A stretch of 64,000 nucleotides of DNA from Candidatus Nitrososphaera gargensis Ga9.2 (GTDB lineage Archaea; Thermoproteota; Nitrososphaeria; Nitrososphaerales; Nitrososphaeraceae): contig NC_018719.1 in assembly GCF_000303155.1 (NCBI RefSeq), positions 868,001 through 932,000 of the forward strand, read 5' to 3'. This document shows positions 1 to 64,000 of this stretch, one piece after another (position 1 is the stretch's first letter; every line of letters begins with the position of its first letter). The position numbers were made by a program, and so were the translations under genes. The notes below the pieces were generated by a model. It made no database searches. It had not been told where the DNA came from and saw only the letters and a list, made by a program, of their open reading frames with translations.

Positions 1-567
1 GAGCGCAAGCCCGCCTTTTGACCTTATCTCTTTGAAGCCTTTTGCCTTGCTGCTGTAGTGTATCAGCCCGCCAAACGTGCTGATGTAGCAGTCCGCACCG
101 GAGGAGTTTTTGTGGATCAGGCGTTCGGACTCGATCGCCATTTCGCATATCTTGTGCCTGCTTGGCTTTTTCTGAAAGAGCGAGTTCACTGCAGCCACAG
201 TGGCAACACATGCCGCCGCAGACGACCCAAGCCCAATGCCTGGCGGCACATCGGAAGAAATGGCTACCTTTATTCCTGTCCTTTTGCCCCTTGCCACAAG
301 GACCTGCGTGATTGCGCTATGAAGCGGGTCCAAGGCCGACCTTGCCTCCGTGCCGCCTTCAATTGCCTTGAAGCCAGAGCTACTGTATTCGCCGGCCAGC
401 CCTATGTCAGACCTGATGACTATTTTATCTTCTTTGTCTATTGTGCGGGCGTCAACTGTTATGCGCCTGTTTATCGATGCCAGAATGGCCGGGTTGCCAT
501 AGACTACAAAGTGCTCTCCAAACAGGATTACCTTGGCCGGTGCAGACGCCCTCCCGCCCTTTGTCAT
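1..567 (-). CDS. mvk: Mevalonate kinase, 3' part cut by window edge
   Basis: This GHMP kinase phosphorylates mevalonate with ATP in the archaeal isoprenoid-lipid pathway. Reading leftward from the ATG at 567, the first 189 codons are present. The N-terminal segment APAKVILFGEHFVVYG is the family's nucleotide/substrate motif, and PPGIGLGSSAA is the glycine/serine-rich phosphate-binding loop. The start overlaps the stop of the upstream MEMO gene as ATGA (564-567), which points to translational coupling. Mevalonate kinase downstream of MEMO and uS2 is a familiar archaeal arrangement. The frame is open to base 1, so the C-terminal half lies outside the window. Confidence 0.93.
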   Translation of the reverse strand, partial: MTKGGRASAPAKVILFGEHFVVYGNPAILASINRRITVDARTIDKEDKIVIRSDIGLAGEYSSSGFKAIEGGTEARSALDPLHSAITQVLVARGKRTGIKVAISSDVPPGIGLGSSAAACVATVAAVNSLFQKKPSRHKICEMAIESERLIHKNSSGADCYISTFGGLIHYSSKAKGFKEIRSKGGLAL

Positions 568-1412
568 ATGAACACTATCGAAGAATACCCCACTACCGCG
601 CTGGTGTCCCCGGTGATGTCTCCGCTTGTAGCATACTTTAACAGCTCGCCTCTGGTGGCTCCAAGGTTCTTTGCCGCGACCATCATTGTTGCGATCGCCC
701 CGTAGCCGCAGGCAGAAACATCCAGCCTCTCAAGGACTGCATAAAACTTGTTAACGTCAAGGGCAAGGATGGCCTTTATCAGCTCGGCGTCCTTCCTGTG
801 TGCCTCATTGTTTGGCTCATAGTGCGTAAAGTCGGACGACGCGATGAGCAGCGTGGAATCGGCGACCCTTTTCTCGACAATGGTTTCAGATATCGCGTTT
901 CCCAAGTCATAGGCAGTCTCGCTCCGCTGAGAGACAAGCACTATTGGCACGATCCGAAAATCCTGCTTGATGTACTGCAGGAACGGCAGCTGGACTTCAA
1001 GGCAGTGGTCGCGGCTGTGGGCAAAGTTGTCAAAATCAAGCGTGGACGACCTTGCCGCGATCCCTTCTGCCAGCTCTGAGTTTACCTTGACCTCGCCCAG
1101 CGGTGTTTCCCATTCGCCCTCCTTCATGGCAGCGACCCATGACCCGATCCCATAGTGGTTTGGGCCCACCATTATGACATCTTGAAAGTTGATTGATGAA
1201 ACTTCGTAAAAGCCATTTGCGGCGACTGCGCCAGAGTAAACATAGCCGGCGTGGGGAGACACAATGCCGTAGATCCTGCGTTTGTTGGCGGAAGGCGGGG
1301 CCCTGCCGGGTCCAAAGCGCTGGTTGCGAAAAGATTCGTCGACAAGCCCCCTCAGCTCTCGGGGGTTGTCGGGATAAAACATGCCGGCGACTGCTGGCGC
1401 CCTTTTTGTCAA
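564..1412 (-). CDS. MEMO1 family protein
   Basis: This 282-residue protein belongs to the MEMO family, which shares its fold with extradiol-type dioxygenases; its role in archaea is not settled. Family features are the N-terminal RAPAVAGMFYP, the histidine in SPHAGYVYSG, and the later SSDFTHYEP and TSGDITGD segments. Length matches the family. The start ATG at 1412 overlaps the uS2 stop by four bases and its own stop overlaps the mevalonate kinase start, so three genes are tightly coupled. The position between a ribosomal protein and an isoprenoid enzyme is typical for archaea and does not by itself reveal its function. Confidence 0.93.
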   Translation of the reverse strand: MTKRAPAVAGMFYPDNPRELRGLVDESFRNQRFGPGRAPPSANKRRIYGIVSPHAGYVYSGAVAANGFYEVSSINFQDVIMVGPNHYGIGSWVAAMKEGEWETPLGEVKVNSELAEGIAARSSTLDFDNFAHSRDHCLEVQLPFLQYIKQDFRIVPIVLVSQRSETAYDLGNAISETIVEKRVADSTLLIASSDFTHYEPNNEAHRKDAELIKAILALDVNKFYAVLERLDVSACGYGAIATMMVAAKNLGATRGELLKYATSGDITGDTSAVVGYSSIVFI

Positions 1413-2140
1413 GATACTTCCTCGACTAACTTTGTCTCAAAGTCGTCGATTGAAGCCTTTTCCAGCATTTCGCTGTCGGACTTGATCGCTCCCTGCTTCT
1501 TGAGGACTTCTCTTGCAAGGAGCCAGTACACAGTGGCCAGAGCCTTGCGTCCTCTGTTGTTTGCGGGTATCACCAAGTCGACCTTTGAAGTGACGTTGTC
1601 GCTGTTGGCAATCGCAATGACTGGCACTCCTGCCCTTGTGGCTTCAAGGACTGCCTGCTGGTCAGCCTGCGGGTCGGTCACTACCACTATTTCCGGCTCC
1701 ATGTAGTTGGGAAGCGACGGGTTGGTGAACGTGCCGGGCATAAACCGGCCCAGAATCTGGGTTGCGCCTGTCAGCTCGCAGAACTTTTCCACCGGGGTCT
1801 TGCCGTATTCGCGGGCAGAAGTCACGGCAACCTTGGAGATGTTTGCCCTGCCGATGAACTTGGCGGCAACGTCGACCCTTGCCAGAGTCTTGCTGATGTC
1901 AAGGATGTATAGGCCCTCGGGGTTGGCCTTGACAATGAACGGTGCCATGAACTTTGTCTTGACCGGGGTGCCCACGCGGATTCCTGTGGAAAGTATCATC
2001 TTTTCTAAATTATCGGTATCAATTGCCTCCTGACCCTCTTGGGTTTCAACCGGCGCAGAGTCTGACAGTGGTGCTTCCTCGTCTATCCCTGCACTCGTTT
2101 TATCATCAATATCGTCAGGGCGATCTTTAGGATTACTCAT
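1409..2140 (-). CDS. rpsB: Small ribosomal subunit protein uS2 (S2)
   Basis: This is the 30S protein uS2 (archaeal S2/Sa type), 243 residues. The region from about residue 50 carries the family signature, including VGTPVKTKFMAPFI, GLYILDISKTLARVD, GRFMPGTFTNP and PEIVVVTDPQADQQA. The first about 45 residues are acidic and low in complexity, a lineage-specific extension with no assigned role. It is coupled to MEMO by an ATGA overlap. In most archaea enolase lies directly upstream; here eno ends near 5304 and a 3.1-kb accessory insert separates the two, so uS2 probably needs its own promoter in 2141-2366. Confidence 0.97.
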   Translation of the reverse strand: MSNPKDRPDDIDDKTSAGIDEEAPLSDSAPVETQEGQEAIDTDNLEKMILSTGIRVGTPVKTKFMAPFIVKANPEGLYILDISKTLARVDVAAKFIGRANISKVAVTSAREYGKTPVEKFCELTGATQILGRFMPGTFTNPSLPNYMEPEIVVVTDPQADQQAVLEATRAGVPVIAIANSDNVTSKVDLVIPANNRGRKALATVYWLLAREVLKKQGAIKSDSEMLEKASIDDFETKLVEEVS

Positions 2141-2173
2141 ATCACGTAGAGGTCAGTCGGCCATACCTTCTAT

Positions 2174-2217
2174 TAAATCATTCCTTGGAGGTAGGCAGCC
2201 ACACTATTAGAAAATCA
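2174..2217. repeat. 44-nt intergenic repeat, copy 1
   Basis: This 44-nt block recurs at 3610-3653 with two mismatches, one around the centre and one near the end. Both copies lie upstream of small plus-strand genes in the insert between rpsB and eno. Each is followed about 85-95 nt later by a copy of the AGCCAAAGGCTCAAAAGC motif. No coding potential is apparent. Confidence 0.85.
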
Positions 2218-2302
2218 ATCACCTCAACAATGATTTACAGAGTGCGCAAGTGCAGATAGAACCGACTTGTGTTTAAGTCTTTGGAGAAGGATAGAATAGA
2301 AT

Positions 2303-2320
2303 AGCCAAAGGCTCAAAAGC
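2303..2320 (+). repeat. AGCCAAAGGCTCAAAAGC motif, copy 1 of 4
   Basis: The 18-nt motif is present here and identically at 3746-3763. A shortened copy lies at 3511-3525, just behind the stop of the beta-propeller gene, and a one-mismatch copy at 4360-4376. Three copies sit 33-97 nt upstream of a start codon. A looser version (ACAAAAGCTCAAAAGCT) precedes the related pseudogene at 22764. It may be a regulatory element or part of a transcript leader; its function is unknown. Confidence 0.7.
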
Positions 2321-2366
2321 AACCTACTAATGTTATTGTCAAGGGAATGGCGGTAGTAGTCAGCTG

Positions 2367-3512
2367 ATGATGCCAGTAATTGCAAAGATAGGGCTTGCTA
2401 TCACTTCTTTTCTAATGCTGTTCCTTTCTTTATTCTTGACAGCTGCCTTTGACTCTCACGCTTTTACACAAACACAAGAAGCACCTATGAATTATTTCAA
2501 GGCAGAAGGAGTTGTCACTGAGATTGACGTATCAGAAATGCAATCTGAGATAGTATCACCAACAGGCAACGATGATGATCATAACAGGACATACTTTGAA
2601 TTGCACGATTGGGATTCTCAATCAGGAAAGGTGCTCTTTACCTCCGGCCAATTTATCGGGATAATGAACGCCAATGCAACAGATATTCAAAAAATCATTT
2701 TGCCATCTGAGTTGCACGATGAGCTTTGCTGGGAATGTAGCCCTGTAAGAAAAGCTCTATTCATCAACAACACAACAATCTATGCTCTAGCACAAAATAA
2801 CCTTCTAATTTATGAAATTACTAATGATGCATTAGTCAATGCCGGACAGTACCAGCTAGCGGGTTCTATTACATCATTTGACATTATCAGACAGACAAAT
2901 GGTGATAGCAGTAACAACAGCAGCGACACCAATTTCAACCTTGTACTTGTCGACTCATACTGTACACTGTGGCTATCCGACCCTCTTGGTAAGAAGATAT
3001 CAAAGCTCTATGAAGCTCAAATGGCATCAGATTTTGCCGTCAGTCCTGATGGAAGAAAAATTGCCTTTGTAGTTAATGACAGTATTGAGGGGCATGTTTA
3101 CTTGCACACGGTGCGATTAATCATATTGGATATTGAAAATAGCAGCAACAACAAAACACACCAAGTCTATGAAGAAATGACAGACACAACTCCAAACTGG
3201 ATAAAATGGAGTCCAGATGGCAAATTGATTTTATTTCGAGAGGTTGGTGGCCGTCATAATCCCACTGCAACTCTTGAAGCTATAAGTACTGATGGTTCAT
3301 ATCGTGAGATACTTTATGGTGGACTAGATGCCCCAACAAGCTATGTTGTGAGCAAAGATGGCACTACAATTTTGATTGGTGTGTCTGCTTCAAAGCTTTA
3401 CCGGCTAGATTTGGCACATCCTATTCCTGAATTTCATTCTCTTGCTCTTGTTATTGCAGCTTTGTCAATATCCAGCATTATTTTGGCGCACACATACATG
3501 AAAAACAGGTAG
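2367..3512 (+). CDS. Secreted TolB-like beta-propeller protein with C-terminal anchor
   Basis: This 381-residue protein starts with a hydrophobic signal segment (about residues 5-32). Several propeller-blade motifs follow, such as DFAVSPDGRKIAFV and NWIKWSPDGKLILF, typical of TolB/WD40-like folds. The C-terminus has a PEF tripeptide, a hydrophobic stretch and a short basic tail (MKNR). That layout resembles archaeal PEF-type sorting signals, although the match is loose. It therefore probably sits on the outer face of the membrane. The gene lies alone in the insert between rpsB and eno, downstream of a repeat. A related but broken copy is at 22764-23871. The ligand or activity is unknown. Confidence 0.75.
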   Translation: MMPVIAKIGLAITSFLMLFLSLFLTAAFDSHAFTQTQEAPMNYFKAEGVVTEIDVSEMQSEIVSPTGNDDDHNRTYFELHDWDSQSGKVLFTSGQFIGIMNANATDIQKIILPSELHDELCWECSPVRKALFINNTTIYALAQNNLLIYEITNDALVNAGQYQLAGSITSFDIIRQTNGDSSNNSSDTNFNLVLVDSYCTLWLSDPLGKKISKLYEAQMASDFAVSPDGRKIAFVVNDSIEGHVYLHTVRLIILDIENSSNNKTHQVYEEMTDTTPNWIKWSPDGKLILFREVGGRHNPTATLEAISTDGSYREILYGGLDAPTSYVVSKDGTTILIGVSASKLYRLDLAHPIPEFHSLALVIAALSISSIILAHTYMKNR

Positions 3513-3609
3513 CCAAAGGCTCAAACAAATTGTCTACTTAAATTGTTCCCTGACAGAAAATAAAAACGGCCTGAAAAGGCGGATGCTATAAATCATTCAT
3601 GCCCTCCAG

Positions 3610-3653
3610 TAAATCATTCCTTGGATGTAGGCAGCCACACTATTAGAAGATCA
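3610..3653. repeat. 44-nt intergenic repeat, copy 2
   Basis: This is the second copy of the block at 2174-2217, with 42 of 44 positions identical. The sequence 3' of it also resembles the region following copy 1 for a stretch (a purine-rich part with GCGCAG/GCGCAAG and GATAGA), so the duplicated unit may extend beyond the 44 nt. Confidence 0.85.
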
Positions 3654-3745
3654 GTGACGATTAGAAACTGCGCAGGTTTAGATAGAGCACGCTTGCCTTT
3701 ATGTTTTTAACAGTCCGCCCGCGGAAGAAAGAACCAAATTGTTTC

Positions 3746-3763
3746 AGCCAAAGGCTCAAAAGC
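3746..3763 (+). repeat. AGCCAAAGGCTCAAAAGC motif, exact second copy
   Basis: It is identical over 18 nt to 2303-2320 and lies 33 nt upstream of the ATG at 3796. Confidence 0.7.
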
Positions 3764-3795
3764 GATGATACCTATCTATGATATGATTGGCAAAC

Positions 3796-4026
3796 ATGCT
3801 TGATGACTCTGCTAATGATGCAACTGACATAGATGCCAAGATTGCCTATCATCAAGAGATGGAGCACATTGCAATACAATCAGGTGATTTTACAAAGGCT
3901 GAGCACCACAGAAGGATGGAGGAACTTTATGTGAAGATGAAAAAGCAGCAGAATAGTAGCTCTGCACAAGCTGCTGCCAAAAAAGACAGAAGGGATTTAG
4001 AGCTAGCCAGGAAGAATAACAAGTAG
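3796..4026 (+). CDS. Small charged, probably helical protein
   Basis: The protein has 76 residues from the ATG at 3796; a TTG at 3787 would add three. It is rich in Lys, Glu, Gln and Asp with heptad-like spacing, and a coiled coil or helical bundle is likely. It has no signal peptide, no membrane segment and no cysteines. I do not recognise a family. It is one of four short plus-strand genes in the insert that splits the eno-rpsB block, and it follows a copy of the repeated CCAAAGGCTC motif. Confidence 0.55.
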   Translation: MLDDSANDATDIDAKIAYHQEMEHIAIQSGDFTKAEHHRRMEELYVKMKKQQNSSSAQAAAKKDRRDLELARKNNK

Positions 4027-4066
4027 TGGGATCTTTATTTCCTTATTTGACGTATGACAGAGTAGT

Positions 4067-4273
4067 GTGGTAGTAATAATTAGGCCACAAAAAGAACACC
4101 GGCCGAGTTCTCTCTTGTACAGGCTATTGATTAGTGCTTTTGGTGGCCTTTTGACTTATGGCATATTGTGGTCGATATATTTTCAGGATTATCAGTTGAT
4201 GATTCAGTTGTCGATTGTGCTTGCTGGCTTTATTCCATTAATGGCGTTTATCTTATTGGCAAGTAGCGTTTAG
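4067..4273 (+). CDS. Small membrane protein, two predicted TM helices
   Basis: This 68-residue protein has a basic N-terminus (RPQKEHRPSS) followed by two hydrophobic helices, roughly residues 18-38 and 45-66. The only in-frame start is GTG at 4067; the ATG at 4054 is in another frame and stops at once. There is no recognisable family. The gene could be a lineage-specific membrane microprotein or a chance frame, so support is moderate. Confidence 0.45.
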   Translation: MVVIIRPQKEHRPSSLLYRLLISAFGGLLTYGILWSIYFQDYQLMIQLSIVLAGFIPLMAFILLASSV

Positions 4274-4456
4274 AAACACAACAGACAAGAATAAGCATCC
4301 ATACCAAGCAAGACCAAAGACTCTTGGAAGGCAATCAGAAATAAAACATTACCAAGGATAGCCAAAGACTCAAAAGAATATGCCCTAGAGGAAGAATACA
4401 CAATGTTCTATATCTGCCATGCTGACCGTTGCCTAGTGTCCAAATAGGCTTTGCTT

Positions 4457-5155
4457 ATGCCAACCAAAGTCATAATATTTGCAGTTGCAATTTCAGCCCT
4501 AATCCTAGGAGGAACTGTTATGGTATTTGGTTTGACAGCTTATTATAATAGCATTTCTAACGACGCTCAAACAGCTGCACCACCTCCACCTAAAGATCCT
4601 CATCTTCTTCTGCCAATAGCAGAAACAAAAGAAAACAGCGACAAAGAGGAGGAACAGCAACAGCAGCAACTGACAGGCAAACTGAGTCTATACATACTGC
4701 CACTTGACTATGGAGTGCGCTACCAATCAAGTGAAATAGTTTCCAGAATAGGCAATAGTCTGCTACCCAAGATAACGGCAGCTTATTACACCACATCAGG
4801 TGCTTCGCCGCAAGGGTCGCACACATTTGAAAGCGTGACATTGACTGAGCAGAATATCGCTGCTAACTTGAAGGCTGACGGTCTCTAGGCCGGCGAGAGA
4901 GTCAAAATGGCTATGTTTCAACCAGTAGATACCGTGAAGATACACATTGACCAGGATGTCAAAAAGCCTGATGGTACGCAAGTAACTATCGACGATATTA
5001 GGCCCGACTACTTATTTGGAAACGGCGTTACATGCTGCGGGTTCACACTAAAGGATGGAACAGACGTAGCAGCTGTTTTCTTCGTAGTAGACCAAGCTTA
5101 TGACACACAGGTAAGAGCGATACTTGAAGATATCAAGACTGCAGTGGTGAGCTAG
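4457..5155 (+). pseudogene. Secreted protein gene interrupted by one in-frame TAG
   Basis: One reading frame runs from ATG 4457 to TAG 5153-5155 and is broken only by TAG at 4886-4888. The first part has a signal/anchor helix (about residues 4-28), a Pro-rich and a Glu/Gln-rich linker and a beta-rich start. The part after the stop (from 4889) contains DGTQVTIDDI and a FGNGVT-like motif. Both segments match in order the secreted protein at 10897-11391, which has DGTLLTVADI and AFGNGVTVGG at the same spacing. The two are therefore paralogues, and this copy is either a nonsense-mutated pseudogene or a readthrough gene. A separate downstream start (ATG 4907) would make only the C-terminal half. 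Confidence 0.7.
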
Positions 5156-5303
5156 GCGCAATGACGTGGCTCTAACGGTTTTTGGTCAGGCATTGCTGCA
5201 AGCAATATTATAGACGGCTGAGTGCGCAATGTAGCCAAAAGTTCGCAAGAATCGCCCAAGCACTTTTTGTCAGTAATGTATAGGCTATCTGAAAGGTAAG
5301 ATG

Positions 5304-6542
5304 CTAGGTATTATTCATCCCCTCAATTAGATCATACTCTGTCAAGCGCACCAGCTCGTTCAGCTTTGCCACGCGCTCACCTCCAAGCACGCCCGTCTTT
5401 ATCATCCTAGAGCCTGTGGCGATTGCAATGTGCGAGATGTGCGAGTCGACAGACTCACCAGACCTATGGGACGTTATTATCCTTATGTTGTTCTTGCTGC
5501 ATTCCTCTGCAAACTTTATCGCGTCGTACAGGCTGCCTGCCTGGTTGACCTTCAGTATGGCACCGCTGCACGCTCCATATCTCACGGCCTCCCTTACCTT
5601 GCCTGCGTTTGTGACCAGCATGTCGTCGCCAGTCACCAGAGTCTTTTGATTCTTTTTAGTCAGGACTGCCATGCTTTCAAAATCACCTTCGTGCACAGGG
5701 TCTTCGGCGTAGACAAGCTTGTAGTCGCGCACCAGCCTGCTTGCAAACTCGATTTGCTCGCCGGTGTCGCGCTTAATTCCTTGGCGGGCATAGTTGTAAA
5801 CGTTGTTCTTTTCGTCCCAGAACGACGAGCTGGCAAAATCAATTCCTATCGCCATGTCTTTGCCAAGGGTGTAGCCACAGTTCCTGACAGCCTTTTCTAC
5901 TATCTCTAGCGCCTGATCGTTGTTCACGTTTGGAGCCCATGCGCCTTCGTCGCCCCTGCCGTAGGTAAAGCGCCTGTCTATCGACTCGATCACCTTGCGG
6001 GTCTCGGCGTGCACCTTAAAGTTCATCTCCAGTGCCTCGACAATGCCCTTTGCGCCCACGGGGCAGGCAAGGATCTCCTGAATATCAGGGGTACCGGGCC
6101 CTGCATGCGCACCGCCTCCCAAAATGTTGCCAAGCGGGAACGGGAACTTGTAAGGCTTGGCTGGCTTTAGCAGCTTGAAAAGTGGGACGTTGAGTGCCCT
6201 GGCGGCCGAGTCGACTGCTGCAATGGAAAGCGCGTACGCGACTGATCCGCCGATCGTGGAATAGTTGTCTGTCTTGTCGATCGATCTCAGTGTGTCAAAG
6301 ACTGCCTGCGGGTTCTCTGCCTGCAACCCGATAAACTTTTTTGCATTTGTATTGAACGCTGCAAGTGCCTTTTCGGGCTTGTTCTCCGGAAAGCTCTGGG
6401 CTTCAAGCCTGCCCACTGACGCGCCGGAAGGCGCGCACGCCCTTCCTATGAACTTGTTGTCGGTCACGACATCGATTTCGATGGTCTTGCTTCCCCTGCT
6501 ATTGAAAACTATTCTGCCGCGGACTGCAGTGATAGAAGGCAT
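5304..6542 (-). CDS. eno: Enolase (phosphopyruvate hydratase)
   Basis: Enolase interconverts 2-phosphoglycerate and phosphoenolpyruvate, used here mainly in gluconeogenesis. From the ATG at 6542 the protein has about 412 residues, the family length; a TTG six bases upstream is less likely. Visible signatures are AVRGRIVFNSRGSKTIE at the N-terminus, LGNILGGGAHAGPGTPDIQE, the metal ligands in GIDFASSSF, VYAEDPVHEGD and VTGDDM, the catalytic lysine in AILKVNQAGSL, and TSHRSGES. It ends in TAG, so TAG is a working stop in a core gene of this genome. rpoN lies 46 nt upstream on the same strand. Confidence 0.97.
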   Translation of the reverse strand: MPSITAVRGRIVFNSRGSKTIEIDVVTDNKFIGRACAPSGASVGRLEAQSFPENKPEKALAAFNTNAKKFIGLQAENPQAVFDTLRSIDKTDNYSTIGGSVAYALSIAAVDSAARALNVPLFKLLKPAKPYKFPFPLGNILGGGAHAGPGTPDIQEILACPVGAKGIVEALEMNFKVHAETRKVIESIDRRFTYGRGDEGAWAPNVNNDQALEIVEKAVRNCGYTLGKDMAIGIDFASSSFWDEKNNVYNYARQGIKRDTGEQIEFASRLVRDYKLVYAEDPVHEGDFESMAVLTKKNQKTLVTGDDMLVTNAGKVREAVRYGACSGAILKVNQAGSLYDAIKFAEECSKNNIRIITSHRSGESVDSHISHIAIATGSRMIKTGVLGGERVAKLNELVRLTEYDLIEGMNNT

Positions 6543-6588
6543 ATACAAGTTTGACCTGAATTCGACGTTATTTATTATTTATTTGTGA

Positions 6589-6825
6589 TTATTCTATTTC
6601 CGACTGGATCTCGGACATGCGCCTTCTCAGCGCCTCATAGTAGGGGATAATCTGGTAGATGGTCTCGATGCTAGAGATGTACATTCTCCTGCAGCAGTAA
6701 CGCTTGATGTTGAGCGAATCCATCACCTTTGCGGGGTCCTCGCCGGCCTTGACTCTGTTAGAGTACTCGGCATACTTGTCTGCGATAAGGTTGCCGCAGG
6801 TAAAACAGCGAACCGGGATTAGCAT
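6589..6825 (-). CDS. rpoN: DNA-directed RNA polymerase subunit N (Rpb10)
   Basis: This small zinc-binding subunit helps assemble the archaeal RNA polymerase. From the ATG at 6825 the protein begins [14 protein letters not shown], the canonical RpoN start; a TTG at 6846 would add seven residues without family support. The zinc ligands are the CFTCG pair and the adjacent cysteines in KRYCCRRM. The C-terminus is longer than the shortest archaeal RpoN proteins. It is placed directly upstream of eno, as in other archaea, but rpoK and the ribosomal proteins that often precede it are not here. Confidence 0.96.
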
Positions 6826-6956
6826 CTTTTCTTCTGCTCTTGTCAATGTGTCTAGGCATTATAAAAACCATTACTGCCACTGAAATCAGGCGCGTATGTG
6901 CGCATTTCCAGTGGGGCATCTCGAGCGGAACTTGCTTAAAAGAATTAAACTGTAAT

Positions 6957-7008
6957 TTTGTTGCATAACGAGAGGCAGTCAGACTAGGGGTAATAATATA
7001 TGCAACAA
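6957..7008. repeat. Inverted repeat TTGTTGCATA / TATGCAACAA
   Basis: TTGTTGCATA at 6958-6967 pairs perfectly with TATGCAACAA at 6999-7008. The left arm is part of TTTGTTGCATAACGAG (6957-6972), which recurs exactly at 15151-15166. The element lies in the 264-nt gap upstream of rpoN. It could be a trace of a small mobile element or a transcript end structure. Confidence 0.5.
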
Positions 7009-7089
7009 GATTTCGTCATATCAAGAGAATCCTAAGGTCAAGTCATCCAAGAATAAATTTCTGATCTGCTCTTTTCTAAAACAGGCATT

Positions 7090-7278
7090 TCATTCTCTCA
7101 ATCTCTCGACTCCTAAAGCATAGCCAACATGAATACACTCATCAGTTCTGCAGCTTAAGCACATCATCAAATCATCAATAATTCTTACTTCAACTATTTG
7201 CTGTTTCCTTCTATCATACATCTCAATTTTGTTGTCATATATTCTGAGCGTTAGAAGTCGAAATATGTCTTGTTCCAA
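7090..7278 (-). CDS. Small putative zinc-binding protein
   Basis: This 62-residue protein has a C-terminal cluster of the form Cys-x2-Cys-x4-Cys-x-His (CLSCRTDECIH) followed by a short hydrophobic helix. That is a compact metal site seen in many small archaeal proteins of unknown role. The N-terminal half is predicted beta/alpha with a basic patch (DRRKQQ). It is the last of three consecutive minus-strand genes, with a separate ORF 45 nt upstream. No family name can be given. Confidence 0.6.
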   Translation of the reverse strand: MEQDIFRLLTLRIYDNKIEMYDRRKQQIVEVRIIDDLMMCLSCRTDECIHVGYALGVERLRE

Positions 7279-7323
7279 AATGTCACCATGATAAGTTTCT
7301 GCTAAGAATCCTGATTCATTACT

Positions 7324-7923
7324 CTAACTCATGGAACGACTATTGTCTGAACTATAGCTAAGCTTGGACAAACTCAATTGTTCAGTAGCTCTAACTGTAA
7401 ATAATACATATTCTTCGTTTGATTCAAAACTAATCGGCAAATTACGATAGTATGTTTTGATTATGTCTTGTAGGTATTCTTTAAGAAATAGAGACCATTT
7501 TATTCCATGATTATGTTTAAGGATAAGCTTCACGATATTGGTAATTCCATTATTCTTGAATACTTGTAAAGAAAACCAACCAGAATACTTAGACATGAAT
7601 TCCAAATGCTTGAATAACTCTTCAGGTCTGCTAGTGTCGTAGATCAATGAGAATAACGACTTTACCACTTCTGGGATCAATTGCTGTTTTAGAATCTCCC
7701 AATCTTCATCGCTTACTGTATCAAGTAGGCCGGCAAAAAGATTAGATGGAAGTATAATTGGATTCAGCGGTTGTATTGATAATTCGAAGCTAATCCAACG
7801 TTTGAGTATTTTGTTAAGTAGCGTATTCGATGATAGATCTTCTCTATCAGCATGTTCTTTGAGGATCTGCAGGGAATCAGCATAGATACGAAATGTTATA
7901 GGCACTGACCTATTTTCTTTCAT
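7324..7923 (-). CDS. Uncharacterised protein with ribbon-helix-helix-like N-terminus
   Basis: This 199-residue protein has a first segment (about residues 8-45: a short strand PITFRIYADS, then two helices with LKEHADREDLSSNTLLNKIL) resembling a ribbon-helix-helix DNA-binding unit. The rest is mostly helical with no motif I recognise and no membrane segment. It starts six bases after the stop of the minus-strand cupredoxin gene, so the two are probably cotranscribed. A DNA-binding role is inferred only from the N-terminal pattern. Confidence 0.6.
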   Translation of the reverse strand: MKENRSVPITFRIYADSLQILKEHADREDLSSNTLLNKILKRWISFELSIQPLNPIILPSNLFAGLLDTVSDEDWEILKQQLIPEVVKSLFSLIYDTSRPEELFKHLEFMSKYSGWFSLQVFKNNGITNIVKLILKHNHGIKWSLFLKEYLQDIIKTYYRNLPISFESNEEYVLFTVRATEQLSLSKLSYSSDNSRSMS

Positions 7924-7929
7924 CTTTCT

Positions 7930-8388
7930 TTAGTCGCCTCTCTTTACAATTACTGTGCCTTTAAGCCACGGATGGATATCGCTGAGATAATTGTAAGTAC
8001 CTTCTTCCGTAAATGTGAAAGCCCAAGTTCCTCCTCCCGCTTCAATTAGGCTACGTATTTTTCCAAAGTCTCCCGGTGCATTTACGTCTTCGCCTATGAC
8101 ACGTTCTGGAGAGTTACTCTGATTTATCCATACTACGGTATTGTTAACGCCTAGCACTACTGTGATCTCTTTTGGACTAAAAGTGGGATTGGCGTCGGGA
8201 ATACTTGCATTTGCAGGAATTATGATAGTAACTGATTGGGGTGGATGCAGTATATCAGAGCCAAATGTATTCCTAGGAAGAGTCGTATTGATAATTAGGC
8301 CAGTTGCTACCGCTAATACAATACCTGTTACTATAGCTGCTATGATTGGCACTTTTTTAGATCTTTTGCTGTTATTATCGTCGCTCAT
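7930..8388 (-). CDS. Membrane-anchored cupredoxin-fold protein with degenerate copper site
   Basis: The protein has about 152 residues from ATG 8388 (a GTG two codons earlier is possible). One N-terminal membrane helix (about residues 14-34) anchors an extracellular plastocyanin-like domain. The domain follows the thaumarchaeal pattern of a PKEITVVLGVNNTVVWIN strand, an FTFTEEGTYNY strand and HPWLKGTVIV. The copper ligands are mostly lost: the first His position reads SPERV, the Cys position is Ser in YLSDIHPW, and the Met position is Leu. Only the HPW histidine remains. The intact relative at 10331-10804 shows the full set. It probably does not carry electrons and may have a binding or structural role. 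Confidence 0.8.
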   Translation of the reverse strand: MSDDNNSKRSKKVPIIAAIVTGIVLAVATGLIINTTLPRNTFGSDILHPPQSVTIIIPANASIPDANPTFSPKEITVVLGVNNTVVWINQSNSPERVIGEDVNAPGDFGKIRSLIEAGGGTWAFTFTEEGTYNYLSDIHPWLKGTVIVKRGD

Positions 8389-8867
8389 GTGCACGTATAT
8401 TTACGTGGAATAGCTACTTTATCATGACGTTTGTATGGCTTGTACAAATACCAATTAAGTTGTTGTACAAGCTGTATCAGTATTGGATCGGAGGTTTGTT
8501 TATTATTCCGACAATTGGATAAATGCTTGAGAACCAGTATGTTCAAGGATGGTGCATCGACGGATGCCGAGCTTAAAGAAGCATTACAAGGGAAGACCTT
8601 GAAGGTCTATCTCACACTACTTGACTCCTCTGAACCAATAGGTGCAAGAGAGATGCAAAGGAGGTTGAACTACTCTAGCGTTAATGTGGCCGTACACCAC
8701 TTGGATAAACTTTGCAAAGTCGGCCTGGCAGCAAAAGACGAGCATGGTCGATATTTTGCAACCAAGAAAGTGAACATTGGAATAATGGATCTTTTCATGA
8801 ATCTCGGAAGAATTCGCTTCCCGCGGCTATTATTTTACGCTGCATTTTTTGCGGCATTTTCGATAAT

Positions 8868-10196
8868 CAGTACTTGGCAATAACGAGTTTGTGAGCAGCT
8901 TTTTAGTCGATTGTTGAAGGGCGTCCCTGGCAACAGCTAAAGCTGCCACCAGAGACGCATGGTTTGTGAGAACCCTGCCAATCCAGTGCGGTACATTTAC
9001 CCAAGAACCTACCGACAAACATTTTTTGACACATGAGAGAGTACTTGGTAATGCAGTAAACGTACTGCTGCCAGTCTTCAGGCCAGCCGATTTCAGAAAA
9101 AGGCGGTATTCAGTAGTCGATATAGCAAATTCTGTGGTCTATGCCTGTACCGGTGGGACATCCATAACACAAGCCTGCTGTACTCTGGCCAGCACCCCGT
9201 CCAGGAGGGATGTCCAGTACCACGTGTCCAAGATTGACATTTCGTGGATTCAGTCGGCCGCCAACAGGCTGCTGCAGAAAAGGGTGGCGGAGACCCTGCA
9301 CAATCGAGCTGTCGACATAGCCATCGACATGACAGACGTTCCCTACCACGGCGAGCCTGAGAATGAGGGGGATGTCAGACGCGGCAGGGCCAGGAGCGGC
9401 ACGACCCACTTTTTCACGTACGCCAGCGCCTACGTGATGCTCCATGGAAGGAGGTTCACCTTGGCCACCAGGTACATCCGGGAGGGGGAAGCACTGGTTG
9501 GAGTAGTCAGGTACCTGCTTGCAGAGGTACAGAAGGCGAGCATCGTGATAAAATGCCTGTTCCTTGACAAGGGGTTCTTTACAGCAGCTGTAATGAGCTA
9601 CCTCAATTCCATGCGTATCCCGTACATCATAGCCGCTTTTCCAAGAGGCAGGAAAGGCGGCACGTTATCCAGACTGACCCGGAAAAGAAGGGATAGTTTC
9701 GTCGTACCGGACTGCGAAATGACAGATTCTGCCACCGGCGAGAAATGCACATTCAGGCTGTATGCCGTTGCCAAATACCGGAAGAAAAGGTACAGGAAGA
9801 AACGCGGCGTCCAGTACATGTACTATGCCGCAGGCCTTGTCAATATCCCGGTAGGGCGGATGTTTGACGAGTACCGGAGGAGATTTGGCATAGAATCGTC
9901 ATACAGGGCGATGGGAAAGAGCAGGGCCAGGACGTCATCCAGGAGTCCAGCACTGCGCTTCCTCTATGTTCTGGCATCGCTTGTTATACAGAATGAGTGG
10001 GTGTACATCAAGTGGCAGTACCTCAGCAAGGCGACGCGCGGAAGGTACGGGAGAAGATACGATGCAGAATTTACGTACTTTCATATGCTGCTTTTTCTGC
10101 GGCTGGGACTGGAGCAGAAATACGGCGCGGTGTACTCGGTACAGATCAAAAACAGCAGGTCAGTTATAATTGATGGTGGCTAATTGCCAGGTACTG
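8868..10196 (+). mobile_element. Complete IS element, IS4-superfamily (ISH3-like), 1329 bp
   Basis: Both ends are visible: CAGTACTTGGCAATAAC on the left and, read inward from the right, CAGTACCTGGCAATTAG. They form imperfect inverted terminal repeats, 14 of 17 identical. The element is flanked by direct repeats ATAAT at 8863-8867 and 10197-10201, the target duplication. It holds a single transposase gene that fills it almost completely. The leader 8927-8952 can form an imperfect hairpin (GGCAACAGCT ... AGCTGCC) ahead of the transposase start. The clean duplication and intact gene suggest a recent insertion. Confidence 0.9.
8966..10183 (+). CDS. DDE transposase of the IS4 superfamily (ISH3-like)
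   Basis: This 405-residue protein shows the DDE acids at AIDMTDVPYHG (first Asp), CLFLDKGFF (second Asp) and YRRRFGIESSYR (Glu within a YREK-like signature). This pattern, with the 5-bp target duplication, fits the ISH3 group, but I assign it from motifs only. The only plausible start is GTG 8966; the ATG at 8959 is out of frame. The protein is very Arg/Lys-rich, as expected for a DNA-binding enzyme. There are no frameshifts, so the element may be active. Confidence 0.88.
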   Translation: MRTLPIQCGTFTQEPTDKHFLTHERVLGNAVNVLLPVFRPADFRKRRYSVVDIANSVVYACTGGTSITQACCTLASTPSRRDVQYHVSKIDISWIQSAANRLLQKRVAETLHNRAVDIAIDMTDVPYHGEPENEGDVRRGRARSGTTHFFTYASAYVMLHGRRFTLATRYIREGEALVGVVRYLLAEVQKASIVIKCLFLDKGFFTAAVMSYLNSMRIPYIIAAFPRGRKGGTLSRLTRKRRDSFVVPDCEMTDSATGEKCTFRLYAVAKYRKKRYRKKRGVQYMYYAAGLVNIPVGRMFDEYRRRFGIESSYRAMGKSRARTSSRSPALRFLYVLASLVIQNEWVYIKWQYLSKATRGRYGRRYDAEFTYFHMLLFLRLGLEQKYGAVYSVQIKNSRSVIIDGG

Positions 10197-10330
10197 ATAA
10201 TGTATTTCACTACCGCACCAATAGTAATAGGAAGAGACAGCGCTTTTGTAATTGTCTTGGCAGTAGTGGGAACAATTCTATTTGCTTATGAAGCATTCAA
10301 AGTTTGGCAGCAGCTAAGCTAGCTGCTAGA

Positions 10331-10804
10331 TTAAGAAAAGTTCTCAATTATTTCAATTGTGCCCTCCATCCAAGGATGAGGTTCACAGTGATAGTGATAC
10401 TCCCCTACTTTTGTAAATGTGAATTCAAAAGTTTCACCCGGTCCAATAACAATTCCATGAGCAAGGGAATCGAATTTGCCATTTATTTGATCTATGTAGG
10501 TAGGCTCATCTGAAGTGACAGTATGCGCAAATGTATCTTCATTTGTCCACACAACTTTGTTTGATACTCCTATTATACCGCGGACAGATTTTGGCTCAAA
10601 ATTCTTGGGATTAGATTGTAAAAACGAATTCTCTAGAATTCTGACATTAGTAACTTCTGGAGGATTTAGTATCTCTTTTGGCAGAACAGGTCGCTTGTTA
10701 GCTTCTGGAATGTACATAAATTGGTAGTATGTCATGCTTACAGCTACTGCAATTATAAAGGTAGTTATTGCAATTCCAGCAGTATTACTAGTTATTTGTG
10801 ACAT
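10331..10804 (-). CDS. Membrane-anchored plastocyanin-like copper protein
   Basis: This 157-residue protein has an N-terminal membrane helix (about residues 9-28) and an extracellular cupredoxin domain. All four type 1 copper ligands are present: His in FAHTVTSDE, then Cys, His and Met in YHCEPHPWMEG. Blue copper proteins of this kind are the presumed electron carriers of ammonia-oxidising archaea, standing in for cytochrome c. The stop lies just beyond the end of the IS-disrupted gene, so the two are convergent. The exact electron partner cannot be read from the sequence. Confidence 0.9.
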   Translation of the reverse strand: MSQITSNTAGIAITTFIIAVAVSMTYYQFMYIPEANKRPVLPKEILNPPEVTNVRILENSFLQSNPKNFEPKSVRGIIGVSNKVVWTNEDTFAHTVTSDEPTYIDQINGKFDSLAHGIVIGPGETFEFTFTKVGEYHYHCEPHPWMEGTIEIIENFS

Positions 10805-10896
10805 AGAAATGACCCTTTAGTTCATGCTCAGGCAATATCAAAGTAGAGATGGTCTGATGAGACCAATCATTGTTTCATTCATTTTGCTCTTACGTA

Positions 10897-11432
10897 TCAC
10901 TGTGGCACCGGTGATTCTGTTGCAAGTATCTGTCTGATCTTTTCCAAGTTGGCAGTTACGGTGGCAGCATCAGCAGAGCTAAAGACGAAGTGTATCGTGT
11001 CAACTATTTCGCCGTTTGCCAGCTGTATTCCACCCACTGTCACGCCATTTCCAAAGGCCATGTCATTTGGTATGTCTGCAACTGTAAGCAGAGTACCATC
11101 TGCTTTGGTTACTGAAGGGTCTATGACAAACTGCACGCTTGCTCCATCCACAAGCTTGTCAGATGCATCGTAAATCCCTGCTTTGCTTGCACCGGTGTTC
11201 TTGTCCTTGACAGTATTGACTCCTATAGCAGCGCTTACCTTAGATTCCAGATCGCCTGCCCATTGGAATTTTGATGTGTCCCTCTTGAAGATGTACACTA
11301 CTACATTATTGGCTGCTGGTGCTTGAGCTGCGGCTGGTGCATTCACAATAGACTGTATCGCAATGAACGAAGACAGTATTGCTACTGCCATCCCTATTGC
11401 GATGTAAGATTTTGTTTTTGTGTTTTTTCCAT
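10897..11432 (-). CDS. Secreted protein, paralogue of the amber-interrupted gene at 4457
   Basis: The uninterrupted frame gives 164 residues from ATG 11391, with a hydrophobic segment ending in an Ala-rich PAAAQAPAAN stretch. That start lacks the usual basic n-region. Upstream, a strong GGAGTG (11446-11441) sits eight bases before another ATG at 11432 whose reading MEKTQKQ is one base out of phase, with an A-rich run between. One extra A would give a normal signal peptide. So either a frameshift has occurred or initiation is at 11391. The mature part shares DGTLLTVADI and FGNGVTVGG with the 4457 gene. Function unknown. Confidence 0.65.
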
Positions 11433-11447
11433 TTTGTTTTCACTCCT

Positions 11448-11945
11448 TTACGAATCTGCTGCCATCACGCCCAGAACGCCAGTGCTCGCATAGATGGCTG
11501 CGGTACCTCCATTCAGAGCTCTGAGCTGAACTTTCCATGTATGCGATGCTGCAGTTACGCTGTCTGCTGAATTTAATGCGCCGACCTCATGCAGTGTATT
11601 TGCTGCCCATACAAAGTTCCGTTCAGTTCCATCAAACAACAGACGTGCGTACTGACCGTTTGTTGATGAAGGAGAATAGTTGCCGAAGGTGAAAGTTGCT
11701 GCGCTCTTGGAGTGTCCTGAACCTGTGTTGAAGGTGGTGGTAAATCCGGTCACATCTACATAGCTTGTAGATGTAGTTGTAAAGTCGCCGGATGTGCAGC
11801 ACTGTGCTCTACTGCTTGTCGCCGCATATGCATTTGGTATTGCTGATGCCGTTGTTCCCATCGCTACTACTGCAACAATTGCCAATATTGCTGCCATAGT
11901 TAGCTTTTGTTTGCTTTTCTGAGACATTTCTGAAATCATTTCCAT
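11448..11945 (-). CDS. Secreted protein of unknown function
   Basis: The protein has 165 residues from ATG 11945, or 159 from the ATG at 11927 that follows in frame. A basic n-region (SQKSKQK) and a hydrophobic segment (about residues 16-34) end in ASAIPNAYA, a clear signal peptide. The mature region is rich in Ser, Thr, Gly and Ala, with one adjacent Cys pair near its N-terminus and a predicted all-beta character. Its TAA (11448-11450) touches the ribosome-binding site of the next gene, so the two are likely cotranscribed and translationally coupled. Confidence 0.7.
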   Translation of the reverse strand: MEMISEMSQKSKQKLTMAAILAIVAVVAMGTTASAIPNAYAATSSRAQCCTSGDFTTTSTSYVDVTGFTTTFNTGSGHSKSAATFTFGNYSPSSTNGQYARLLFDGTERNFVWAANTLHEVGALNSADSVTAASHTWKVQLRALNGGTAAIYASTGVLGVMAADS

Positions 11946-12062
11946 GATTGGAAAATTCTAGTATTCAATTTTGAGAGTACAAACAATCAGGAATATCTTA
12001 CAGACAGACATTTAGTTATTGATGATTGCAGCTACAACCATTTGTGTACGGAAATCGGGATG

Positions 12063-13431
12063 CTAGAATTTAATTGATTGGATCATTGCGGCAGTGTTTA
12101 GATTCATCGTATCAAATTTTACATGTAAAGATCTTGCTATCTGTGCCTTGATATGCTCAGGTATCCCTCCATAGCATTTGTTCAATATCTCGGTATTCTC
12201 CCATCCACCCAAGCTGGCTACATAGGCTAGCGACCAGTTTGTTACTGCCAAATAATACTGAGCCATTGTGTGCCTGAACAAATGAATTGGTTTTCCATCA
12301 AAATATAGACCATCTCCTAGTGCATAGATCCGCGTCTTTTCATTGAGCCAGCTGCGTTTGTCAAGCTCTGAAAATAGCTTTCTGAACCTGACTGCCATTC
12401 TCTTAGCGAAATAGCCGGCTCTCAGACAGTTTGCTCTATCGCTTTTGGCATCGTCAAAAAATACAAAGCTTCTGTCTTTTGGCAACCTATCTTGAGCAGT
12501 TTCAACAATAGCGCGGCATTCTTCTGTAGGATACTTGACCCACCACTTGCCTTCCCTTGTCAGAAACCATGAGCCTTTCTTTATCTTGGGTTCAAATTGT
12601 TCTACTCTAAATGCCGGAGACATTGCTATTCTATCCAGGCTCATCGACGCCATTGCAAAAGCTCTAGCGCCAGTATGCAGGTCGATGTTCATGAATGACC
12701 ATGATTCCCCCAATCATTTTCGTTTTCAAGTCGCCTGTTTACCGTTTCAATTTGTTCCGGCGTAAGCATATGATGTCTTTGTATTCGCCAAGCCTCTCAG
12801 ATGTGGTTGACAATCCATAGCGTTTACCTTCTCCATGAGCAAAGTTGATACTGTGAGCTGACAAAAAGCTACGATATGCTACTATGGTGTTTGTACGCTG
12901 CATTTGAGGACATGCAGTATTGAACCAAGCAAGGAAATTCTGCCAGTATTCAATAGCTATCTCTTTTCGCTTTGCTGAATCTATCGGCACTCCGTGGCTC
13001 ACCAGAGTTTCCGGCATGACCATAAGCTGGTCGGATATTCCATGAATGATGTTAATCATGTACCTGATTCTGGTAGCCGGAGTCTTGCCCGACTTCAGGT
13101 ACGTTATCCATTTCTGAATGGATGGAAGCTGGCTGTACTTTTCATTCTGCAGCCTTGCATATTCGTGTGCAAGCTGCTCTTGGAGCGACATGACGATGTT
13201 GCCGTTTAAATCGCGCTTTAGTCCCCACTTTGGATCATTCTCTATCTCTGACAAATACCTTGAAACTGTAGTGTAGTCTTTACCGATATCAAGACCGATT
13301 TCGCGGGTGGTGTAATTTCCCTTTTGGATGCTGATCATGATTGCTTCTTTGATCTTGTCCTTATCCTTGACTTTGATGCCTTTGATACGAAGACGACTCT
13401 TTTTCATCAAGGTTCCGCTATTAGTCAGCAT
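12063..13431 (-). pseudogene. Tyrosine recombinase (integrase), two frameshifts
   Basis: Three frames together make one integrase of about 450 residues. 13431 to about 12765 encodes an N-terminal helix-turn-helix and a core-binding domain. About 12765-12716 encodes MLTPEQIETVNRRL in a second frame. From 12713 the catalytic domain follows in a third, beginning GESWSFMNIDLHTGAR. The catalytic residues are visible: Arg in HTGAR, the HLFRHT box, a Trp in GGWEN, and Tyr in NKCYGG. The second shift lies at a run of five G; a sixth G would restore the frame. It is probably a dead integrase of an old integrated element. Confidence 0.85.
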
Positions 13432-13508
13432 TGACGCCTTATCGACCTAATACATCTATAGGTAGACAAGGGATAAAAGTCTATGGGTATATGAGGCGTA
13501 CGAGATAG

Positions 13509-13679
13509 ATGGGCGAAAAGTCAATCGTGGTCAGGGCAAGCAACAGATCACCATCAGTCAGGACAACAATTCCTGAAAAGATTGTTCAGGAAATGGAAAT
13601 AGCTGTAGGAGATGTATTGGACTGGGAAACTACAATGCAAGGCGGCAGAAAGGTTGTCAGGGTAAAGAAGCTGGAATAG
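13509..13679 (+). CDS. AbrB/SpoVT-like DNA-binding protein
   Basis: This 56-residue protein has the swapped-hairpin signature SVRTTIPEKIVQEMEIAVGDVLDWE, the hallmark of AbrB-type antitoxins and transition regulators. The start ATG at 13509 is 77 bases from the divergent integrase start, so both share the intergenic region. That region holds short inverted repeats (ACCTA...TAGGT, TAGAC...GTCTA) that could be its operator. It may act as an antitoxin or autoregulator for the neighbouring AbiE-like pair, or control the former integrase. No toxin gene lies directly next to it. Confidence 0.8.
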   Translation: MGEKSIVVRASNRSPSVRTTIPEKIVQEMEIAVGDVLDWETTMQGGRKVVRVKKLE

Positions 13680-13729
13680 AGCAGCGCTAGTCAAATTGTA
13701 TTTTAGCTGTAAATATATATGCATGGCAA

Positions 13730-13756
13730 AGCTGACAAATCTATATATAGTCAGCT
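13730..13756 (+). promoter_or_regulatory. Palindromic operator around the TATA box of the AbiE-like operon
   Basis: AGCTGAC at 13730-13736 and GTCAGCT at 13750-13756 form a perfect 7-bp inverted repeat with a 13-nt spacer that contains the TATA-like CTATATATA (13741-13749). The ATG at 13772 is 27 bases from the box centre, a leaderless spacing. A repressor bound here would block TBP, and AbiEi-type antitoxins are known to autoregulate through inverted repeats. Confidence 0.7.
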
Positions 13757-13771
13757 AATACATAATACAGT

Positions 13772-14431
13772 ATGCAAGAGCTACTGAAAGGCGATGCATT
13801 CTTGTTCGCCCAGAGGCTGGACAGCAAGCCAGTCTACACTATAGAGGATGCGATTTCAGTAGCCGGCTCTGCCAAGACTGCTTACAGACGTCTGAATGAT
13901 CTGAAAGTGCTTGGCCTTGCCAAATACAAACGTGGTAGCTTCATACTCAAAACTAATGTAGTAACACAGCCGGCAAATATCATAGAAAAGCTTCTACCGT
14001 CGTTAATAGCCCTAAGTAGAGCCAGAAGGTTTGGACGAAACTACAATGATTCGGACATCAGATTTGCCATGAACAACATTTCAGACAAATTCGTTACGCT
14101 GGACTACAAGGCGTACGAGCTTACAAAATTCCAAACTCCCTTGGATCTATACATCTATGTAAAGGATGTTGACAAGGTTGCTGGTTTTCTGAAGGAAAAA
14201 GGGTTCAAGGAAGGCAAGAACGGTCACGTAATACTGCTTCCGAAAATAGGCGATTTCTCTAATGAAATTGAAAGGGTCTATCTTGACTGCATAGCAAACG
14301 GCGAACGGAGCACGATGGATGCGATAGCCATAGAGCTACTGTACGAAGACAGGCTGAGCACAAGGGGCCTGTTTCCAGTACAGCTAGTTAAAAAGGTGCA
14401 AGAAGACCTACCATTATCCAACAGCAAGTGA
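13772..14431 (+). CDS. AbiEi-like winged-helix antitoxin
   Basis: This 219-residue protein has an N-terminal winged helix (about residues 20-65, with SAKTAYRRLNDLKVLGLAKY as the recognition region) followed by a larger mixed domain. This size and layout, four bases upstream of a nucleotidyltransferase gene, fit the antitoxin of an AbiE-type (type IV) toxin-antitoxin pair. The assignment rests on architecture and pairing rather than a unique motif. The promoter carries a palindrome suited to autoregulation. It lies in the integrase-associated island, a usual place for such modules. Confidence 0.65.
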   Translation: MQELLKGDAFLFAQRLDSKPVYTIEDAISVAGSAKTAYRRLNDLKVLGLAKYKRGSFILKTNVVTQPANIIEKLLPSLIALSRARRFGRNYNDSDIRFAMNNISDKFVTLDYKAYELTKFQTPLDLYIYVKDVDKVAGFLKEKGFKEGKNGHVILLPKIGDFSNEIERVYLDCIANGERSTMDAIAIELLYEDRLSTRGLFPVQLVKKVQEDLPLSNSK

Positions 14432-14435
14432 AAAC

Positions 14436-14966
14436 ATGCACCCGCTAATCCAGGAAGCGATGAGAATAACGGAAGACCTAGGGGATGTTGTCTTCATAGG
14501 GGCAGTTGGAATATTCTTGCAGACAAAGGCGACCAGAGAATCGCAGGATCTGGATTTTGCGGTAGCAAAAGAACTGCCTGCTGAACTGTTAGACGAGAAA
14601 CGATACTTTGTGCGCAAGGTGAAAGGAAAGGAAGCAAGGTATACACCACGCGGTTACAAGATTGACATCTATACCCGAGATGTCAGCGGCATACCGATAG
14701 ACAGAGTAGTTGCAACCGCAAAGGACATTGAAGTCAGGAAAGGAGTGACTGTAAAGGCGGCAGGGGTAGAAGTGCTCGTTGTCTCCAAGTTCAGGGCTGC
14801 GGCAAAAAGAAGGGGTACTGATGACGTAGACATACGTACCCTTGTTCAGAGAAAGTACAATGCGATAGATTGGGATGTTTTAAAGTCGCTGACTGATAGT
14901 GAGATAGAGTATCAGAGGATAAGGAATCAGATGGATGCGTTGCACAGAATGCAGCTAAAGTTCTAG
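14436..14966 (+). CDS. AbiEii-like nucleotidyltransferase (putative toxin)
   Basis: This 176-residue protein has a polymerase-beta-type nucleotidyltransferase core: GAVGIFLQ at the GS position, then SQDLDFAV with the paired acids, and a third Asp in YKIDIYTRD. The C-terminal half contains VLVVSKFRAAAKRRGTDD, typical of the AbiEii/minimal nucleotidyltransferase family. The gene starts four bases after the winged-helix antitoxin stop, so they form one operon. Toxins of this family modify tRNA or other targets; the actual substrate is unknown. A housekeeping nucleotidyltransferase is less likely given the partner. Confidence 0.7.
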   Translation: MHPLIQEAMRITEDLGDVVFIGAVGIFLQTKATRESQDLDFAVAKELPAELLDEKRYFVRKVKGKEARYTPRGYKIDIYTRDVSGIPIDRVVATAKDIEVRKGVTVKAAGVEVLVVSKFRAAAKRRGTDDVDIRTLVQRKYNAIDWDVLKSLTDSEIEYQRIRNQMDALHRMQLKF

Positions 14967-15138
14967 CTTATATATCATCCGTATCTGGTCTAGCTATGCG
15001 TATCACTGCCGTGGTAGGGGGATAGATATACCAAAGTACAAATAATAAAGTCGGAAAATTTTATAGTCATGCTTGATTGTTTGCGTCAAAAAGCTTAGTA
15101 TCAATAATTTTTTGAACCGTTCATGACTTTGCAACAAT

Positions 15139-15166
15139 TTATGCAACGCTTTTGTTGCATAACGAG
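15139..15166. repeat. Hairpin containing a repeated TTTGTTGCATAACGAG segment
   Basis: TTATGCAAC (15139-15147) and GTTGCATAA (15154-15162) form a perfect 9-bp stem with a 6-nt loop. The right arm belongs to a 16-nt sequence identical to 6957-6972. It lies in the 267-nt gap between the AbiEii-like gene and a convergent gene. Confidence 0.5.
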
Positions 15167-15233
15167 CGTGAAAAAGTCATTTCCACAATGAATTAATTCA
15201 GGCCAGATGTCCAGAATCTTGCCATACGTACAT

Positions 15234-15785
15234 CTACGCACAGCTGAATTGGTCCTCATCATCCTGCTGCATCTGCTGCTGGAACTCTGACATCGCGAGG
15301 CTCTTTCTATCGGAAATTGGAATGAATCCAAGTGCCCTAGAATCAATGGTGGTGACCACGGTCATGTCTTCTTCTTGCTCAAAGGATTGCCCCTGTCTTC
15401 CTGCGAGACCATCTGCAAGGGTCTTCATGAATAATCCTGCAAACGCCTCTCCATTCACGGACATGCGTCCGTCCAGAATGGTGGTTTGATATGGTGGTAT
15501 GGTCTTTCCATTTATCATCATGGTGGCAAATTCCTCGCCCCTGTAATTCACTGCGATTGTGAATTTGTCAAACCTTGTAGGGATGGGAGTAGGATTGCAG
15601 GCATCAATTTTCATATCCATGCTCAGTGTCGCAAAATCAATACTCTCTGCTGTGTTCCCTCTGAACTGCAGATTGTTCAGAGTATAGTAATTCACAAAGA
15701 TGCTCGCCACGACGATCGCGATAAATGCACTCGCCCCGATCCCCACCCAAACGAACCTTCTGCTAGAGCTGCTCAATTTTATCAA
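15234..15785 (-). CDS. Membrane-anchored LEA14-like protein
   Basis: This 183-residue protein has a single N-terminal membrane helix (about residues 11-33) and then a beta-sandwich-like domain. The run of features (NNLQFRG..., MKIDACNPTPIPTRFDKF, NYRGEEFATMMINGKTIPP) is like that of LEA type 2/water-stress domains found in archaeal membrane proteins, where a Cys-Asn-Pro stretch is common. The C-terminus is Gln/Asp-rich. It is probably an exported lipid- or protein-contacting domain. No operon partner is evident; the 3' end faces the AbiE pair. Confidence 0.55.
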   Translation of the reverse strand: MIKLSSSSRRFVWVGIGASAFIAIVVASIFVNYYTLNNLQFRGNTAESIDFATLSMDMKIDACNPTPIPTRFDKFTIAVNYRGEEFATMMINGKTIPPYQTTILDGRMSVNGEAFAGLFMKTLADGLAGRQGQSFEQEEDMTVVTTIDSRALGFIPISDRKSLAMSEFQQQMQQDDEDQFSCA

Positions 15786-15966
15786 TCGGCTATGCTTAAG
15801 TAACTATATAGATATTCTGCAGTACAAAATTCTAAACTTCTTCTTTGCATCAAGAACCGCATGGAAAGTCGATTCTCTAGTTTTTGACGCGGCCAAAGTC
15901 CAATATTTGCATGAACTTAATTATAAGAAATATTCAAATTAGCGCGGAGCAAGCGTGTTAACAGGA

Positions 15967-16054
15967 GCGGGAGTCGCCCAGCTTGGCCAAAGGCGTAAGA
16001 CTGAGGCTCTTATCCCTTAGGGGTTCGTGGGTTCAAATCCCACCTCCCGCACCA
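15967..16054 (+). tRNA. tRNA-Leu (anticodon GAG)
   Basis: The cloverleaf is complete. The acceptor GCGGGAG pairs with CTCCCGC, the D-arm is GCC/GGC, and the anticodon stem TAAGA/TCTTA encloses CTGAGGC with anticodon GAG. A long class II variable arm (CCC/GGG) and the T-arm GTGGG-TTCAAAT-CCCAC follow. The discriminator is A at 16051 and the genome continues with CCA (16052-16054). No intron is visible. Confidence 0.95.
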
Positions 16055-16369
16055 TCTTTATCAAAACGAGCAAGATGTTGTAGTATTAATCTGTCAGTGG
16101 GCGACTAAAATGGAACAAGTCGATCCAAAAAAGCGATTTTAGCTGCAATTATGACGGAAGGATATAGTAGCCTACATTGATATTTGCATGCAAGTACAAG
16201 AGGTTTCAAAATACAGGGCGCCGGCCTGATGGAAGCCAAGAGGATGTGATTTTACATGGCCGGGCGCCCTGTCTCAGTAGTGATGCCGTTCCAGGAATTT
16301 TCATAATATGATGGAGCGGCAGAGCATCAGATGCGAAAAGGGAGTACTGAAATGCAATCCTACACCTTT
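16055..16369. other. Gene-free stretch with a long GC-rich hairpin
   Basis: No credible ORF is seen. ACAGGGCGCCGGCC (16213-16226) pairs with GGCCGGGCGCCCTGT (16258-16272) with one bulged base, enclosing a loop of about 31 nt. The stem is far more GC-rich than its surroundings and lacks a following T-run. It could be a structured RNA, a processing site or a former element end. Confidence 0.5.
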
Positions 16370-17596
16370 TCATAACTTGCTGCCTTTGGCGTATAGCACT
16401 TCGTGGTTACCTGGGGTCAGATCCTCCCACACGACGTAAATGTTGTCGCCGGCCATCGCTATCGACGGGCATTCAGAGATCTTTTCATTCTTGCTCAGGT
16501 TGACGACGCCTGTCGCATTATTGCTAGAGATCTGCATCAGGAGGATTTCTTCATTGCCCCCTGAAAAGACCTGACCTGCGACGTATACAGAGTCGTTGCC
16601 ATCGGATACCAGTTCCACGTTTAGCGGGTTTATGAATTTGCCATCCGCGTCTATCATTACGGGATCAGCAAACGTTTCACTGCCGTCAGTACTCTTGATG
16701 AAATACAAGCCGTTTACCTCTTTAAGGTCGAGGCCCCCTGATATGATGTAGACCGTGCCATTGTATGCAGCAACCTGAGATTCGCCAGAAATATCGCTTC
16801 TAAACCTGACTGCTTCTCCAAAAGTGCTTCCCCTGTCAGAGCTCTTTGCAAAGTACAGGCCGTCCTCGTCTCCGCCCTCCATCACGTTCCATGTTACGTA
16901 TACGTCGTTACCATACGCAGCAACTTTGGGAAAGGATGAAAAGCTGGCCTGACCGCTGCTGGCAATATTCACCGTCTCGCCAAAAGTGGCTCCGCCGTCG
17001 GCGCTTGCCCTGAACATTATACTGGCGTTCTCCTGCTCGTCCAGATCGACCCATGCCAAGTACACATTGTCGCCAGAGGCCGCCATCTCTTGGTTGTACG
17101 AGTCCAACGCGTTGTTGCTGATGTTGCGGGTTTCTTCAAAGCTGGCTCCACCGTCAGTGCTCCTTGCAAAAAGCACTTCCCTGTTGCCCGGCGTGTTGTC
17201 GGCCCAGACCGCGTAGACGTTGCTTTCATAAACGGAGAGCTGGGGGTGCTCAGAAAAGCCCAGATTGTCGCTTATGTTGACAGGCGTCCCAAAACTGGTT
17301 CCGTTGTCATTGCTTTTCTTTATGAAAATATCATAGTTCCTGCCACTAACAGAGTCCTGCCATATGACGTAGACGCTATTGTTCCATGCCGCGACCTGGC
17401 CATAGACAGAATCCTGTTCATTGTTTGTGAGGTTTGTAGCATTTTCAAAGACGACTGGCAGGGAGCCGTTGTCGTCGTCCTCTATCATCCCGCTTACAAT
17501 GTCATGCTGCGGCTGGGGCTGGTAGACAAACAAGGCCAGAGCAAATGCCACACCTCCTACAATCAATGCGCTCATTAGAACAGGGAGGGTTTTCAC
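16370..17596 (-). CDS. Secreted BNR/sialidase-like beta-propeller protein
   Basis: This 408-residue protein begins with a signal or anchor helix (about residues 6-26). At least five blades of roughly 55 residues follow, each with an Asp-box such as STDGGASF, SADGGATF, SSDRGSTF and a NVYLAW/NVYVVWEDLTPGNHEVLY strand. Such propellers are common exported proteins in soil archaea. They resemble exo-alpha-sialidases in fold, but nothing shows that this one is an enzyme. It is monocistronic, with a divergent AmoB-like pseudogene upstream. Confidence 0.8.
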   Translation of the reverse strand: MKTLPVLMSALIVGGVAFALALFVYQPQPQHDIVSGMIEDDDNGSLPVVFENATNLTNNEQDSVYGQVAAWNNSVYVIWQDSVSGRNYDIFIKKSNDNGTSFGTPVNISDNLGFSEHPQLSVYESNVYAVWADNTPGNREVLFARSTDGGASFEETRNISNNALDSYNQEMAASGDNVYLAWVDLDEQENASIMFRASADGGATFGETVNIASSGQASFSSFPKVAAYGNDVYVTWNVMEGGDEDGLYFAKSSDRGSTFGEAVRFRSDISGESQVAAYNGTVYIISGGLDLKEVNGLYFIKSTDGSETFADPVMIDADGKFINPLNVELVSDGNDSVYVAGQVFSGGNEEILLMQISSNNATGVVNLSKNEKISECPSIAMAGDNIYVVWEDLTPGNHEVLYAKGSKL

Positions 17597-17687
17597 GTAT
17601 CAATTACGAGCTAATCTTATTTGAATGATACGCAGCAGCTGCGCAAACATACGATGACTATTTATCTTTGGTCTGTGTACTTGTGGC

Positions 17688-18338
17688 GTGGGAGGAAGGC
17701 CCTACCTAGCTGTTCTCCCCATATTGATGATGATCGTGGTTCCTTCTGCTGCTGGTATTGCTTATGGTCACGGCATTCAGTCAGGTCCCGTAGGTAGGCC
17801 CATAAGAATCGATAATGAACAATTCTCTGACAATACTGTTACCACAGACGATGTTGTTATCATAACAGGCGAGATCAGAAGCGTTGTTGACAGGCCGGTG
17901 AAGCTGGTCCCACACATTTATGTCGATCATGACGCAGTGCCACCGTACACCAACGTGCTTGCGACCATCTACCCTCCACTCAAGAATCAATCGATATGGT
18001 ACTTTAGGGTGGAGCACAACCTGCCAAATCCTACGGTACTTGGACCCCGCGAAACATAAACTATGAAATCAAGCTCTATCCTTTGAAGGCTGGCTCGTAT
18101 CATGTCCGTACGTATATCTTGGCAGATTTCGGGCCGCATCTTGGCCGCGGAGCAACAGTTAATGTAATGTAACTGGTGAAACTTTGCCTTGCAGGCAAGC
18201 GATTATCCCTCCATTGGGAACTGGTTTGGGCAGTTCAACCATGATGGTTTCATTCAGCTTGTTGCCGTAATTGCCGTCATTCTGATTTCAATGCTGGCCA
18301 TAAAAGAAAGGAACAAACCTGCAGAGATCGTGCGCTAA
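17688..18338 (+). pseudogene. Decayed AmoB/PmoB-like copper monooxygenase subunit B
   Basis: The first frame (GTG 17688 to 18059) has a signal peptide ending AYGHG. The pattern R-x-IRI-x2-E-x-FS, then TGEIRSVVDR, matches the N-terminal cupredoxin of archaeal AmoB. A frameshift near 18030 leads to YEIKLYPLKAGSYHVRT and GPHLGRGATVNV, matching the AmoB pattern HVHT...GPGLGPGQTV. A 5-bp tandem duplication (AATGT, 18161-18170) and another shift then separate a C-terminal piece with one membrane helix ending at TAA 18338. The copper-binding HVHT is HVRT here, while the N-terminal His after the signal is kept. No amoA or amoC lies nearby. Confidence 0.72.
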
Positions 18339-18467
18339 TCAATCAAACTTTTTCAGGATCTGGTAGTAGGGCGATGTCTTGTGCCGATCGACGCACTTGC
18401 CGCATATCGACTTGTCGCCGTATTTCTTGTGGCAGGCGCAGTCGCAAATGCTCTGTATGGACGCCAA
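18339..18467 (-). CDS. Cysteine-rich microprotein, likely zinc-binding
   Basis: This 42-residue frame starts at TTG 18467. A TTTAAATA box lies about 30 nt upstream, a leaderless spacing. It encodes CDCACHKKYGDKSICGKCVD, a compact set of five Cys and a His, followed by a basic tail. It begins one base after the AmoB-like remnant stop on the opposite strand. Longer frames on either strand across this region lack any motif. The dense, regularly spaced Cys favours a real gene, but an ATG is absent. Confidence 0.45.
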   Translation of the reverse strand: MASIQSICDCACHKKYGDKSICGKCVDRHKTSPYYQILKKFD

Positions 18468-18543
18468 GCAGCTGGGGAATGCCGGGGAAGTTATTTAAAG
18501 ATACCACCAATTTTTTATTGCCGGCCGTCCCAACATATGCCTG

Positions 18544-18960
18544 ATGGATTCCCGGCTCAAGCAGATGGAAAGGAAGCAAAAGCTCTACTCTTTGCTCAAG
18601 GCCCAGCACGATGCTGAGGTCAAGGAGCTGATGCACTACATGTCCATACTGACGACCGTGGAGAACAACCTCGTGCGCAGCTACCTACACACATTGCTTG
18701 GCGATGGCCTGCGCCATGTCGAGTACATCTCTAAGATAATGGCTAACATAGAGGGGGCGACTGGCAGTGCAAGCCTTACGAAAAAAGGCATCTCCGAGTC
18801 CATCAAGGATGAAAAAGAGTCGCGGGACACGCTGCTCCAGTGCGCCGAGATGGCAGACGACCCAGAAACCGCCGCGCTGCTAAAGAGCATAAGCGTCGAC
18901 GAGGAGCACCACATTAGGATTCTGGAGCACCTGTCTGAGCTTGTCGGCTCTATAAAATAG
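18544..18960 (+). CDS. Ferritin-like four-helix-bundle protein
   Basis: The 138-residue, fully helical protein has acidic and His residues placed as in rubrerythrin/ferritin-like di-metal bundles. These include HDAEVKELMHYMS early, RHVEYISK in the second helix, and VDEEHHIRILEHL in the last helix. It could store or oxidise iron, or act in oxidative-stress defence, which fits the nearby peroxiredoxin and thioredoxin-like genes. The family is broad and the metal site is inferred, not demonstrated. A short TTG-started gene diverges upstream. Confidence 0.65.
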   Translation: MDSRLKQMERKQKLYSLLKAQHDAEVKELMHYMSILTTVENNLVRSYLHTLLGDGLRHVEYISKIMANIEGATGSASLTKKGISESIKDEKESRDTLLQCAEMADDPETAALLKSISVDEEHHIRILEHLSELVGSIK

Positions 18961-19028
18961 AGGCACAGTACAGAATCATGTTGCGTAGATCTCTTAAATG
19001 AAAAAAATCTGAGTCATTTTGATAGATA

Positions 19029-19370
19029 ATGAGTTCATATTATGAGCCAAGGACTGAGCGGCACAGGAGCAAGGTCGACATTGTATACGACATTCTTGCT
19101 TCTGCCATGGGGGGTGGTGCGAAAAAGACGCACATTTTATACAAGGCTAATATCAGCAGCACGCAGGTGGAGAGCTATTTCTCGGCGCTCCTTGCGCACA
19201 ACCTGCTTGAAAAGGCCCAAGACTTTGAGGGAAACAACGTCTACCGCACGACTGGAAAGGGCATGCAGTTCATAGAGTGCTGCGAGCAAATGCGGTCCCT
19301 GATCGGGCTTGTGATGAACAACCGCAGGATAGACCCGATCTCGGACTTTTACGCATTTGACAGGCGCTAG
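19029..19370 (+). CDS. Winged-helix transcriptional regulator (archaeal PF14947-like)
   Basis: This 113-residue protein has one winged helix. KVDIVYDILASAMGGGAKKTHILYKANISSTQVESYF is a basic first helix and recognition helix, and NNVYRTTGKGMQF forms the wing. A short dimerisation helix (ECCEQMRSLIGLV) follows. This layout is very common in ammonia-oxidising archaea, where such regulators occur in many copies. The ATG at 19029 is favoured by fit to the family. Its stop is immediately next to the peroxiredoxin stop (convergent). The target genes are unknown. Confidence 0.8.
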   Translation: MSSYYEPRTERHRSKVDIVYDILASAMGGGAKKTHILYKANISSTQVESYFSALLAHNLLEKAQDFEGNNVYRTTGKGMQFIECCEQMRSLIGLVMNNRRIDPISDFYAFDRR

Positions 19371-19862
19371 CTAGCCCCGCAGTGCCTGCAGCACTTCTTG
19401 GCTGTGGCCCGCGGGCTTAACCTTCCTGTAGATCTTGACTATCTTGCCGGACTTGTCGACAAGGAAGGTCGACCTGTTGACCCCCATATACTCCCTGCCC
19501 ATAAAGCTCTTCAGGCCGTAGACGCCGTACTTTTTCGACACTTCGTTTTCTGTGTCTGCGACAAGCGGGTAGGGCATGCCCATCTTGTCCCGGAACTTTT
19601 GATGCGACTCCTCGTCGTCAGGCGATACCCCTACAATCTCAATGCCTGCGTCCTTGAACTTTTTGTAATCGCGGGAGAATTCTGTGGCCTCCATCGTACA
19701 GCCTGGTGTGAAATCCTTTGGGTAAAAGTAGACGACGACGCTCTTTTTGCCGCGTAGTTCTGATAGTTTGATGGTCTTGCCGTCCTTGTCCCTCATTGCA
19801 AAGTCGGGCGCAACGTCGCCCTCTGCAAGCCCGGCCTGCTTTTCTGCTTCTTCTTTTTCCAT
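19371..19862 (-). CDS. bcp: Peroxiredoxin of the BCP/PrxQ type
   Basis: The thiol peroxidase reduces hydrogen peroxide and organic peroxides. From ATG 19862 (MEKEEAEKQAG) it has 163 residues; the frame continues 20 codons upstream but these are not conserved. The active-site segment FYPKDFTPGCTMEATEF carries the peroxidatic Cys. The usual PrxQ resolving Cys five residues later is Thr here, so it works as a 1-Cys type or is resolved by another partner. The conserved Thr and the PDDEESHQKF and STFLVDKSGKI elements are present. It is convergent with the winged-helix gene. Confidence 0.93.
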   Translation of the reverse strand: MEKEEAEKQAGLAEGDVAPDFAMRDKDGKTIKLSELRGKKSVVVYFYPKDFTPGCTMEATEFSRDYKKFKDAGIEIVGVSPDDEESHQKFRDKMGMPYPLVADTENEVSKKYGVYGLKSFMGREYMGVNRSTFLVDKSGKIVKIYRKVKPAGHSQEVLQALRG

Positions 19863-19943
19863 AGTGGAAAAAACCGGCGCGGCAGAAGAATAAAAAACTT
19901 TAGTATCAAGAAAAAGAAGCATCTGACATATGATGATCGCTTG

Positions 19944-20374
19944 ATGGGATCAGCTGAAGACGAGATTAGGGAGAGATAGTAAACAGGGAAACACAAACTT
20001 GGGACAATCAAGACATAGTCAAGCTGATGAGCATGTTTCATCATGACATGGTCTGGCCTTGGCCCAAGACTCCAAGTTCGCATGATCCTGTGGACTGGGT
20101 TCTTGAACTCGGCCGGTTTGACTACCAAAGGTGGCAAAAAGGCTGGGTGGATCTTTTCAATTCCCATCGCTTGGTGCACAATGCACGCAAGATACAAAAA
20201 ATCGTAGTCTCAAAAGAAGGCGATGGAGCATTTGTGGTAGTTGATGTCGATACGCTATGACAGCGGCTGGATAATGGATAATACTTTCATTGGAAGGGGC
20301 GCGCCTGCAAGATCTATACAAAAGTTGATGGCGAATGGAAGATGATCGCCCATACCAAGTTGCTGCATTATTGA
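19944..20374 (+). pseudogene. NTF2/SnoaL-like protein, frameshift plus two nonsense codons
   Basis: The reconstructed protein would be about 143 residues. A start MGSAEDEIRE from ATG 19944 shifts frame near 19975 into NRETQTWDNQD and MVWPWPKTPSSHDP. The frame then runs to GDGAFVVVDVDTL, where TGA (20258-20260) and TAA (20279-20281) interrupt it. The same frame then continues YFHWKGRACKIYTKVDGEWK and AHTKLLHY to its proper end. The order of segments matches the NTF2-like fold with its conserved WKGR and WKMIAHT ends. Three independent lesions mark it as dead. It may once have served a small-molecule isomerase or binding role. Confidence 0.75.
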
Positions 20375-20389
20375 TGAGCAAAATAATCA

Positions 20390-21391
20390 TCATCCAAAGA
20401 CAAACGTATAGAACACGAAATTATCTGAGCGCGGGATTATCTCTATCTCATGCATCTCCGGCTTGTCCGTCTTGACCAAATTGTGTATGAACGGCCACTG
20501 GATGTCTGCAATGCTGACGCTGCCCTCAAGCCTTGCATCCCTGCCAAGCTGGTCTTTTGTAAGGTGGTTACCGTCCAGCCTGATCTCTATCCTGCCTGGC
20601 TTGCCGTCAGAGGTGCCCATTATGCCGTGCACACGCTTGCCGGCGTTGTAGTTCATTATCACCGCAGGGTTCTGTTCCTTGCCGCCTGGCGAAAACTGCA
20701 CACCTTCCCGCTGCCATATCCACTTGCCGCGCAGGTAAACGACGTTGACGTCGTGGGAACCGGGGTCAACCACTATGTTGGCTGCGTCGGGCTTGAGCGT
20801 CTGGTTGTTGCCAAAGCGCCTGAGCCGGGAGTACCCTACGCAGGTCTCTGGTGCCATCCCATAAAAGTGCATGCCGTACGTGTCGAGGATCTCGTCCTTT
20901 GGGTCGTCCTGATCTCTTTCCTCAGCAGGCTTTTTCCCGGCTTCTTCAAGCAGCTCAATTATTGCATCCTCAAAGTCTGCCATGCCACCATAGCCGGCGT
21001 GCTCATAGCGGATAAAGCCATTCTGGTCGATAATGACGTGCTTTGGCCAGTACATATTGCCATAAGCTTCCCAAGTCTTGTTGTTCGTGTCAAATGCGTT
21101 TGGGATGTCGATGACATTGTAGCGCTGGAGGGCGCGCCTTATGTTTGCGTGGTCGGTTGCAAAATGATATTCTGCAGAATGAGCTTGAACCACCTGCAAG
21201 CTGTATTTTCCGTATTTTTGCTGCAGTCGCCTCATTACTGGAATTGTGCGCAGGCAGAAGATGCAGGTATACGTCCAGCAATCGAGCACCACAACCTTGC
21301 CCTTCAGGCCCTTTATCGAAAGCGGATCCGAGTTTGCCCAGCCTGTAATGTCCCTGAATTCAGGCGCTGGTGTCGCCGGGATAACGTCCAT
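20390..21391 (-). CDS. DipZ-like thioredoxin-fold redox protein
   Basis: The 333-residue protein has an N-terminal thioredoxin/TlpA-type domain (about residues 10-160). Its CxxC is in LDCWTYTCIFCLRTIP, and KHVIIDQNGFIRYEHAGYGG is the cis-Pro-containing half. A C-terminal beta-rich domain (about residues 190-333) is like that in DipZ/CcdA-linked proteins, with HDVNVVYLRGKWIWQREGVQF. There is no signal peptide, so it probably acts in the cytoplasm as a thiol-disulfide or peroxide-related reductase. The membrane CcdA part of full-length DipZ is absent. Confidence 0.8.
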   Translation of the reverse strand: MDVIPATPAPEFRDITGWANSDPLSIKGLKGKVVVLDCWTYTCIFCLRTIPVMRRLQQKYGKYSLQVVQAHSAEYHFATDHANIRRALQRYNVIDIPNAFDTNNKTWEAYGNMYWPKHVIIDQNGFIRYEHAGYGGMADFEDAIIELLEEAGKKPAEERDQDDPKDEILDTYGMHFYGMAPETCVGYSRLRRFGNNQTLKPDAANIVVDPGSHDVNVVYLRGKWIWQREGVQFSPGGKEQNPAVIMNYNAGKRVHGIMGTSDGKPGRIEIRLDGNHLTKDQLGRDARLEGSVSIADIQWPFIHNLVKTDKPEMHEIEIIPRSDNFVFYTFVFG

Positions 21392-21477
21392 CTCTGCATC
21401 TTGCAGGGGGCAGACAGGATATAACTGTTAGACTGTGATATCAACTAAACAAGAAATCAAAAATGCAACGTGAACTT

Positions 21478-21600
21478 TTAGCTATTCATATCATCGACTT
21501 CGATGTGCCGCGGCCCTTTAACTTGAGCGAATACAAGAATAACAATTCCTATTAAAATAACGATCAATCTAGCGTAAAATCCTTCGTAGGTTTGAGTCAC
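21478..21600 (-). CDS. Small single-helix membrane protein
   Basis: The 40-residue frame starts at GTG 21600: short polar N-terminus (MTQTYEGFYAR), one hydrophobic helix (LIVILIGIVILVFA) and a charged tail (KGPRHIEVDDMNS). The clear positive-inside layout supports a real membrane microprotein. No family is recognised. It lies about 87 nt upstream of the DipZ-like gene on the same strand and might be cotranscribed with it. Confidence 0.5.
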   Translation of the reverse strand: MTQTYEGFYARLIVILIGIVILVFAQVKGPRHIEVDDMNS

Positions 21601-21766
21601 GTGAGGACAAGCCATGAATTGGCAATTATCAAGTGCTTGATAATATTGAATGGCCTATCTTAGATCTGGATACATCAATAATTCGCCTATTACAAACGGT
21701 GCTAGTGCTACAGTACGATATGCGCTCATATACGATCTATTATTTCTCCTTCTATAATGGCTTTTT

Positions 21767-21828
21767 CAAGATATGTGGCGACCATAATTTGCTATGTTAT
21801 TGCACGATGAGCCTTTTAACATATCTTG
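21767..21828. repeat. Inverted repeat in a 267-nt gene-free gap
   Basis: CAAGATATGT (21767-21776) pairs perfectly with ACATATCTTG (21819-21828) across 42 nt. The gap 21601-21867 otherwise shows AT-rich sequence and no convincing gene. Confidence 0.4.
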
Positions 21829-21867
21829 TAATCCAAGATTTTTATCATTTGTATGCTTGATCTCGGT

Positions 21868-21954
21868 ATGAAATGCGCAGACTGCAACTGTACGCCGCAG
21901 GAATGTAGAAGCAGCAAGTCACCACGCGACTGCCCAAACTGCACTAGAGAATAG
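21868..21954 (+). CDS. Cysteine-rich microprotein, 28 residues
   Basis: The frame runs from ATG 21868 to TAG 21952-21954 and encodes MKCADCNCTPQEC followed by a CPNC pair near the end: six Cys in 28 residues. The spacing (Cx2CxCx4C...Cx2C) looks like a metal-binding knuckle. It precedes the SDR gene by 62 nt. Size makes it hard to prove, but such Cys density is unlikely by chance. Confidence 0.4.
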   Translation: MKCADCNCTPQECRSSKSPRDCPNCTRE

Positions 21955-22016
21955 TGTTGCTGCTGGCACAACACCATTAATGCATTATAAGATAGGCAAT
22001 ATACTTTTGATCATTG

Positions 22017-22706
22017 ATGGCGACTGCCATAGTCACCGGAAGTGGCAGGGGAATAGGGCGTGAAACTGCGATCCTGCTTGCAAAAAAGGGGGTAAATGTT
22101 GTCGTGTGCTCCCGGACCCAGAGCGAGATAAATAACACTGTCGAGGCGATCAAAGAGATACATTTAGGCGTGCTTGGAGTAAAATGCGATGTCAGCGTCT
22201 CTTGGCAGGTCGACAACCTTGTCAAAAAGGCTGTCGAAAAATTTGGGCCAGTCGATATTCTGGTCAACAACGCCGGCATCTTTACGGTGAAAAAGCTGGT
22301 AGACACCTCTGAAAAAGAGTGGGACCAAATACTTGCCGTGAACCTGAAAGGCGCGTTCCTGTGCTGCAAAGCCGTCCTGCCTTACATGCTTGATAAAAAT
22401 TCTGGTGCCATAGTCAATATCAGCTCGGGCGCCGGCAAGGTCGGCTTTGATAGCCTGTCGGCATACTGTGCAAGCAAGTTTGGCATGATGGGTCTCACCG
22501 AGAGCCTCTCGTGGGAGGTTGCCGGCCACAAAATCAAGGTAATGGCAATATGCCCAGGCGAGGTTGCAACGAAAATGCAGGAAGCAGACCCGGAATACTA
22601 CAAAGAGAACAGGGACAGGATGCTCGAGCCGAAGCAGGTTGCAGCAAAAATCGTGGACATGATATTTAGCGATAAATACAGGAACGGCCAATCTGTCGAT
22701 ATCTAG
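22017..22706 (+). CDS. Short-chain dehydrogenase/reductase
   Basis: This 229-residue NAD(P)-dependent oxidoreductase starts at ATG 22017; the TTG just before it is ignored. The Rossmann motif is TGSGRGIGRETA, NNAG is the central motif, and the catalytic Ser-Tyr-Lys are in NISSGAGKVG and SAYCASKFG. ICPGEVATKM follows. The protein resembles FabG-like reductases, but the substrate cannot be told. A basic residue in the first loop (CSRTQ) suggests NADP preference. It stands alone between a Cys-rich microprotein and a propeller pseudogene. Confidence 0.9.
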   Translation: MATAIVTGSGRGIGRETAILLAKKGVNVVVCSRTQSEINNTVEAIKEIHLGVLGVKCDVSVSWQVDNLVKKAVEKFGPVDILVNNAGIFTVKKLVDTSEKEWDQILAVNLKGAFLCCKAVLPYMLDKNSGAIVNISSGAGKVGFDSLSAYCASKFGMMGLTESLSWEVAGHKIKVMAICPGEVATKMQEADPEYYKENRDRMLEPKQVAAKIVDMIFSDKYRNGQSVDI

Positions 22707-22763
22707 GCTCTGCAACTAGTCGTTTGGACAAAAGCTCAAAAGCTAGTTTTATCAAGATAAGGC

Positions 22764-23871
22764 ATGGCAGGCTGGTTGGCAGCCCCGGTAATAGCCGGAT
22801 TAGCTGTCGGTGTCGCGTTTGTGCTTTTATTTTCGTTTTTGCTGCCTACAGTGGCTAGCCAGCAGCATGACAGAGTGGTATTCTCCAGCCTGATGAACAG
22901 AACTGATACCTACCAGCTATACATTGTAAATGATGATGGGACAGGTCTGATGAAGCTGACTGAAGATGATGGCATGTGGTATTTCGAGCCGGTATCGTCG
23001 CCTGATGGCTCAAAGATAGTGTATGTTACTCAGTAGCTTTTTTAATTTGCCTTCAGTTGGCAGGAAAGTTGAAGTTGGTCTACATTTCATAAATGCAGAT
23101 GGAACAAACAAAGTGCATTTGACTGATTCATCCGATGGTCTTATTGGTTGCTATGTATGGTCTCCAGACGGCACAAAAATAGCCTATGAGGCAAATGAGG
23201 ATATTTTTGTAGTGAATGTTGATGGAACAAATAATATCAAGAACCTGGCAAATGATGGCGGTACGACAGATGATTTCAAACCAACATGGGCATCAAATGA
23301 CAAGATCATTTTTGAAAGTGTAGTTTTTGATAAAGACAAGAGATCATTTAGAGCGTCTTCTTTCAAAGAATAGATATTTTAACACTGGAGAAATAAGGAA
23401 GCTATTCGATTTTAATTATAATGTTAGCGGCAGTCATGTTTGGTCACCGGATTTGAACAAGACTGCCTTTCTTCAAGCAGAAGACGAATTCAGTCCCGCA
23501 AATCTTTACATCATGAATGCTGATGGTCAGAATCAAACCCGGCTAGCTGCAACAGGCGAATTTTTGTTTGGAGGAGGGCCTCTGGTGTGGTCGCCTGATA
23601 GCACCAGAATAGCCTTTGGAACGATTAGAGGGATATATGTGATTGATATCAGCAACGGCTCTTTTAGAGATCTTACAGGTAATGATCATGATGGCAACTT
23701 GTTTGGTTTTCAGATAGACAAAAGATAGCTCTTACAAGGATAATTTCTGAAGAAGTGGGCATCTATGTCATGAATTCTGATGGCTCTGGACAAAAGCAGA
23801 TTGCCAAGATGAAACCATCGATTGTAAACACCGCCTCTGGACTGGATAAACTAAACTCTGCTTCCAAATAA
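22764..23871 (+). pseudogene. TolB-like propeller protein, multiple frameshifts
   Basis: Consecutive frames each carry parts of one secreted propeller. 22764-23036 has a signal helix and the blade YIVNDDGTGLMKLTEDD. 23023-23373 has FINADGTNKVHLTD and VWSPDGTKIAYEA. 23327-23728 has YIMNADGQNQTRLA and VWSPDSTRIAFG. A last piece with YVMNSDGSGQKQIAKM ends at TAA 23869-23871. At least three shifts occur, near 23030, 23370 and 23725. Blade motifs run in order across the joins, so this was one gene of about 365 codons. It is a relative of the intact 2367 gene. Confidence 0.8.
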
Positions 23872-23900
23872 ATAAAAGAATCCATGCGTTCTGGACAGTG

Positions 23901-24305
23901 ATGCAAAAATCAAACATCAGGCAGATAGCTCTAGATCAATCGATGCTCCACTACTTTAAAGGCAGGGTGGAGATAAAGAAAATGGTAACAGACGCGCTTA
24001 CAAAAGAAGTCGAGACATTTCTGGTGACCTTCATCGACGGTGCAAGGACAAAACTGCACTACCATGAGACGGATCAGGTGCTTATTGCAGCCGAGGGTAA
24101 GGGGATCGTGGTGGTCCAGACCGGGGTCAAAATGGAGGACGACACTGCCGCCACGGTCAAGATGGATGACGTACACTATCTAAATGAAGGGGACTTTGTA
24201 TGCGTTCCGGCATACAAGTGGCACTGGCACGGGGCAGTCAAGGGGAGCAACTTTGCGCACTACCAGATCAAAAAGCCGGGCAGGACGGTCTGGCTGGAAC
24301 AATAA
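23901..24305 (+). CDS. Cupin-domain protein
   Basis: This 134-residue small beta-barrel protein starts at ATG 23901; a GTG directly before it is possible. The first cupin motif TKLHYHETDQVLIAAEGKGIVV has the metal-binding His-x-His and Glu positions. The second motif, GDFVCVPAYKWHWHGAV, supplies another His. Single-domain cupins of this kind bind a metal and act as dioxygenases, isomerases or sensors, and the exact role is open. It ends about 56 nt before tldD. Confidence 0.85.
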   Translation: MQKSNIRQIALDQSMLHYFKGRVEIKKMVTDALTKEVETFLVTFIDGARTKLHYHETDQVLIAAEGKGIVVVQTGVKMEDDTAATVKMDDVHYLNEGDFVCVPAYKWHWHGAVKGSNFAHYQIKKPGRTVWLEQ

Positions 24306-24361
24306 TAATACAAAAAAGATACAGATATACACATAATCATAACAATTGAAGCGTGAACTTG

Positions 24362-25768
24362 ATGCCCAGTGACGGCCACAACATAATCGATAGCCTGAGG
24401 TCATTGATTTCTTCTTCTAAGGGCGCAAGCTATGTCGAGGCGCGCTATCAGGCAAGGGTCACCACCGAAGTCAATTTCGTCAACGGCGAGCTTGAAAGGA
24501 TAAGAGTTGTTGAAAACGCAGGCTGCGGCATAAGGGTTCTGGTGGACGGCTGCTGGGGCTTTAGCAGCACGAACAACATATCGCTCCTAAAAGAATCATT
24601 GGATCAGGCAATTTCAGCAGCGCGCGTCCTTGCACAGACTAAAAAGAACAAGGTGCAAGGACTTGCGAAATCAAAAATGATCACGGGCACCTTCCGGGCA
24701 CCTGCCAACGTAAGCCTGTCAGATGTTGACATTGAGCAGAAGGTGAAAGTTGCAAGGGAAGGTGAAAAGGCGGCCCGGAGCAACAATAAGGTGGTCAAGG
24801 CTGCATCATGCACATACCGGGAAATGCTCGATCATAAGGCGATCGTCAACAGCGACGGTGCCGACGTCGAGATTTACGACTCAAAACCAGAGTTCAGCGT
24901 GGTGGCAATAGCAAAAAGGGGAGGCCAAAGCGCGACAGCACACGAAGGGGTGGGCATAACTGGCGGCTGGAACGACCTGTTCAAGAAGAGCCACCTAGAG
25001 TATGCAGCCGCCGCATCTGAGAGGGCAGCCAAGCTGCTTGACGCAAAGCATGTGAACGGCAGCAAGGCGACAGTAATCTTGGATCCTGCGATGGTAGGGC
25101 TCTTGTCGCACGAAGCGATCGGTCACACAGTCGAAGCCGACTTCGTGCTTTCTGGCTCTGTAGTAAAAGATAAGATAGGCGAGCAGGTGGCAAGTAATCT
25201 TGTCACTCTGGTAGACAGCGGCAGGTCAGAAATAGTCGGCAACGCCGGCGGCACGATAATTATAGACGACGAGGGCGTGGCCGCGGGGCGGACCGCGATA
25301 ATTGAGAAAGGGATATTGAAATCGTTTTTGCATAACCGCGAATCTGCAATGACGTTTGACACAGAATCAACGGGCAACGCCCGGGCATTCCAATACAACG
25401 ACGAGCCCCTGATCAGGATGAGAAACACGTTCATCGAGCCGGGGACAGACAAGCTGGCAGACATGATAAAAGAGACAAAACACGGCTATATCGTCAAGGG
25501 CGCAAGGAACGGGCAGGCAGATGCCAATGGCGAGTTTATGTTCGGCGCAGAAGAGGTCTATCTGATAGAGAACGGTGAGGTAAAGGAGCTGATGAAGGGA
25601 GCAAGCATCTCTGGCAACGCGTTTCACGTTTTAAAGTCGGTTGACATGGTAGGCGACGAGTTCCAGTACGACATTGGCACGGGCTATTGCGGCAAGTACC
25701 AGCTGGCCAAGGTTGATGGAGGCGGGCCGCACATCCGGTGCACTGCTGTAATTGGAGGGTTGCAGTGA
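24362..25768 (+). CDS. tldD: TldD metalloprotease subunit
   Basis: This is one half of the heterodimeric TldD/TldE zinc peptidase that degrades or matures peptides in the cytoplasm. The active-site motif HEAIGHTVEADFV (about residues 256-268) holds the HExxxH zinc site characteristic of TldD. Other family features are VGITGGWND and GGPHIRCTAVIGG. The protein has about 468 residues from ATG 24362; a GTG at 24353 would add three. Its last codons overlap the next gene (GTGA, 25765-25768), so the two subunits are made together. Confidence 0.95.
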   Translation: MPSDGHNIIDSLRSLISSSKGASYVEARYQARVTTEVNFVNGELERIRVVENAGCGIRVLVDGCWGFSSTNNISLLKESLDQAISAARVLAQTKKNKVQGLAKSKMITGTFRAPANVSLSDVDIEQKVKVAREGEKAARSNNKVVKAASCTYREMLDHKAIVNSDGADVEIYDSKPEFSVVAIAKRGGQSATAHEGVGITGGWNDLFKKSHLEYAAAASERAAKLLDAKHVNGSKATVILDPAMVGLLSHEAIGHTVEADFVLSGSVVKDKIGEQVASNLVTLVDSGRSEIVGNAGGTIIIDDEGVAAGRTAIIEKGILKSFLHNRESAMTFDTESTGNARAFQYNDEPLIRMRNTFIEPGTDKLADMIKETKHGYIVKGARNGQADANGEFMFGAEEVYLIENGEVKELMKGASISGNAFHVLKSVDMVGDEFQYDIGTGYCGKYQLAKVDGGGPHIRCTAVIGGLQ

Positions 25769-27102
25769 TTTTGGAGGACCTTTTGCGCTATGCTATCAAA
25801 GAGGCGGAGGCTCTTGGCGCAAGCGACGCCGAAGCGTGCGCGGCGGCCAGCAGCGAATCCGAGGTCTTTATCGAGAATAACGATATCAAGCAGGCAAAAT
25901 CGCAAAAGCCAAGCTCGGTAGGGATACGGGTCTTTGTCAGGGGCTCGGCCGGCTTTTGCTCTGTCAACAGCCTTTCAAAGAGCAAGATAAAGGACGCCGT
26001 GTCGATGGCGGTAAAGATTGCGCGGGTGAGCCCAAAGGACAGGTACAACGTCCTTCCAAGCAGATCAAAGAAGCCAAGGATGCTTCAAGGCATCTACGAC
26101 AAAAATGCTCAGTCATTTGAGGCGTCAGACGCAGCCAGGATGGCAGCAGAGATGCTCGCAGCTGCAAAGTTGTACGACAAGAGGGTGAGCGTCGACAGCG
26201 GCAACTTTACTGCAGACGTATCGACGCAGTGGCTTGCAAACTCTAATGGCATCGAGCTGTCAGAAAAGACAAGCATCTTTTCGTGGTCTATAATGGGCAT
26301 GGCAATAGATGGCGGCGACATCTCTAGCTTTGATTTTCAGCTTGGAGGCTCGCACTTTGTCAGAGACATTGATGTGCACGCGACCGCTACAGAATTTGCA
26401 GAAACCGTGGTCAACTCGCTTGGGCCGCGCAGGATAGAGAGCTTTAAAGGAGAAATGCTGCTGACGCCTGCTGCCATAAATGAAATGATGGAGGAAGTGA
26501 TCTCACACTCTATCAATTCAGACGCCGTCCAGAAAAAGTCAAGCCACTTTGCTGGCAAGATAGGGAAAAAGGTCGCGTCAGACCTGCTGACCGTGGAGGA
26601 CGACGCAACCAATGTAGAGGCCCTTGGAGCGTCCAGCTTTGACAGGGAAGGCGTACCTCATCGCAGAAACGTCGTGATAGAAAAAGGGGTGCTCTACAAA
26701 TTCCTCTACAACACCTATACTGCAAAAAAGGACGGCGTCAGGAGCACAGGCAACGCCGGCGGCTCGATAAGCTCTCCTCCTTCCGTGTCGACTACCAACT
26801 TTGTAGTCAGACCGGGCAGGTCAAGCCTTGACACCCTCGTGTCTGAAATGAAAAACGGCATGATAATCAGCAGGTTTTCTGGCAACGTCAACCCTGTGAA
26901 CGGCGACTTTTCTGGCGTGGTCAAGGGAGGCCGGCTAGTTAAGAATGGCACGATACAGCATGCTGTCAAGGAAGTGATGGTGGCCGGCAATGTCTTTGAA
27001 GCGTTGCGCCGGCTCAACGGAGTGTCAAAGGAACGTAAAGTCCTTTATGACTCGATACTTCCATACATGCGGTTTGACGGCATCTCATTCACAGCAGGAT
27101 GA
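25765..27102 (+). CDS. tldE: TldE/PmbA metalloprotease partner subunit
   Basis: This is the second half of the TldD/TldE complex, about 445 residues. The start is GTG 25765 (VILEDLLRYAIKEAEALGASDAEA), whose first bases overlap the tldD stop. The frame opens earlier, at 25738, but the overlap start is the usual arrangement. Conserved PmbA features include SVGIRVFVRGSAGFCSVN, the segment SFDREGVPHRRNVVIEKGVL and GGSISSPPSVSTTNFVV. The HExxxH motif of TldD is missing, as expected for this subunit. Confidence 0.94.
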   Translation: MILEDLLRYAIKEAEALGASDAEACAAASSESEVFIENNDIKQAKSQKPSSVGIRVFVRGSAGFCSVNSLSKSKIKDAVSMAVKIARVSPKDRYNVLPSRSKKPRMLQGIYDKNAQSFEASDAARMAAEMLAAAKLYDKRVSVDSGNFTADVSTQWLANSNGIELSEKTSIFSWSIMGMAIDGGDISSFDFQLGGSHFVRDIDVHATATEFAETVVNSLGPRRIESFKGEMLLTPAAINEMMEEVISHSINSDAVQKKSSHFAGKIGKKVASDLLTVEDDATNVEALGASSFDREGVPHRRNVVIEKGVLYKFLYNTYTAKKDGVRSTGNAGGSISSPPSVSTTNFVVRPGRSSLDTLVSEMKNGMIISRFSGNVNPVNGDFSGVVKGGRLVKNGTIQHAVKEVMVAGNVFEALRRLNGVSKERKVLYDSILPYMRFDGISFTAG

Positions 27103-27114
27103 TGATTAGGATAG

Positions 27115-28320
27115 ATGGAAGAAGAAAGATACGACATTGCAGTCGTCGGGGGCGGGCCGGCAGGTCTTTCTGCCGCATATTCCGCAGCACGGGCCGGCGC
27201 AAAGGTAGTCTTGTTTGAAAAGGACGAAGCCATTGCTCACAGCGTCAGAACAAGCGGCGTCACTTGGATTTCGGAAATGGAGAGGCTCGGCATACCTGCT
27301 CGATACTACAACCCTGTACAGAACTACCGCTTTGTGTCGCCTTTAAACGACGTCATGATTTCCGGAAGCACCCCTAAGTCGTGCGTCCTTGATGTAAGGG
27401 GGACATACCAGCACTTGGCGTTTATGGCGGCCGAGGCCGGCGCCAAGATCATGGTGAAAAGCAACATCATCAACGTGCTCAAACAGGATAATAACAAGAT
27501 CGCCGGCGTCAAGGCAAGCACCCCCAAGGGCGATCTGACTGTGCGGTCAACGCTTGTCATAGACGCAAGCGGCTTCTCCGCCTCTGTCGCGCGCAGAGCT
27601 GGCGCCTCAGGCGAATGGAAGCGCTACGGGGTCGGAGCCGAGTACGAATGCTACTGCGACGACATTGACAGCGCGACGTGGGTCCTTATGGTCGGCCGGC
27701 GCTATTCGGACGCCGGCTATGCTTGGATATTCCCGCTGTCGAGGAACAGGGTCAGGATAGGAGTAGGGATTGGCAGGCCAGAATCGAGCGCAGAACCGCT
27801 TGAAAAACTGCACGACATTTTGGAAAAAAGGCACAGGCCACTTGACACTTTTGGAAAGATACAGCCGGTGGAGCTCCACTATGGGTTCATACCAAACGAG
27901 GGGGTCAGGCAGAATAGCATCGCAGATGGCCTTGTGATGGTGGGCGACTCGGCAGGCCAGTCAAACCCGCTAGTGCTTGAGGGCATACGCTATGCAATCG
28001 AATTTGGAAGGCTGGCCGGGGAGGTGGGGGCAAAGTCGCTTCCGCGTGGTGCCAGCAGGGAATCTTTGATGGACTATGAAAAAGCATGGAAGGCAAAGGT
28101 CGAATCCAAGATCCAGTCGGCCCTGAGGGTACAGACGCGTTGGCTCGGCCTGACTGACGAAGAATGGGATAAAGAGATAGAAATTCTCCGGGACATGACA
28201 GTCGACGAGTTTCTGGACTTTATCAAGGCCGACTTTACGGCAGGCAAGATGATGAAGCTTGCGCTGCACCACCCAAAGCTGGCAGCGCGACAATTGTTTA
28301 ACATGATCTTGAAGAGCTAA
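27115..28320 (+). CDS. Geranylgeranyl reductase family FAD enzyme
   Basis: This flavoprotein saturates the geranylgeranyl chains of archaeal membrane lipids or of quinones. The dinucleotide motif AVVGGGPAGLSAAYSAARAG is at residues 9-28, followed by FEKDEAIAHSVRTSGVT. VMVGDSAGQSNPLVLEGIRYA is the second FAD motif. Length (401) is normal. It follows tldE by 12 bases and so may share its transcript. Complex I starts about 60 nt downstream behind its own TATA box; with a quinone-reducing complex next door, a menaquinone-tail reductase is as possible as a lipid reductase. Confidence 0.9.
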   Translation: MEEERYDIAVVGGGPAGLSAAYSAARAGAKVVLFEKDEAIAHSVRTSGVTWISEMERLGIPARYYNPVQNYRFVSPLNDVMISGSTPKSCVLDVRGTYQHLAFMAAEAGAKIMVKSNIINVLKQDNNKIAGVKASTPKGDLTVRSTLVIDASGFSASVARRAGASGEWKRYGVGAEYECYCDDIDSATWVLMVGRRYSDAGYAWIFPLSRNRVRIGVGIGRPESSAEPLEKLHDILEKRHRPLDTFGKIQPVELHYGFIPNEGVRQNSIADGLVMVGDSAGQSNPLVLEGIRYAIEFGRLAGEVGAKSLPRGASRESLMDYEKAWKAKVESKIQSALRVQTRWLGLTDEEWDKEIEILRDMTVDEFLDFIKADFTAGKMMKLALHHPKLAARQLFNMILKS

Positions 28321-28348
28321 TTGCGAGAAATGGAACCTGCTCGTTAGG

Positions 28349-28358
28349 TTTTTATATC
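28349..28358 (+). promoter_or_regulatory. TATA box of the complex I operon
   Basis: TTTTTATATC lies with its centre about 28 nt before the TTG at 28382. This is the spacing expected when the transcript begins at or next to the start codon, and supports TTG 28382 as the nuoA start. An ATG at 28377 is in another frame and soon stops. Confidence 0.6.
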
Positions 28359-28381
28359 TTCGAAAAACAGCAAGTCATGCC

Positions 28382-28756
28382 TTGGCTGGAGAAACCGCCG
28401 CGGACTTTACTCCAATTCTATACATGCTCGGTTTCGGCCTCTTAGCTTCAGTGCCCGCTCTGGTTCTGTCAAGGCTAATCTCGCCAAGACGCCGGTACAA
28501 CCCGGTCAAGTTCCTTCCTATGGAGTGCGGTCAGATGCCAACAGGGGAGGGAAGGTCTCACTTTATGATGCAGTATTATGCTTACATCCTGATGTTTGTA
28601 GTCTTTGACGTGATGTCAATCTTCCTTTACGCGTGGGGAACCGCGCTGTTCAACATTCCCCGGGCCGCGACGCTCCCGATAATCGGGTTCCTAGGGATAA
28701 TGTTCGCCGCCATGGGCTATGCACTCTACCTTTCAGGGAGGAAAGGAATTTGGTGA
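28382..28756 (+). CDS. nuoA: NADH:quinone oxidoreductase-like subunit A
   Basis: Small membrane subunit of complex I, 124 residues, three predicted TM helices (about residues 12-32, 63-83 and 92-115). The conserved loop after the first helix, NPVKFLPMECGQMPTGEGR, carries the invariant ECG. FDVMSIFLYAW is the usual second-helix signature. The first codon is TTG. It is the first gene of an eleven-gene cluster in the order A-B-C-D-H-I-J-K-M-L-N. Confidence 0.95.
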   Translation: MAGETAADFTPILYMLGFGLLASVPALVLSRLISPRRRYNPVKFLPMECGQMPTGEGRSHFMMQYYAYILMFVVFDVMSIFLYAWGTALFNIPRAATLPIIGFLGIMFAAMGYALYLSGRKGIW

Positions 28757-28823
28757 TGGCGATGATTCTGCTAACAAGCATTAAATATCTATGCTGCGGA
28801 GAAAAAATCGAGGAGGACCGGCA

Positions 28824-29339
28824 TTGAAAAAAGAGCTCGTCAGCCCCACCAACTTTAACATAATGGTGAGCAAGCTCAGCGACATTCTGGTGAGAGCACT
28901 GGATGCGCCGCTAGGCTACGCCATAAACTGGGGCAGGGTCTGGTCACTCTGGCCCGTGCACCTTGAAACTGCATGCTGCAGCGTCGAGTTTGGAGCGGCT
29001 TCGGGACCGAGGTACGATGTCGAAAGGTTCGGAATCATCGAAGCGTTCGGCTCGCTGAGGCAGTGCGACCTTATTGTAGTGCAGGGGACGGTGACAAGAA
29101 AGATGGCCCCGAGGCTGAGGATGGTCTACGACCAGATGCCGGAGCCAAAGTACGTGATTGCAATGGGTGCCTGCGCCATAACAGGCGGGCTCTACATCGA
29201 CTCATACAACGTTCTTCCAGGCGTCGACGGCATTGTGCCTGTAGACGTTTACGTGCCTGGCTGCCCTCCAAGACCTGAGACGCTTATACAAGGAACAATG
29301 CTGCTGCAGGAAAAGATCAAAAGGTCAAAGATAAAGTAG
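28824..29339 (+). CDS. nuoB: Complex I subunit B (N2 iron-sulfur cluster)
   Basis: This peripheral subunit holds the last iron-sulfur cluster before quinone. The ligands are the adjacent Cys in LETACCSVEF, Cys in MGACAITGG and Cys in VPGCPPRPE. TTG 28824 is taken as the start because AGGAGG (28811-28816) lies seven bases upstream; an ATG at 28791 would place that purine run inside the gene. From TTG it has 171 residues. It ends in TAG one base before nuoC. Confidence 0.95.
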   Translation: MKKELVSPTNFNIMVSKLSDILVRALDAPLGYAINWGRVWSLWPVHLETACCSVEFGAASGPRYDVERFGIIEAFGSLRQCDLIVVQGTVTRKMAPRLRMVYDQMPEPKYVIAMGACAITGGLYIDSYNVLPGVDGIVPVDVYVPGCPPRPETLIQGTMLLQEKIKRSKIK

Positions 29340-29340
29340 C

Positions 29341-29988
29341 ATGAGCGCCAACAAGGATGAGCCAAACAAGCCGGCCGCCGCAAGCTCACCGCCACCAAAA
29401 CCTCCTGCCGCAAAACCACCTGCGACAGCAACAGCTGCTGCTGCCAAGCAGCCAGCACCGGCCGCGGCAAAGCCCACAGCAGCCGGAGCGACGCCTCCAA
29501 AGAAAGAGCCTGAAGCGCCTCCGTTTGAAAAGGGGCTCGTGGAGGAGATAAAGAAGAAGTTTGGCGAATCGATCATCAAGGTAGTTTTCATAAAGCCGTT
29601 CAGGATCAAGATACAGGTCGAGCCGAGCAACATTGTCGAAGTTGCAACGTTCCTCCGTGACAACATGGGATTTGACCACGCCGAGTCTGTAGCCGGGACC
29701 GATTATCCAAAGGACAACCAGATCGAAGTCATCTATCATTTAGGTTCGTACACCCGCGAAGATCTTGGCGCGCACATACTTTCGCTCACCACTAGAACTA
29801 GCAGGGATGATGCCCGGCTCCCAACATTAATTAACGTGTACAAAAGTGTGGAATATCACGAGAGGGAGACATTTGAGATGCTGGGCGTCTACTTTGAGGG
29901 CCACCCAAGGAACGACCGGTTCCTGCTGCCCGAAGACTGGGCAGACATCCCGCCGCTCCGCAAAGACTTTAGGATAAAGGGGAGATAA
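29341..29988 (+). CDS. nuoC: Complex I subunit C with Ala/Pro/Lys-rich extension
   Basis: The C-terminal 150 residues are a normal 30-kDa subunit, with TLINVYKSVEYHERETFEMLGVYFEGHP and the closing LPEDWADIPPLRKDF as signatures. The first about 60 residues are a low-complexity stretch of Ala, Pro, Lys and Thr, probably disordered and positively charged. This extension is unusual for the family. The gene begins one base after the nuoB stop and ends four bases before nuoD. Confidence 0.94.
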   Translation: MSANKDEPNKPAAASSPPPKPPAAKPPATATAAAAKQPAPAAAKPTAAGATPPKKEPEAPPFEKGLVEEIKKKFGESIIKVVFIKPFRIKIQVEPSNIVEVATFLRDNMGFDHAESVAGTDYPKDNQIEVIYHLGSYTREDLGAHILSLTTRTSRDDARLPTLINVYKSVEYHERETFEMLGVYFEGHPRNDRFLLPEDWADIPPLRKDFRIKGR

Positions 29989-29992
29989 TAAC

Positions 29993-31153
29993 ATGACAAG
30001 CCTAGAAGACAAGTTTGAAGAATCGAAAAGACTGGGGCTCCAGATAGTAAAAGAGTCAGAAGAGGACAGGCTGATGACCCTGAGCATTGGCCCCCAGCAT
30101 CCCGGCTCCGGCCACTTTCGATTTACAGTCAAGGTCGACGGCGACTACATCATCTACTGCGATCCCGACCCCGGCTACGTCCACCGCGGGGAGGAAAAGA
30201 TGTGCGAATATCGAAACGTGATCCAGAATATTCCTCATCTGGAAAGGCCTGTAATCCATGACTCTACAAACATCACCTACGCTTACAGCCTTGCAGTTGA
30301 AGAGCTGGTGGGGATAGAGGTCCCACGGCGAGGCCAGTACATAAGGGCGATTGCGTCAGAGCTCAACCGCCAGGTCTACACGCTCTACTGGCTTGCCATC
30401 TATGGCATTTTCCTAGGCCACTCGACTATGTTCATGTGGCCGACAGGTGACAGAGAGCTCTTTATCGACCTCCTTGAAGCACTCACGGGCGCAAGGGTGA
30501 CGCACGCCTTCAACATCCCTGGCGGCGTCAGAAACGACATGCCCGACGGCTTTAAGGACAGGTGCCTGAGGCAGGTAAGGTACTTCCAAAAGCGCCTCAA
30601 GGAATACGAGGACATTTTCTACAACATGCCGCTCTTTAGGCAGAGGACTGAAGGTGTGGCCGTGCTGTCAAAGGAAGACGCGGCAAAGCTCGGTGTCACT
30701 GGCTCTGTCCTGCGAGCATCAGGCGTCCCGTATGACATACGCAAGGCCGAGCCATATGACATTTACAACGAGATCGACTTTAAGGTCCAGTACATGAAGA
30801 CTGGCGATTGCTTTGCAAGGTCGTACGTCCCGTTCCTAGACATGCAGGAATCGTGCCATATAATCGAGCAGTTGTTGGACAAGATGCCGCAGTCCGGCGA
30901 GGTCCGCGCCAAGCTCCAGCCAAACCCGAAAGGGCCGCCAGGCGAGGCTTACAGGCGGGTCGAATCGGGTAGGGGAGCGCTCGGCTACTATGTTGTAAGC
31001 GATGGCACGCCCAAGCCATACCGGGTCAAGATATCTGTGGGCTCGTTCCGCAACATGCTTGCGCTACCGTACCTGTTGGTCGGGCAAAGGCTTGCAGACA
31101 TGCCTGCTGTGTATTGGTCTCTCAACTACTGGCCGGTGGAGGCTGACAGGTAG
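29993..31153 (+). CDS. nuoD: Complex I subunit D (49-kDa)
   Basis: Quinone-site subunit, 386 residues. Family motifs are SIGPQHPGSGHFRF (the His of the quinone pocket is in PQHPG), DPGYVHRGEEKMCE and LNRQVYTLYW. The [NiFe]-hydrogenase cysteines of its ancestor are absent, as in all NuoD. The ending is shorter than in many bacteria (VYWSLNYWPVEADR). It lies four bases after nuoC and nuoH follows after four bases, so the genes are tightly packed. Confidence 0.96.
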   Translation: MTSLEDKFEESKRLGLQIVKESEEDRLMTLSIGPQHPGSGHFRFTVKVDGDYIIYCDPDPGYVHRGEEKMCEYRNVIQNIPHLERPVIHDSTNITYAYSLAVEELVGIEVPRRGQYIRAIASELNRQVYTLYWLAIYGIFLGHSTMFMWPTGDRELFIDLLEALTGARVTHAFNIPGGVRNDMPDGFKDRCLRQVRYFQKRLKEYEDIFYNMPLFRQRTEGVAVLSKEDAAKLGVTGSVLRASGVPYDIRKAEPYDIYNEIDFKVQYMKTGDCFARSYVPFLDMQESCHIIEQLLDKMPQSGEVRAKLQPNPKGPPGEAYRRVESGRGALGYYVVSDGTPKPYRVKISVGSFRNMLALPYLLVGQRLADMPAVYWSLNYWPVEADR

Positions 31154-31157
31154 AGAT

Positions 31158-32429
31158 ATGGCGACCTACCCACAGAACTTCCGCTTTGGAGAATTTGTCG
31201 GCAGCCTGATCTGGCTCATATTCTGGATACTCATCATAGTCGCACTTGTAGGGCTCCCGCTCTTGTTCATAGTCCTGTTCTATGTGCCGCTCCCTCCACT
31301 AGGAGACGAGGTCCTGACGCCGTACCTGTTCCTGACGATGATAGTGGACCCGTCGCGCACGATACCGATAATCGAGCACCTGATGACGACCGACCTGTTC
31401 AGGGTGGCCCTGTTTCCCGGGTTCACCTATGCAGCCTTGATAGCGGCCGTGACGATATTCGTAGAGCGCAAGTTCTTGGCAAAGATGCAACTGCGCGTCG
31501 GCCCGCTTTACGCCGGCAAGATAGAGGGCATATTCCAGTTAATTGCAGACGGCCTGAAGCTGATAGCCAAGGAGATAATCGTACCTTCCGGCGCAGACAA
31601 ACCCATGTTCTGGATAGCGCCAATAGCGTTCGTCTCGACTGCCGCTGCGGTGGTCGCACTCATACCTGCAGCTCCAGGATATGTTGTTGCAGACATTGAT
31701 GTCGGCCTGCTGGCAGTCTTTGCAATACTCGGGTTCTTCCCGCTCATCGCGCTTCTCTTCTCCTGGGCAAGCAACAGCAAGTACCCCTTCATTGGTGGCC
31801 TGCGTGCGCTGCACCAGATGATCGCCTTTGAAATCCCATTCATCCTGTCCGCATTATCGGTTGTCATACTGTCTGGCACGCTCAACCTGACTGGCATCGT
31901 CGAGTCCCAGATCCAGTCGTACTGGTTCATCTTTTTCCTGCCGATAAGCGCCTTTGTGTTCTACATTTCCTCGCTTGCAGAGCTTGAAAGGATCCCGTTC
32001 GATCTGCCAGAGGCAGAGTCTGAAATCGTCGCCGGCTGGCTCACAGAGACATCAGGCATGATATATGGCCTAATCCAGCTTGGGTCGTACGTTAAGACGT
32101 ATGCGCTGGCCGCACTATTCGTGGTGCTGTTCCTTGGTGGCTGGGCCGGCCCGATGGTCTTCCCACCTGAGGTCGAGACTCCGATCATAAACATTGCACC
32201 GCTTTATGACCAGCAGGCAGCCAACGCTACTCTATGGTTCACGCTCAAGACGTTTGGCATGATACTGCTTATGCTCTTGCCCAGAGGCATCAGCCCAAGA
32301 ATCAGGATAGACATCCTGCTCCATACTGGCTGGTACAAGCTGATCGTGCTTGCGTTCATCAACATGTTCGTAGCCCTTGCACTAATATATGGCGGCATAC
32401 TTGGTCCGGGAGGTCTGCTAGTTAGATGA
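31158..32429 (+). CDS. nuoH: Complex I subunit H, membrane
   Basis: Membrane subunit forming part of the quinone tunnel, 423 residues from ATG 31158 with about nine helices. The frame is open further upstream inside nuoD, but this ATG is right after the nuoD stop. Conserved residues include VERKFLAKMQLRVGP with its ER pair and LAELERIPFDLPEAESE before GWLTETSG. The C-terminal RISIRIDILLH-like loop is present as PRIRIDILLHTGWY. It ends in ATGA overlapping nuoI. Confidence 0.95.
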   Translation: MATYPQNFRFGEFVGSLIWLIFWILIIVALVGLPLLFIVLFYVPLPPLGDEVLTPYLFLTMIVDPSRTIPIIEHLMTTDLFRVALFPGFTYAALIAAVTIFVERKFLAKMQLRVGPLYAGKIEGIFQLIADGLKLIAKEIIVPSGADKPMFWIAPIAFVSTAAAVVALIPAAPGYVVADIDVGLLAVFAILGFFPLIALLFSWASNSKYPFIGGLRALHQMIAFEIPFILSALSVVILSGTLNLTGIVESQIQSYWFIFFLPISAFVFYISSLAELERIPFDLPEAESEIVAGWLTETSGMIYGLIQLGSYVKTYALAALFVVLFLGGWAGPMVFPPEVETPIINIAPLYDQQAANATLWFTLKTFGMILLMLLPRGISPRIRIDILLHTGWYKLIVLAFINMFVALALIYGGILGPGGLLVR

Positions 32430-32923
32430 CATCGGCGGGCGGCTTCATCAAAGCTATCGAGTCGGGCTCAAAGCACTTGGTCATCAAGCGCTTCACGTTC
32501 CGCTACCCAGAACAAAAATTAAAGTTCGTAGGCGACGGCTACCAGTTCGATCCAAAGAGGGGTGTCGGCATCGCCGGCTACCGTGGCCGCCATATATTGA
32601 TGCACGATAAGTGCACAGGCTGCCAGCTGTGCGCAATAGCCTGCGAAGGCATCGCAGAGGCGATAGGCATGGTCAAAGTAGACGAGTCGTGGAAGCAGAA
32701 CAAGAAGGGCATCATGCCACAGATTGACTATGGCAAGTGCGTCTTTTGCGGCTTGTGCGTTGACGCGTGCCCGTTCTATGCGCTCTTTATGACAAATGAC
32801 TACGAGCTGTCTGCGTTTACAAAGGAGCACTTGATCTACACACCAGCCCAGCTTGCGATAAAGCCAAAGTACCAGGGCGATGTTGAGATAGTGATAGACG
32901 ACAGGGGGGCCACACATGGCTGA
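32426..32923 (+). CDS. nuoI: Complex I subunit I, two [4Fe-4S] clusters
   Basis: Ferredoxin-like subunit, 165 residues. Two cluster motifs are visible, CTGCQLCAIAC followed by EG and CVFCGLCVDACP, each Cx2Cx2Cx3C. In the absence of NuoE, F and G it is the likely entry for electrons from a soluble donor such as ferredoxin or an unknown dehydrogenase. It starts within the ATGA overlap with nuoH and its end overlaps nuoJ by eight bases. Confidence 0.96.
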   Translation: MTSAGGFIKAIESGSKHLVIKRFTFRYPEQKLKFVGDGYQFDPKRGVGIAGYRGRHILMHDKCTGCQLCAIACEGIAEAIGMVKVDESWKQNKKGIMPQIDYGKCVFCGLCVDACPFYALFMTNDYELSAFTKEHLIYTPAQLAIKPKYQGDVEIVIDDRGATHG

Positions 32924-33440
32924 TCCTGTCTTTATCGCAGTAGCAGTTCTCACCGTTGGCACGGCCATAATCGCGCTTGAAGCGCGCGAGCTTATCTATG
33001 GCGCGGTGGCCCTTGCGATCTCGATGCTTGGCATCGCCGGCTTTTTCCTACTACTGGACGCGCCGTTCGTGGCGATGTTCCAGATCGCAGTCTACGTCGG
33101 AGCGGTGGCTGTGCTCATCATATTCACAGTCATGTTGGTGAGGACTCAGGCCCTTTTCACCACAAAGGAAGACAAAAAGAGGAAGGGCGCCGGCATTGCG
33201 CTGATGCTTATCATCATGGCAAGCCTCGGGGCGCTATTGCTTATATCCGGGCTCAACGGCCAGTTTGGGAACTTTGGCGGCCCGCAGAATGTAGACTTTA
33301 CCCAGATAGGCGAGCTGATGCTGACATACTATGCGCCAGCACTCATCATATTGGGGTTGACCCTTGCAGGGTCTGTGATTGCGGCGCTTGCACTTGCGCG
33401 CAGAGAGGACGTGGAGCAACAACATGAGCGAGCTGATTGA
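32916..33440 (+). CDS. nuoJ: Complex I subunit J, membrane
   Basis: Membrane subunit of 174 residues with five predicted helices. Typical features are ALEARELIYGAVALAISMLGIAG and the third helix MFQIAVYVGAVAVLIIFTVMLV with its pi-bulge-type glycine. The region after it (KEDKKRKG) is a charged loop. It overlaps nuoI by eight and nuoK by seventeen bases. Confidence 0.94.
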   Translation: MADPVFIAVAVLTVGTAIIALEARELIYGAVALAISMLGIAGFFLLLDAPFVAMFQIAVYVGAVAVLIIFTVMLVRTQALFTTKEDKKRKGAGIALMLIIMASLGALLLISGLNGQFGNFGGPQNVDFTQIGELMLTYYAPALIILGLTLAGSVIAALALARREDVEQQHERAD

Positions 33441-33726
33441 TTTCCTCATAGTGGCGCTGGCGCTTGTTGCCATTGGCATCTACGGGCTCGTTGTCAAGCG
33501 CAACGCGATTAGGATGCTCTTTTCGATAGAAATCATTGCCAATGCTGCAAACCTGGTGCTCGTCGCATTTGCCAGGGGACTGCCAAACGCGCAGGGGCAG
33601 ACGTTTGCGCTCTTTTCAATAGCCATCGCGGCGGCAGAGGTGGCTGTGGGGCTTGGGCTTATCATCGTGGCGTACAGGTTGTACAAGGAGATAGATGTCG
33701 CAGAATTTAGGAGCATGCGGGGTTAG
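33424..33726 (+). CDS. nuoK: Complex I subunit K, membrane
   Basis: Small antiporter-linked subunit, 100 residues from ATG 33424, three helices. The conserved glutamates of the proton path sit in FSIEIIANAANLV and in the helix IAIAAAEVAVGLGLIIV. The frame extends upstream inside nuoJ, but the ATG matches the family length. Stop is TAG. nuoM follows after nine bases. Confidence 0.95.
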   Translation: MSELIDFLIVALALVAIGIYGLVVKRNAIRMLFSIEIIANAANLVLVAFARGLPNAQGQTFALFSIAIAAAEVAVGLGLIIVAYRLYKEIDVAEFRSMRG

Positions 33727-33735
33727 AAAATCAAA

Positions 33736-35493
33736 ATGGCAGAGTCATATTTCCTGTTGGCAGCGACCTTCATACCCCTCCTTCTTGCGCCGGTGGCTTA
33801 TGGCATTGGCAGGAAGGCAGGTGTAAACGCCGCGACCTGGTTCTCTTTTGGCATACTTGCAGTATCGACGGCCCTTTTGCTCATCCCGGCGATCGGGATC
33901 TACAACGGCCAGCAGCAAACATACGTCGAGAGCTACGTGTGGGGACAGTTTGGCAACTTTGGCCTTCGCCTTGACGGGCTGAGCCTGCCCTTTGCACTTA
34001 TTATCTATATACTGTGCACCGTACTTGCGCTCTACTCAAAGCCTTACATGGTCCACAAGGTGTCAGAAGACCTGCCAGAGCACAAGGCCGGGCACAACGG
34101 CGACAGCAACGGTCCTGTTGCATCAGCTGGGAACGACCACAGCTCGCACGGCAGCAGCCCCAACATCTCCAGCTCTCAACAGCTAACCGTGCTTGAAACC
34201 GACCAGCGTGTCAAGAACCAGATTGCGCTCTACTTTTCGCTCTACCTTGCGTTCTCGATGGGCATGCTGGGCACGGTTCTGGCGACAAACCTGATCGAGT
34301 TTTACGTGTTCTTTGAACTCATGCTCGTCCCGTCGTTCTTCTTGGTTGCGTTCTATGGCTATGGTGCAAGGCGCAGAATAGCTCTCATGTTCTTCTTCTG
34401 GACTCATGTCGGCGCAGTCGTGCTTCTGCTCGGTCTTTTGGCCATGGGATTCTTTGCAGGCGGCTTTGACTTTGACACCATAAGGGCTAACGCGGGCAAC
34501 ATCCCGGCGCAGTGGCTGCCGCTTATTGTGTTTGCGCTTGTTATCGGCCTCGGAGTAAAGTTGGCTGCGTTTCTGGTCCACATCTGGCTCCCATATGCCC
34601 ACGCAGAGGCCCCGACACCCATTTCGGCGCTCCTGTCTCCCGCCATGATCGGCATCGGCGCGTACGGCCTTTTGCGACTGTGGATGGAGCTTCTAGGCGG
34701 CACGGGCGCCTATGAGCAGTACAGCCTCTACATCAACATGTGGGGCCTTGCCACCATGATATACGGCGGCGCAATGGCGCTGATGCAGGACGATATTAAG
34801 AAGGTTCTCGCTTACTCTAGCATCAGCCAGATGGGCTACATCCTGTTTGGGCTGGGAGCTGAAAGCGTGCTTGGCATAACCGGCGGCACGCTGATGTACG
34901 TGACGCACGGCCTTGGCAAGGCTATCCTCTTCATGATGGCCGGCTCAATTATCCTGCAGACCGGCACAAGGAGCATGACCAAGCTGGGTGGGCTGGCAGG
35001 CAAGATGCCCTACACTGCGGTGCTTGCAATGATCGGCGCGCTTACAATAATCGGGATACCGCCCACGAGCGGCTTTATGGGCGAATGGATACTGTTCAAC
35101 GGCATGCTCCAGACGGCGGCTACTGACATGGACCCGCTCAGGACTACGATGTTTGGGCTGGGCATACTTGCGACCGTGCTGTCGTCTGCCTACATCCTGT
35201 GGATGTTCAAGCGCATATTCTTTGGCAAGATCCCTGAAGAGCTTGCACACGTCAAGGACTCAAACCGCTACATCACTGTGACCATGGCGGTGTTTGCAGC
35301 AATGACGCTTATCATCGGCGTATATCCTGACCTGTTCCTGGCTCCAATTGATGACTATATCAACGGCATGTTTGAAGGCAATTCGGAAGTGCTGCCTGTT
35401 CCAGTGCATATAGAGGAGAGTGAGAACAGTGGCGAGAGCGTTGTCGTTGCTCCTCCAGAAGCCGCCACTGCTGGAGGGGAAGGAGGACATTAG
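33736..35493 (+). CDS. nuoM: Complex I subunit M with a hydrophilic His/Ser insert
   Basis: Proton-pumping antiporter-like subunit, 585 residues, about 14 helices. The key Glu is in EFYVFFELMLVPSFFLVAFYG and Lys residues are in GLGVKLAAFLVHIWLPYAHAEAPTPISALLSP and DDIKKVLAYSSISQMGYI. Between the third and fourth helices (about residues 113-155) there is a hydrophilic, His/Ser/Asn/Gly-rich insert that I do not know from other NuoM proteins. The C-terminus is also extended and acidic. Order M before L is the archaeal arrangement seen here. Confidence 0.95.
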   Translation: MAESYFLLAATFIPLLLAPVAYGIGRKAGVNAATWFSFGILAVSTALLLIPAIGIYNGQQQTYVESYVWGQFGNFGLRLDGLSLPFALIIYILCTVLALYSKPYMVHKVSEDLPEHKAGHNGDSNGPVASAGNDHSSHGSSPNISSSQQLTVLETDQRVKNQIALYFSLYLAFSMGMLGTVLATNLIEFYVFFELMLVPSFFLVAFYGYGARRRIALMFFFWTHVGAVVLLLGLLAMGFFAGGFDFDTIRANAGNIPAQWLPLIVFALVIGLGVKLAAFLVHIWLPYAHAEAPTPISALLSPAMIGIGAYGLLRLWMELLGGTGAYEQYSLYINMWGLATMIYGGAMALMQDDIKKVLAYSSISQMGYILFGLGAESVLGITGGTLMYVTHGLGKAILFMMAGSIILQTGTRSMTKLGGLAGKMPYTAVLAMIGALTIIGIPPTSGFMGEWILFNGMLQTAATDMDPLRTTMFGLGILATVLSSAYILWMFKRIFFGKIPEELAHVKDSNRYITVTMAVFAAMTLIIGVYPDLFLAPIDDYINGMFEGNSEVLPVPVHIEESENSGESVVVAPPEAATAGGEGGH

Positions 35494-35503
35494 GGTGATC
35501 TAG

Positions 35504-37582
35504 ATGGCTGTTGTAGGCTTTGAAGGAATCGCAATAAACGCATGGCTTGTGTGGATACTCCCGTTCGTGGGAGCCGCTATAATCGCGGCGGTAGCCCGTG
35601 CAGGACACAGGATCAGAGACTATACTGCAGTTGCATTTGCGCTTGCAAGCGCGATTTCAGCGGCAACCTTGATCCCGCTTGCACTAGAGGGTTCTGAAGT
35701 GCACAGCCAGATCCCGTGGATCTCTTCGCTTGGCCTCAAGGCTGGCATCCTTGCAGACCCGCTTGCGATCGTCATGACCAACCTCGTGGCGTGGATCTCG
35801 TTCCTAATTATGGTATACTCGACCGGCTACATGCACGGCGACAAGGATCTCACGCGCTACTGGTTCTTCATGCTCTTCTTCATAGGCTCGATGCAACTGA
35901 TCGTCCTGTCTGACAACCTGCTCATGGTGTTCTTTGGATGGGAGGGAGTGGGCCTTGCCTCCTATGCGCTCATTGGGTTCTGGTACCACGACAGGAAGAA
36001 GGACTTTGTCGGCAGAGAAGGACACGTCGCCGGAGGCATCCCAATGTGGGCCTCGCCTACCCATGCAGGCATGAAGGCGTTCCTCATGACCCGCGCAGGG
36101 GACACCATGATGCTCGCCGGCATGTTCCTCATATTCATGCATGCAGGCACCTTTGGGTTCAAAGAGCTGGTGGAAGACCCGTCATGGGCCTTTGCAATGT
36201 CACAGCAGAACCTGCTCGTGCCGGCAGCTGTCCTGCTCTTTGGTGGCGCGATAGGCAAGTCTGCACAGTTCCCGCTTAACGAATGGTTGCTTGAGGCCAT
36301 GACCGGCCCCACAGCGGTCTCGGCGCTCATACACGCCGCAACGATGGTCAAGGCCGGTGTGTTTCTAGTGGCGCGCATTGGGCCGCTGTTCTTTGCGCTT
36401 GCAACCATAGGCGCATTCAGCGTCGAGCGGTTCTTTGAAGTGGTGGCGTGGGTGGGAGCCATAACCGCGTTCCTGCTCGCAACGCAGGCGCTTGTCAACC
36501 CGGAGATAAAGAAGGTGCTTGCGTATTCCACAGGCTCGCAGATAGGATACATGATGATGGGTCTTGGCATTGCAGGTCTTTCGCTCAACTTTGTGGACGG
36601 CTACACTGCCGGGTTCTTTCACCTGATGAGCCATGCAATGTTCAAGGCGTCGCTCTTCATGGGAGCCGGCGCCATACTGCACACAGTAGGTTCCCGTTTC
36701 ATGACCGATATGGGCGGGCTGAAGAAGCACATGAGGAAAACCTACATCTTTATGCTTCTTGCAAGCCTCTCGCTTGCAGGTGCTCCTCTGTTCACCTCTG
36801 GCTTTTGGAGCAAGGACGCGATCTTTGCTGCCGTCCTCGATTCCGGCTATGCGTATTCGTGGCCACTCTTTACAATAGCAGTGGTGGTCGCGATCATGAC
36901 TGCGTTCTACACCTTCAGGATGATAGGGATGGCATTCTTTGGCAGGGGAAGCAAGCATGTGGAGGAGATGGAGCACCATGGGCACCTGCACGAAGTAGGG
37001 CGCAGCATGTGGGTGCCGTTTGCCATTCTTGCAGTCGCGTCGATAGCGATAGGCGTCGTCGGCTTTGCGTTTGAAGCGCAGATCCACCACCTGTTCGCCG
37101 TGTACCTCGAAGAGTCGTTTGGTATCCACGGCGAAGAGGAGCACACCGAAGAGGTAACCATCCCTATCGCGCCAGAAGGCGACAGGACCTTCCTTGGGCT
37201 TCATCCACTTGCAGCAGCCGCGTCGGTGGGCGCATTTGCGATAGGTGGCGCGCTGGGCTATGTGTTCTACATCGGCAGGAAGGCAGACCCACAGGTCATA
37301 TCAAGGAGCATCGTCACAAGGGCCATCTGGAAGTTCCTCTATAACAGGTGGTACCTCAACACCGCGCTTTACTGGGGCGGCGTGGTAGGACCCTTGGCGA
37401 TATACCGCATTGTCTGGAGATATTTTGAAAGCACCATAATCGATGGCATGAACCCTGCCCTTCAGCACTCGATGGCATATATGTCCCGAGTAGTAAAGGG
37501 CGGCCAGACCGGAATCACGCAGACATATCTGTTTGTCTTTGCAGTGGGCATCCTGATAATCGTGATGCTCCTCTTGTTGTAG
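35504..37582 (+). CDS. nuoL: Complex I subunit L, membrane
   Basis: Largest pump subunit, 692 residues, about 16 helices. The key elements are MVFFGWEGVGLASYALIGFWY with the conserved Glu, GKSAQFPLNEWLLEAMTGPTAVSALIHAATMVKAG with Lys and His, and NPEIKKVLAYSTGSQIGYMMMGLG. The long C-terminal lateral helix region follows (about residues 590-692). Loop His/Glu runs near 485-500 and 545-560 are lineage-typical. nuoN follows after 14 bases. Confidence 0.96.
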   Translation: MAVVGFEGIAINAWLVWILPFVGAAIIAAVARAGHRIRDYTAVAFALASAISAATLIPLALEGSEVHSQIPWISSLGLKAGILADPLAIVMTNLVAWISFLIMVYSTGYMHGDKDLTRYWFFMLFFIGSMQLIVLSDNLLMVFFGWEGVGLASYALIGFWYHDRKKDFVGREGHVAGGIPMWASPTHAGMKAFLMTRAGDTMMLAGMFLIFMHAGTFGFKELVEDPSWAFAMSQQNLLVPAAVLLFGGAIGKSAQFPLNEWLLEAMTGPTAVSALIHAATMVKAGVFLVARIGPLFFALATIGAFSVERFFEVVAWVGAITAFLLATQALVNPEIKKVLAYSTGSQIGYMMMGLGIAGLSLNFVDGYTAGFFHLMSHAMFKASLFMGAGAILHTVGSRFMTDMGGLKKHMRKTYIFMLLASLSLAGAPLFTSGFWSKDAIFAAVLDSGYAYSWPLFTIAVVVAIMTAFYTFRMIGMAFFGRGSKHVEEMEHHGHLHEVGRSMWVPFAILAVASIAIGVVGFAFEAQIHHLFAVYLEESFGIHGEEEHTEEVTIPIAPEGDRTFLGLHPLAAAASVGAFAIGGALGYVFYIGRKADPQVISRSIVTRAIWKFLYNRWYLNTALYWGGVVGPLAIYRIVWRYFESTIIDGMNPALQHSMAYMSRVVKGGQTGITQTYLFVFAVGILIIVMLLLL

Positions 37583-37596
37583 GAGATGCATGAAAA

Positions 37597-39114
37597 ATGG
37601 TTGACCTCTTCTCGACACCAATACTCGTGACGGTAATATTGGGCGTGGTAGGCCTTGCCATCCCTGCCATCGACGCCGCAAGGCGCGAAAAGGGCAAGGA
37701 CAGGAACAAGGTCTACAGCGCAATCGCGTTTGGCGCGCTCGCTCTTGCAATAGGCATCGTCATCTTCCGCATATTCTCCGGCGAGGTCCTGCCGGCGGTG
37801 GCGTTCTCTCAAGAGGTGCTGGTCGACGACATGTTCGGCTCGTTCTTTGCAATCGCGCTCTTGCTCGTGTCCATAATGGTCACCGCGTCATCATGGAACT
37901 ATTACAAGGGTAAGTCAAACCCTGCTGCCTACTACTCGCTTATCCTGCTGTCAAGCATCGGCATGGTGATAATCGCCTATTCGACAGACCTTGTCATGCT
38001 GCTTGTCGCGTGGGAGCTGATGTCGCTTCCAACATATGCGCTGGCAGGCTTTACGAAGCGCGACCCGATCTCCAACGAAGCCGCGATAAAGTACTTTATG
38101 TTCGGCGCGCTGTCATCGGCACTCATTGTCCTTGCGATCGGCCTAGTCTATGGCATCACGGGCACGACCAACATCGGCGACTCGATAAGGGCGATGGCCA
38201 ACCTCGATGCAGACCTCGTGCCTGTCGGCCTGCTTGCAGTCGCGCTGTTCATCGCCGGCTTTGGCTTCAAGATGGGCCTCGTGCCGTTCCACATGTGGCT
38301 GCCAGACGCCTATGAAGGCTCTCCAACTACCATCGGAGCTCTGCTGGCTGCAGGCACCAAGAAGGCCGGCTTTGCCGCCGCGCTCCGCGTCATTGTGCTT
38401 GGCATGTTTGCACTCAACCTTGACTGGACTCTCACCTTGGCTGTAGTTGCAGTGTTTACCATGACTCTTGGCAACCTTGGCGCTCTGATTCAAAAGAGCG
38501 TGCCAAGGATACTTGCCTATTCCAGCATTGCGCAGGCAGGCTACATCATGATAGGCATCGCGCTTGCCCCATATTCGGATCAGGCGCTCTCCGGCTCGCT
38601 ATTTCACATAATCAACCACGCGGTCATGAAGTCTGCAGGATTCATCGCAGCAGCAGCGGTAGCTACCGCGCTTGCCAGCTATAGCCTTGAAAAGTACCGC
38701 GGCCTTGGTAGGCGTATGCCGATAACTGCGATCGCGCTTTCAATATCGCTGCTTGCCTTGGCAGGTGTGCCTCCGCTCAACGGATTCTGGAGCAAGCTGG
38801 TGCTCTTTGGGGCAGGGATTAACTCTGGGCCGCTTGTGGAATGGGGGCCGTGGCTTGCAATAGCCGGCGTTCTCAACAGCGCGCTGTCGCTTGGCTACTA
38901 TGCGTGGATAATGAGAAAGATGTACATGGAAGAAGGGCCTGACATGAGCAAGGTAAAGGAACCAAGGGCCATGGTCGCCGTTCTGGTGTTTGCAATGGTC
39001 TTCATGGTGGGCTTTGGCATCTGGCACGCCCCGCTGCTCGACTTTGCGTCAAGAGCTATACCTGACCTGACGTCAAGCATCACGCAGGCATCGTTCATGT
39101 CCGGTAGCAACTAG
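37597..39114 (+). CDS. nuoN: Complex I subunit N, membrane
   Basis: Third antiporter-like subunit, 505 residues with about 14 helices. Glu and Lys of the proton channel appear in LVAWELMSLPTYALAGF and FGFKMGLVPFHMWLPDAYEGSPT, and QKSVPRILAYSSIAQAGYIMIG is the second signature. It is the last gene of the operon; the 159-nt gap after it is shared with a convergent prenyl synthase gene. All eleven core subunits are accounted for and none of NuoE, F or G is in the window. Confidence 0.96.
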   Translation: MVDLFSTPILVTVILGVVGLAIPAIDAARREKGKDRNKVYSAIAFGALALAIGIVIFRIFSGEVLPAVAFSQEVLVDDMFGSFFAIALLLVSIMVTASSWNYYKGKSNPAAYYSLILLSSIGMVIIAYSTDLVMLLVAWELMSLPTYALAGFTKRDPISNEAAIKYFMFGALSSALIVLAIGLVYGITGTTNIGDSIRAMANLDADLVPVGLLAVALFIAGFGFKMGLVPFHMWLPDAYEGSPTTIGALLAAGTKKAGFAAALRVIVLGMFALNLDWTLTLAVVAVFTMTLGNLGALIQKSVPRILAYSSIAQAGYIMIGIALAPYSDQALSGSLFHIINHAVMKSAGFIAAAAVATALASYSLEKYRGLGRRMPITAIALSISLLALAGVPPLNGFWSKLVLFGAGINSGPLVEWGPWLAIAGVLNSALSLGYYAWIMRKMYMEEGPDMSKVKEPRAMVAVLVFAMVFMVGFGIWHAPLLDFASRAIPDLTSSITQASFMSGSN

Positions 39115-39273
39115 GCGCGCGTTTCCCTTTCAGAGCCTGTGGAGGGAAAAATGCTACATGCTGCCGCATTTTACACACAAAAAATGCTGCAATCTAGTTC
39201 CAGTGGAAAAATGGTGCAGTTTGCAAGCGCGCTTTTCCAGTCCAAGAATAATAATAACTATAGTTCTTTTATG

Positions 39274-40137
39274 CTAGAACTGCACCGACGCCAAGTCCGT
39301 CAGGTGCTCCAGGTGGCGCTTGGCCTCGTTTTCTGCAGGAATCTTGCGGAGCTCGTTCTTTGCCTTTGCTGCATACGACTGGTAGAGCTTGTCCATCTGG
39401 TCGACCAGCTCCTTAGACTTGCCGTTCTTTCTTACAAGCATGTTGAACAGGCGGTTTTCGTTGTTCCAGTCTATGAGGTCGTCGTGAATCTGGTAGGCGA
39501 TGCCAAGCAGGTTGCCAAACGACGACATGGCATGGATCTGGTCTTCGCTTCCGCCGGCAATCATCGCTCCCACCTTTGCAGAGGCCTCAAAGAGCGAAGC
39601 GGTCTTGTATTCAAGCACCTTGATGTAGTCGTCCTCGTTGATGTCCGGAGACTTGTTGAGCCTTATCTCCATCATTTCGCCCTCGCTCATCCTAGTGGCC
39701 GCGTTGGACAGCTCGTTGACGATTCGGGCGTCCTTCAGCTTTGACCCAATGTTGAGTATGATGCCAAGCACAAAGTCGGCGGTGAGGATGCTGCTGTTGT
39801 AGCCGTACTTGACGTGGAACGAGGGCTTGCCGCGTCGCTGGTTCTCCTCGTCGATTATGTCATCGTGGATAATCGACTCGGTGTGCAGGAGCTCGATCGC
39901 AGAGGCTGCAAGGTACGCGTCGGCGCCGGGCTTTTTGGAATTGATGCACTCGGCAGAAAGCACGAGTATCAGCGGCCTGATGCGCTTGCCGCCGTCGCAG
40001 GCGTAGCGCAGGGGAGCATGGAACTCGGACCAAGAATACAGGTCAAGCTCGCGCTTTAATGCATCTTCAATTCTTGCGATGTGGTCGGCAAACTGTTCGA
40101 TCAAAGGATTGGCCTCAATTTTTCTCCTGCTACTCAA
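39274..40137 (-). CDS. Geranylgeranyl diphosphate synthase-type prenyltransferase
   Basis: Polyprenyl synthase of 287 residues that elongates isoprenoid diphosphates for archaeal lipids or quinone tails. The first aspartate-rich motif is ELLHTESIIHDDIIDEENQRRG and the second is YQIHDDLIDW. CDGGKRIRPLILVL is the pyrophosphate-binding region. The residues just upstream of the first Asp motif (His-Thr-Glu at the position controlling chain length) fit a C20 product, but this is not proven. tRNA-Glu lies upstream on the same strand. Confidence 0.93.
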   Translation of the reverse strand: MSSRRKIEANPLIEQFADHIARIEDALKRELDLYSWSEFHAPLRYACDGGKRIRPLILVLSAECINSKKPGADAYLAASAIELLHTESIIHDDIIDEENQRRGKPSFHVKYGYNSSILTADFVLGIILNIGSKLKDARIVNELSNAATRMSEGEMMEIRLNKSPDINEDDYIKVLEYKTASLFEASAKVGAMIAGGSEDQIHAMSSFGNLLGIAYQIHDDLIDWNNENRLFNMLVRKNGKSKELVDQMDKLYQSYAAKAKNELRKIPAENEAKRHLEHLTDLASVQF

Positions 40138-40208
40138 AACCAGCTCTTTTCCTGAGGGGTATTCGGAAAGGTGTCAATATTAATTTACTGTTGCCTGAAT
40201 GGTAAAAG

Positions 40209-40307
40209 TGCTCCGGCCGGGATTTGAACCCGGGATCTGCGACTCGAAAGGCCACAATGCTTGACCGGACTGTGCAGCCACAAAAGTGGCTACTACACCA
40301 CCGGAGC
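40209..40307 (-). tRNA. tRNA-Glu (TTC) with a 23-nt intron in the D-loop
   Basis: Acceptor GCTCCGG pairs with CCGGAGC, the anticodon loop is CTTTCGA (TTC) and the T-arm is CCGGG-TTCAAAT-CCCGG. The D-region reads GGTGTAG, then 23 extra bases (40270-40292), then TCCGGTCAAGCA, which is the normal archaeal tRNA-Glu sequence once the extra bases are removed. The insert contains AGCCAC-TTTT-GTGGCT, a 6-bp hairpin. The exact cut sites may shift by a base or two. Mature length would be 76 nt. CCA is not encoded. Confidence 0.9.
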
Positions 40308-40397
40308 ACTCGCAAACTCTGTAAGAACCTACCCATAAAATCCTTTCTTGGTTGCTTTTTCACAAGGTTTTTCTATCGGGTGGAATTGAGATCACCT

Positions 40398-41051
40398 ATG
40401 AACATTGTCCAGAAGATCGATTCAGAAATTGAAAGGCGCAGCCTGTTAAAACATTCCTTCTACCAGATGTGGTCAGAGGGCAAATTGACGATCGATCATC
40501 TTCGGGGATATTCACTGGAATATTTCCAGCTGGTCAAGGCGGTCCCCAAGTTTGTGGAAAGCATTGCAGCAAAGGCCATGGACAATAAAGATATCGCCAG
40601 CAACGCGAGGGAAGAGGCCGAGCACATCGAGCCGTGGGTGAGGTTCGCTGGCGCTCTGGGCGTCCCAAGGAGCGACCTTGTCGATTATGCTGGCGCAGCC
40701 AAGACTGACGCGGCGGTTGCCAAGATGATGACGCTTGCAAACGCTTCATTTGAAGAGGCGGTGGCGGCAATGTACGCCTACGAGATGGAGCTTCCAAAGA
40801 TAAGCAGGAGCAAGATCGACGGGTTGAAGAAGTTCTACGGGATGAGCAGCGGGGACGCGACGAAATACTTCGAGATACACGAAGAGGCAGATGTCCGACA
40901 CGCACGGGTATGGAGGGAAATACTGGACAAAATCCCGGCAGAAAAGCAGGAGGCAGCGTTTGCCGCCGCAGTCGAGTCTCTGAAAGCACAGAACATGCTG
41001 CTGGACTCGGTGCAGGAAAGGTACGTCGGCAGCAGCAGGATGAACTGCTAA
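40398..41051 (+). CDS. CADD/PqqC-like di-metal haem-oxygenase-fold protein
   Basis: All-helical protein of 217 residues from ATG 40398 (the frame opens earlier, across tRNA-Glu). The fold family includes TenA, PqqC and CADD. The metal-site pattern of CADD is present: AREEAEHIEPW (Glu...His), YEMELPK in the middle, and EIHEEADVRHARVW with His-x3-Asp-x2-His. In CADD such a site makes p-aminobenzoate from an internal tyrosine. A thiaminase (TenA) role is less likely because these positions are metal-type. It stands alone between two tRNA genes. Confidence 0.75.
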   Translation: MNIVQKIDSEIERRSLLKHSFYQMWSEGKLTIDHLRGYSLEYFQLVKAVPKFVESIAAKAMDNKDIASNAREEAEHIEPWVRFAGALGVPRSDLVDYAGAAKTDAAVAKMMTLANASFEEAVAAMYAYEMELPKISRSKIDGLKKFYGMSSGDATKYFEIHEEADVRHARVWREILDKIPAEKQEAAFAAAVESLKAQNMLLDSVQERYVGSSRMNC

Positions 41052-41096
41052 TTCTCCAAACCTTTATACATACTTCCTCTTTACGTTTTTTCGATC

Positions 41097-41170
41097 GGGC
41101 CCATAGCTCAGCCTGGCAGAGCGACCGGCTCATAACCGGTCGGCCAGGGGTTCAAACCCCCTTGGGCCCA
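41097..41170 (+). tRNA. tRNA with CAT anticodon (Met, or Ile after modification)
   Basis: Acceptor GGGCCCA/TGGGCCC, D-stem GCTC/GAGC, anticodon stem ACCGG/CCGGT around CTCATAA, T-arm AGGGG-TTCAAAC-CCCCT. It is elongator Met or the Ile tRNA that receives agmatidine; these cannot be separated by eye. The discriminator A is at 41170 and CCA is not complete in the genome. Its 3' 20 bases plus one serve as the attachment site of the element that follows. Confidence 0.93.
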
Positions 41171-41301
41171 CCTTTTACTTGGGTTCAAATACACGGTCAG
41201 CATACGATGCTGACGTAGCAAAAGTGAATACGCTGTCCACCGGCGTGATACGAATCCAGAACGATGCGATGGAAAAAGAACTAGGAGGACTGGTTCAGTA
41301 A

Positions 41302-41778
41302 TTGCCTGCAAAACTATCCACCACCGTGGCAAAGATCGCACTCGTTCCGAACAAGGTCAATGCTGGCTTGATAAGGGAGTACCATCGCTATCTTCGAGAA
41401 TGGCGCATCAGAGCGCCACCAGAACAACGCCCTTAAAGCAGTGCTCGCCTATGCGAACCACCTAGGCCGGAGCACGACGTTCTTTGAAATAAAAAGAAGA
41501 GACCAGATAATTGCATACCTAGACCGATTCGTAAAGAGGGAAGAGGAAGATCCTGAAAAGAAATGGATAACAACCTGGAATGACACATGCCATAGAATCA
41601 AGCACCTATTTCGTTGGCTTTACTGCCAGCGAGGCAGGGAAGAAACCATCCCGCCCTCAGACTGGGAGACACCTGAATTTGTGAAAATCAAGGACAAGAA
41701 GACTAAGCGCCTAAGCCCTTATTCAGAGACTGAGATTTGGGACAAAGACGAGCTCTTGACGATAGTCAAATACGAGCC
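41302..41778 (+). pseudogene. Integrase remnant, N-terminal part, one frameshift, 3' truncated
   Basis: From TTG 41302 the frame reads LPAKLSTTVAKIALVPNKVN and LIREYHRYLRE. A shift near 41398 leads into NGASERHQNNALKAVLAYANHLG and continues to DELLTIVKYEP. This is the core-binding region of thaumarchaeal tRNA-targeting tyrosine recombinases (ITTWNDTCHRIKHLFRWLY, SPYSETEIWDKDEL). It stops where the catalytic domain should start and runs into polymerase sequence near 41778. AGGAGG lies at 41284. The catalytic residues are lost. Confidence 0.75.
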
Positions 41779-43365
41779 CATTATGGTGATGGGAATGCAT
41801 GGAATATTGCTATTAATTATGTGACAAGTGACAGTAAAATCTGGTATGCTTTAGCAGATGTCATAGCCAGCAAACTTCTCAATAGGGGTAAAGTTCCAAA
41901 AATAGTCCAAGCCATCAGGTTTAAGCCCGTAGGAAAGCAGTCAGCAATGCAAGAGATCAATATCCTCGGAAAAGAGATTGATCCTTACAAAGATAATCTG
42001 TTCAAAGTCCTTATTGAGTATAGAAAGGAGCTGCAACAACAGTGTACCAATTGCAATGATGAAGGACAAAAAGTTCTCTTGGATAAGAAGCAGAAGTGTA
42101 TCAAAACTATCGCCAACGCAACATGTTATGGCATATTCATTGAGATAAATACCAAGTCGGAGGAATCAGATGTTGCAGCTTATGGTTTATCTACAATCCA
42201 TTGCCATGCGGGAAAGACAGAAGAGTTCGGGTATTTCTCTAATCCACTGGTAGCCACCTTTATTACCTCTGGGGCAAGACTTGTGCTTGGCGCGGTAGAA
42301 GCGATTATCTCCAAGCACGGAGCATCGCACGCTTTTTGTGACACTGACAGTATGGCAATTCCTCCACAATACAGAGATTCAGCAATTCTTCAAACCACTG
42401 AACCCATATGGAATCGATATGGACATGTTCAAAGTAGAGGAATGCACGGATAAGAAATCAGGAAAAAATATCCATTGGAAAACGTATGGTTCGCTGGAAT
42501 ATCATCCAAGAGGTACGTCATTTACCAAAAATATGAACATAATGATAATCTCAAGATACTCAAAGCATCCTCACACGGCTTGAAGCATCTTCTTAACCCG
42601 TTTCCATGTACAGGGGATGATAACACGTGGCATGAACAGTTATGGATCGATATACTAAATCATCACCATGGCAAAGTATCATTTGAGGAACTTAATGAAA
42701 AATACGGTAACGCCTATGCCATGTCCGAGCTAGTGATATCTACAACCAATGTGATGCGTCGGTTTGATCGACTTAACAAAGGCAGGAGCTACAGTAAAAA
42801 GATAAAGCCATTCAACTTCTGCATAGTGGGCGTAGGAAACATAGCCGATAATGAAACTGGCGAAGTTATCAAACCTGTATCCCCCTATAGAAAAGACGCG
42901 TACCAATGCGCTTTTGATGAATTCATTGATTATAACAGCAAGAAAACCTTAAAGGGTCAAAAATATTGGCGGCAGTTCAACGACTATTTCTGGGAATATC
43001 TAAACCATCCTGAAGCCAAATTTGATGGGGATACTGGAGTTCTATCAAGAAAGCATGTCAAAATATCATCGGTAGTTCATATCGGAAAGGAAAGTAATGA
43101 GCTTGACGATACGGAGGTTCTAGGAATAGGAAAGGAGACCTACACCACGTATGTAAGTTATGTCGAGCTGATAATGCAACATAGAGAACTAATACTTAAT
43201 CTAAGACCTAAAGACGCTGCACCGTTTGGAATAATGAAAGAAGTGCTGAGAAATGTCAAGAGGTCTATAATGAACAAGACTTTATGGAGGTTATCTCGAA
43301 AAACAAAGGTCAGGTTGCTAAAGATAATTGAGCGTCATCTCTATACCCCAATGACAAGAAGGTGA
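41779..43365 (+). pseudogene. Family-B DNA polymerase fragment, two frameshifts
   Basis: Frame 1 begins inside the palm (WNIAINYVTSDSKIWYALAD). It carries KTIANATCYG, the motif B lysine helix, and HAFCDTDSMAI, the motif C catalytic Asp pair. A shift near 42365 moves to PLNPYGIDMDMFKVEE. A second near 42470 moves to ENVWFAGISSKRYVIY and KASSHGLKHLLNPF of the thumb, which runs to TGA 43363-43365. The exonuclease domain and motif A are missing at the 5' side. The type resembles polymerases of plasmids and viruses rather than the chromosomal PolB. Confidence 0.75.
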
Positions 43366-43409
43366 GAGTGTTACAAGCATTTGATGGTGTGATGAAGCTC
43401 CATCTTATT

Positions 43410-43556
43410 TTACAATTCTACCAATGATTTTCTTTCTGTATATTCCCGGTGTCCTGTCATGGCCTTGTGCTGAATAACTTCGTAAGTGGAGAAGAACATG
43501 CTTTTGCAGGTTCTGCAAATGTAAGCAGTTCCTACTTCTTCAGACGTACCATTCAC
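43410..43556 (-). CDS. Small C2H2-like zinc finger protein
   Basis: The 48-residue frame from GTG 43556 contains YICRTCKSMFFSTYEVIQH and then a second His after six residues, a Cx2Cx12Hx6H finger. The frame is open 17 to 20 codons upstream without another standard start, so the N-terminus is uncertain. A TTTATAA box lies near 43607-43613. Single-finger proteins like this are frequent in archaeal plasmids and viruses. Confidence 0.5.
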   Translation of the reverse strand: MNGTSEEVGTAYICRTCKSMFFSTYEVIQHKAMTGHREYTERKSLVEL

Positions 43557-43695
43557 CAGAACTCTAACCCTGGCAGTGCGAATATTTGAGGTCGGTGAAG
43601 AGATGTTATAAATAAAATATGTAAAGAATTGTTAGAGTAACGTTCACTAGCTACTTTATATATTTATGACCAGATGAGGAAAAATTGCACCATGA

Positions 43696-44064
43696 ATGAA
43701 GGACAACGGTTCTCAAGAAAATATTCACGAAATAATGGCTCATGCAGAACTAGATTTGCAATCGATCAAAAGGGCAATTGGCGAAACAACGCTAAAGGAA
43801 AGTCTTATCTCGCGTGACGATAACTATCACCGCAAAATCGACTGGAATGTTGCAAAAAGATTCCTGAATATCATCTACCTCCATGGGCCTATCAGAAAGA
43901 CGCGCTTGGCCATGAAAACGGGAGTAAATTCTACTACCTGCACAAAGTATGTCACTTGGCTTATAGAAGTTGACTGGATCGATGTTAATGACTGTGATGA
44001 ATTCAGATTGACTCAAGCCGGCCTAGCAGTATCCAAGCGGATTAATTCAGAAGACAATGCATGA
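43696..44064 (+). CDS. Winged-helix DNA-binding protein of the integrated element
   Basis: 122 residues, ATG 43696. The C-terminal two thirds form a winged helix: WNVAKRFLNIIYLHGPIRKTRLAMKTGVNSTT is the helix-turn-helix and DEFRLTQAGLAV the wing. The N-terminal 40 residues are charged and helical. A TATATATTT box about 30 nt upstream (43656-43664) suits the start. It is one of the few unbroken genes in the element and may regulate the divergent or following genes. Confidence 0.7.
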   Translation: MKDNGSQENIHEIMAHAELDLQSIKRAIGETTLKESLISRDDNYHRKIDWNVAKRFLNIIYLHGPIRKTRLAMKTGVNSTTCTKYVTWLIEVDWIDVNDCDEFRLTQAGLAVSKRINSEDNA

Positions 44065-44161
44065 TGCATAAGTAATTCTTCTAGTTAATTTTTGCATATC
44101 ATACGAGACCTACTGTACGCTGAGCCAGCCTTATTAACAAAATTACGTATTTGACTGGCCA

Positions 44162-47100
44162 ATGGAAAAAGAAGAAAGGTCGAGTGTAATTACACGAAAG
44201 TTAGTTCTTGCATTTGCATGCATGGCTTTGTTAGCATTTTCTCTACCTTCAAGCTTAATTAAGATGGATGCTTCTGGTCAGAATTCTACATCTTCTGATC
44301 AATCTGCAAATAATACTTCTACAAGCAGTTCTGAAGAACAATCAGCAGATAACAGTTCATCTTCTAGTAATTCAACGAACAATAACGATACCTCGACTCA
44401 GAATGGTGAAGAACAGGAATCACAGAATGCCACTGCATCATCTGAAAGTGTCAACAATAATTCTACTGACACGTCAACCCAGAATGAACAATCATCAGAA
44501 GCTGCAGGTCATCAGTCATCATCTGGAAATGCTAATGTTACATCAAGCAATGCTACTTCTACAGCCACATCTTCTAACAGTACAAATATCGAAAGTGAGC
44601 AGCAATCATCAACTCAGAATGTAACTTCAACAGAAATAGTGTCTAATATTACATCTACATTGATACCAATGCAAAATACTACTTCATTAGTAACTATCTC
44701 CGGCGAGCAATTTGTACTGGCTGATAGCAAAATAACTAGATCATTTTCCTACCCACTGTTAGAATTCAATGGAGAGATTGCAGCAGAACTTACCGTTACT
44801 TTGACATGGGACACTGATGGCACTACCAAAGTTAAAGATAACAGGGGATATAGCTATACCATTAGCATTCCTGAATTACAGGGTGCTTTCTCGCTATGGT
44901 ACAACAGCACCCACGTAGACCAAAGAGTAGTAGGACCAGAATTGCAGTATGACGTTTATTGGACTGCGGTAGAAGGTGGAAATGGATACGTTGACAGATA
45001 CAAGTACACGATTGCGGGAACCAGTATTAATGGAAGCATAATTTCATTTGTAGTTGACGGTGGAAAGTATGACAAAATAGATGATGATAGATTATTTGTT
45101 GGACAGCCAGCTTCTGTTGATATTGATGCATCAACTTTAGACCCTGCATTGGATTGGACTCCGAAAGGTGTCAGGAATGATCAGACTTCTGCAACAAATG
45201 AGGGAAGAAATGATAAAGAAGGCGGATTAGAACTCGACTGGTCTGATGCAATCGCGTCAGGCCATAATATGGTCTTTGATCAATCAAATTCTACGCTTAG
45301 AATACCAGTCGATAAGTGGTTTATAATAGATCCAACAGTTGTAGCTACCACAGCACAAACATTGTCCCCACCCTCGAATTCGGCTTTTGAGGGTGAAAGA
45401 AGGTTAATAACTACCAACAATACGAACACTGACCTCACTACTGTAAATGCATTCTACTATGATGGTTCGAACATTGTCTACCGGACCTCTACGGACATGG
45501 GTCACACATGGAGCGCTTCTGCTGTCTCTACAGGGTCTGGCGTTCTGGCAGCTGACACGTCAAGGTGGTCGGTAATAACAACTACGATAGATAGCACGCA
45601 GTATGTTTCCCTACTATATTGGAAACCTGCTGGAACAAACATGGAGTTCTATGCAAAGCGTGGTACCGTAAACAGCGACGGCAGCATATCTTGGAGCAGC
45701 CCAATATTGCTAGGATATACTTGGGCTAACTCTGATGTATGTGGAAGTGGTAGCGCGTGTGGTGGTGTGACTACAGCTGCAGATGTTAATGGCACTATTT
45801 ATGCTGCCTTTACTTGGCTTTCTGGCGGTGCCACCGATTATTCCATGCAGATAATGAAATCGACCGATGGAGGATTGAATTGGTCCACTTCAATGAACCA
45901 AATGTATCCTGTCAGTAGCTCAAGACCTGCAATGGCACTAGCAACTCTTAATTCAACGAAGATGTTGTTTGTTTATGCCAAGTATGAGAGTGCGAGCCTC
46001 TTTTACAAGGTCTTTGATGGCAGCGCATGGGGATCCGAACAAACCCAATCTAGCGTGGGTATGACCACAAACACATTCAAGCAGCTTTCCGCCATGAGCA
46101 ACACTACATCGGCCGTTTATGTAGCATATACGAATGTGACTAGCACTGCAGGCGGTATCCTGAAAATAGCGGCATTTTCGGAAGAAGGGAGCTTTATCGC
46201 CAGTGAGACAGCAGATAATACTCTTAGACATTACTTGCCTGATATTCTGCGAGGTTCTAACGATGACATAATCATAAACTCATTAGCAGATGGGAAAGTA
46301 TACAATACACGGAAAGCTAATGGAGTTTGGGAACCACCATTTGACCCGTATGGCACAACATTCGATTCACCAAATCAACTTACAGCTACTAATTTCCACA
46401 TGGGAGAACCGGGAGCCCTCTGGATTGAGGGTACCTCTTCGCCATATAATATTGTGTTTGGGCACATGCATCATGGCGTAGTAGGTAAGAGTAGTGCACA
46501 GACGTCGCCGCAGTTATCGGACTATTATGAAGGTGAAAGGAGGGTCTTTAGTTCAAAGGGTGGGACAAAATACGCCTTCTTCTATGATGGTTCGAATATA
46601 GTCTATACGAAATCGTATGATAGCGGACACACATGGAAAGGAACATCCACTTCTACCGGGTCAGGCGTGCTAGCAAGCGACAGCTTTAGGTGGACTATAG
46701 CGACTACCATGGTATCTGGTACCTAGTATGTGGTTATTTTATACTGGACTCCTGCCGGCAGCAATATGAATTTCTACGCCTTGCGGGGTACAGTTACAGA
46801 TACCGATATCACATGGAACAGTCCTGTTCTGCTAGGCTACACATTTGCCAATTCAGATGCTTGTGGAAGCGGCGGGGCATGCGCTGCTGCAGTGGCAGCG
46901 ACTGATACAGATGCCAATATCTATGCTGCATTTAGATACAGGTCTGGTGGATCATCCACTTACTCATACCAGATTATGAAGTCCACAGATGGTGGGCTCA
47001 ATTGGTCTGTTTCACTTTCCCAGGTAGACAATGTAAGTAACAACAGAATTGTGATGGCACTGGCCCCGCTAACGTCTGGTAAAATGCTATTTGCCTATGC

Positions 47101-48070
47101 CTTATACGAAAGTCCTAACTTGCAGTATCGGGTCTTTGATGGGACATCGTGGGGGTCAGTGCAGACTGCTAGCTCTACTAACATGGGCACTAATACCATA
47201 AAACAAATTTCGGCAGATAGCATAAACAGCACAAAGACAGCGTACGTTGCGTATCTCTCAAGTGGCAACTCTGGCTCATTGTATGTGGCCAGATTTGCTA
47301 ATACTACGGGCGCATTCGAAGGAAACGAAACCGCCACGACATCGGGAAGCCATCAGTTGCCCTCCATTACCATATCATTCGATGACATAATACACATCTA
47401 TACGGTATCAAGTGGAAAGCTGTATGAAACACGAAAGAATGCTAGCGGATGGCAGGCACCCGTAACTCCTTATGGTGACACATTCTATTCAATAAACGAG
47501 CTTACTTCTCAGATAAGCGGATTCGAATCAGAGGGGGTCTTTTGGAGAGAAGGCTCAAGTGCACCTTATACGCTGAAGTATGACGGACGATTCTTCGGAA
47601 TAGGTGGCGTAATCTGTTGGCAATATATCAGCAATAGCCAACACTGCTCTGATAGCAAACGATTAGGATCTGGTACAGTTAAGGTAGAAACGCCCGATCC
47701 TCAAAGAAGCTATTGGGTAAAGAAGAAGGCTTGTGGATGGGTCTTTAAGGTCAAATGCGTCAACACTAGCGTTTTTGTACAATATCCGTCGACTTTCACA
47801 GAAGGTGGCAGAACCTACAACTTCGTTTCAGGATATGTGGTGGTCACAGCGGCGCATCCGTTGGTGTATCAGCAGTCCAAGTTCTGGACGGGAGGAAATT
47901 CCAAGATTTTCAAATTCTATGATGTACCCAGAGAGTCGCTGCTTGGGTGGGATATGCAAGTCACAGTAAGTACAATTCTCGTATACGAATCGAGCTGTGG
48001 ATGCAGAATAAGCGGCAAGCTGTACACGCATGTCATGATTTTGTATAAAGGATATGATAAGACAAAATAA
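44162..48070 (+). pseudogene. Giant secreted beta-propeller protein, split by one in-frame TAG
   Basis: One frame of 1302 codons is interrupted only by TAG at 46724-46726. A signal peptide (about residues 12-35) is followed by a 160-residue Ser/Thr/Asn/Gln-rich stalk and a beta domain. Then come two tandem repeats of about 365 residues, each with Asp-box motifs (STDMGHTWS, STDGGLNWS; SYDSGHTWK, STDGGLNWS) and paired CGSG-x2-C cysteines. A Cys-containing C-terminal domain ends it. At the stop, repeat 1 has TQYVSLLYW (codon CAG) and repeat 2 has T-stop-YVVILYW, so Gln became amber. The protein may mediate attachment to surfaces or cells. Confidence 0.8.
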
Positions 48071-48098
48071 TAATCAGACAAGTTGCTGACGGATCGGA

Positions 48099-48641
48099 TT
48101 AATCGATTATTTTTAGAAATACCCCTCTTGAAGCCACACCAACTGTAGCGGGGTTGACGCTTCCTGAGGGCATCACCTTAATTGTCCTTCTCAGCTCAAC
48201 AGGCAGATCCAGAGGAATCGTCACTTTCATATTGATAGTTCTTATCACCCTATCGTTTAGTCGAACAAAGCGATGTATATTCGTAAAGGATACCAGATTG
48301 GCAGTATTAAAGAATAGAGCTCTGTCATATGCTTCGCCTGATTCGCATTGATAGGCTTTTTGCAGCAATTCTTCCTGCGATAATGTCTTCGAAAGTTTTA
48401 ATAGCTCGCAACTATCTGCCGCGCGCATTCTTAACGTCACGGCCTTGGGATTGTTCCTGCCGTCATCTCTATGCACATAGATAGCTTTTATTGGTATTTC
48501 TAAAGATTCGCCAACATGAACTTCTATGATAGATTCGCCGCCACTGAGAAATACCGTAGACTGGGTACTCCAGCCAAATTCTCCTATAGGATAAGTATCA
48601 TCTTTTATCCACGTTTCCCAAGGCTTTTCACGCGGAATCAA
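48099..48641 (-). CDS. Uncharacterised beta-rich protein
   Basis: 180 residues, ATG 48641. No signal peptide or membrane helix is seen. Strand-forming segments dominate (STVFLSGGESIIEVHVGESLEIPIKAIYVH, NMKVTIPLDLPVELRRTIKV), with a helical middle (LSQEELLQKAYQCESGEAY). It is convergent with the giant secreted gene and inside the element. I do not recognise a family; it could be a structural or accessory protein of the former mobile element. Confidence 0.55.
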   Translation of the reverse strand: MIPREKPWETWIKDDTYPIGEFGWSTQSTVFLSGGESIIEVHVGESLEIPIKAIYVHRDDGRNNPKAVTLRMRAADSCELLKLSKTLSQEELLQKAYQCESGEAYDRALFFNTANLVSFTNIHRFVRLNDRVIRTINMKVTIPLDLPVELRRTIKVMPSGSVNPATVGVASRGVFLKIID

Positions 48642-49185
48642 TTCTTAATGATGTAATGCGCTACCGTTACCATTAAGCATTATGATCATGATGATAATCT
48701 AATAACTGTTGACAGGCTTCTGTCAAATCTACGTCGGATGGTTAACTATTGAGATGTGACGGCATCCGACGACAACTTGACAACACCCGCAGCCTGCAAG
48801 ACTTTTAAAGCTCACCAAGCCATTCGAGGATTTATGGGATACACAAACTCCAAACAAGAGAACGAGCTTTCGAATCCCTCTCCCTGTATGATATCATTCA
48901 TAGTTTTGACTAAAAGGATGTAAACTGCATAAGGTTTAAAGCTAGGCATGCGAACCCATCTATATGCAAAATTCAAACCCCCTTGGGCCCACTTTCTTAC
49001 CTTGGACATTCATCCCATCTTGTGGACAAAAATTCCTTCATATCGACATGATGCTTCTTTTCAGAAAATTCGATATTCGACTATAAAGCGATGGCTGTGC
49101 CGCGTGATAAGGTATCTAGCTACATTACACTGAAATATGGCTAATCAAACCTTTCAGACTCTTGTCAGATAATAATTCTATTAAT
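48642..49185. other. Gene-free stretch carrying the right attachment site
   Basis: The attR copy of the tRNA 3' end is at 48972-48992 and marks the right end of the integrated element. Around 48737-48773 there is a short inverted repeat (GTCGGATGG ... CATCCGAC). I see no gene. Confidence 0.6.
48972..48992 (+). repeat. attR, 21-nt copy of the tRNA-Met 3' end
   Basis: Identical to 41151-41171, covering T-loop, T-stem 3' side, acceptor 3' side and two to three further bases. The rest of the tRNA is absent upstream, so it is not a tRNA gene. Confidence 0.9.
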
Positions 49186-49284
49186 GTGAAATTCTGCAAG
49201 GCTTGTAGCCTTTATTTTTTCATAACTGAAAATCAGGATGGCAAAAAAGTGCGCTGTACCCGGTGCTTTGGATTGATAGACTGA
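49186..49284 (+). CDS. Zinc-ribbon microprotein, 32 residues
   Basis: The frame from GTG 49186 to TGA 49282-49284 has two CxxC pairs, FCKACSLYFF and VRCTRCFGLI, separated by 18 residues, a compact zinc ribbon. The only in-frame start is GTG. It lies just outside the integrated element. Function unknown. Confidence 0.45.
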   Translation: MKFCKACSLYFFITENQDGKKVRCTRCFGLID

Positions 49285-49594
49285 TCTTGCCTGCCATGTG
49301 TTATTATTGTAAAAAATATCATTCAGAAAAATAAGCCTAGATATACTATTATTTCTTCCACAAGCTTATGCCAAAAAGCGATGGCGATAAAGCAGTGAGA
49401 TATTACAAAGTTCTAATACTGATGAACGAAATGGTCGTTTTTACTTAGAGAAAATAATGCCATAATGCCCTGCTAAAGCAGCATAATAGGACGGTTGAAG
49501 AATTGAGTGAACGTATCTGCAAAATCAGCGTCGACACATCTATAGCCTGCGCCATTCGAGGTTCTGACAGGGCAGTTTATTTGTCGGTAATGTT
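49285..49594. other. 310-nt stretch with no convincing gene
   Basis: The only frame of note is 49368-49448, 26 codons with a charged start (MPKSDGDKAVRYYKV). It is too short to judge. Confidence 0.4.
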
Positions 49595-49963
49595 ATGTCT
49601 ACGTTAACGTCGAAAAGAACCCTGTTGGTAGATGATGAACAAGATGTATTGACTGTTTTCAAGAAAGCACTAGGATCGAAAGGCTACGAGGTGGATGCTT
49701 TCAACGATCCAACAAAGGCGCTGATTGACTTCGCGCCCGGCCGCTATGATATTGTGATTACAGATGTAAAGATGCCTTAGCTAAGCGGCTCTGAATTATA
49801 TGACAGAATACGCAAGCAAGATGAAAAGGTTAAGGTGTTTTTCTTATCAGGCATTGACATTTACGAACACGATCCCAAATTTGCATTCTCAAACGTTGAT
49901 CCCAAGATGTTCATTCACAAGCCGATCGGAATTACTGACTTGATCAAGACAATAGAAGCATGA
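49595..49963 (+). pseudogene. Response-regulator receiver protein interrupted by one TAG
   Basis: A stand-alone receiver domain of 122 residues in one frame from ATG 49595 to TGA 49961-49963. The acidic pair is in LLVDDEQDV, the phospho-acceptor Asp in DIVITDVKMP and the conserved Lys in FIHKPIG. TAG at 49778-49780 falls right after KMP, where many receivers have a short polar residue before x-G (here LSGSELYDRIR continues in frame). So it is one substitution away from intact. No histidine kinase is near. It is either a recent pseudogene or is read through. Confidence 0.8.
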
Positions 49964-50126
49964 ATGCATGCCCCTGTATTACTACACATATGCTGATTCA
50001 AGCTTTCCACAGACAGTTAAGGAACTGCTAGCAGCTAAAAAACATCTTGCATGTCTTCGCATCATCACAGCCATCAAATTATGTCTGCGGGTTCGAATCG
50101 CCTGACGACATCGTGAATCCACTTGC

Positions 50127-51191
50127 CTATTCGCCCTTTGTCGAATCTAAACCAACAGTCATAGCCATATAGAATCTTCCGTCTTCGCTAAACTTTAGCT
50201 TGTGCCCAGAATCGTTGACCAAGATCACGTCAGTAATCCCTGCAGGCAATTTGGCCTGATAGAGGCAGTATTCTCCGGCCTTGGATAGTTTCACTTCGTC
50301 ATCACTCCCCCTTACGTTAGCTATTTCTATAGCCTTGCCAAGGTCAACTTCCCTAAGCCTTGGAATGGACCCGGCAACTAGTTTGACCTGTGGTTCTTCG
50401 TCGTTATTGCATGGGACTTTTAGCTCAACTTCTGCATGTCCCTTTGTCGTGCTATATGGTGCCAAATGAGCCAAGATGATGTAGTCATCTTTCTTGAGGT
50501 CGTCAGTTATTTCCTTGCTAAATGTGAAAACGGGGCTGGCTTGATTGCTGTCTCCCAAATCGTTATCTTGGCTGCTGGTGCTCGACGATGCTACAGGCTC
50601 GTTCACCACTACCTGATCAACTGATATAGTGGTAGTATTGGTCATGTTTCTCTTCAATTCAGTGATCGATTGGTTTATCGAGCTAATAGTAGTTTGCAGT
50701 TGATTTAGAAGATCAGGAGGCATCGTTGCTGCTGCAATACTATTCTGCTGCGTCGCGTCGCTCAAAGTGGTATTCGCTGTTGCTGTAGCCTGAGTTTCGT
50801 TTTGTTGTTGGTTCAGTTCCTGCGATGGCAATTGCTGACCTGTTCCAGTTTCGTTCGCTGCAGCACTTGTGTCATTGCTGGCACCTGAAGTCAAGTTGTC
50901 AAGAACCGGGTATAATTCAAACAGCTCAAACGTAGTCAGATTTTCCCAGTCGCTCTCGCTGGGCATTGCAGTATTATTGGTGCTGTTAAGGCTACTGGTT
51001 GTTGCTGTAGTGTCATTAGTAGCACTTGAAGAAGCATTAGCTCCGCTTGTGTCGTTATAATAATTGACAGGACCTTGGGTACTAACGCTGTTGCTAGACC
51101 CGATCGTCGGAAGAGCGATAGATAGCAACAATACTAAAGCGCTGACTACGGCAACAAAAGTAATTATCATTTTTGAAAACATTTCTGACAT
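50127..51191 (-). CDS. Secreted Asn/Ser/Thr-rich protein with a folded C-terminal domain
   Basis: 354 residues. A signal or anchor helix (about residues 8-30) is followed by a low-complexity Thr/Asn/Ala/Ser region full of N-glycosylation sequons. A short coiled coil (DLLNQLQTTISSINQSITELKRN) comes next. The final 130-residue beta-rich domain has FTFSKEITDDLKKDDYIILAHLAPY and two Cys (KVPCNNDEE, EYCLYQ) that may form a disulfide. It is probably a surface protein. No family name can be given. Confidence 0.65.
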   Translation of the reverse strand: MSEMFSKMIITFVAVVSALVLLLSIALPTIGSSNSVSTQGPVNYYNDTSGANASSSATNDTTATTSSLNSTNNTAMPSESDWENLTTFELFELYPVLDNLTSGASNDTSAAANETGTGQQLPSQELNQQQNETQATATANTTLSDATQQNSIAAATMPPDLLNQLQTTISSINQSITELKRNMTNTTTISVDQVVVNEPVASSSTSSQDNDLGDSNQASPVFTFSKEITDDLKKDDYIILAHLAPYSTTKGHAEVELKVPCNNDEEPQVKLVAGSIPRLREVDLGKAIEIANVRGSDDEVKLSKAGEYCLYQAKLPAGITDVILVNDSGHKLKFSEDGRFYMAMTVGLDSTKGE

Positions 51192-51318
51192 AGAGGTTTG
51201 AGGTAATAGAATTTATTGCGCACGTATCTGATTTCCGGCTAGCAATCTTATTTTTTAGTTTTATAATTTTTACATGAATTTTCTATTTAGTATAATACTG
51301 CGCCACGCACTTGATTGA

Positions 51319-51462
51319 TTAGGCCATTTGAGCTTCGAATCTGGCGTCCTGTTTTGCTTTTCTTGGATAACCCTCTTTCCTCATCCTGTATGAGATGGCG
51401 ACCATAAAATAGATAAATATGATAGAGCCAATCGATACAGCTGCAATTTCCACAATATCCAT
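51319..51462 (-). CDS. Small single-helix membrane protein
   Basis: 47 residues from ATG 51462. One hydrophobic helix (VEIAAVSIGSIIFIYFMVAI) is followed by a strongly basic cytoplasmic tail (YRMRKEGYPRKAKQ). The orderly N-out, basic-in layout argues for a real microprotein. It lies 128 nt downstream of the secreted gene start in the opposite order, so it has its own promoter region. Confidence 0.5.
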   Translation of the reverse strand: MDIVEIAAVSIGSIIFIYFMVAISYRMRKEGYPRKAKQDARFEAQMA

Positions 51463-51628
51463 GCCTATAGCTGCGCAAAATATGATTTAAGCAGGCATTA
51501 GTTTTTGGACATTGATCGATTGCGAGTCCTAAATCGGGGAACCATGTCTGGTATCACTAGACAGGCGTTCTTGTATGTATTACTCTTTTTATGGTATTGG
51601 GGTCAATGATACACAACAGCTAGCTATC

Positions 51629-51823
51629 ATGACCCAAGGGAAAAAGCATGCGCCGTCTAAAACTGGCGACCATAACTTGGATGTCGAGAGAATGCAATAT
51701 GAAAAGGATAAAGAAAACATTCCAGCCACAGTAACGGATTATGTAAACAAAGAGAAATAGACCGATGACGTTTATTCTGCAATGGGAAAGGAGGATGAAA
51801 AGCCTTCCAAAGGTAAGCACTGA
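51629..51823 (+). pseudogene. Small hydrophilic protein interrupted by one TAG
   Basis: From ATG 51629 (MTQGKKHAPSKTG) the frame runs 43 codons to TAG 51758-51760. It then continues in the same frame for 20 more sense codons with the same Lys/Glu/Asp-rich character (TDDVYSAMGKEDEKPSKGKH) to TGA 51821-51823. The composition on both sides agrees, so the TAG looks like a single change inside a 64-residue hydrophilic protein. There are no homologues in the window to confirm it, so the call is tentative. Confidence 0.45.
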
Positions 51824-52099
51824 TCGAATTGCTGGATGTATAATCCTCCGACATAAAATAAACTATGGGTCTTTTAGCACGAGCTGAAGGCTCCTGAAAA
51901 CAACAGAAAAGATGACGACTAGAAGTATTTCTTGACAGAATCGTAAACTAGAACATTTGTTAGTTTTATCTGATATGATCTAGTCGCGTACTTTACCTCT
52001 ACAATTGTTAAATTCTATGATAAACCGCCATCTTGCCGGTGATGCAGGATCAACCACAGAACCAACAATAAGCTGACGCGTCGTATTGCGATTGTAATT

Positions 52100-53416
52100 T
52101 TGTTGCTCGGGTCTCTGACATTTGGCGTGACCGGATTTGCTGGGGCGCAGGTAAATGTCACCTCTAACGCTACAACTGTAGACAACACTACCTCTACGGC
52201 TTCGACAGGGAATGCCACCGGCACCAATCAAACAGGGGGCGGAGAAGGAACAACTACCGCAGCCGCTGATGATACGTTCAGAGCCAGAGGGACAATAAAT
52301 GATTTCATATCAAGTGCTATGTCTGATAATGCTACTGCTGCCAATGCCACTTCAGACGGATACATTCTGGGTGGCAGATGGAGGGTAGATGTCATAGGTG
52401 GGGAAGTAAGGCAGGTTCAAGCCAATATATCGATGGCGAAACCTGACGGGAGCGATTTCCACATGCATCTGATAGATAACTTTACTGCTGGGGGAGGAGC
52501 CAATGAAACTACAACTGCCAATGCCACTGGAGCCAACATGACTGGTGGCGGAGGCGACAGCGGGATGGACAATGCGACTGCTGGAAATATGACAGAAGGC
52601 AATGAAACCACAACAACATTGCCACAGGTCATGACTGGAGGCAACAATACTACCGGTGACAATGCAACTACGCGGGTTGGCAACGCCACGACACCGGGCA
52701 ACGAGACTACAACTGCCCAAGTCACTCTCTCCGAGGATGGCACTTTTGAAATCTCTGGTACAGCGACCATATACACGAACAACGATCCGCAGTGGGAAAA
52801 CGTTCCAATCACAATCAAAAACACCGGTCGAGTCCTGACCATTAATGTAGATCATGAAATGACGGACAATCACTTCATGGGTCTCCCGATCTACGGGTTT
52901 GTCACTGGGTTAATTGGAGGGGACAACAGGTCAGTCCTGCCTCCGCTTGAGGGGGTAGAACCGTCGCCTACAACTCCTGCTCCCACAATACCCAATGCCA
53001 CAACCCCGACTGGCAATGCAACTGCACCCACTGGCAATGAGACTAGTGGAAACCAAACTACAGAAGGTCCAGCACCAAGCCCGACGACCAATGAAACTAC
53101 CGGCGGTGGTGGCGGTCAAACTATTGCAGTGTCGATAACTCCGGGTTCGTCCAGCAAGACGACCGATTCATTCGATCCAAATCCGGTTGAAGCCAGTGTC
53201 GGCGACACTGTAACTTGGACCAATGACGACTCGACACCGCACACTGTGACATCAGGTTCCAACGGGCAGCCTGACGGCAGGTTCGACTCATCGCCCAACC
53301 TCAACCCGCTAATGAATCCGGGGCAGACATTCAGCCACACGTTTGAAGAGGCAGGAGAATATCCTTACTACTGCGCACTTCATCCAAACATGGTGGGAAC
53401 AGTCAACGTAAGCTGA
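52100..53416 (+). CDS. Secreted protein with C-terminal plastocyanin-like domain
   Basis: At least 438 residues. A signal segment ends GFAGAQ. A first beta domain follows (DTFRARGTINDF, LGGRWRVDVIGGEVRQVQANI). Long Thr/Asn/Gly-rich linkers full of sequons lead to a C-terminal cupredoxin (about residues 350-438) with His in TPHTVTSGS and Cys-His-Met in YYCALHPNMVG. The start is uncertain: TTG 52100 leaves no basic n-region, whereas the in-frame upstream codons give LTRRIAIVI without a start. An ATG at 52042 (MQDQPQNQQ) is one base out of phase. It is presumably exported and copper-binding. Confidence 0.75.
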   Translation: MLLGSLTFGVTGFAGAQVNVTSNATTVDNTTSTASTGNATGTNQTGGGEGTTTAAADDTFRARGTINDFISSAMSDNATAANATSDGYILGGRWRVDVIGGEVRQVQANISMAKPDGSDFHMHLIDNFTAGGGANETTTANATGANMTGGGGDSGMDNATAGNMTEGNETTTTLPQVMTGGNNTTGDNATTRVGNATTPGNETTTAQVTLSEDGTFEISGTATIYTNNDPQWENVPITIKNTGRVLTINVDHEMTDNHFMGLPIYGFVTGLIGGDNRSVLPPLEGVEPSPTTPAPTIPNATTPTGNATAPTGNETSGNQTTEGPAPSPTTNETTGGGGGQTIAVSITPGSSSKTTDSFDPNPVEASVGDTVTWTNDDSTPHTVTSGSNGQPDGRFDSSPNLNPLMNPGQTFSHTFEEAGEYPYYCALHPNMVGTVNVS

Positions 53417-53456
53417 TGTGGCAGCGAAAACTTTGCCTTCCTCTTTCTTTTTGATT

Positions 53457-54719
53457 TTAGCGCCGCGGAATATTGCACTTGACTTTTGTGCCCAGAATCA
53501 GAAATGAAACTATGCCAAGCACCACACCAGTGAGGCCAAACGAGACGAACCACAGCAGCGGGTTCCCAGTAAAAGCCGAGATAAAGTAGCCTATAAAGAG
53601 CGGCCCAAGTACTAGCCCCAAGTCGCCTATCATCCTATTGAATCCTATCCCACGCGTAACATGCGAGTGAACACCGAGCGCCCGGCCGGCATCTGCTACG
53701 CTTTTCTTCTTCACCTTCTCTTCTATCTGCTCTGCCGCCCAGACTATGGATTGGCCGAAAAAGCCTGACGTAACGCCTATCAGAGTGACGATGGCAAGCA
53801 GCAAGAGCATAGACGTGGACAGCGGCATGATGGCAACCAGTATCGCAGCAGACAGGATTGCAGCAAACAACGGCTTTTGCATCCCGTACATCTGCGTAAG
53901 CTTGCCAGAGAAGAACGAGCTGACCAGATTCGCAATCGACGCCATTGTAAGCATTATGCCAACGTCGAACACTGACAGCGAAAGGCTGCCATAAGCAAAA
54001 AGCGGCATGCCCGTGGTATAAATGCCTGAGCGCAGGAACGCAAAGCCAAAGGTGGCTATTGCAGCGGTGTTGAGATAGACTGTCATGTCTGCTTTGCGGC
54101 TGCCGCCGCTCTCATGACCCAAAACAGGCCTTGCCACGTCGAGCCTGCCAGAGTAAGCGAGCGCGGCGACTATCGCAAGGGCCACCGCTATTACTGCCGC
54201 AAACGCAAGATATGGCGCGTTGTATCCAAAAAACGCGGCAATCGGGGCCCCGACTATCGGGCCCATGATGGGACCCAACATCAACATCGATTGATAGCTT
54301 CCAATGTTTGTTCCGCGCTTGGATGCTTCTGATGACAGGAGGACAAATGCGATGGCCGCCCCGACATAGATCGACGACCCAATACCTTCAAACACCCTTG
54401 CAGACAGCAGCACCCAATAGTTTGGTGCAAAGCCAGCCAGCACCGACGAGCTGACAAGTACTCCGAGACCAAGGATCATTGTCCTGTTCAAGCCAAGCCT
54501 GTCTGCCAAGACTCCCGATGGGATATCAAATACGAGCCGGCCAATGGCAAAACCTGCAATCACCGCGCCTACCAAGAACTCATTGGCTCCAAGATCCTGC
54601 TGCGCATAAAGCGTCAGCGACGGAGTGACCATGCTGGCGCCCATCATGACTACAAGTGAGACTAGCGAAAGCGCCACTATGCTTGGCTGGATACTGAGGT
54701 ATTCATTTAACTTGAACAT
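53457..54719 (-). CDS. Major facilitator superfamily transporter
   Basis: 420 residues with 12 predicted helices. The MFS loop 2-3 motif is present as GRLVFDIPSGVLADRLG, followed by the matching sequence RTMILGLG. The helix-5 segment LGPIMGPIVGAPIAAFFG, with its Gly/Pro pattern (motif C), suggests a drug or small-molecule:proton antiporter. It is monocistronic with its own upstream region and faces the plastocyanin gene. The substrate is unknown. Confidence 0.88.
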   Translation of the reverse strand: MFKLNEYLSIQPSIVALSLVSLVVMMGASMVTPSLTLYAQQDLGANEFLVGAVIAGFAIGRLVFDIPSGVLADRLGLNRTMILGLGVLVSSSVLAGFAPNYWVLLSARVFEGIGSSIYVGAAIAFVLLSSEASKRGTNIGSYQSMLMLGPIMGPIVGAPIAAFFGYNAPYLAFAAVIAVALAIVAALAYSGRLDVARPVLGHESGGSRKADMTVYLNTAAIATFGFAFLRSGIYTTGMPLFAYGSLSLSVFDVGIMLTMASIANLVSSFFSGKLTQMYGMQKPLFAAILSAAILVAIMPLSTSMLLLLAIVTLIGVTSGFFGQSIVWAAEQIEEKVKKKSVADAGRALGVHSHVTRGIGFNRMIGDLGLVLGPLFIGYFISAFTGNPLLWFVSFGLTGVVLGIVSFLILGTKVKCNIPRR

Positions 54720-54772
54720 TCTGTCACCAATAAAGGTTGAAAGACGTGAGAATCATGTATGCAATGCCTAAT

Positions 54773-55618
54773 TTACCTTTGTATAGGGCACGCCTTTATG
54801 ATGATATAGTCGATTATCTTCTTTCTTGAGACGTCCTTCATCTTCAAAAGGGAACTGTAAAGCACCTTTTCAAGAAACGATGGGTACTTTTGCAGGATTC
54901 TTTCCCTGAGCGTACTTCTTCGGAGCACGTAATAGTCGGTCAGCGGCTCGTAAACGTGGTGGCCGGATGTGCCTAATGTCCTTGATCTCAAATCCCTTAC
55001 TTGCAATGGCCGATTTGACATATTCCAGCTTATAGTGCTCTGACGACCATGTCTATGCAAGTATCCCGAGCTTGAAGAAAGGCTTTGCCTGTGTCACCAC
55101 AGGCATTACGATAATAAGAAGGCCATTAGGTTTGAGCACCTTTCTGGATTTGCTGATGAATTTCTCTAGCAGCCTGAAGTGCTGCGCAGACTCAAGCGCG
55201 ACTATCCTGTCTGCAGATTCGTCAGAAAGCGGCAGCGCGGTAGATGTCGCGTTTAGCAGCGACATCTTCTCCTCTGCCTTCATTGCAGACAACAACTGCT
55301 GGAAATTTATATTAACACAACTGATGTCCAGAGAACCATGGGAAGACCTCCACTGTGCTGCAGGCGCGGAGAACCCACTTCCAACGTCCACCAGCCTTTT
55401 TGCAGAGCCAAGCTCGGCAATGTCTCCTACAAGGGAGCACAGGTCAGTCTGTGCTGCCATCGGGTCTGATGCCTTGTGATTCTAGTAACCAAGTTGAGCA
55501 TGTCGCCGCCAATAGCAAGCTGCATGACAGAAGACAGAGAATTGTACAGGTTTATGAGGTCATGCTCGTTGCGCCGCAAAGTCCACAATATGGCTTGCAG
55601 CGGGTTTATCTGCATCAA
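54773..55618 (-). pseudogene. Class I SAM-dependent methyltransferase, frameshifted
   Basis: The first part, from TTG or ATG near 55618-55615, reads INPLQAILWTLRRNEHDLI. A shift near 55485 leads to the second frame with LVDVGSGFSAPAAQW, the SAM-binding glycine motif, and ADRIVALESAQHF and KVLKPNGLLIIVMP. Another near 55055 leads to a third with HYKLEYVKSAIASKGFEI. A fourth frame after about 54965 has HHVYEPLTDYYVLRR to the end. Together they make a UbiE/Coq5-like methyltransferase of about 280 residues. At least three frameshifts make it inactive. Confidence 0.75.
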
Positions 55619-55654
55619 TGCTATTGCTATGGCTGCTGATATAAACGAAAAGAC

Positions 55655-56329
55655 CTAGGACAGCTCGGTGGCCAGCTCGTTGGTATCCACCACAAGCCCA
55701 TAAAAGCTCCTTACGTCGTCCAGTGTGCACTCGTAGCGCTTTGGGTTCATGGATGCAGTGGCATCTGACACGACCATGACGTCAAATCCAAGGTTAAAGG
55801 CGTCCCTCAATGACGTCTCTACGCACATAGATGTGTCAAACCCGCAAAATATCACTGAGTCAACCTGCAGCTTTCTCAGCAGGTCTTCAAGCTTTGTGCC
55901 GTAGAATGCAGAATCGCGCCTCTTTGTTATCACGTATTCTTTGTTGTCTGGCTTGAGCTCTGCCACGATGTCCGCGTCCCATGTCCCTTTGATGCAGATA
56001 GGTATCTCTTCAATCCTTTCTTCACGCGGCAGGGGAAGGATCTTGTGGGTCTTTGTCAGCAGATCGACCCCTGAAGGTTCCCTTACGGCTATTGTAAAGA
56101 CAATTGGAGTGCCAATTTTCCTGCAAATATTGACAAGCCTGATGATGTTTGGCAGCGCCTTTTTGTAGTGAGACCTATTGATGCCTAGCTTGTCGTACGA
56201 GCCTCCATCGCTAACAAATCCATTCTGAGTATCTATTACTATCAGTGTTGGTTTAAGCTCATATCCTTTTATTGTAACAGCCGCTGCTCGTCTGCCTGCT
56301 CTGTGTGTTCTTCCGTTGTTTTCTTGCAA
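55655..56329 (-). CDS. Isochorismatase-like cysteine hydrolase
   Basis: 224 residues as an open frame; the first about 20 residues before KGYELKPTLIV are basic and unconserved, so the true start may be inside. The catalytic triad is visible: Asp in LIVIDTQNGF, Lys in VITKRRDSAF and Cys in DTSMCVETSLRDAF. Members hydrolyse isochorismate, nicotinamide or related amides; there is nothing here to fix the substrate. The upstream region to 56431 is AT-rich and contains the promoter. Confidence 0.88.
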   Translation of the reverse strand: MQENNGRTHRAGRRAAAVTIKGYELKPTLIVIDTQNGFVSDGGSYDKLGINRSHYKKALPNIIRLVNICRKIGTPIVFTIAVREPSGVDLLTKTHKILPLPREERIEEIPICIKGTWDADIVAELKPDNKEYVITKRRDSAFYGTKLEDLLRKLQVDSVIFCGFDTSMCVETSLRDAFNLGFDVMVVSDATASMNPKRYECTLDDVRSFYGLVVDTNELATELS

Positions 56330-56431
56330 TGATTTTGTAGCCGTACTTCAACACTGCTAATGATCCATAATAATGGTTTTAGACAATCAGATATCGAAAA
56401 CTTTTCTTCCTAAATATTCGTGTAACAAGCT

Positions 56432-57430
56432 TCATTTAGCTATTATCTTGAGCAGCAATATCAGTCCATAGTATGGCAGGTTGTAAAATGCTGCAAGTGC
56501 GGCAACATCTATGCTAAAAAATTGTGAAGCAAAGACGACTACAAGAATGTTGTTCACATAGGTCATTACTATCAGCCCAGATATTCCAAGATCCCTGCTT
56601 CTTTCCATAGTGATGATCTTGCCTTGGTATTTGATGTTGCCCGCAACATAACCAATTGCGGCATATGCTGCAAACAGGGCAAATGCTGCCGCAATATTGA
56701 CAAACACAAAGCTGAGATCTTTGAAGAAAAAACTCGAAAAGTTTGCAAACACTCCCAAGTTCATCAGGGATATGAGGACTATGGAAACAGGAAAGGATTT
56801 TTTGTCAACTCGCTGCGCAATTGACGACCATTTTTTCTTTGCAAACCAGCCGGCAATGATCGGGATAAACAGAGCTACAGAAAGCAGAAAAACCATGTTG
56901 AAAATCGGTATTTCAAACTCTGAATTGCCTCCAAGCAAGAGGTACACGATGGAAGGAAGTGCGAATGGAACTCCAAGGGAAGTTACGATGACCATTCCAA
57001 CGACAAGAGGCAATTTCTTGCTCTTTTCAACAGCGTTGATTACAAACGGTGCCCCTAGCCCCGTGGAAATCCCTGAAAGGAGCAATACTGGGACGGCAAG
57101 CGGCTCATAGACCAGCTTTGCTATAAAATACATTGTCAGCGGGAGTGCAACCAGCTTGACCATTGACAAAATCACCAGCTGTACCGGCTTTTTGAAGGTA
57201 GAGGCTAGATCTTGAAGGTTCAGCCGGATGAGGTTCAAGAACAAAAGGAGCCCCAGCCAGATAAGCAGGTATGGCTCAAAAATGATGCCAAAAGAAGGCA
57301 GTAGGACACCCGTGGCCATTGAAGCTGCAATGGCGATGAAAAGCACGATGTCTTCGCCTTTTAACTTGGTCAAGGCCGCAGACAGCTTGCCATTGCGTAA
57401 TAATTCCACGGCATAAAATGTTAGCAGCAT
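56432..57430 (-). CDS. BASS/SBF-family membrane transporter
   Basis: 332 residues, about nine or ten membrane helices. The repeated fold of the bile acid:sodium symporter family is suggested by LLLFLNLIRLNLQDL, VKLVALPLTMYFIAK, LLSGISTGLGAPFVINAVEKSKKLPL and the second-half RSRDLGISGLIVMTYVNN, which fits the ion-binding crossover region. Substrates of archaeal members (organic anions, sometimes arsenite-like) are unknown. It is divergent from the glycosyltransferase gene. Confidence 0.75.
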   Translation of the reverse strand: MLLTFYAVELLRNGKLSAALTKLKGEDIVLFIAIAASMATGVLLPSFGIIFEPYLLIWLGLLLFLNLIRLNLQDLASTFKKPVQLVILSMVKLVALPLTMYFIAKLVYEPLAVPVLLLSGISTGLGAPFVINAVEKSKKLPLVVGMVIVTSLGVPFALPSIVYLLLGGNSEFEIPIFNMVFLLSVALFIPIIAGWFAKKKWSSIAQRVDKKSFPVSIVLISLMNLGVFANFSSFFFKDLSFVFVNIAAAFALFAAYAAIGYVAGNIKYQGKIITMERSRDLGISGLIVMTYVNNILVVVFASQFFSIDVAALAAFYNLPYYGLILLLKIIAK

Positions 57431-57516
57431 GATAGAAAACCGTTGACACGTCTTCTACTTGAGACAAGATTTTTGGTTCTTGCTTCTTCATGAAGATCAT
57501 CTAACCTTTAACACTA

Positions 57517-58341
57517 ATGCCGCACACAAATAATAGCGATTTCAAAATGAGGACCACGGAATATTCGATAGACGCAAGAACTGAACGCACAGTCGGTGAC
57601 AAGGTGGCGGTTATTTTTTGTACAAAAAACTCAGCAGCTACCATTCAAAATGCGATAAAGGCGATAAAGAACAGCAATTATGACCTTGATTCGATAATTG
57701 TTGTTGACGGTTTCTCAAATGACAAGACCGTGGAGAAGGCAAAGCAGGGTGGAGCGACAAACGTCATCACCCAGCCAGAAAAAAAATTTCCAGGCAAAGG
57801 GATTGCCATGAAGGCAGGAATAGAGGAATCAAGAAAAGCAGGCGCGGACGTTGCGTTATTTCTTGATTCTGATATAAAGAACCTATCAGGCCAGTGGGTG
57901 GATGCGCTAGTTGATCCGATACTGGAAGAAGGATATGACATGACAAGGGGTTTCTATGAGAGGGCGCCAAGGGACGCAGCCGTTACAAAACTGGTTGCAA
58001 GGCCGATGCTCTCTGTGTTCTTTCCAGAGCTCTCGCATTTCGAGCAGCCATTAAGCGGCGAGGTGTGCGCCCGCATGCAAGTCTGGGAGGATCTGCTCAA
58101 TAGAGATGCGAAACCTCCCGATGGGTGGGGAATCGATGTATGGTTTTTCGTAGAAGCGGCGATGTCAGGCCACAAATTAAGGGAGGTATATCTGGGCAGA
58201 AAAGAGCACACCTCTTTTGACGGGTACAAGGAAGACATTGGCAAGCTACACAAGATGTCAGAGCAGGTGCTATTCACAATATTGAATGAGGCAGTGAAAT
58301 ATGACAGGTTTGAGCAGCACTACAACAGGGTAAGCCTGTGA
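57517..58341 (+). CDS. GT81-like glycosyltransferase (glycosyl-3-phosphoglycerate synthase-like)
   Basis: 274 residues with a GT-A fold: VAVIFCTKNSAATIQNAIKAI at the start, the metal-binding LFLDSDI, then RPMLSVFFPELSHFEQPLSGEVCAR and WGIDVWFFVEAAMSGHKLREVYLGRKEH. The order of the last two is like that of glucosyl- and mannosyl-3-phosphoglycerate synthases, which make precursors of glycosylglycerate solutes. General GT2 function cannot be excluded. It is convergent with the GT4 gene and a six-hairpin glycosidase lies two genes away. Confidence 0.72.
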   Translation: MPHTNNSDFKMRTTEYSIDARTERTVGDKVAVIFCTKNSAATIQNAIKAIKNSNYDLDSIIVVDGFSNDKTVEKAKQGGATNVITQPEKKFPGKGIAMKAGIEESRKAGADVALFLDSDIKNLSGQWVDALVDPILEEGYDMTRGFYERAPRDAAVTKLVARPMLSVFFPELSHFEQPLSGEVCARMQVWEDLLNRDAKPPDGWGIDVWFFVEAAMSGHKLREVYLGRKEHTSFDGYKEDIGKLHKMSEQVLFTILNEAVKYDRFEQHYNRVSL

Positions 58342-58343
58342 GA

Positions 58344-59603
58344 TCAAGTAGTGAGCGACGCTCTAGATGGTAAGAGCGATTCGATTACCTTCCGCAAGCC
58401 CGCCTTGTAACTCTCGTTTGAAAATTTCAAGACTGATTCGCTGAGCTGGGATCTTTCTGCTTGCATGTCGTTATCAGATGCTATCAATATTTTGCCGATA
58501 ATGTCGGCGGCCTGCCGGTGCGTACGGAACTGGTAGTATTCTGGCACAAATTCTGTGTATCCGCCTTCATTAGGGACAACTGGGATCAGACCTGCGCTCA
58601 TTGCCTCAACGATGGATATGCCAAAGGGCTCTCCTGCAAGTGGATGTAGGTATACTTTGGACTTTTGCATCAGTTCTAGCAATCGATCAAAGCTGGCATC
58701 AACTTCTACGCGAATCTTGCTCTCCAAATCATAGTCACGTATTGATTGCTTTAATTTTTCAAGATATTTCTCGTCGCCGGCTCCAATATTTCCAACAAGG
58801 ACTATCCTTGCATTCACCTTCAGATCCTTTATCAAGATCTTGCATACCTCTATCACATTTTCAAGCTGCTTGTCCGGACTGAATCTGGAGATAACAAGGA
58901 TCATATTCTCCCTTTTGCTGGAGTGAAGGGCAATATTGCGAAACTTTTCTACGTCGACAGGTGGATATACTACAATAGGTTTTACTGCCGAGCCGTAGCG
59001 TTCCTCAATGGCCTTTTTGCTAAAGTTAGAGTTTGTAATGACGGTTGTATTTCTCATCATCGAATCATAAGTTTTCAAAATGTTTTCAAGCATCCTTTGT
59101 TGCAAATCCTCTTCTTCTAAGCCTTCTGTACCAACCCATTTCCTGATAAACCGCATGTAGCTCTTATCATGGTTTTCCTGTATCAATTGGGGAACGATTG
59201 GAAAGTGGCAATAAGTGATGATCCTTTTCTTGTCCCCGTCAGAAGCTTTCGATCGATTATAGTATGGTAGCAGATCGCCATGAGTGTTGATTATCAAGTT
59301 ATAATCGCTGTCATTGCCATATGTGTCCTGCGATCCTTTTTTGCTTTCAGTCGAGACTCTTGAAGGATTGTCGATAGCATTTGTCAGACCTATCATTGAG
59401 AAGAGGTCAAGATGTACCGGGTTAATGTCGACAGAATCGACAATGTCTCCAAAATCTCTCTTCAGCTGCTTAATGTCTGGCTTTTTGAATGACGCAAGAT
59501 CTACTTTGAAACCCATTTCGGCAAGCAAGCCAATTGTTATTATTGCCAGCCGCTCGCTTCCTCCGCCTGCGTTTATGTCATCATGAACAACTTTGACTCG
59601 CAT
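58344..59603 (-). CDS. GT4-family glycosyltransferase
   Basis: 419 residues with a GT-B fold. The N-terminal domain begins VKVVHDDINAGGGSERLA, with the glycine-rich donor loop. The C-terminal domain carries ILVISRFSPDKQLENVIEV, ARIVLVGNIG and HPLAGEPFGISIVEAMSAGLIPVVPNEGG, the EX7E nucleotide-sugar site. The general form resembles ALG11-like mannosyltransferases. It overlaps nothing and ends two bases from the GT81-like gene on the other strand. Confidence 0.88.
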   Translation of the reverse strand: MRVKVVHDDINAGGGSERLAIITIGLLAEMGFKVDLASFKKPDIKQLKRDFGDIVDSVDINPVHLDLFSMIGLTNAIDNPSRVSTESKKGSQDTYGNDSDYNLIINTHGDLLPYYNRSKASDGDKKRIITYCHFPIVPQLIQENHDKSYMRFIRKWVGTEGLEEEDLQQRMLENILKTYDSMMRNTTVITNSNFSKKAIEERYGSAVKPIVVYPPVDVEKFRNIALHSSKRENMILVISRFSPDKQLENVIEVCKILIKDLKVNARIVLVGNIGAGDEKYLEKLKQSIRDYDLESKIRVEVDASFDRLLELMQKSKVYLHPLAGEPFGISIVEAMSAGLIPVVPNEGGYTEFVPEYYQFRTHRQAADIIGKILIASDNDMQAERSQLSESVLKFSNESYKAGLRKVIESLLPSRASLTT

Positions 59604-59762
59604 TGCTTACACTCTTTTTCCGCCAGCATTACTATAATGAATAATTGAATTAAGTTATGTAATGGAACTATAGTGCTTTCAAAAAACACGAGCTCTGTCT
59701 CCTTTTGCCTATGCAAAAAATCTATCAGCGTTATTAGCCATATTGCCGCAAAACTGGATGAA

Positions 59763-60074
59763 ATGACAAAAGTCAAAAGTGGTGATACCATGCAACTGCG
59801 TTACGCTCTTAATGAATCTGAATGCACTGCCTGCAGCAGCCACCTTGAATGGCAGCTTGATCTGAAGGATATCAACAGACCTAGATACGTATCTTATCAT
59901 TGCAATTATCAATATGTGATTTACATTGATAACGTCAAAGTCGATGTGAAAAGGGTCGATAGAAAGAAACAAGAGTCCTTAGAAAACAAGCCGGTAAAAG
60001 ATGATGAGCCTAGGGCAATATTGATCGCACAGACAAAGAAGAAAGAGCGACAACGACAAGAAAAAGATGGATGA
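59763..60074 (+). CDS. Uncharacterised small hydrophilic protein
   Basis: 103 residues from ATG 59763 (MTKVKSGDTMQ); the frame extends 30 codons further but that part is unlike the rest. A Cys pair (SECTACSSHLEW) and a beta-rich middle (PRYVSYHCNYQYVIYIDNVKVDV) precede a very basic Lys/Arg/Gln tail. The tail suggests nucleic-acid or ribosome contact. No family recognised. Confidence 0.5.
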   Translation: MTKVKSGDTMQLRYALNESECTACSSHLEWQLDLKDINRPRYVSYHCNYQYVIYIDNVKVDVKRVDRKKQESLENKPVKDDEPRAILIAQTKKKERQRQEKDG

Positions 60075-60125
60075 CTTGGTGCTAGTCTTGAAACCGATGG
60101 TTTTTGTGGCAAAATACTATTACTG

Positions 60126-60271
60126 TTACTGGCTATGCGGGAACCTGTTCTGAATATGCCTCAAAAGCATGTGTTTCTGGTATTTCCTAATATTCTATAT
60201 CGCTTTCCGCATATCTTGCACCTGTACTCTGGATAGCGCTCGACTTTTATTAAAGTAGATGAGGACACCAT
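60126..60271 (-). pseudogene. C2H2 zinc finger microprotein, apparent frameshift
   Basis: From ATG 60271 the frame reads MVSSSTLIKVERYPEYRCKICGKRYR and then stops at 60161-60163. An overlapping frame contains the expected second half, RKYQKHMLLRHIQNRFPH, with the two His and a stop at 60126-60128. Joined by a shift near 60195 they give a full C2H2 finger. The stretch 60272-60450 up to the glycosidase is AT-rich and empty. Confidence 0.5.
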
Positions 60272-60450
60272 AGCTTCACACAAGCTTGGTCTCTAATGTA
60301 TAAAACTGGAGTCCACATGGCAATTCCTGCTTGTATCGTTGCCTGATTAAACTAAACTATATTGTAACATAAAAAAGCAATAAGATTCCGAGTATAAACA
60401 GTGTCACGACAAGACGGAAATTCCACTGAATTACTCTATATGCATGAACC

Positions 60451-62025
60451 ATGATAGACCCATCATCGTGCGAATTACAACAAAAAGATTGGACTAGATT
60501 TTTCATAGAGGCAGATAGGTTTCTGGAAAAAACAGCAGAGTATGTTCATCGTGGCGTAAACCCCGGAGGCTACTACCAAGCAATATGGACGAGGGACGCA
60601 GCATTCATACTTAAAGACCAGTTCCTTACAGGGGATACCTACAACGTTCTCCGGTCCCTGCATTTCATCTGGGCTCACCAGATAGGTCTGAATGATGAGA
60701 AGATAATCTATGGAAGAGGGTCTCCTGAGCTTGGATTCTCGGTTCAATACGCAGATAAAAAGACAAAAGAAAAGTTCAGCGGCGCGCTGCCCTCGACCAT
60801 ATATTACAATCAGGGTTTCTCTGAAGTTTATGCGCGCAATCCTGATATTGATTCTACCGCATTGATGATATCTACCACATCATGGATTTTGGATGTTTAT
60901 CTTAAGGCAGGGCTTTACTCTTACTATGAGAGTCTGCCAGAGTGGTCCTCGGCATCGTCACCTCCTGATCCATCGTCACCGCCCAAGTCGGCAGCAAGAC
61001 CCTTATCGTCTGCAGATTACAGGCGGCGACAACAGGATTCTCATTCCGATGCATTGTACAAGACAGGAGTACCTCCGTTAAAGGTCATATCAAAGCCTGT
61101 AGAGCTAATAGAGTTTATTGTCCCCCGCATGCTAGCTGCAGTAGAGTATCTTGCAAGCCGGGACATAGACAACGATGGGCTGCTGGAGCAAGGGTACAAT
61201 GAAGACTGGATGGATACTGCGCTTCGTGCCGGCAAGATAGTTTACAGCCAGGCGTCTTGGATACTGGCGCTCAGCGACCTATCTTCGCTGCTCTATGAAA
61301 TTGGCAGAAAAACCACTGCAGAAAATCTGACTGAAATGGCGGAGAGAACTGTGAGCGCCGTAGAGGAGAAACTCTGGTCAGAAAAAGACGGTGCATATAT
61401 CGACCTGAAATACAATGGGGCAAAAAACGACAAGTCCGATATTGATAGCAACAGAGAAAGGATGCTGACGCAGGATATCTCGCTTTATCTTGTTTCAATA
61501 ACCGAAAATACTCTCAACGACATTCTGAGCGTGCGCTTCAAAAGCGAAAACAATGGGAGCGATGCAAGTCATAGGTCACCGGCTATCGGACGTCGTTTTG
61601 ATGAGAGGAAAGAACGACAAGACAGGATTCAACCGCGAGTCCCACGCAAGATAATAGAGCATAGGGCTGCCAGCACTCTTGAGGCCATCAAGGACCGAAT
61701 ATGGATGGACAGTGCATGGCCCTTGGTTACAGAAAAGGAACTGGATAGGACTGGCCCTTGGCTTTTGGATCCAAACCAGTATCATAACCATACCTTCTGG
61801 CCTTGGATAACAGGAATAGAGATACTCGCAAGAAGCAGGTTTCACAGGCATGGCGAGTGCAACGAGCTTCTTTCCGCGCTTACAAGGGCAAGTCACCCGC
61901 AGACGCTTGCTTACTATGAATGGGTAAACCCTATAACTGGCCAAGGAAACGGGGCCTTTCCCTTTAGGACTGGCATTTCTACAATAAGGGTAGCCTTGAC
62001 CGATATCCTGCTTTCCCATACCTGA
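60451..62025 (+). CDS. Six-hairpin glycoside hydrolase (GH63/GH15-like)
   Basis: 524 residues. The (alpha/alpha)6 fold features are YYQAIWTRDAAFILKDQFLTGD (catalytic-region Asp), DIDNDGLLEQGYNEDWMDT, QASWILALSDLSSLLYE, and a C-terminal HNHTFWPWITGIEILA. Members include trehalase-like, glucoamylase-like and GH63 mannosylglycerate/glucosylglycerate hydrolases. With the neighbouring glycosyl-3-phosphoglycerate synthase-like gene, the last option is the most interesting. Two low-complexity inserts (about residues 170-205 and 370-400) are unusual. There is no signal peptide, so it is cytoplasmic. Confidence 0.75.
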   Translation: MIDPSSCELQQKDWTRFFIEADRFLEKTAEYVHRGVNPGGYYQAIWTRDAAFILKDQFLTGDTYNVLRSLHFIWAHQIGLNDEKIIYGRGSPELGFSVQYADKKTKEKFSGALPSTIYYNQGFSEVYARNPDIDSTALMISTTSWILDVYLKAGLYSYYESLPEWSSASSPPDPSSPPKSAARPLSSADYRRRQQDSHSDALYKTGVPPLKVISKPVELIEFIVPRMLAAVEYLASRDIDNDGLLEQGYNEDWMDTALRAGKIVYSQASWILALSDLSSLLYEIGRKTTAENLTEMAERTVSAVEEKLWSEKDGAYIDLKYNGAKNDKSDIDSNRERMLTQDISLYLVSITENTLNDILSVRFKSENNGSDASHRSPAIGRRFDERKERQDRIQPRVPRKIIEHRAASTLEAIKDRIWMDSAWPLVTEKELDRTGPWLLDPNQYHNHTFWPWITGIEILARSRFHRHGECNELLSALTRASHPQTLAYYEWVNPITGQGNGAFPFRTGISTIRVALTDILLSHT

Positions 62026-62045
62026 CTATTATATTATTATTGCTG

Positions 62046-62324
62046 TTATTGTTCTGCTCTTCGCTCGGTCATCTTGTACCTGCTTTTTAGAAAAAGCAGC
62101 GTTGTATTGAAAGCAATTCCGGTAATATTTGACCCTATAATCACTGGATCATCTTGCATGAACCCGTAGGCTACCCATAAAGAAAAGCCAACAATGAACA
62201 GGGGCATAAGGTATACGGAAACATCTTCCATACTGCGCGTTTTAATCGCCTTGATTATCTGGGGGATAAAGCTAGACATCGTGAGTATTGCTGCCGATAT
62301 TCCTACAATAGTGTCTATTTCCAT
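62046..62324 (-). CDS. SemiSWEET sugar transporter
   Basis: 92 residues, three helices, the half-size SWEET (PQ-loop) fold that dimerises. ILTMSSFIPQIIKAIKTRSMEDVS holds the PQ motif and the adjacent basic loop. The conserved Trp/Asn-type substrate residues are suggested by SLWVAYGFMQ and GSNITGIAFN. It faces the glycosidase gene across 20 bases. Uptake or export of a sugar linked to that enzyme is plausible. Confidence 0.85.
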   Translation of the reverse strand: MEIDTIVGISAAILTMSSFIPQIIKAIKTRSMEDVSVYLMPLFIVGFSLWVAYGFMQDDPVIIGSNITGIAFNTTLLFLKSRYKMTERRAEQ

Positions 62325-62421
62325 TTGTTTTCAGCTGTGGTTTACATAGGTGATATACAGTAATGCGAAATAACTTGAGGGAGAGTTTTTAATAATATAT
62401 TGTGACTGATCTGTACTATCC

Positions 62422-62682
62422 ATGGCCAAAACTAGGAAAGGGTTTGGTGCCAAGCCAAGGGGAACGGCAAAGCACAAGGGTGCCAAGGGCCAGAGCTACA
62501 AAAGAAAGGACAAGAACAAGATTAAAACAAAAGCCAAGACTGCGAACAGGAACCTCGACACGCGCCAGCAAAGGATTGCGATGGCCAAGGCAACAAGGGC
62601 AAACGAAAACATGGATAGGAACCGGAGTCTGAACGAGGCAGCGCCGGCGGCAACATCAGACACCGAGCCTGTGCCAGAATAA
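62422..62682 (+). CDS. Small highly basic protein
   Basis: 86 residues from ATG 62422. Lys, Arg and Gly dominate the first 60 residues (KTRKGFGAKPRGTAKHKGAKGQ) and an acidic short tail follows. The composition suggests RNA or DNA binding. It may be chromatin- or ribosome-associated. No family recognised. Stop TAA is 14 bases from the convergent cyclase stop. Confidence 0.6.
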   Translation: MAKTRKGFGAKPRGTAKHKGAKGQSYKRKDKNKIKTKAKTANRNLDTRQQRIAMAKATRANENMDRNRSLNEAAPAATSDTEPVPE

Positions 62683-62699
62683 TAATGAATGATGTCTAT

Positions 62700-63449
62700 C
62701 TATTTCAATGCATACAGCTTGTAGCCAGAGCCGCTTTTCTCATCGACATACGTCCACCTTGCCGGGTCTATGTTGATCTCTACAAAATCATCCTTGTTAG
62801 CCAACTTTTCATACAATGACTGTCCTATTACTAAATGCCACGCTTGGGCAAGAGGGTTCATTTTTGCCGCCATGCTAATGCTCAAGCCTACGATGTCTAT
62901 GTGCGATCGCTCGATGCTCTTGCCGTAAAGCACGACCTGTACGTCGCCATTGTCAACAGACATTTTCGCCCTTATCTCCGGCAGGCCGTGCGATCTCAGT
63001 TCTGGGTTGATGCATTGCTTGATAATTTCCTGCATGCTCTTTGCACACTCGATCGCGTTCCTGGATGCCTGGCTGCTGTCGTATTCTGCAGGAAAGAGCG
63101 CGATTACCGCATCGCCCACGTACTTCAAGACATAACCACCATACTCGGCAATTACGAGACTCATCTCCTGCGAAAATATGTGCAGTATGGTCGCAAACTT
63201 GTCGGGAGCAAGCGACATGCTCATCTTGGTCGAGCCGTCGATGTCGACATACAGTATCACGACGCTTATCTTTTGGTTGACCCGCCTTCTGAGGAACCTC
63301 TTGCACGATTCTGTGGAAAGGTCTATCTGTACGCCCTTGTCAAGCGTCTGGCGCACCCTTGTCTGGATTGAGTTAAAGTCACGTATGGGCGAGAGCAACC
63401 TGCATTTTGCAGCAAGCCAATGTGCCCTATGTATATCTTGCATTTGCAT
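62700..63449 (-). CDS. Class III adenylate/guanylate cyclase-like protein
   Basis: 249 residues. The cyclase homology domain covers about residues 55-235: VVILYVDIDGSTKMS has the first metal Asp, LKYVGDAVIALFP the second, and SHIDIVGLSISMAAKMNPLA is the nucleotide-binding segment. An N-terminal helical part of about 50 residues has no membrane segment. Whether it is an active cyclase and with which nucleotide cannot be told; the base-specifying Lys/Asp residues are not obvious. Confidence 0.85.
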   Translation of the reverse strand: MQMQDIHRAHWLAAKCRLLSPIRDFNSIQTRVRQTLDKGVQIDLSTESCKRFLRRRVNQKISVVILYVDIDGSTKMSMSLAPDKFATILHIFSQEMSLVIAEYGGYVLKYVGDAVIALFPAEYDSSQASRNAIECAKSMQEIIKQCINPELRSHGLPEIRAKMSVDNGDVQVVLYGKSIERSHIDIVGLSISMAAKMNPLAQAWHLVIGQSLYEKLANKDDFVEINIDPARWTYVDEKSGSGYKLYALK

Positions 63450-63499
63450 AGCTGATTTATCATCAAGCTACATATACAATACAGATCAAGCAAAAGTAA

Positions 63500-64000
63500 A
63501 TGGCGCTTGAGGACAGGAAAAAGAGAAAGGGCCAGACTGCATCAACAATTGCAGAGGCAGAGCGCATGGTGTCCGATCAAGTTCCGCCAAACAGGCGCGA
63601 AGAAATGTTAGAGTATCTAAAACTGTTCGGCTACAAGCCCGAGCGGACAATACTTCAGGTGCACATCGTCGGCTTTTTCAACAAGCGCCGCGTGGGTGCA
63701 AGGGCTGTAGAAAAGAGGCAGGCAACGGCAAAGAGGTACGGCGGTACAACCTTTGTCGTAGTTGGCAGGACGCACGACCCTTCGATAATGGATCTTGTGA
63801 TCAAGCCAAGGAAAAAGCCAGAGCAAACGAGCCCCGGCTATGTCGGCTACCTGTGGAAGAACAAGGATCCACAGAACAGGCCGCCGCATGAAATTCTTCC
63901 GCTCGACTTTACGCCGACCCATGTCCCATACCCGCAGGACTGGAAGAACATGTTTGCCACCAAGGGTTTCATGATAGCGCTGCATGTGCCGGCGTCTTTT
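63500..64000 (+). CDS. Uncharacterised conserved protein, 3' cut by window edge
   Basis: The first 167 codons from ATG 63500 are present. The protein begins basic and charged (MALEDRKKRKGQTAS). An alpha/beta part follows with HIVGFFNKRRVGARAVEKRQA and VVVGRTHDPSIMDLVIKPRKKP. Pro-rich segments (QNRPPHEILPLDFTPTHVPYP) come later. It is cytoplasmic by appearance, with no membrane helix. I do not recognise the family. It diverges from the cyclase gene across 50 bases. Confidence 0.7.
   Translation, partial: MALEDRKKRKGQTASTIAEAERMVSDQVPPNRREEMLEYLKLFGYKPERTILQVHIVGFFNKRRVGARAVEKRQATAKRYGGTTFVVVGRTHDPSIMDLVIKPRKKPEQTSPGYVGYLWKNKDPQNRPPHEILPLDFTPTHVPYPQDWKNMFATKGFMIALHVPASF

Follow-up and report, generated by a model that had tools for sequence, protein, structure and literature searches.

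An AmoB-like pseudogene remnant in Nitrososphaera and its intact relatives among AmoB-related proteins of AOA

AOA genomes are described as having a single amoB copy (PMC3835317, PMC10030591), and in Candidatus Nitrososphaera gargensis Ga9.2 that gene is intact at G000:C1:1966244. Lying 1.08 Mb away is an AmoB-like pseudogene remnant at positions 17688-18338 of the window, the 64,000-nucleotide stretch analysed here (G000:C1:868001-932000; the genome is one contig, 2,833,868 bases long). A first-pass annotation took this remnant for a divergent, decaying second AmoB-type protein with a changed copper site, left by a second copper monooxygenase or by a repurposed subunit.

The interrupted gene and its lesions

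AmoB landmarks are distributed across shifted frames: signal peptide, mature N-terminal His (17769-17771), RIDNEQFSD, TGEIRSVVDRP, YHVRT, GPHLGRGATVNV, and C-terminal helix. Frame reading and alignment to relatives give the following parts.

17688-18059, + strand: piece 1 of the AmoB-like pseudogene, with GTG start, signal peptide, RIDNEQFSD, TGEIRSVVDRP, and IYPP..WYFRVEHNLPN
18059-18171, + strand: piece 2, in a shifted frame (frame 17690..), reading NYEIKLYPLKAGSYHVRTYILADFGPHLGRGATVNVM and a stop
18160-18172, + strand: 5-bp tandem repeat, TAATG TAATG TAA = TAATGTAATGTAA
18180-18338, + strand: piece 3, in the first frame again, reading NFALQASDYPSIGNWFGQFNHDG, followed by the hydrophobic helix LVAVIAVILISMLAI at the C-terminus and a stop

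The frame that begins at 17688 translates as VGGRPYLAVLPILMMIVVPSAAGIAYGHGIQ...RPIRIDNEQFSDNT...IITGEIRSVVDRPVKL...IWYFRVEHNLPNPTVLGPRET and is closed by a premature TAA at 18057-18059, which follows the first frameshift; near 18053-18058 the gene is one base short relative to its relatives. Piece 2 contains the copper-ligand motif, in which HxH has become HVR (His at 18101-18103, Arg at 18107-18109, codon CGT). The 5-bp tandem repeat interrupts its frame immediately 3' of GATVNV and marks the second frameshift (18160-18172). The first frame picks up again at 18180 with NFALQASDYPSIGNWFGQFNHDGFIQLVAVIAVILISMLAIKERNKPAEIVR and a stop; because the repeat alone leaves the helix of piece 3 out of frame, a third frameshift most likely lies near 18176-18182 (about 18180). 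Frame reading thus confirms what the first-pass annotation had seen here: the AmoB order of the landmarks with HVRT among them, two or more frameshifts, and a 5-bp tandem duplication. The window copy as read, truncated and with one ligand lost, is predicted to be incapable of the copper handling proposed below for its relatives.

AmoB-L, a group of AmoB-related proteins with intact members

Joined with X at the breaks and used as a BLASTP query, the window pieces match the genome's own AmoB at 32% identity (E=3e-21) and their closest relatives at 42-44% identity (E 1e-32 to 1e-37); the similarity to AmoB is therefore above chance, and the homology runs across the AmoB domain. Relatives were sought in 18 genomes of the genus and 400 genomes of the order, and the name AmoB-L is used here for AmoB-related proteins distinct from each genome's own amoB; those closest to the window copy are G017:C1:257799 (44%), G001:C1:1361087 (42%), and G039:C63 (39%). 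The window copy matches intact AmoB-L members better than AmoB, including in the segment between strands: this middle segment, absent from AmoB, aligns convincingly with the relatives (IYPPLKNQSIWYFRVEHNLPN vs IYPPYRDQSSWYFRVEHRLPS), and over residues 76-120 the window copy is identical to L054 and L053 at 24-26 of 45 positions (53-58%), as against 3 of 45 for AmoB. The GRGATVNV of the window copy is closer to the genome's own AmoB than to its orthologues; recent gene conversion from amoB was considered as the source of this motif and rejected, as no matching DNA stretch is found there.

The window pieces match no Pfam or NCBIfam model; the profile match by which the annotation proposed to check the AmoB assignment comes instead from the intact relatives, which match Pfam Monooxygenase_B (PF04744). 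Of those scanned, L050 and a younger duplicate, L127, score above the curated cut-off, and the long forms described below fall under it. A PDB search with a four-sequence profile returns archaeal AmoB 4o65 first (E=3e-4), followed mostly by PmoB chains at E near 1. A domain model built from AmoB-like sequences (pLDDT 77) likewise matches 4o65 best in the PDB (E=4e-8), and several PmoB/AmoB chains come among the next matches alongside other immunoglobulin-like folds. True AmoB is absent from the alignment behind the model, but three recent AmoB duplicates are in it, which makes the fold test almost but not fully independent of AmoB. A full-length model of the long form (4 sequences; pLDDT 53, low confidence) was left out of the fold search. 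In a maximum-likelihood tree the window copy groups with L052, L053, L054, L048, L050, L051, and L121 (support 95/95), in a clade separate from all 18 sampled AmoB, one Nitrosocaldaceae AmoB included; its terminal branch is long (1.2) and its position inside the AmoB-L clade is not fixed. A divergent, decaying second AmoB-type protein is thus well supported, by sequence homology, by the tree, by the fold match, and by the existence of intact relatives.

AmoB (4o65, PF04744) is the best sequence and fold match of AmoB-L and shares with it the signal peptide, mature N-terminal His, RI(D/E)xExFS strand, HxH, GxGxTxxV domain end, and C-terminal membrane helix. AmoB-L differs in forming its own clade, in its longer, different between-strand segment, in lacking the ...RPWQVI C-terminus, and in being unlinked to amoA and amoC; the breaks and HVR are differences of the window copy only. 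PmoB resembles AmoB-L in fold and in its HVHA/HVHT, with which the HxH region aligns, but AmoB-L has neither the C-terminal cupredoxin domain nor PmoA/PmoC neighbours.

AmoB-L occurs in two forms. In the long form (360-388 aa; L054, L052) the AmoB-like domain is followed by one helix and then by several more membrane helices, their number being estimated; its membrane part matches no known family. It is found in 4 of 70 Nitrososphaeraceae, intact in G001 (TTG start) and G039 (JAJPHM010000005.1, Centralia_MAG_167) and broken in the window and in G017, a 2.53-Mb relative with a premature TAA at the end of the signal peptide where G001 has TAC (Tyr). The window copy ends after one helix, and no remnant of the multi-helix extension is present 3' of it. 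The short form (about 217 aa, single C-terminal helix; L043-L048, L050, L120) belongs to Nitrosopumilaceae, with clear members in about 8 of 250 genomes, some of which have three or more copies. In a pattern scan the Centralia MAG was the only match among genome contigs, and viral contigs gave none.

The three AmoB-like copies of one genome, G160 (L043, L044, and L045), sit within clusters of many signal-peptide proteins that start with MKTRLL or MKxR, and the cluster neighbours scanned matched no Pfam family. Two Nitrosopumilaceae genomes contain younger AmoB duplicates of 187-190 aa (L125:5001-5570, L126:5004-5564, L127:5001-5564), which have AHD...YHIHT/S and an altered C-terminus, are nested within AmoB in the tree, and lie away from the amo cluster. 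A 326-aa protein of G006 (L016:949-1929) has a PEFG-type C-terminal sorting signal and a remote AmoB-like domain in which HxD stands in place of HxH.

Three His, the one at the mature N-terminus and the two of HxH (H28, H152, and H154), are invariant in an 11-member AmoB-L alignment; these positions correspond to PmoB His33, His137, and His139, which are conserved in AOA AmoB (PMC4836417). In an alignment of 14 rows that also includes AmoB and the window copy, the sole exception at the last HxH His is the Arg of the window copy (HG...HVR). The changed copper site is thus real in the window copy but is not a family trait, since intact relatives of the main clade keep HVHS/HIHT; HVR may simply have arisen as the gene decayed. 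In a side branch (L122, L124, and L049) the N-terminal His is lost and RIHS or NIRS replaces HxH; because this subfamily has lost the triad, copper is apparently not essential to every AmoB-L member.

Between two Nitrososphaera orthologues dN/dS is about 0.23 (0.17 in the AmoB-like part and 0.30 in the membrane part), and the other pairs tested give about 0.15-0.3; AmoB-L genes are therefore kept by purifying selection, and because selection has kept them the stop in G017 is probably recent.

The frameshifts could instead be sequencing or assembly errors, the gene being intact in the living strain and encoding a functional AmoB-L in which one copper ligand is replaced. The codon-position base composition of pieces 1 and 3 is not unlike that of intact genes, intact AmoB-L with an altered HxH exist (L122, L124), and a second gene in the window, a TolB-like beta-propeller gene at 22764-23728, is likewise split over three frames, which would make it either a further pseudogene or a hint that the assembly contains frameshift errors. 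This explanation is nevertheless unlikely: one of the breaks is a 5-bp tandem repeat, none of them falls within a homopolymer of 5 or more, a copper ligand has been substituted in addition, the terminal branch leading to the window copy is long, and the G017 orthologue is broken as well.

Genomic context and possible AMO partners

Full-length AmoA is present as one copy in each of 13 genomes searched; the probe was PF12942, as PF02461 matched nothing, true archaeal AmoA included. The amoA and AmoC genes are at least 50 kb from AmoB-L, mostly hundreds of kb to over 1 Mb, or on other contigs. In complete genomes the 50 kb to either side of each AmoB-L gene contain no AmoC-family match, and neither a full-length AmoA-like nor an AmoC-like gene was found beside an intact AmoB-L member; the intact orthologues that the annotation called for therefore exist, but none is near amoA or amoC. 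AmoB-L is thus neither linked to amoA/amoC nor the sole AmoB of its genomes. Lack of linkage is a weak test in Nitrososphaera, because its amo genes are dispersed (PMC10030591), and a better one in Nitrosopumilaceae, where they are clustered (PMC3835317, PMC6790972). Genes next to AmoB-L encode secreted proteins and proteins that look PhaE-like by eye, and the neighbours of intact members match no informative Pfam family.

Five small proteins reproduce a single AmoA loop almost exactly, with KYPRPTLPPYMTPIEPQxG vs KYPRPTLPAYMTPIEPQVGKF in AmoA, and are otherwise unrelated to AmoA (L128:4554-5174, L129:4932-5627, L130:4908-5249, L131:4407-4838, and L044:4268-4651). Three have an HTH-like sequence and a membrane helix, two have short membrane segments, and one of the genes is 3.2 kb from an AmoB-like gene (L044). 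Second PF12942 matches tend to co-occur with AmoB-like genes in Nitrosopumilaceae (5 of 9 carriers vs 13 of 196 others; Fisher p=3e-4 with kinship ignored), and some of these matches may be split or duplicate amoA. It is possible that these proteins are sensors or decoys that mimic AmoA.

AmoB-L might be an alternative AMO subunit that sometimes replaces AmoB, working with the single AmoA and an extra AmoC, in which case the window gene would be a dead copy of that subunit. AmoB homology, the kept copper triad, and the extra amoC copies of several AmoB-L carriers are consistent with such a role, which is made improbable by the absence of linkage to amo genes, by the missing AmoB C-terminus, and by the longer, different segment that replaces the between-strand part of AmoB. 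In addition, the long form is in just 4 of 70 Nitrososphaeraceae, although extra amoC copies are common there (PMC10030591). Like AmoB-L, these extra amoC genes are AMO-type genes found apart from amoA and amoB, but they are AmoC paralogues produced by genus-level duplication (PMC10030591), whereas AmoB-L is old and divergent. A second copper monooxygenase, one of the two origins considered in the first-pass annotation, whose own AmoA/AmoC-like partners were lost from this genome, has AmoB homology alone in its favour and is very unlikely to have existed, given one full-length AmoA per carrier, AmoC genes far off, and intact members with no amo neighbours.

Proposed role of AmoB-L and its meaning

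The reading that probably holds is that the window gene is a pseudogene of a stand-alone family, AmoB-L, which is copper-binding, membrane-anchored, and active outside AMO, and which is being lost in Nitrososphaera. Among the earlier readings a repurposed subunit fits best. Intact AmoB-L is predicted to be exported, N-terminally processed, and anchored to the outer face of the membrane, where, as at the CuB site of AmoB, the mature N-terminal His and the two His of HxH would coordinate a copper ion on the external side of the cytoplasmic membrane. Since no AmoA/AmoC partners are encoded beside it, AmoB-L is proposed to bind copper and hand it on instead of oxidising ammonia, acting most probably in copper binding, delivery, or uptake outside the AMO complex. 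The window copy would have been inactivated by its frameshifts, with one copper ligand lost; these frameshifts, together with the signal-peptide stop in G017, point to loss of the family in Nitrososphaera.

The CopC/CopD fusions of AOA, described in N. viennensis and raised under copper shortage (PMC7785015), offer a parallel to the long form: in both, a single chain has an outside beta-domain with an N-terminal His placed ahead of several membrane helices. The likeness is one of layout alone, with no detectable sequence relation, and Pfam finds no CopC or CopD domain in intact long forms.

A search of openly available full-text literature returned no description of AmoB paralogues, and AmoB-L appears to be a previously overlooked family in AOA. 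Tentatively, AOA may carry a free-standing family with an AmoB-type copper site outside AMO, for example a copper importer or metallochaperone on the AmoB fold. It is perhaps as old as AmoB, because all sampled AmoB, that of Nitrosocaldaceae included, cluster together.

On its own the broken gene of the window is a modest finding; more interest attaches to the family it comes from. One practical consequence for metagenomics is that a divergent match to an amoB model does not necessarily represent AMO. With its triad under purifying selection and no AmoA or AmoC, AmoB-L would offer a natural test of what a lone AmoB copper site does, whether catalysis, storage, or delivery, and so has implications for the long-running debate about what CuB does in copper membrane monooxygenases, as well as for the supply of copper to AMO.

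Follow-up and report, generated by a model that had tools for sequence, protein, structure and literature searches.

What lies behind the tRNA-Met gene of Candidatus Nitrososphaera gargensis Ga9.2, where the tail of the tRNA reappears 7.8 kb away and encloses pieces of an integrase, of a polymerase and of a giant protein? We address this question in a window of 64,000 nucleotides (positions 868,001 to 932,000 of NC_018719.1), to which all coordinates refer. The interval 41151-48992 is very probably an inactivated relic of a thaumarchaeal cryptic integrated element, which carried a family-B DNA polymerase (PolB) and was inserted by a tyrosine integrase. This reading is founded on direct observations: the repeat is unique, homologous integrases adjoin the same tRNA in related genomes, both arm motifs are present, and complete sister elements exist. 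The features are as follows:

41097-41172, + strand: tRNA-Met (CAT), intact, the integration target (ARAGORN; a TenA-like gene adjoins the same tRNA in relatives)
41151-41171, + strand: attL, 21 nt of the T-arm/acceptor 3' half of tRNA-Met, exact repeat
41181-41191, + strand: left arm motif GGGTTCAAATA, 10 nt past the tRNA end
41302 to about 41779-41788, + strand: tyrosine integrase remnant, aa 1-165 of about 445, with a frame change near 41397
41758-41788, + strand: fusion point, where the integrase homology overlaps that of PolB in another frame, with the shared stretch ATACGAGCCC at 41770-41779
41758-43365, + strand: casposon-type PolB remnant, C-terminal half (aa about 390-909 of 909; Pfam, tblastn)
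43696-44064, + strand: winged-helix protein (Pfam HTH_45, over cut-off), first gene of the putatively captured module
44162-48070, + strand: predicted giant repeat-bearing exported protein, broken by an in-frame TAG at 46724-46726
48099-48641, - strand: 180-aa protein, whose homologue adjoins the giant-protein gene in relative G131
48952-48957, + strand: right arm motif GAACCC, 18 nt ahead of the AACCCC core
48972-48992, + strand: attR, where the 21 nt of the tRNA tail recur without mismatch

Boundaries of the element

The sequence-only reading had claimed an exact 21-nt repeat of the tRNA-Met tail at a distance of 7.8 kb, and the two copies are indeed present as attL and attR. Its own reservation, that the repeat might be one of many tRNA-tail copies, is excluded, as the 21-mer occurs in only these two places of the whole 2.83-Mb genome when up to 2 mismatches are allowed, and gave 0 matches in 100 shuffles. 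Flanking direct repeats derived from the 3' end of a tRNA are a mark of the NitGar-E5-like integrase elements. Nucleotide composition, which the same reading proposed to compare across the borders, agrees with the left end only: GC drops there from 0.546 to 0.426 but stays level across the right repeat, with 0.414 on its far side, so that the low-GC tract continues to about 52 kb. This unchanged GC counts against an integrated element, and so does the fact that no empty site was seen: in the 69 other genomes of the family that were searched, relatives of the right flank were recovered only as stretches of at most 58 bases. The syntenic cyclase gene that follows the tRNA lies at 5.7 kb in G131, at 8.1 kb in G135 and at 21.5 kb here.

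Arm motifs at fixed spacing on both sides further characterize elements of this integrase family, and the interval has both. The left motif GGGTTCAAATA is matched at 9-11 of its 11 bases, exactly at +10, in all six integrase-carrying tRNA-Met loci. The right arrangement GAACCC-N18-AACCCC, scanned as GAACCC-N18-AAyCCC, occurs once in the window, at the distal repeat copy (0.01 occurrences expected), and the hexamer with its spacing recurs in G201, in G093_1314 and in a 25-kb element of the same genome. Eight right ends of other members could be scored: three have the exact hexamer, three retain 4 of its 6 bases and two retain 3 of 6; one further right end had no scorable core. The hexamer was not found in the elements of G131 and G135, which have the most distant integrases, and this counts against the best explanation.

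Integrase remnant and sister elements

The predicted integrase remnant was confirmed: it matches the profile of its family with an E-value of 4.3e-55 and sits just inside attL, reading inward, as in other members. Relatives of the integrase occupy the same tRNA-Met in G264, G276, G201 and G238, with a degraded one in G194. Its identity as a tyrosine recombinase is drawn from weak Pfam/NCBIfam matches, from annotated haloarchaeal homologues and from an invariant R...RH...Y pattern, which we take to be the tyrosine-recombinase catalytic motif; the Phage_integrase matches, in two of three proteins, were both below cut-off (E 0.0016 and 0.0071). A search of the integrase profile against a structure database returned only a ribosomal zinc protein, through the C-terminal ribbon, and plasmids yielded only distant haloarchaeal integrases (22-26% identity). 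In the remnant, the region after residue 165 or so, with the R...RH...Y residues, is deleted; the window element is a fossil and no active member of the family.

Ten other integrase loci were examined, of which eight are bounded by repeats of 17-33 nt that were accepted as att sites; complete elements of the family span 11-51 kb, with end repeats of the same 17-33 nt. In G201, for instance, an intact integrase is accompanied by a distal copy of the tail, 17 nt long and 34.9 kb away. G093_2475 and the 377-kb integrase locus fall outside this simple repeat pattern and count against the best explanation. The 25-kb element of the same genome (2.157-2.182 Mb) carries an integrase of the same family as the remnant and ends in an exact repeat of 19 nt, within a 61-nt stretch containing mismatches; its PolB, Rad51-like protein and two small genes form a NitGar-E5-like set, and it fits the published description of NitGar-E5 in the main text of PMC6563490. 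The window element shares with NitGar-E5 the integrase family, the tRNA-tail-like repeats and the genome, but it has shrunk to 7.8 kb and has a broken integrase, and its polymerase is one of the casposon clade and not of the PolB/RadA operon type.

Polymerase remnant

Similarly, the family-B polymerase proposed from the sequence was borne out, by a Pfam DNA_pol_B match over cut-off and by a single tblastn stretch (41758-43329) that aligns, with one internal stop, to residues 390-909 of a relative 909 aa long. Motif B and DTDS are kept, whereas the exonuclease and motif A are missing; the frame is damaged by a TAA at 42451 and, around 42390-42480, by two frame changes close together. The earlier reading had suggested a search among viral, plasmid and casposon polymerases, and the casposon part of this suggestion held. 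Indeed, the remnant is sister to eight casposon PolBs of Nitrosopumilaceae (support 100/99), in a clade that holds the casposon polymerases of Methanosarcinaceae and Nitrosopumilaceae, and a polymerase of this clade is one of the marks of a casposon. No known virus or plasmid was matched, with no hit in 50,697 phage records (E<=0.001), in 72,556 plasmids or in a pattern scan of IMG/VR. The PolB profile retrieved DNA polymerases alpha and archaeal PolB from the structure database, weakly. A cas1 gene lies near 67 of the 79 named PolB relatives, and 11 of the remaining 12 are at contig edges. C-terminal scraps of PolB are scattered in the genus (G135, G131, G143).

Host-type module

The remaining interior was described in the sequence-only reading as two small DNA-binding proteins and a giant exported protein. 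The giant protein was upheld as two in-frame ORFs, 44162-46726 and 46730-48070, parted by one TAG, "exported" referring to a hydrophobic N-terminus judged by eye. One small DNA-binding protein is confirmed as the winged-helix protein, but the other small ORF matches no family.

Together, the winged-helix gene and the giant-protein gene make up a host-type module, of which a second broken copy is present elsewhere in the genome, with a winged-helix protein 69% identical. The module also occurs away from integrase loci, both in this genus and in G072 (L265), where a giant-protein copy is 3.5 kb distant from a relative of the winged-helix protein with 40% identity. The winged-helix gene beside the giant protein of G131 gave no alignment with that of the window, and the pairing therefore rests on the copy in the same genome.

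Origin of the element

Through the integrase, the 3' end of the tRNA-Met gene would have recombined with an attP core of the same sequence as the tail of the tRNA, so that the tRNA was restored and a second tail copy came to lie 7.8 kb away. Before decay, a casposon-type PolB for self-copying may have come from the element itself or from a casposon nested within it. A deletion would then have fused integrase codon 165 or thereabouts to about codon 390 of PolB, and the stretch ATACGAGCCC, shared by both sides of the fusion point, suggests that this occurred by microhomology. With both catalytic centers thereby lost, the remnant would be capable neither of excision nor of copying. What remains of the interior would be a captured host module, with a winged-helix regulator, a giant surface-type protein and a 180-aa partner, now broken as well. 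Thus the first proposal, a fossil of a virus or plasmid with its own polymerase and a surface-protein cargo, survives as a tRNA-borne, integrase-delimited fossil with a PolB; this PolB is of the casposon clade, a viral origin found no positive evidence, and the presumed cargo is better described as the host-type module.

An integrase together with a polymerase is a common provirus combination, which speaks for a viral fossil that brought its own polymerase. On the contrary, no capsid, packaging or other viral gene was found in the seven ORFs by PHROGs or Pfam, without any PHROG structural match, and polymerase and integrase were both absent from the phage and IMG/VR searches; phages, plasmids and IMG/VR giving it no support, the virus reading was rejected and appears highly improbable. 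It is scarcely credible that the whole interval is a degenerate casposon with the 21-nt repeats as its target-site duplication (TSD), despite the PolB type and the presence of related Nitrosopumilaceae casposons at tRNA 3' ends. Real TSDs have 14-16 nt, include only the last 4 nt or so of the tRNA and are followed by terminal inverted repeats (TIRs) that begin GGGGTAwAGA; the window repeat has 21 nt, nearly all of them within the tRNA, and comes with integrase arm motifs, and the family of the integrase remnant delimits non-casposon elements. As a casposon TSD or TIR, the repeat was thus rejected by comparison with real casposon ends. No TIR with a 14-16 nt TSD was found in the window, where the best TIR score was 12.7, against 40-47 for true TIRs. 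The interval also has no match to Cas1, the places of PF01867 in the genome being at 285 kb and 2,298 kb; the broken Cas1 pieces at 2,298 kb were considered as a casposon relic and discarded, casposon protein queries having no match there. At locus L128, repeated short reading frames resemble a CRISPR array by eye.

Alternatively, only the ends may be element DNA, the PolB fragment and the giant module having been taken up afterwards, in unrelated recombination events, by a hotspot that follows tRNA-Met. The host-type character of the module, the scattered PolB scraps and a downstream flank that differs in the 22 relatives compared are in line with such scrambling, but the integrase and PolB remnants are fused at a single point with overlapping homology, as one internal deletion predicts, and we regard this history as unlikely. 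A closer contender differs from the best explanation solely in the source of the polymerase: the integrase element would have received a complete casposon, with Cas1, whose left two thirds were lost in a later deletion along with the second half of the integrase, so that the polymerase never served the integrase element. The linkage of this PolB clade to Cas1 supports this history, and so do the eight sister elements, where no casposon PolB, no Cas1 and no casposon HNH were found. Nesting is also reported in the main text of PMC6563490, for NitEve-E7 in NitEve-E6 and for casposons in Methanosarcina elements. However, no right-hand casposon TIR was found downstream of PolB, although decay could hide one, and NitEve-E6, an integrase-type conjugative element with the same PolB type, is not described as a casposon in that text. 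Nesting is accordingly quite plausible, if somewhat short of an even chance. Under the best explanation, the polymerase would have been part of the integrase element and no separate insertion.

Such a chimera of integrase element and casposon polymerase is uncommon, and its nearest precedent in the main text of PMC6563490 is the integrative and conjugative element (ICE) NitEve-E6, which is tRNA-inserted, of the same genus and reported with a family-2-casposon-like PolB, but is the largest ICE of that survey and has conjugation genes. The only PolB match in G135, of about 190 C-terminal residues in a 217-aa ORF, fits the 41% identity reported for NitEve-E6. IgnAgg-E3 and ArcSul-E1 likewise combine a tyrosine recombinase and PolB without Cas1, but belong to other archaeal lineages and polymerase branches, a separation based on their description in PMC4104785 and not on sequence. 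With the family 2 casposons NitNCS1-C1 and AciBoo-C1, as described in PMC6563490 and PMC4046053, the window element shares the PolB clade, the family-2 label being assigned from gene set and tRNA target and not by comparison with named family-2 references; it differs in having no Cas1, HNH, TIR or 14-nt TSD and in being bounded by integrase att sites. The main text of PMC6563490, as distinct from its supplementary Table S2, does not name the 7.8-kb remnant, and no description of it was found in the literature on N. gargensis tRNA-Met integrases or casposons.

Significance

Tentatively, and with some doubt, the remnant may record an integrase-borne lineage that copied itself with a casposon polymerase, in which Cas1 was dropped or never present and a tyrosine recombinase with a two-armed att site served instead; another trace of this lineage would be NitEve-E6. 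The locus is itself dead, without any immediate function. Through a shared polymerase, it connects two classes of archaeal mobile elements that differ in their integration enzymes, and it documents a host gene module of surface type inside an integrated element. Its att anatomy combines a tRNA-tail core with a left arm, GGGTTC at +10, and a right arm, GAACCC 18 nt ahead of the core, and lets other elements of this integrase family be delimited, decayed ones included.

Ends and remnants of the element at tRNA-Met

The interval 41151-48992 is a real, decayed cryptic element integrated at tRNA-Met, carrying a polymerase of the clade found in casposons (mobile elements that use Cas1). The features and their positions are the following:

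41097-41172, tRNA-Met(CAT), detected with ARAGORN
41151-41171 and 48972-48992, the repeat TTCAAACCCCCTTGGGCCCAC
41302 to about 41779, integrase remnant with a frame change near 41397, placed by comparison with full-length relatives
43696-44064, winged-helix gene
44162-48070, giant protein, with one in-frame TAG at 46724-46726
48099-48641, gene following the giant protein

Even when 3 mismatches are allowed, the 21-nt repeat has no third site in the 64-kb window (0 of 100 shuffles give one), and a search of the whole genome, a single contig of 2,833,868 bases in which the window occupies 868001-932000, returned the same two places only with up to 2 mismatches. It is thus not one of many copies of a tRNA tail, a possibility that the sequence-only reading had raised against itself. 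The integrase and polymerase remnants that it had proposed were both borne out: aa 1-165 of the integrase align with full-length relatives of 444-485 aa, and a single tblastn stretch (41758-43329) corresponds to aa 390-909 of a 909-aa polymerase, with 46% identity.

A search of 300 genomes of the class yielded relatives of the 127-aa integrase ORF (41441-41824) in 36, the strongest all belonging to the same family; these relatives match Pfam Phage_integrase below its cut-off only. Twelve aligned relatives share invariant R181, R300-H301 and Y332, which we take to be the active site of a tyrosine recombinase; all of these fall within the part deleted in the window. Four other genomes (G264, G276, G201 and G238) have this integrase at the same tRNA-Met, and a fifth (G194) has a degraded copy there. 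In G201, its reading frame starts 7 bases past the tRNA end and a 17-nt tail copy is located 34.9 kb from the tRNA.

Apart from the window, ten integrase loci were examined for end repeats, and eight are delimited by exact repeats of 17-33 nt that start in the sequence immediately before the integrase. The 2,281-kb locus has a plausible 23-nt repeat, but its integrase is distant, and the 377-kb locus gave no convincing end repeat in this search for integrase-element boundaries.

Integrase elements delimited by exact end repeats (G numbers denote genomes, G000 being that of the window)
G093, at tRNA-Arg: 31.5 kb
G070: 32.9 kb
G093_2475: 50.6 kb, with an extra 17-nt copy inside
G093_1314: 10.9 kb
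G131: 24.3 kb
G135: 16.2 kb
G000, 2.157-2.182 Mb: 25.2 kb
G201, at tRNA-Met: 34.9 kb to the tail copy

The left motif GGGTTCAAATA stands exactly 10 nt past the tRNA end in all six tRNA-Met loci with integrase, matching at 9-11 of 11 bases (11/11 in the window). Among 17 tRNA-Met loci with no detected integrase, three may bear scars, one with 9/11 at +10 and two with 8-9 at +9; the others reach 8/11 at most. On the right, four loci carry GAACCC 18 nt upstream of an AAyCCC core: the window, G201, G093_1314 and the same genome's 25-kb element. Its position is taken by GTTCCC in G093_Arg and G070 and by GGTCCC in the inner copy of G093_2475; the right ends of G131 and G135 show no likeness to it there, and an AAyCCC core is missing from the outer copy of G093_2475. 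The window contains GAACCC-N18-AAyCCC a single time, at the distal tail copy (0.01 expected). Given both motifs at the proper spacing, the two boundaries of the 7.8-kb interval look like genuine ends of elements of this integrase family.

Further copies were observed at related loci. In G000 (L281/L282/L287, 2,156.6-2,182 kb), the 25.2-kb element, whose integrase is of the same family and whose end repeats match, is followed directly after attR by a second, broken integrase copy, in a tandem array. Another integrase-like ORF (by eye) lies directly past the distal tail copy in G201 (L116/L163, C33 39542-40861), suggesting tandem elements at tRNA-Met. One contig of G307 (L132, C26) bears three more tRNA-Met-like tail copies with 3 mismatches (105, 5976, 8526), possibly an array of integrated elements.

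Origin of the polymerase

The polymerase remnant contains one TAA inside the tblastn stretch and, as read from the frames, two closely spaced frame changes at about 42390-42480. The retained half has motif B and DTDS; motif A (D326 region) and the exonuclease (D53) of the family fall in the missing half. Relatives of the C-terminal piece occur in 30 of 300 class genomes. Any casposon-type polymerase is present in just 4 of 70 family genomes, all of the same genus and all as fragments. Of 20 fetched neighborhoods, 13 have a Cas1 cluster (Pfam-confirmed in two), 14 an HTH-like gene and 13 an HNH-like gene beside the polymerase, the last two labeled by eye and from papers, as neither tested protein matched Pfam. 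A named scan yielded 79 loci, from Nitrosopumilaceae, Methanosarcinaceae and other archaea out to Alphaproteobacteria. Cas1 was within reach at 67 of them; at 11 of the other 12, the contig extends no more than about 3.2 kb upstream of the polymerase, and in the twelfth (L206) the polymerase is broken. In a tree of the window polymerase and 75 of the 79 loci (reading frame of at least 600 aa), the former is sister to eight Nitrosopumilaceae casposon polymerases (support 100/99), on a long branch (0.64) such as a decaying gene would give.

A casposon reading of the whole interval was nevertheless rejected. Two real casposons of this polymerase clade (L036, L037) have a 14-nt target-site duplication that takes in the final 4 nt of tRNA-Pro and precedes inverted ends GGGGTAAAGA...TTTGACC, and a casposon-type locus (L042) has a 16-nt duplication at tRNA-Glu; the ends of the interval are unlike these. 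A profile built from five casposon ends (self-scores 40-47) reached at most 12.7 in the window and 9.8 within 41-52 kb, and the genome has its Cas1 elsewhere, with one copy at 285 kb and a broken one at 2,298 kb. Judged from their sequence, the ends are those of an integrase element and not of a casposon. Among other tRNA-linked loci, L035, L039, L040 and L047 gave no duplicate within the fetched stretch; L035 and L047 (tRNA-Glu) and L040 (tRNA-Ser) show TIR-like starts after the tRNA.

Integrase homology stops at 41773-41788 and polymerase homology starts at 41758-41761 in a different frame, with ATACGAGCCC (41770-41779) fitting both alike. In the simplest reading, one deletion at this short shared sequence would have joined the two, with loss of the latter half of the integrase, the leading half of the polymerase and everything in between. 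The polymerase may have been the integrase element's own, by analogy with NitEve-E6, whose PolB is reported in a survey to share 41% identity with the polymerase of the NitNCS1-C1 casposon (PMC6563490). It may equally have come from a casposon nested in the integrase element. The eight delimited sister elements contain no casposon polymerase, Cas1, casposon HNH or giant-protein module, and tblastn for the window integrase family found none in 24 other polymerase or Nitrososphaera stretches. The sole casposon-type PolB of G135 is a 217-aa ORF (L045, 9880-10533; match to aa 716-904), so what has been reported as the NitEve-E6 polymerase may itself be a C-terminal remnant. At a casposon locus of Methanosarcina sp. 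DH2 (L196, 14641-15789), a relative of the thaumarchaeal integrase lies a few kb from the casposon polymerase.

Giant-protein module

The giant protein belongs to a repeat-bearing family present in 4 of 70 family genomes, with more than one copy in each. A second, broken copy in the same genome (2,306-2,309 kb) adjoins another winged-helix gene, 69% identical to the one in the element, and the 48099-48641 gene has a homologue in G131 next to a giant protein of 1295 aa. Eight neighborhoods of 16-20 kb around giant-protein copies contained no integrase of the window family, and just one had a tRNA. This part is thus a module of host type, carried or captured, and not a set of viral genes.

Surroundings of the element

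In the relatives checked for synteny, tRNA-Met has the same neighbor, a gene we take to be TenA-like, which was found in 18 of 20 genomes searched; past the tRNA, relatives differ mutually and from the window. A cyclase-type gene (labeled by eye) at 62700 is 8.1 kb past the tRNA in G135 and 5.7 kb in G131. This would leave some 13-16 kb of additional DNA in the window, 7.8 kb being accounted for by the element. GC stays low up to about 52 kb, past the right repeat. Since matches to the right flank (48993-49594), present in 6 of 69 other family genomes, never exceed 58 bases, no empty site was seen or demonstrable among these 69. The tract at 48993-52000, low in GC and poorly coding, contains a CheY-like gene interrupted by a stop (49778) and may represent an older insertion.

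Comparison with known elements

The thaumarchaeal survey covers 74 elements, with a median att of 17 bp and 39 of 68 in tRNA genes, and reports that NitGar-E5, published from N. gargensis, combines a PolB and two small genes with a RadA that has been inactivated (PMC6563490). The 25-kb element at 2.157-2.182 Mb carries consecutive genes for PolB (Pfam E 9.7e-36), a Rad51-like protein and two small proteins and is therefore very probably NitGar-E5, which would make the latter an element of the window's integrase family in the same genome. The comparison also drew on PMC4046053, PMC4104785 and PMC8371274. Against this background, the element at 41151-48992 is a somewhat unusual chimera of known parts.
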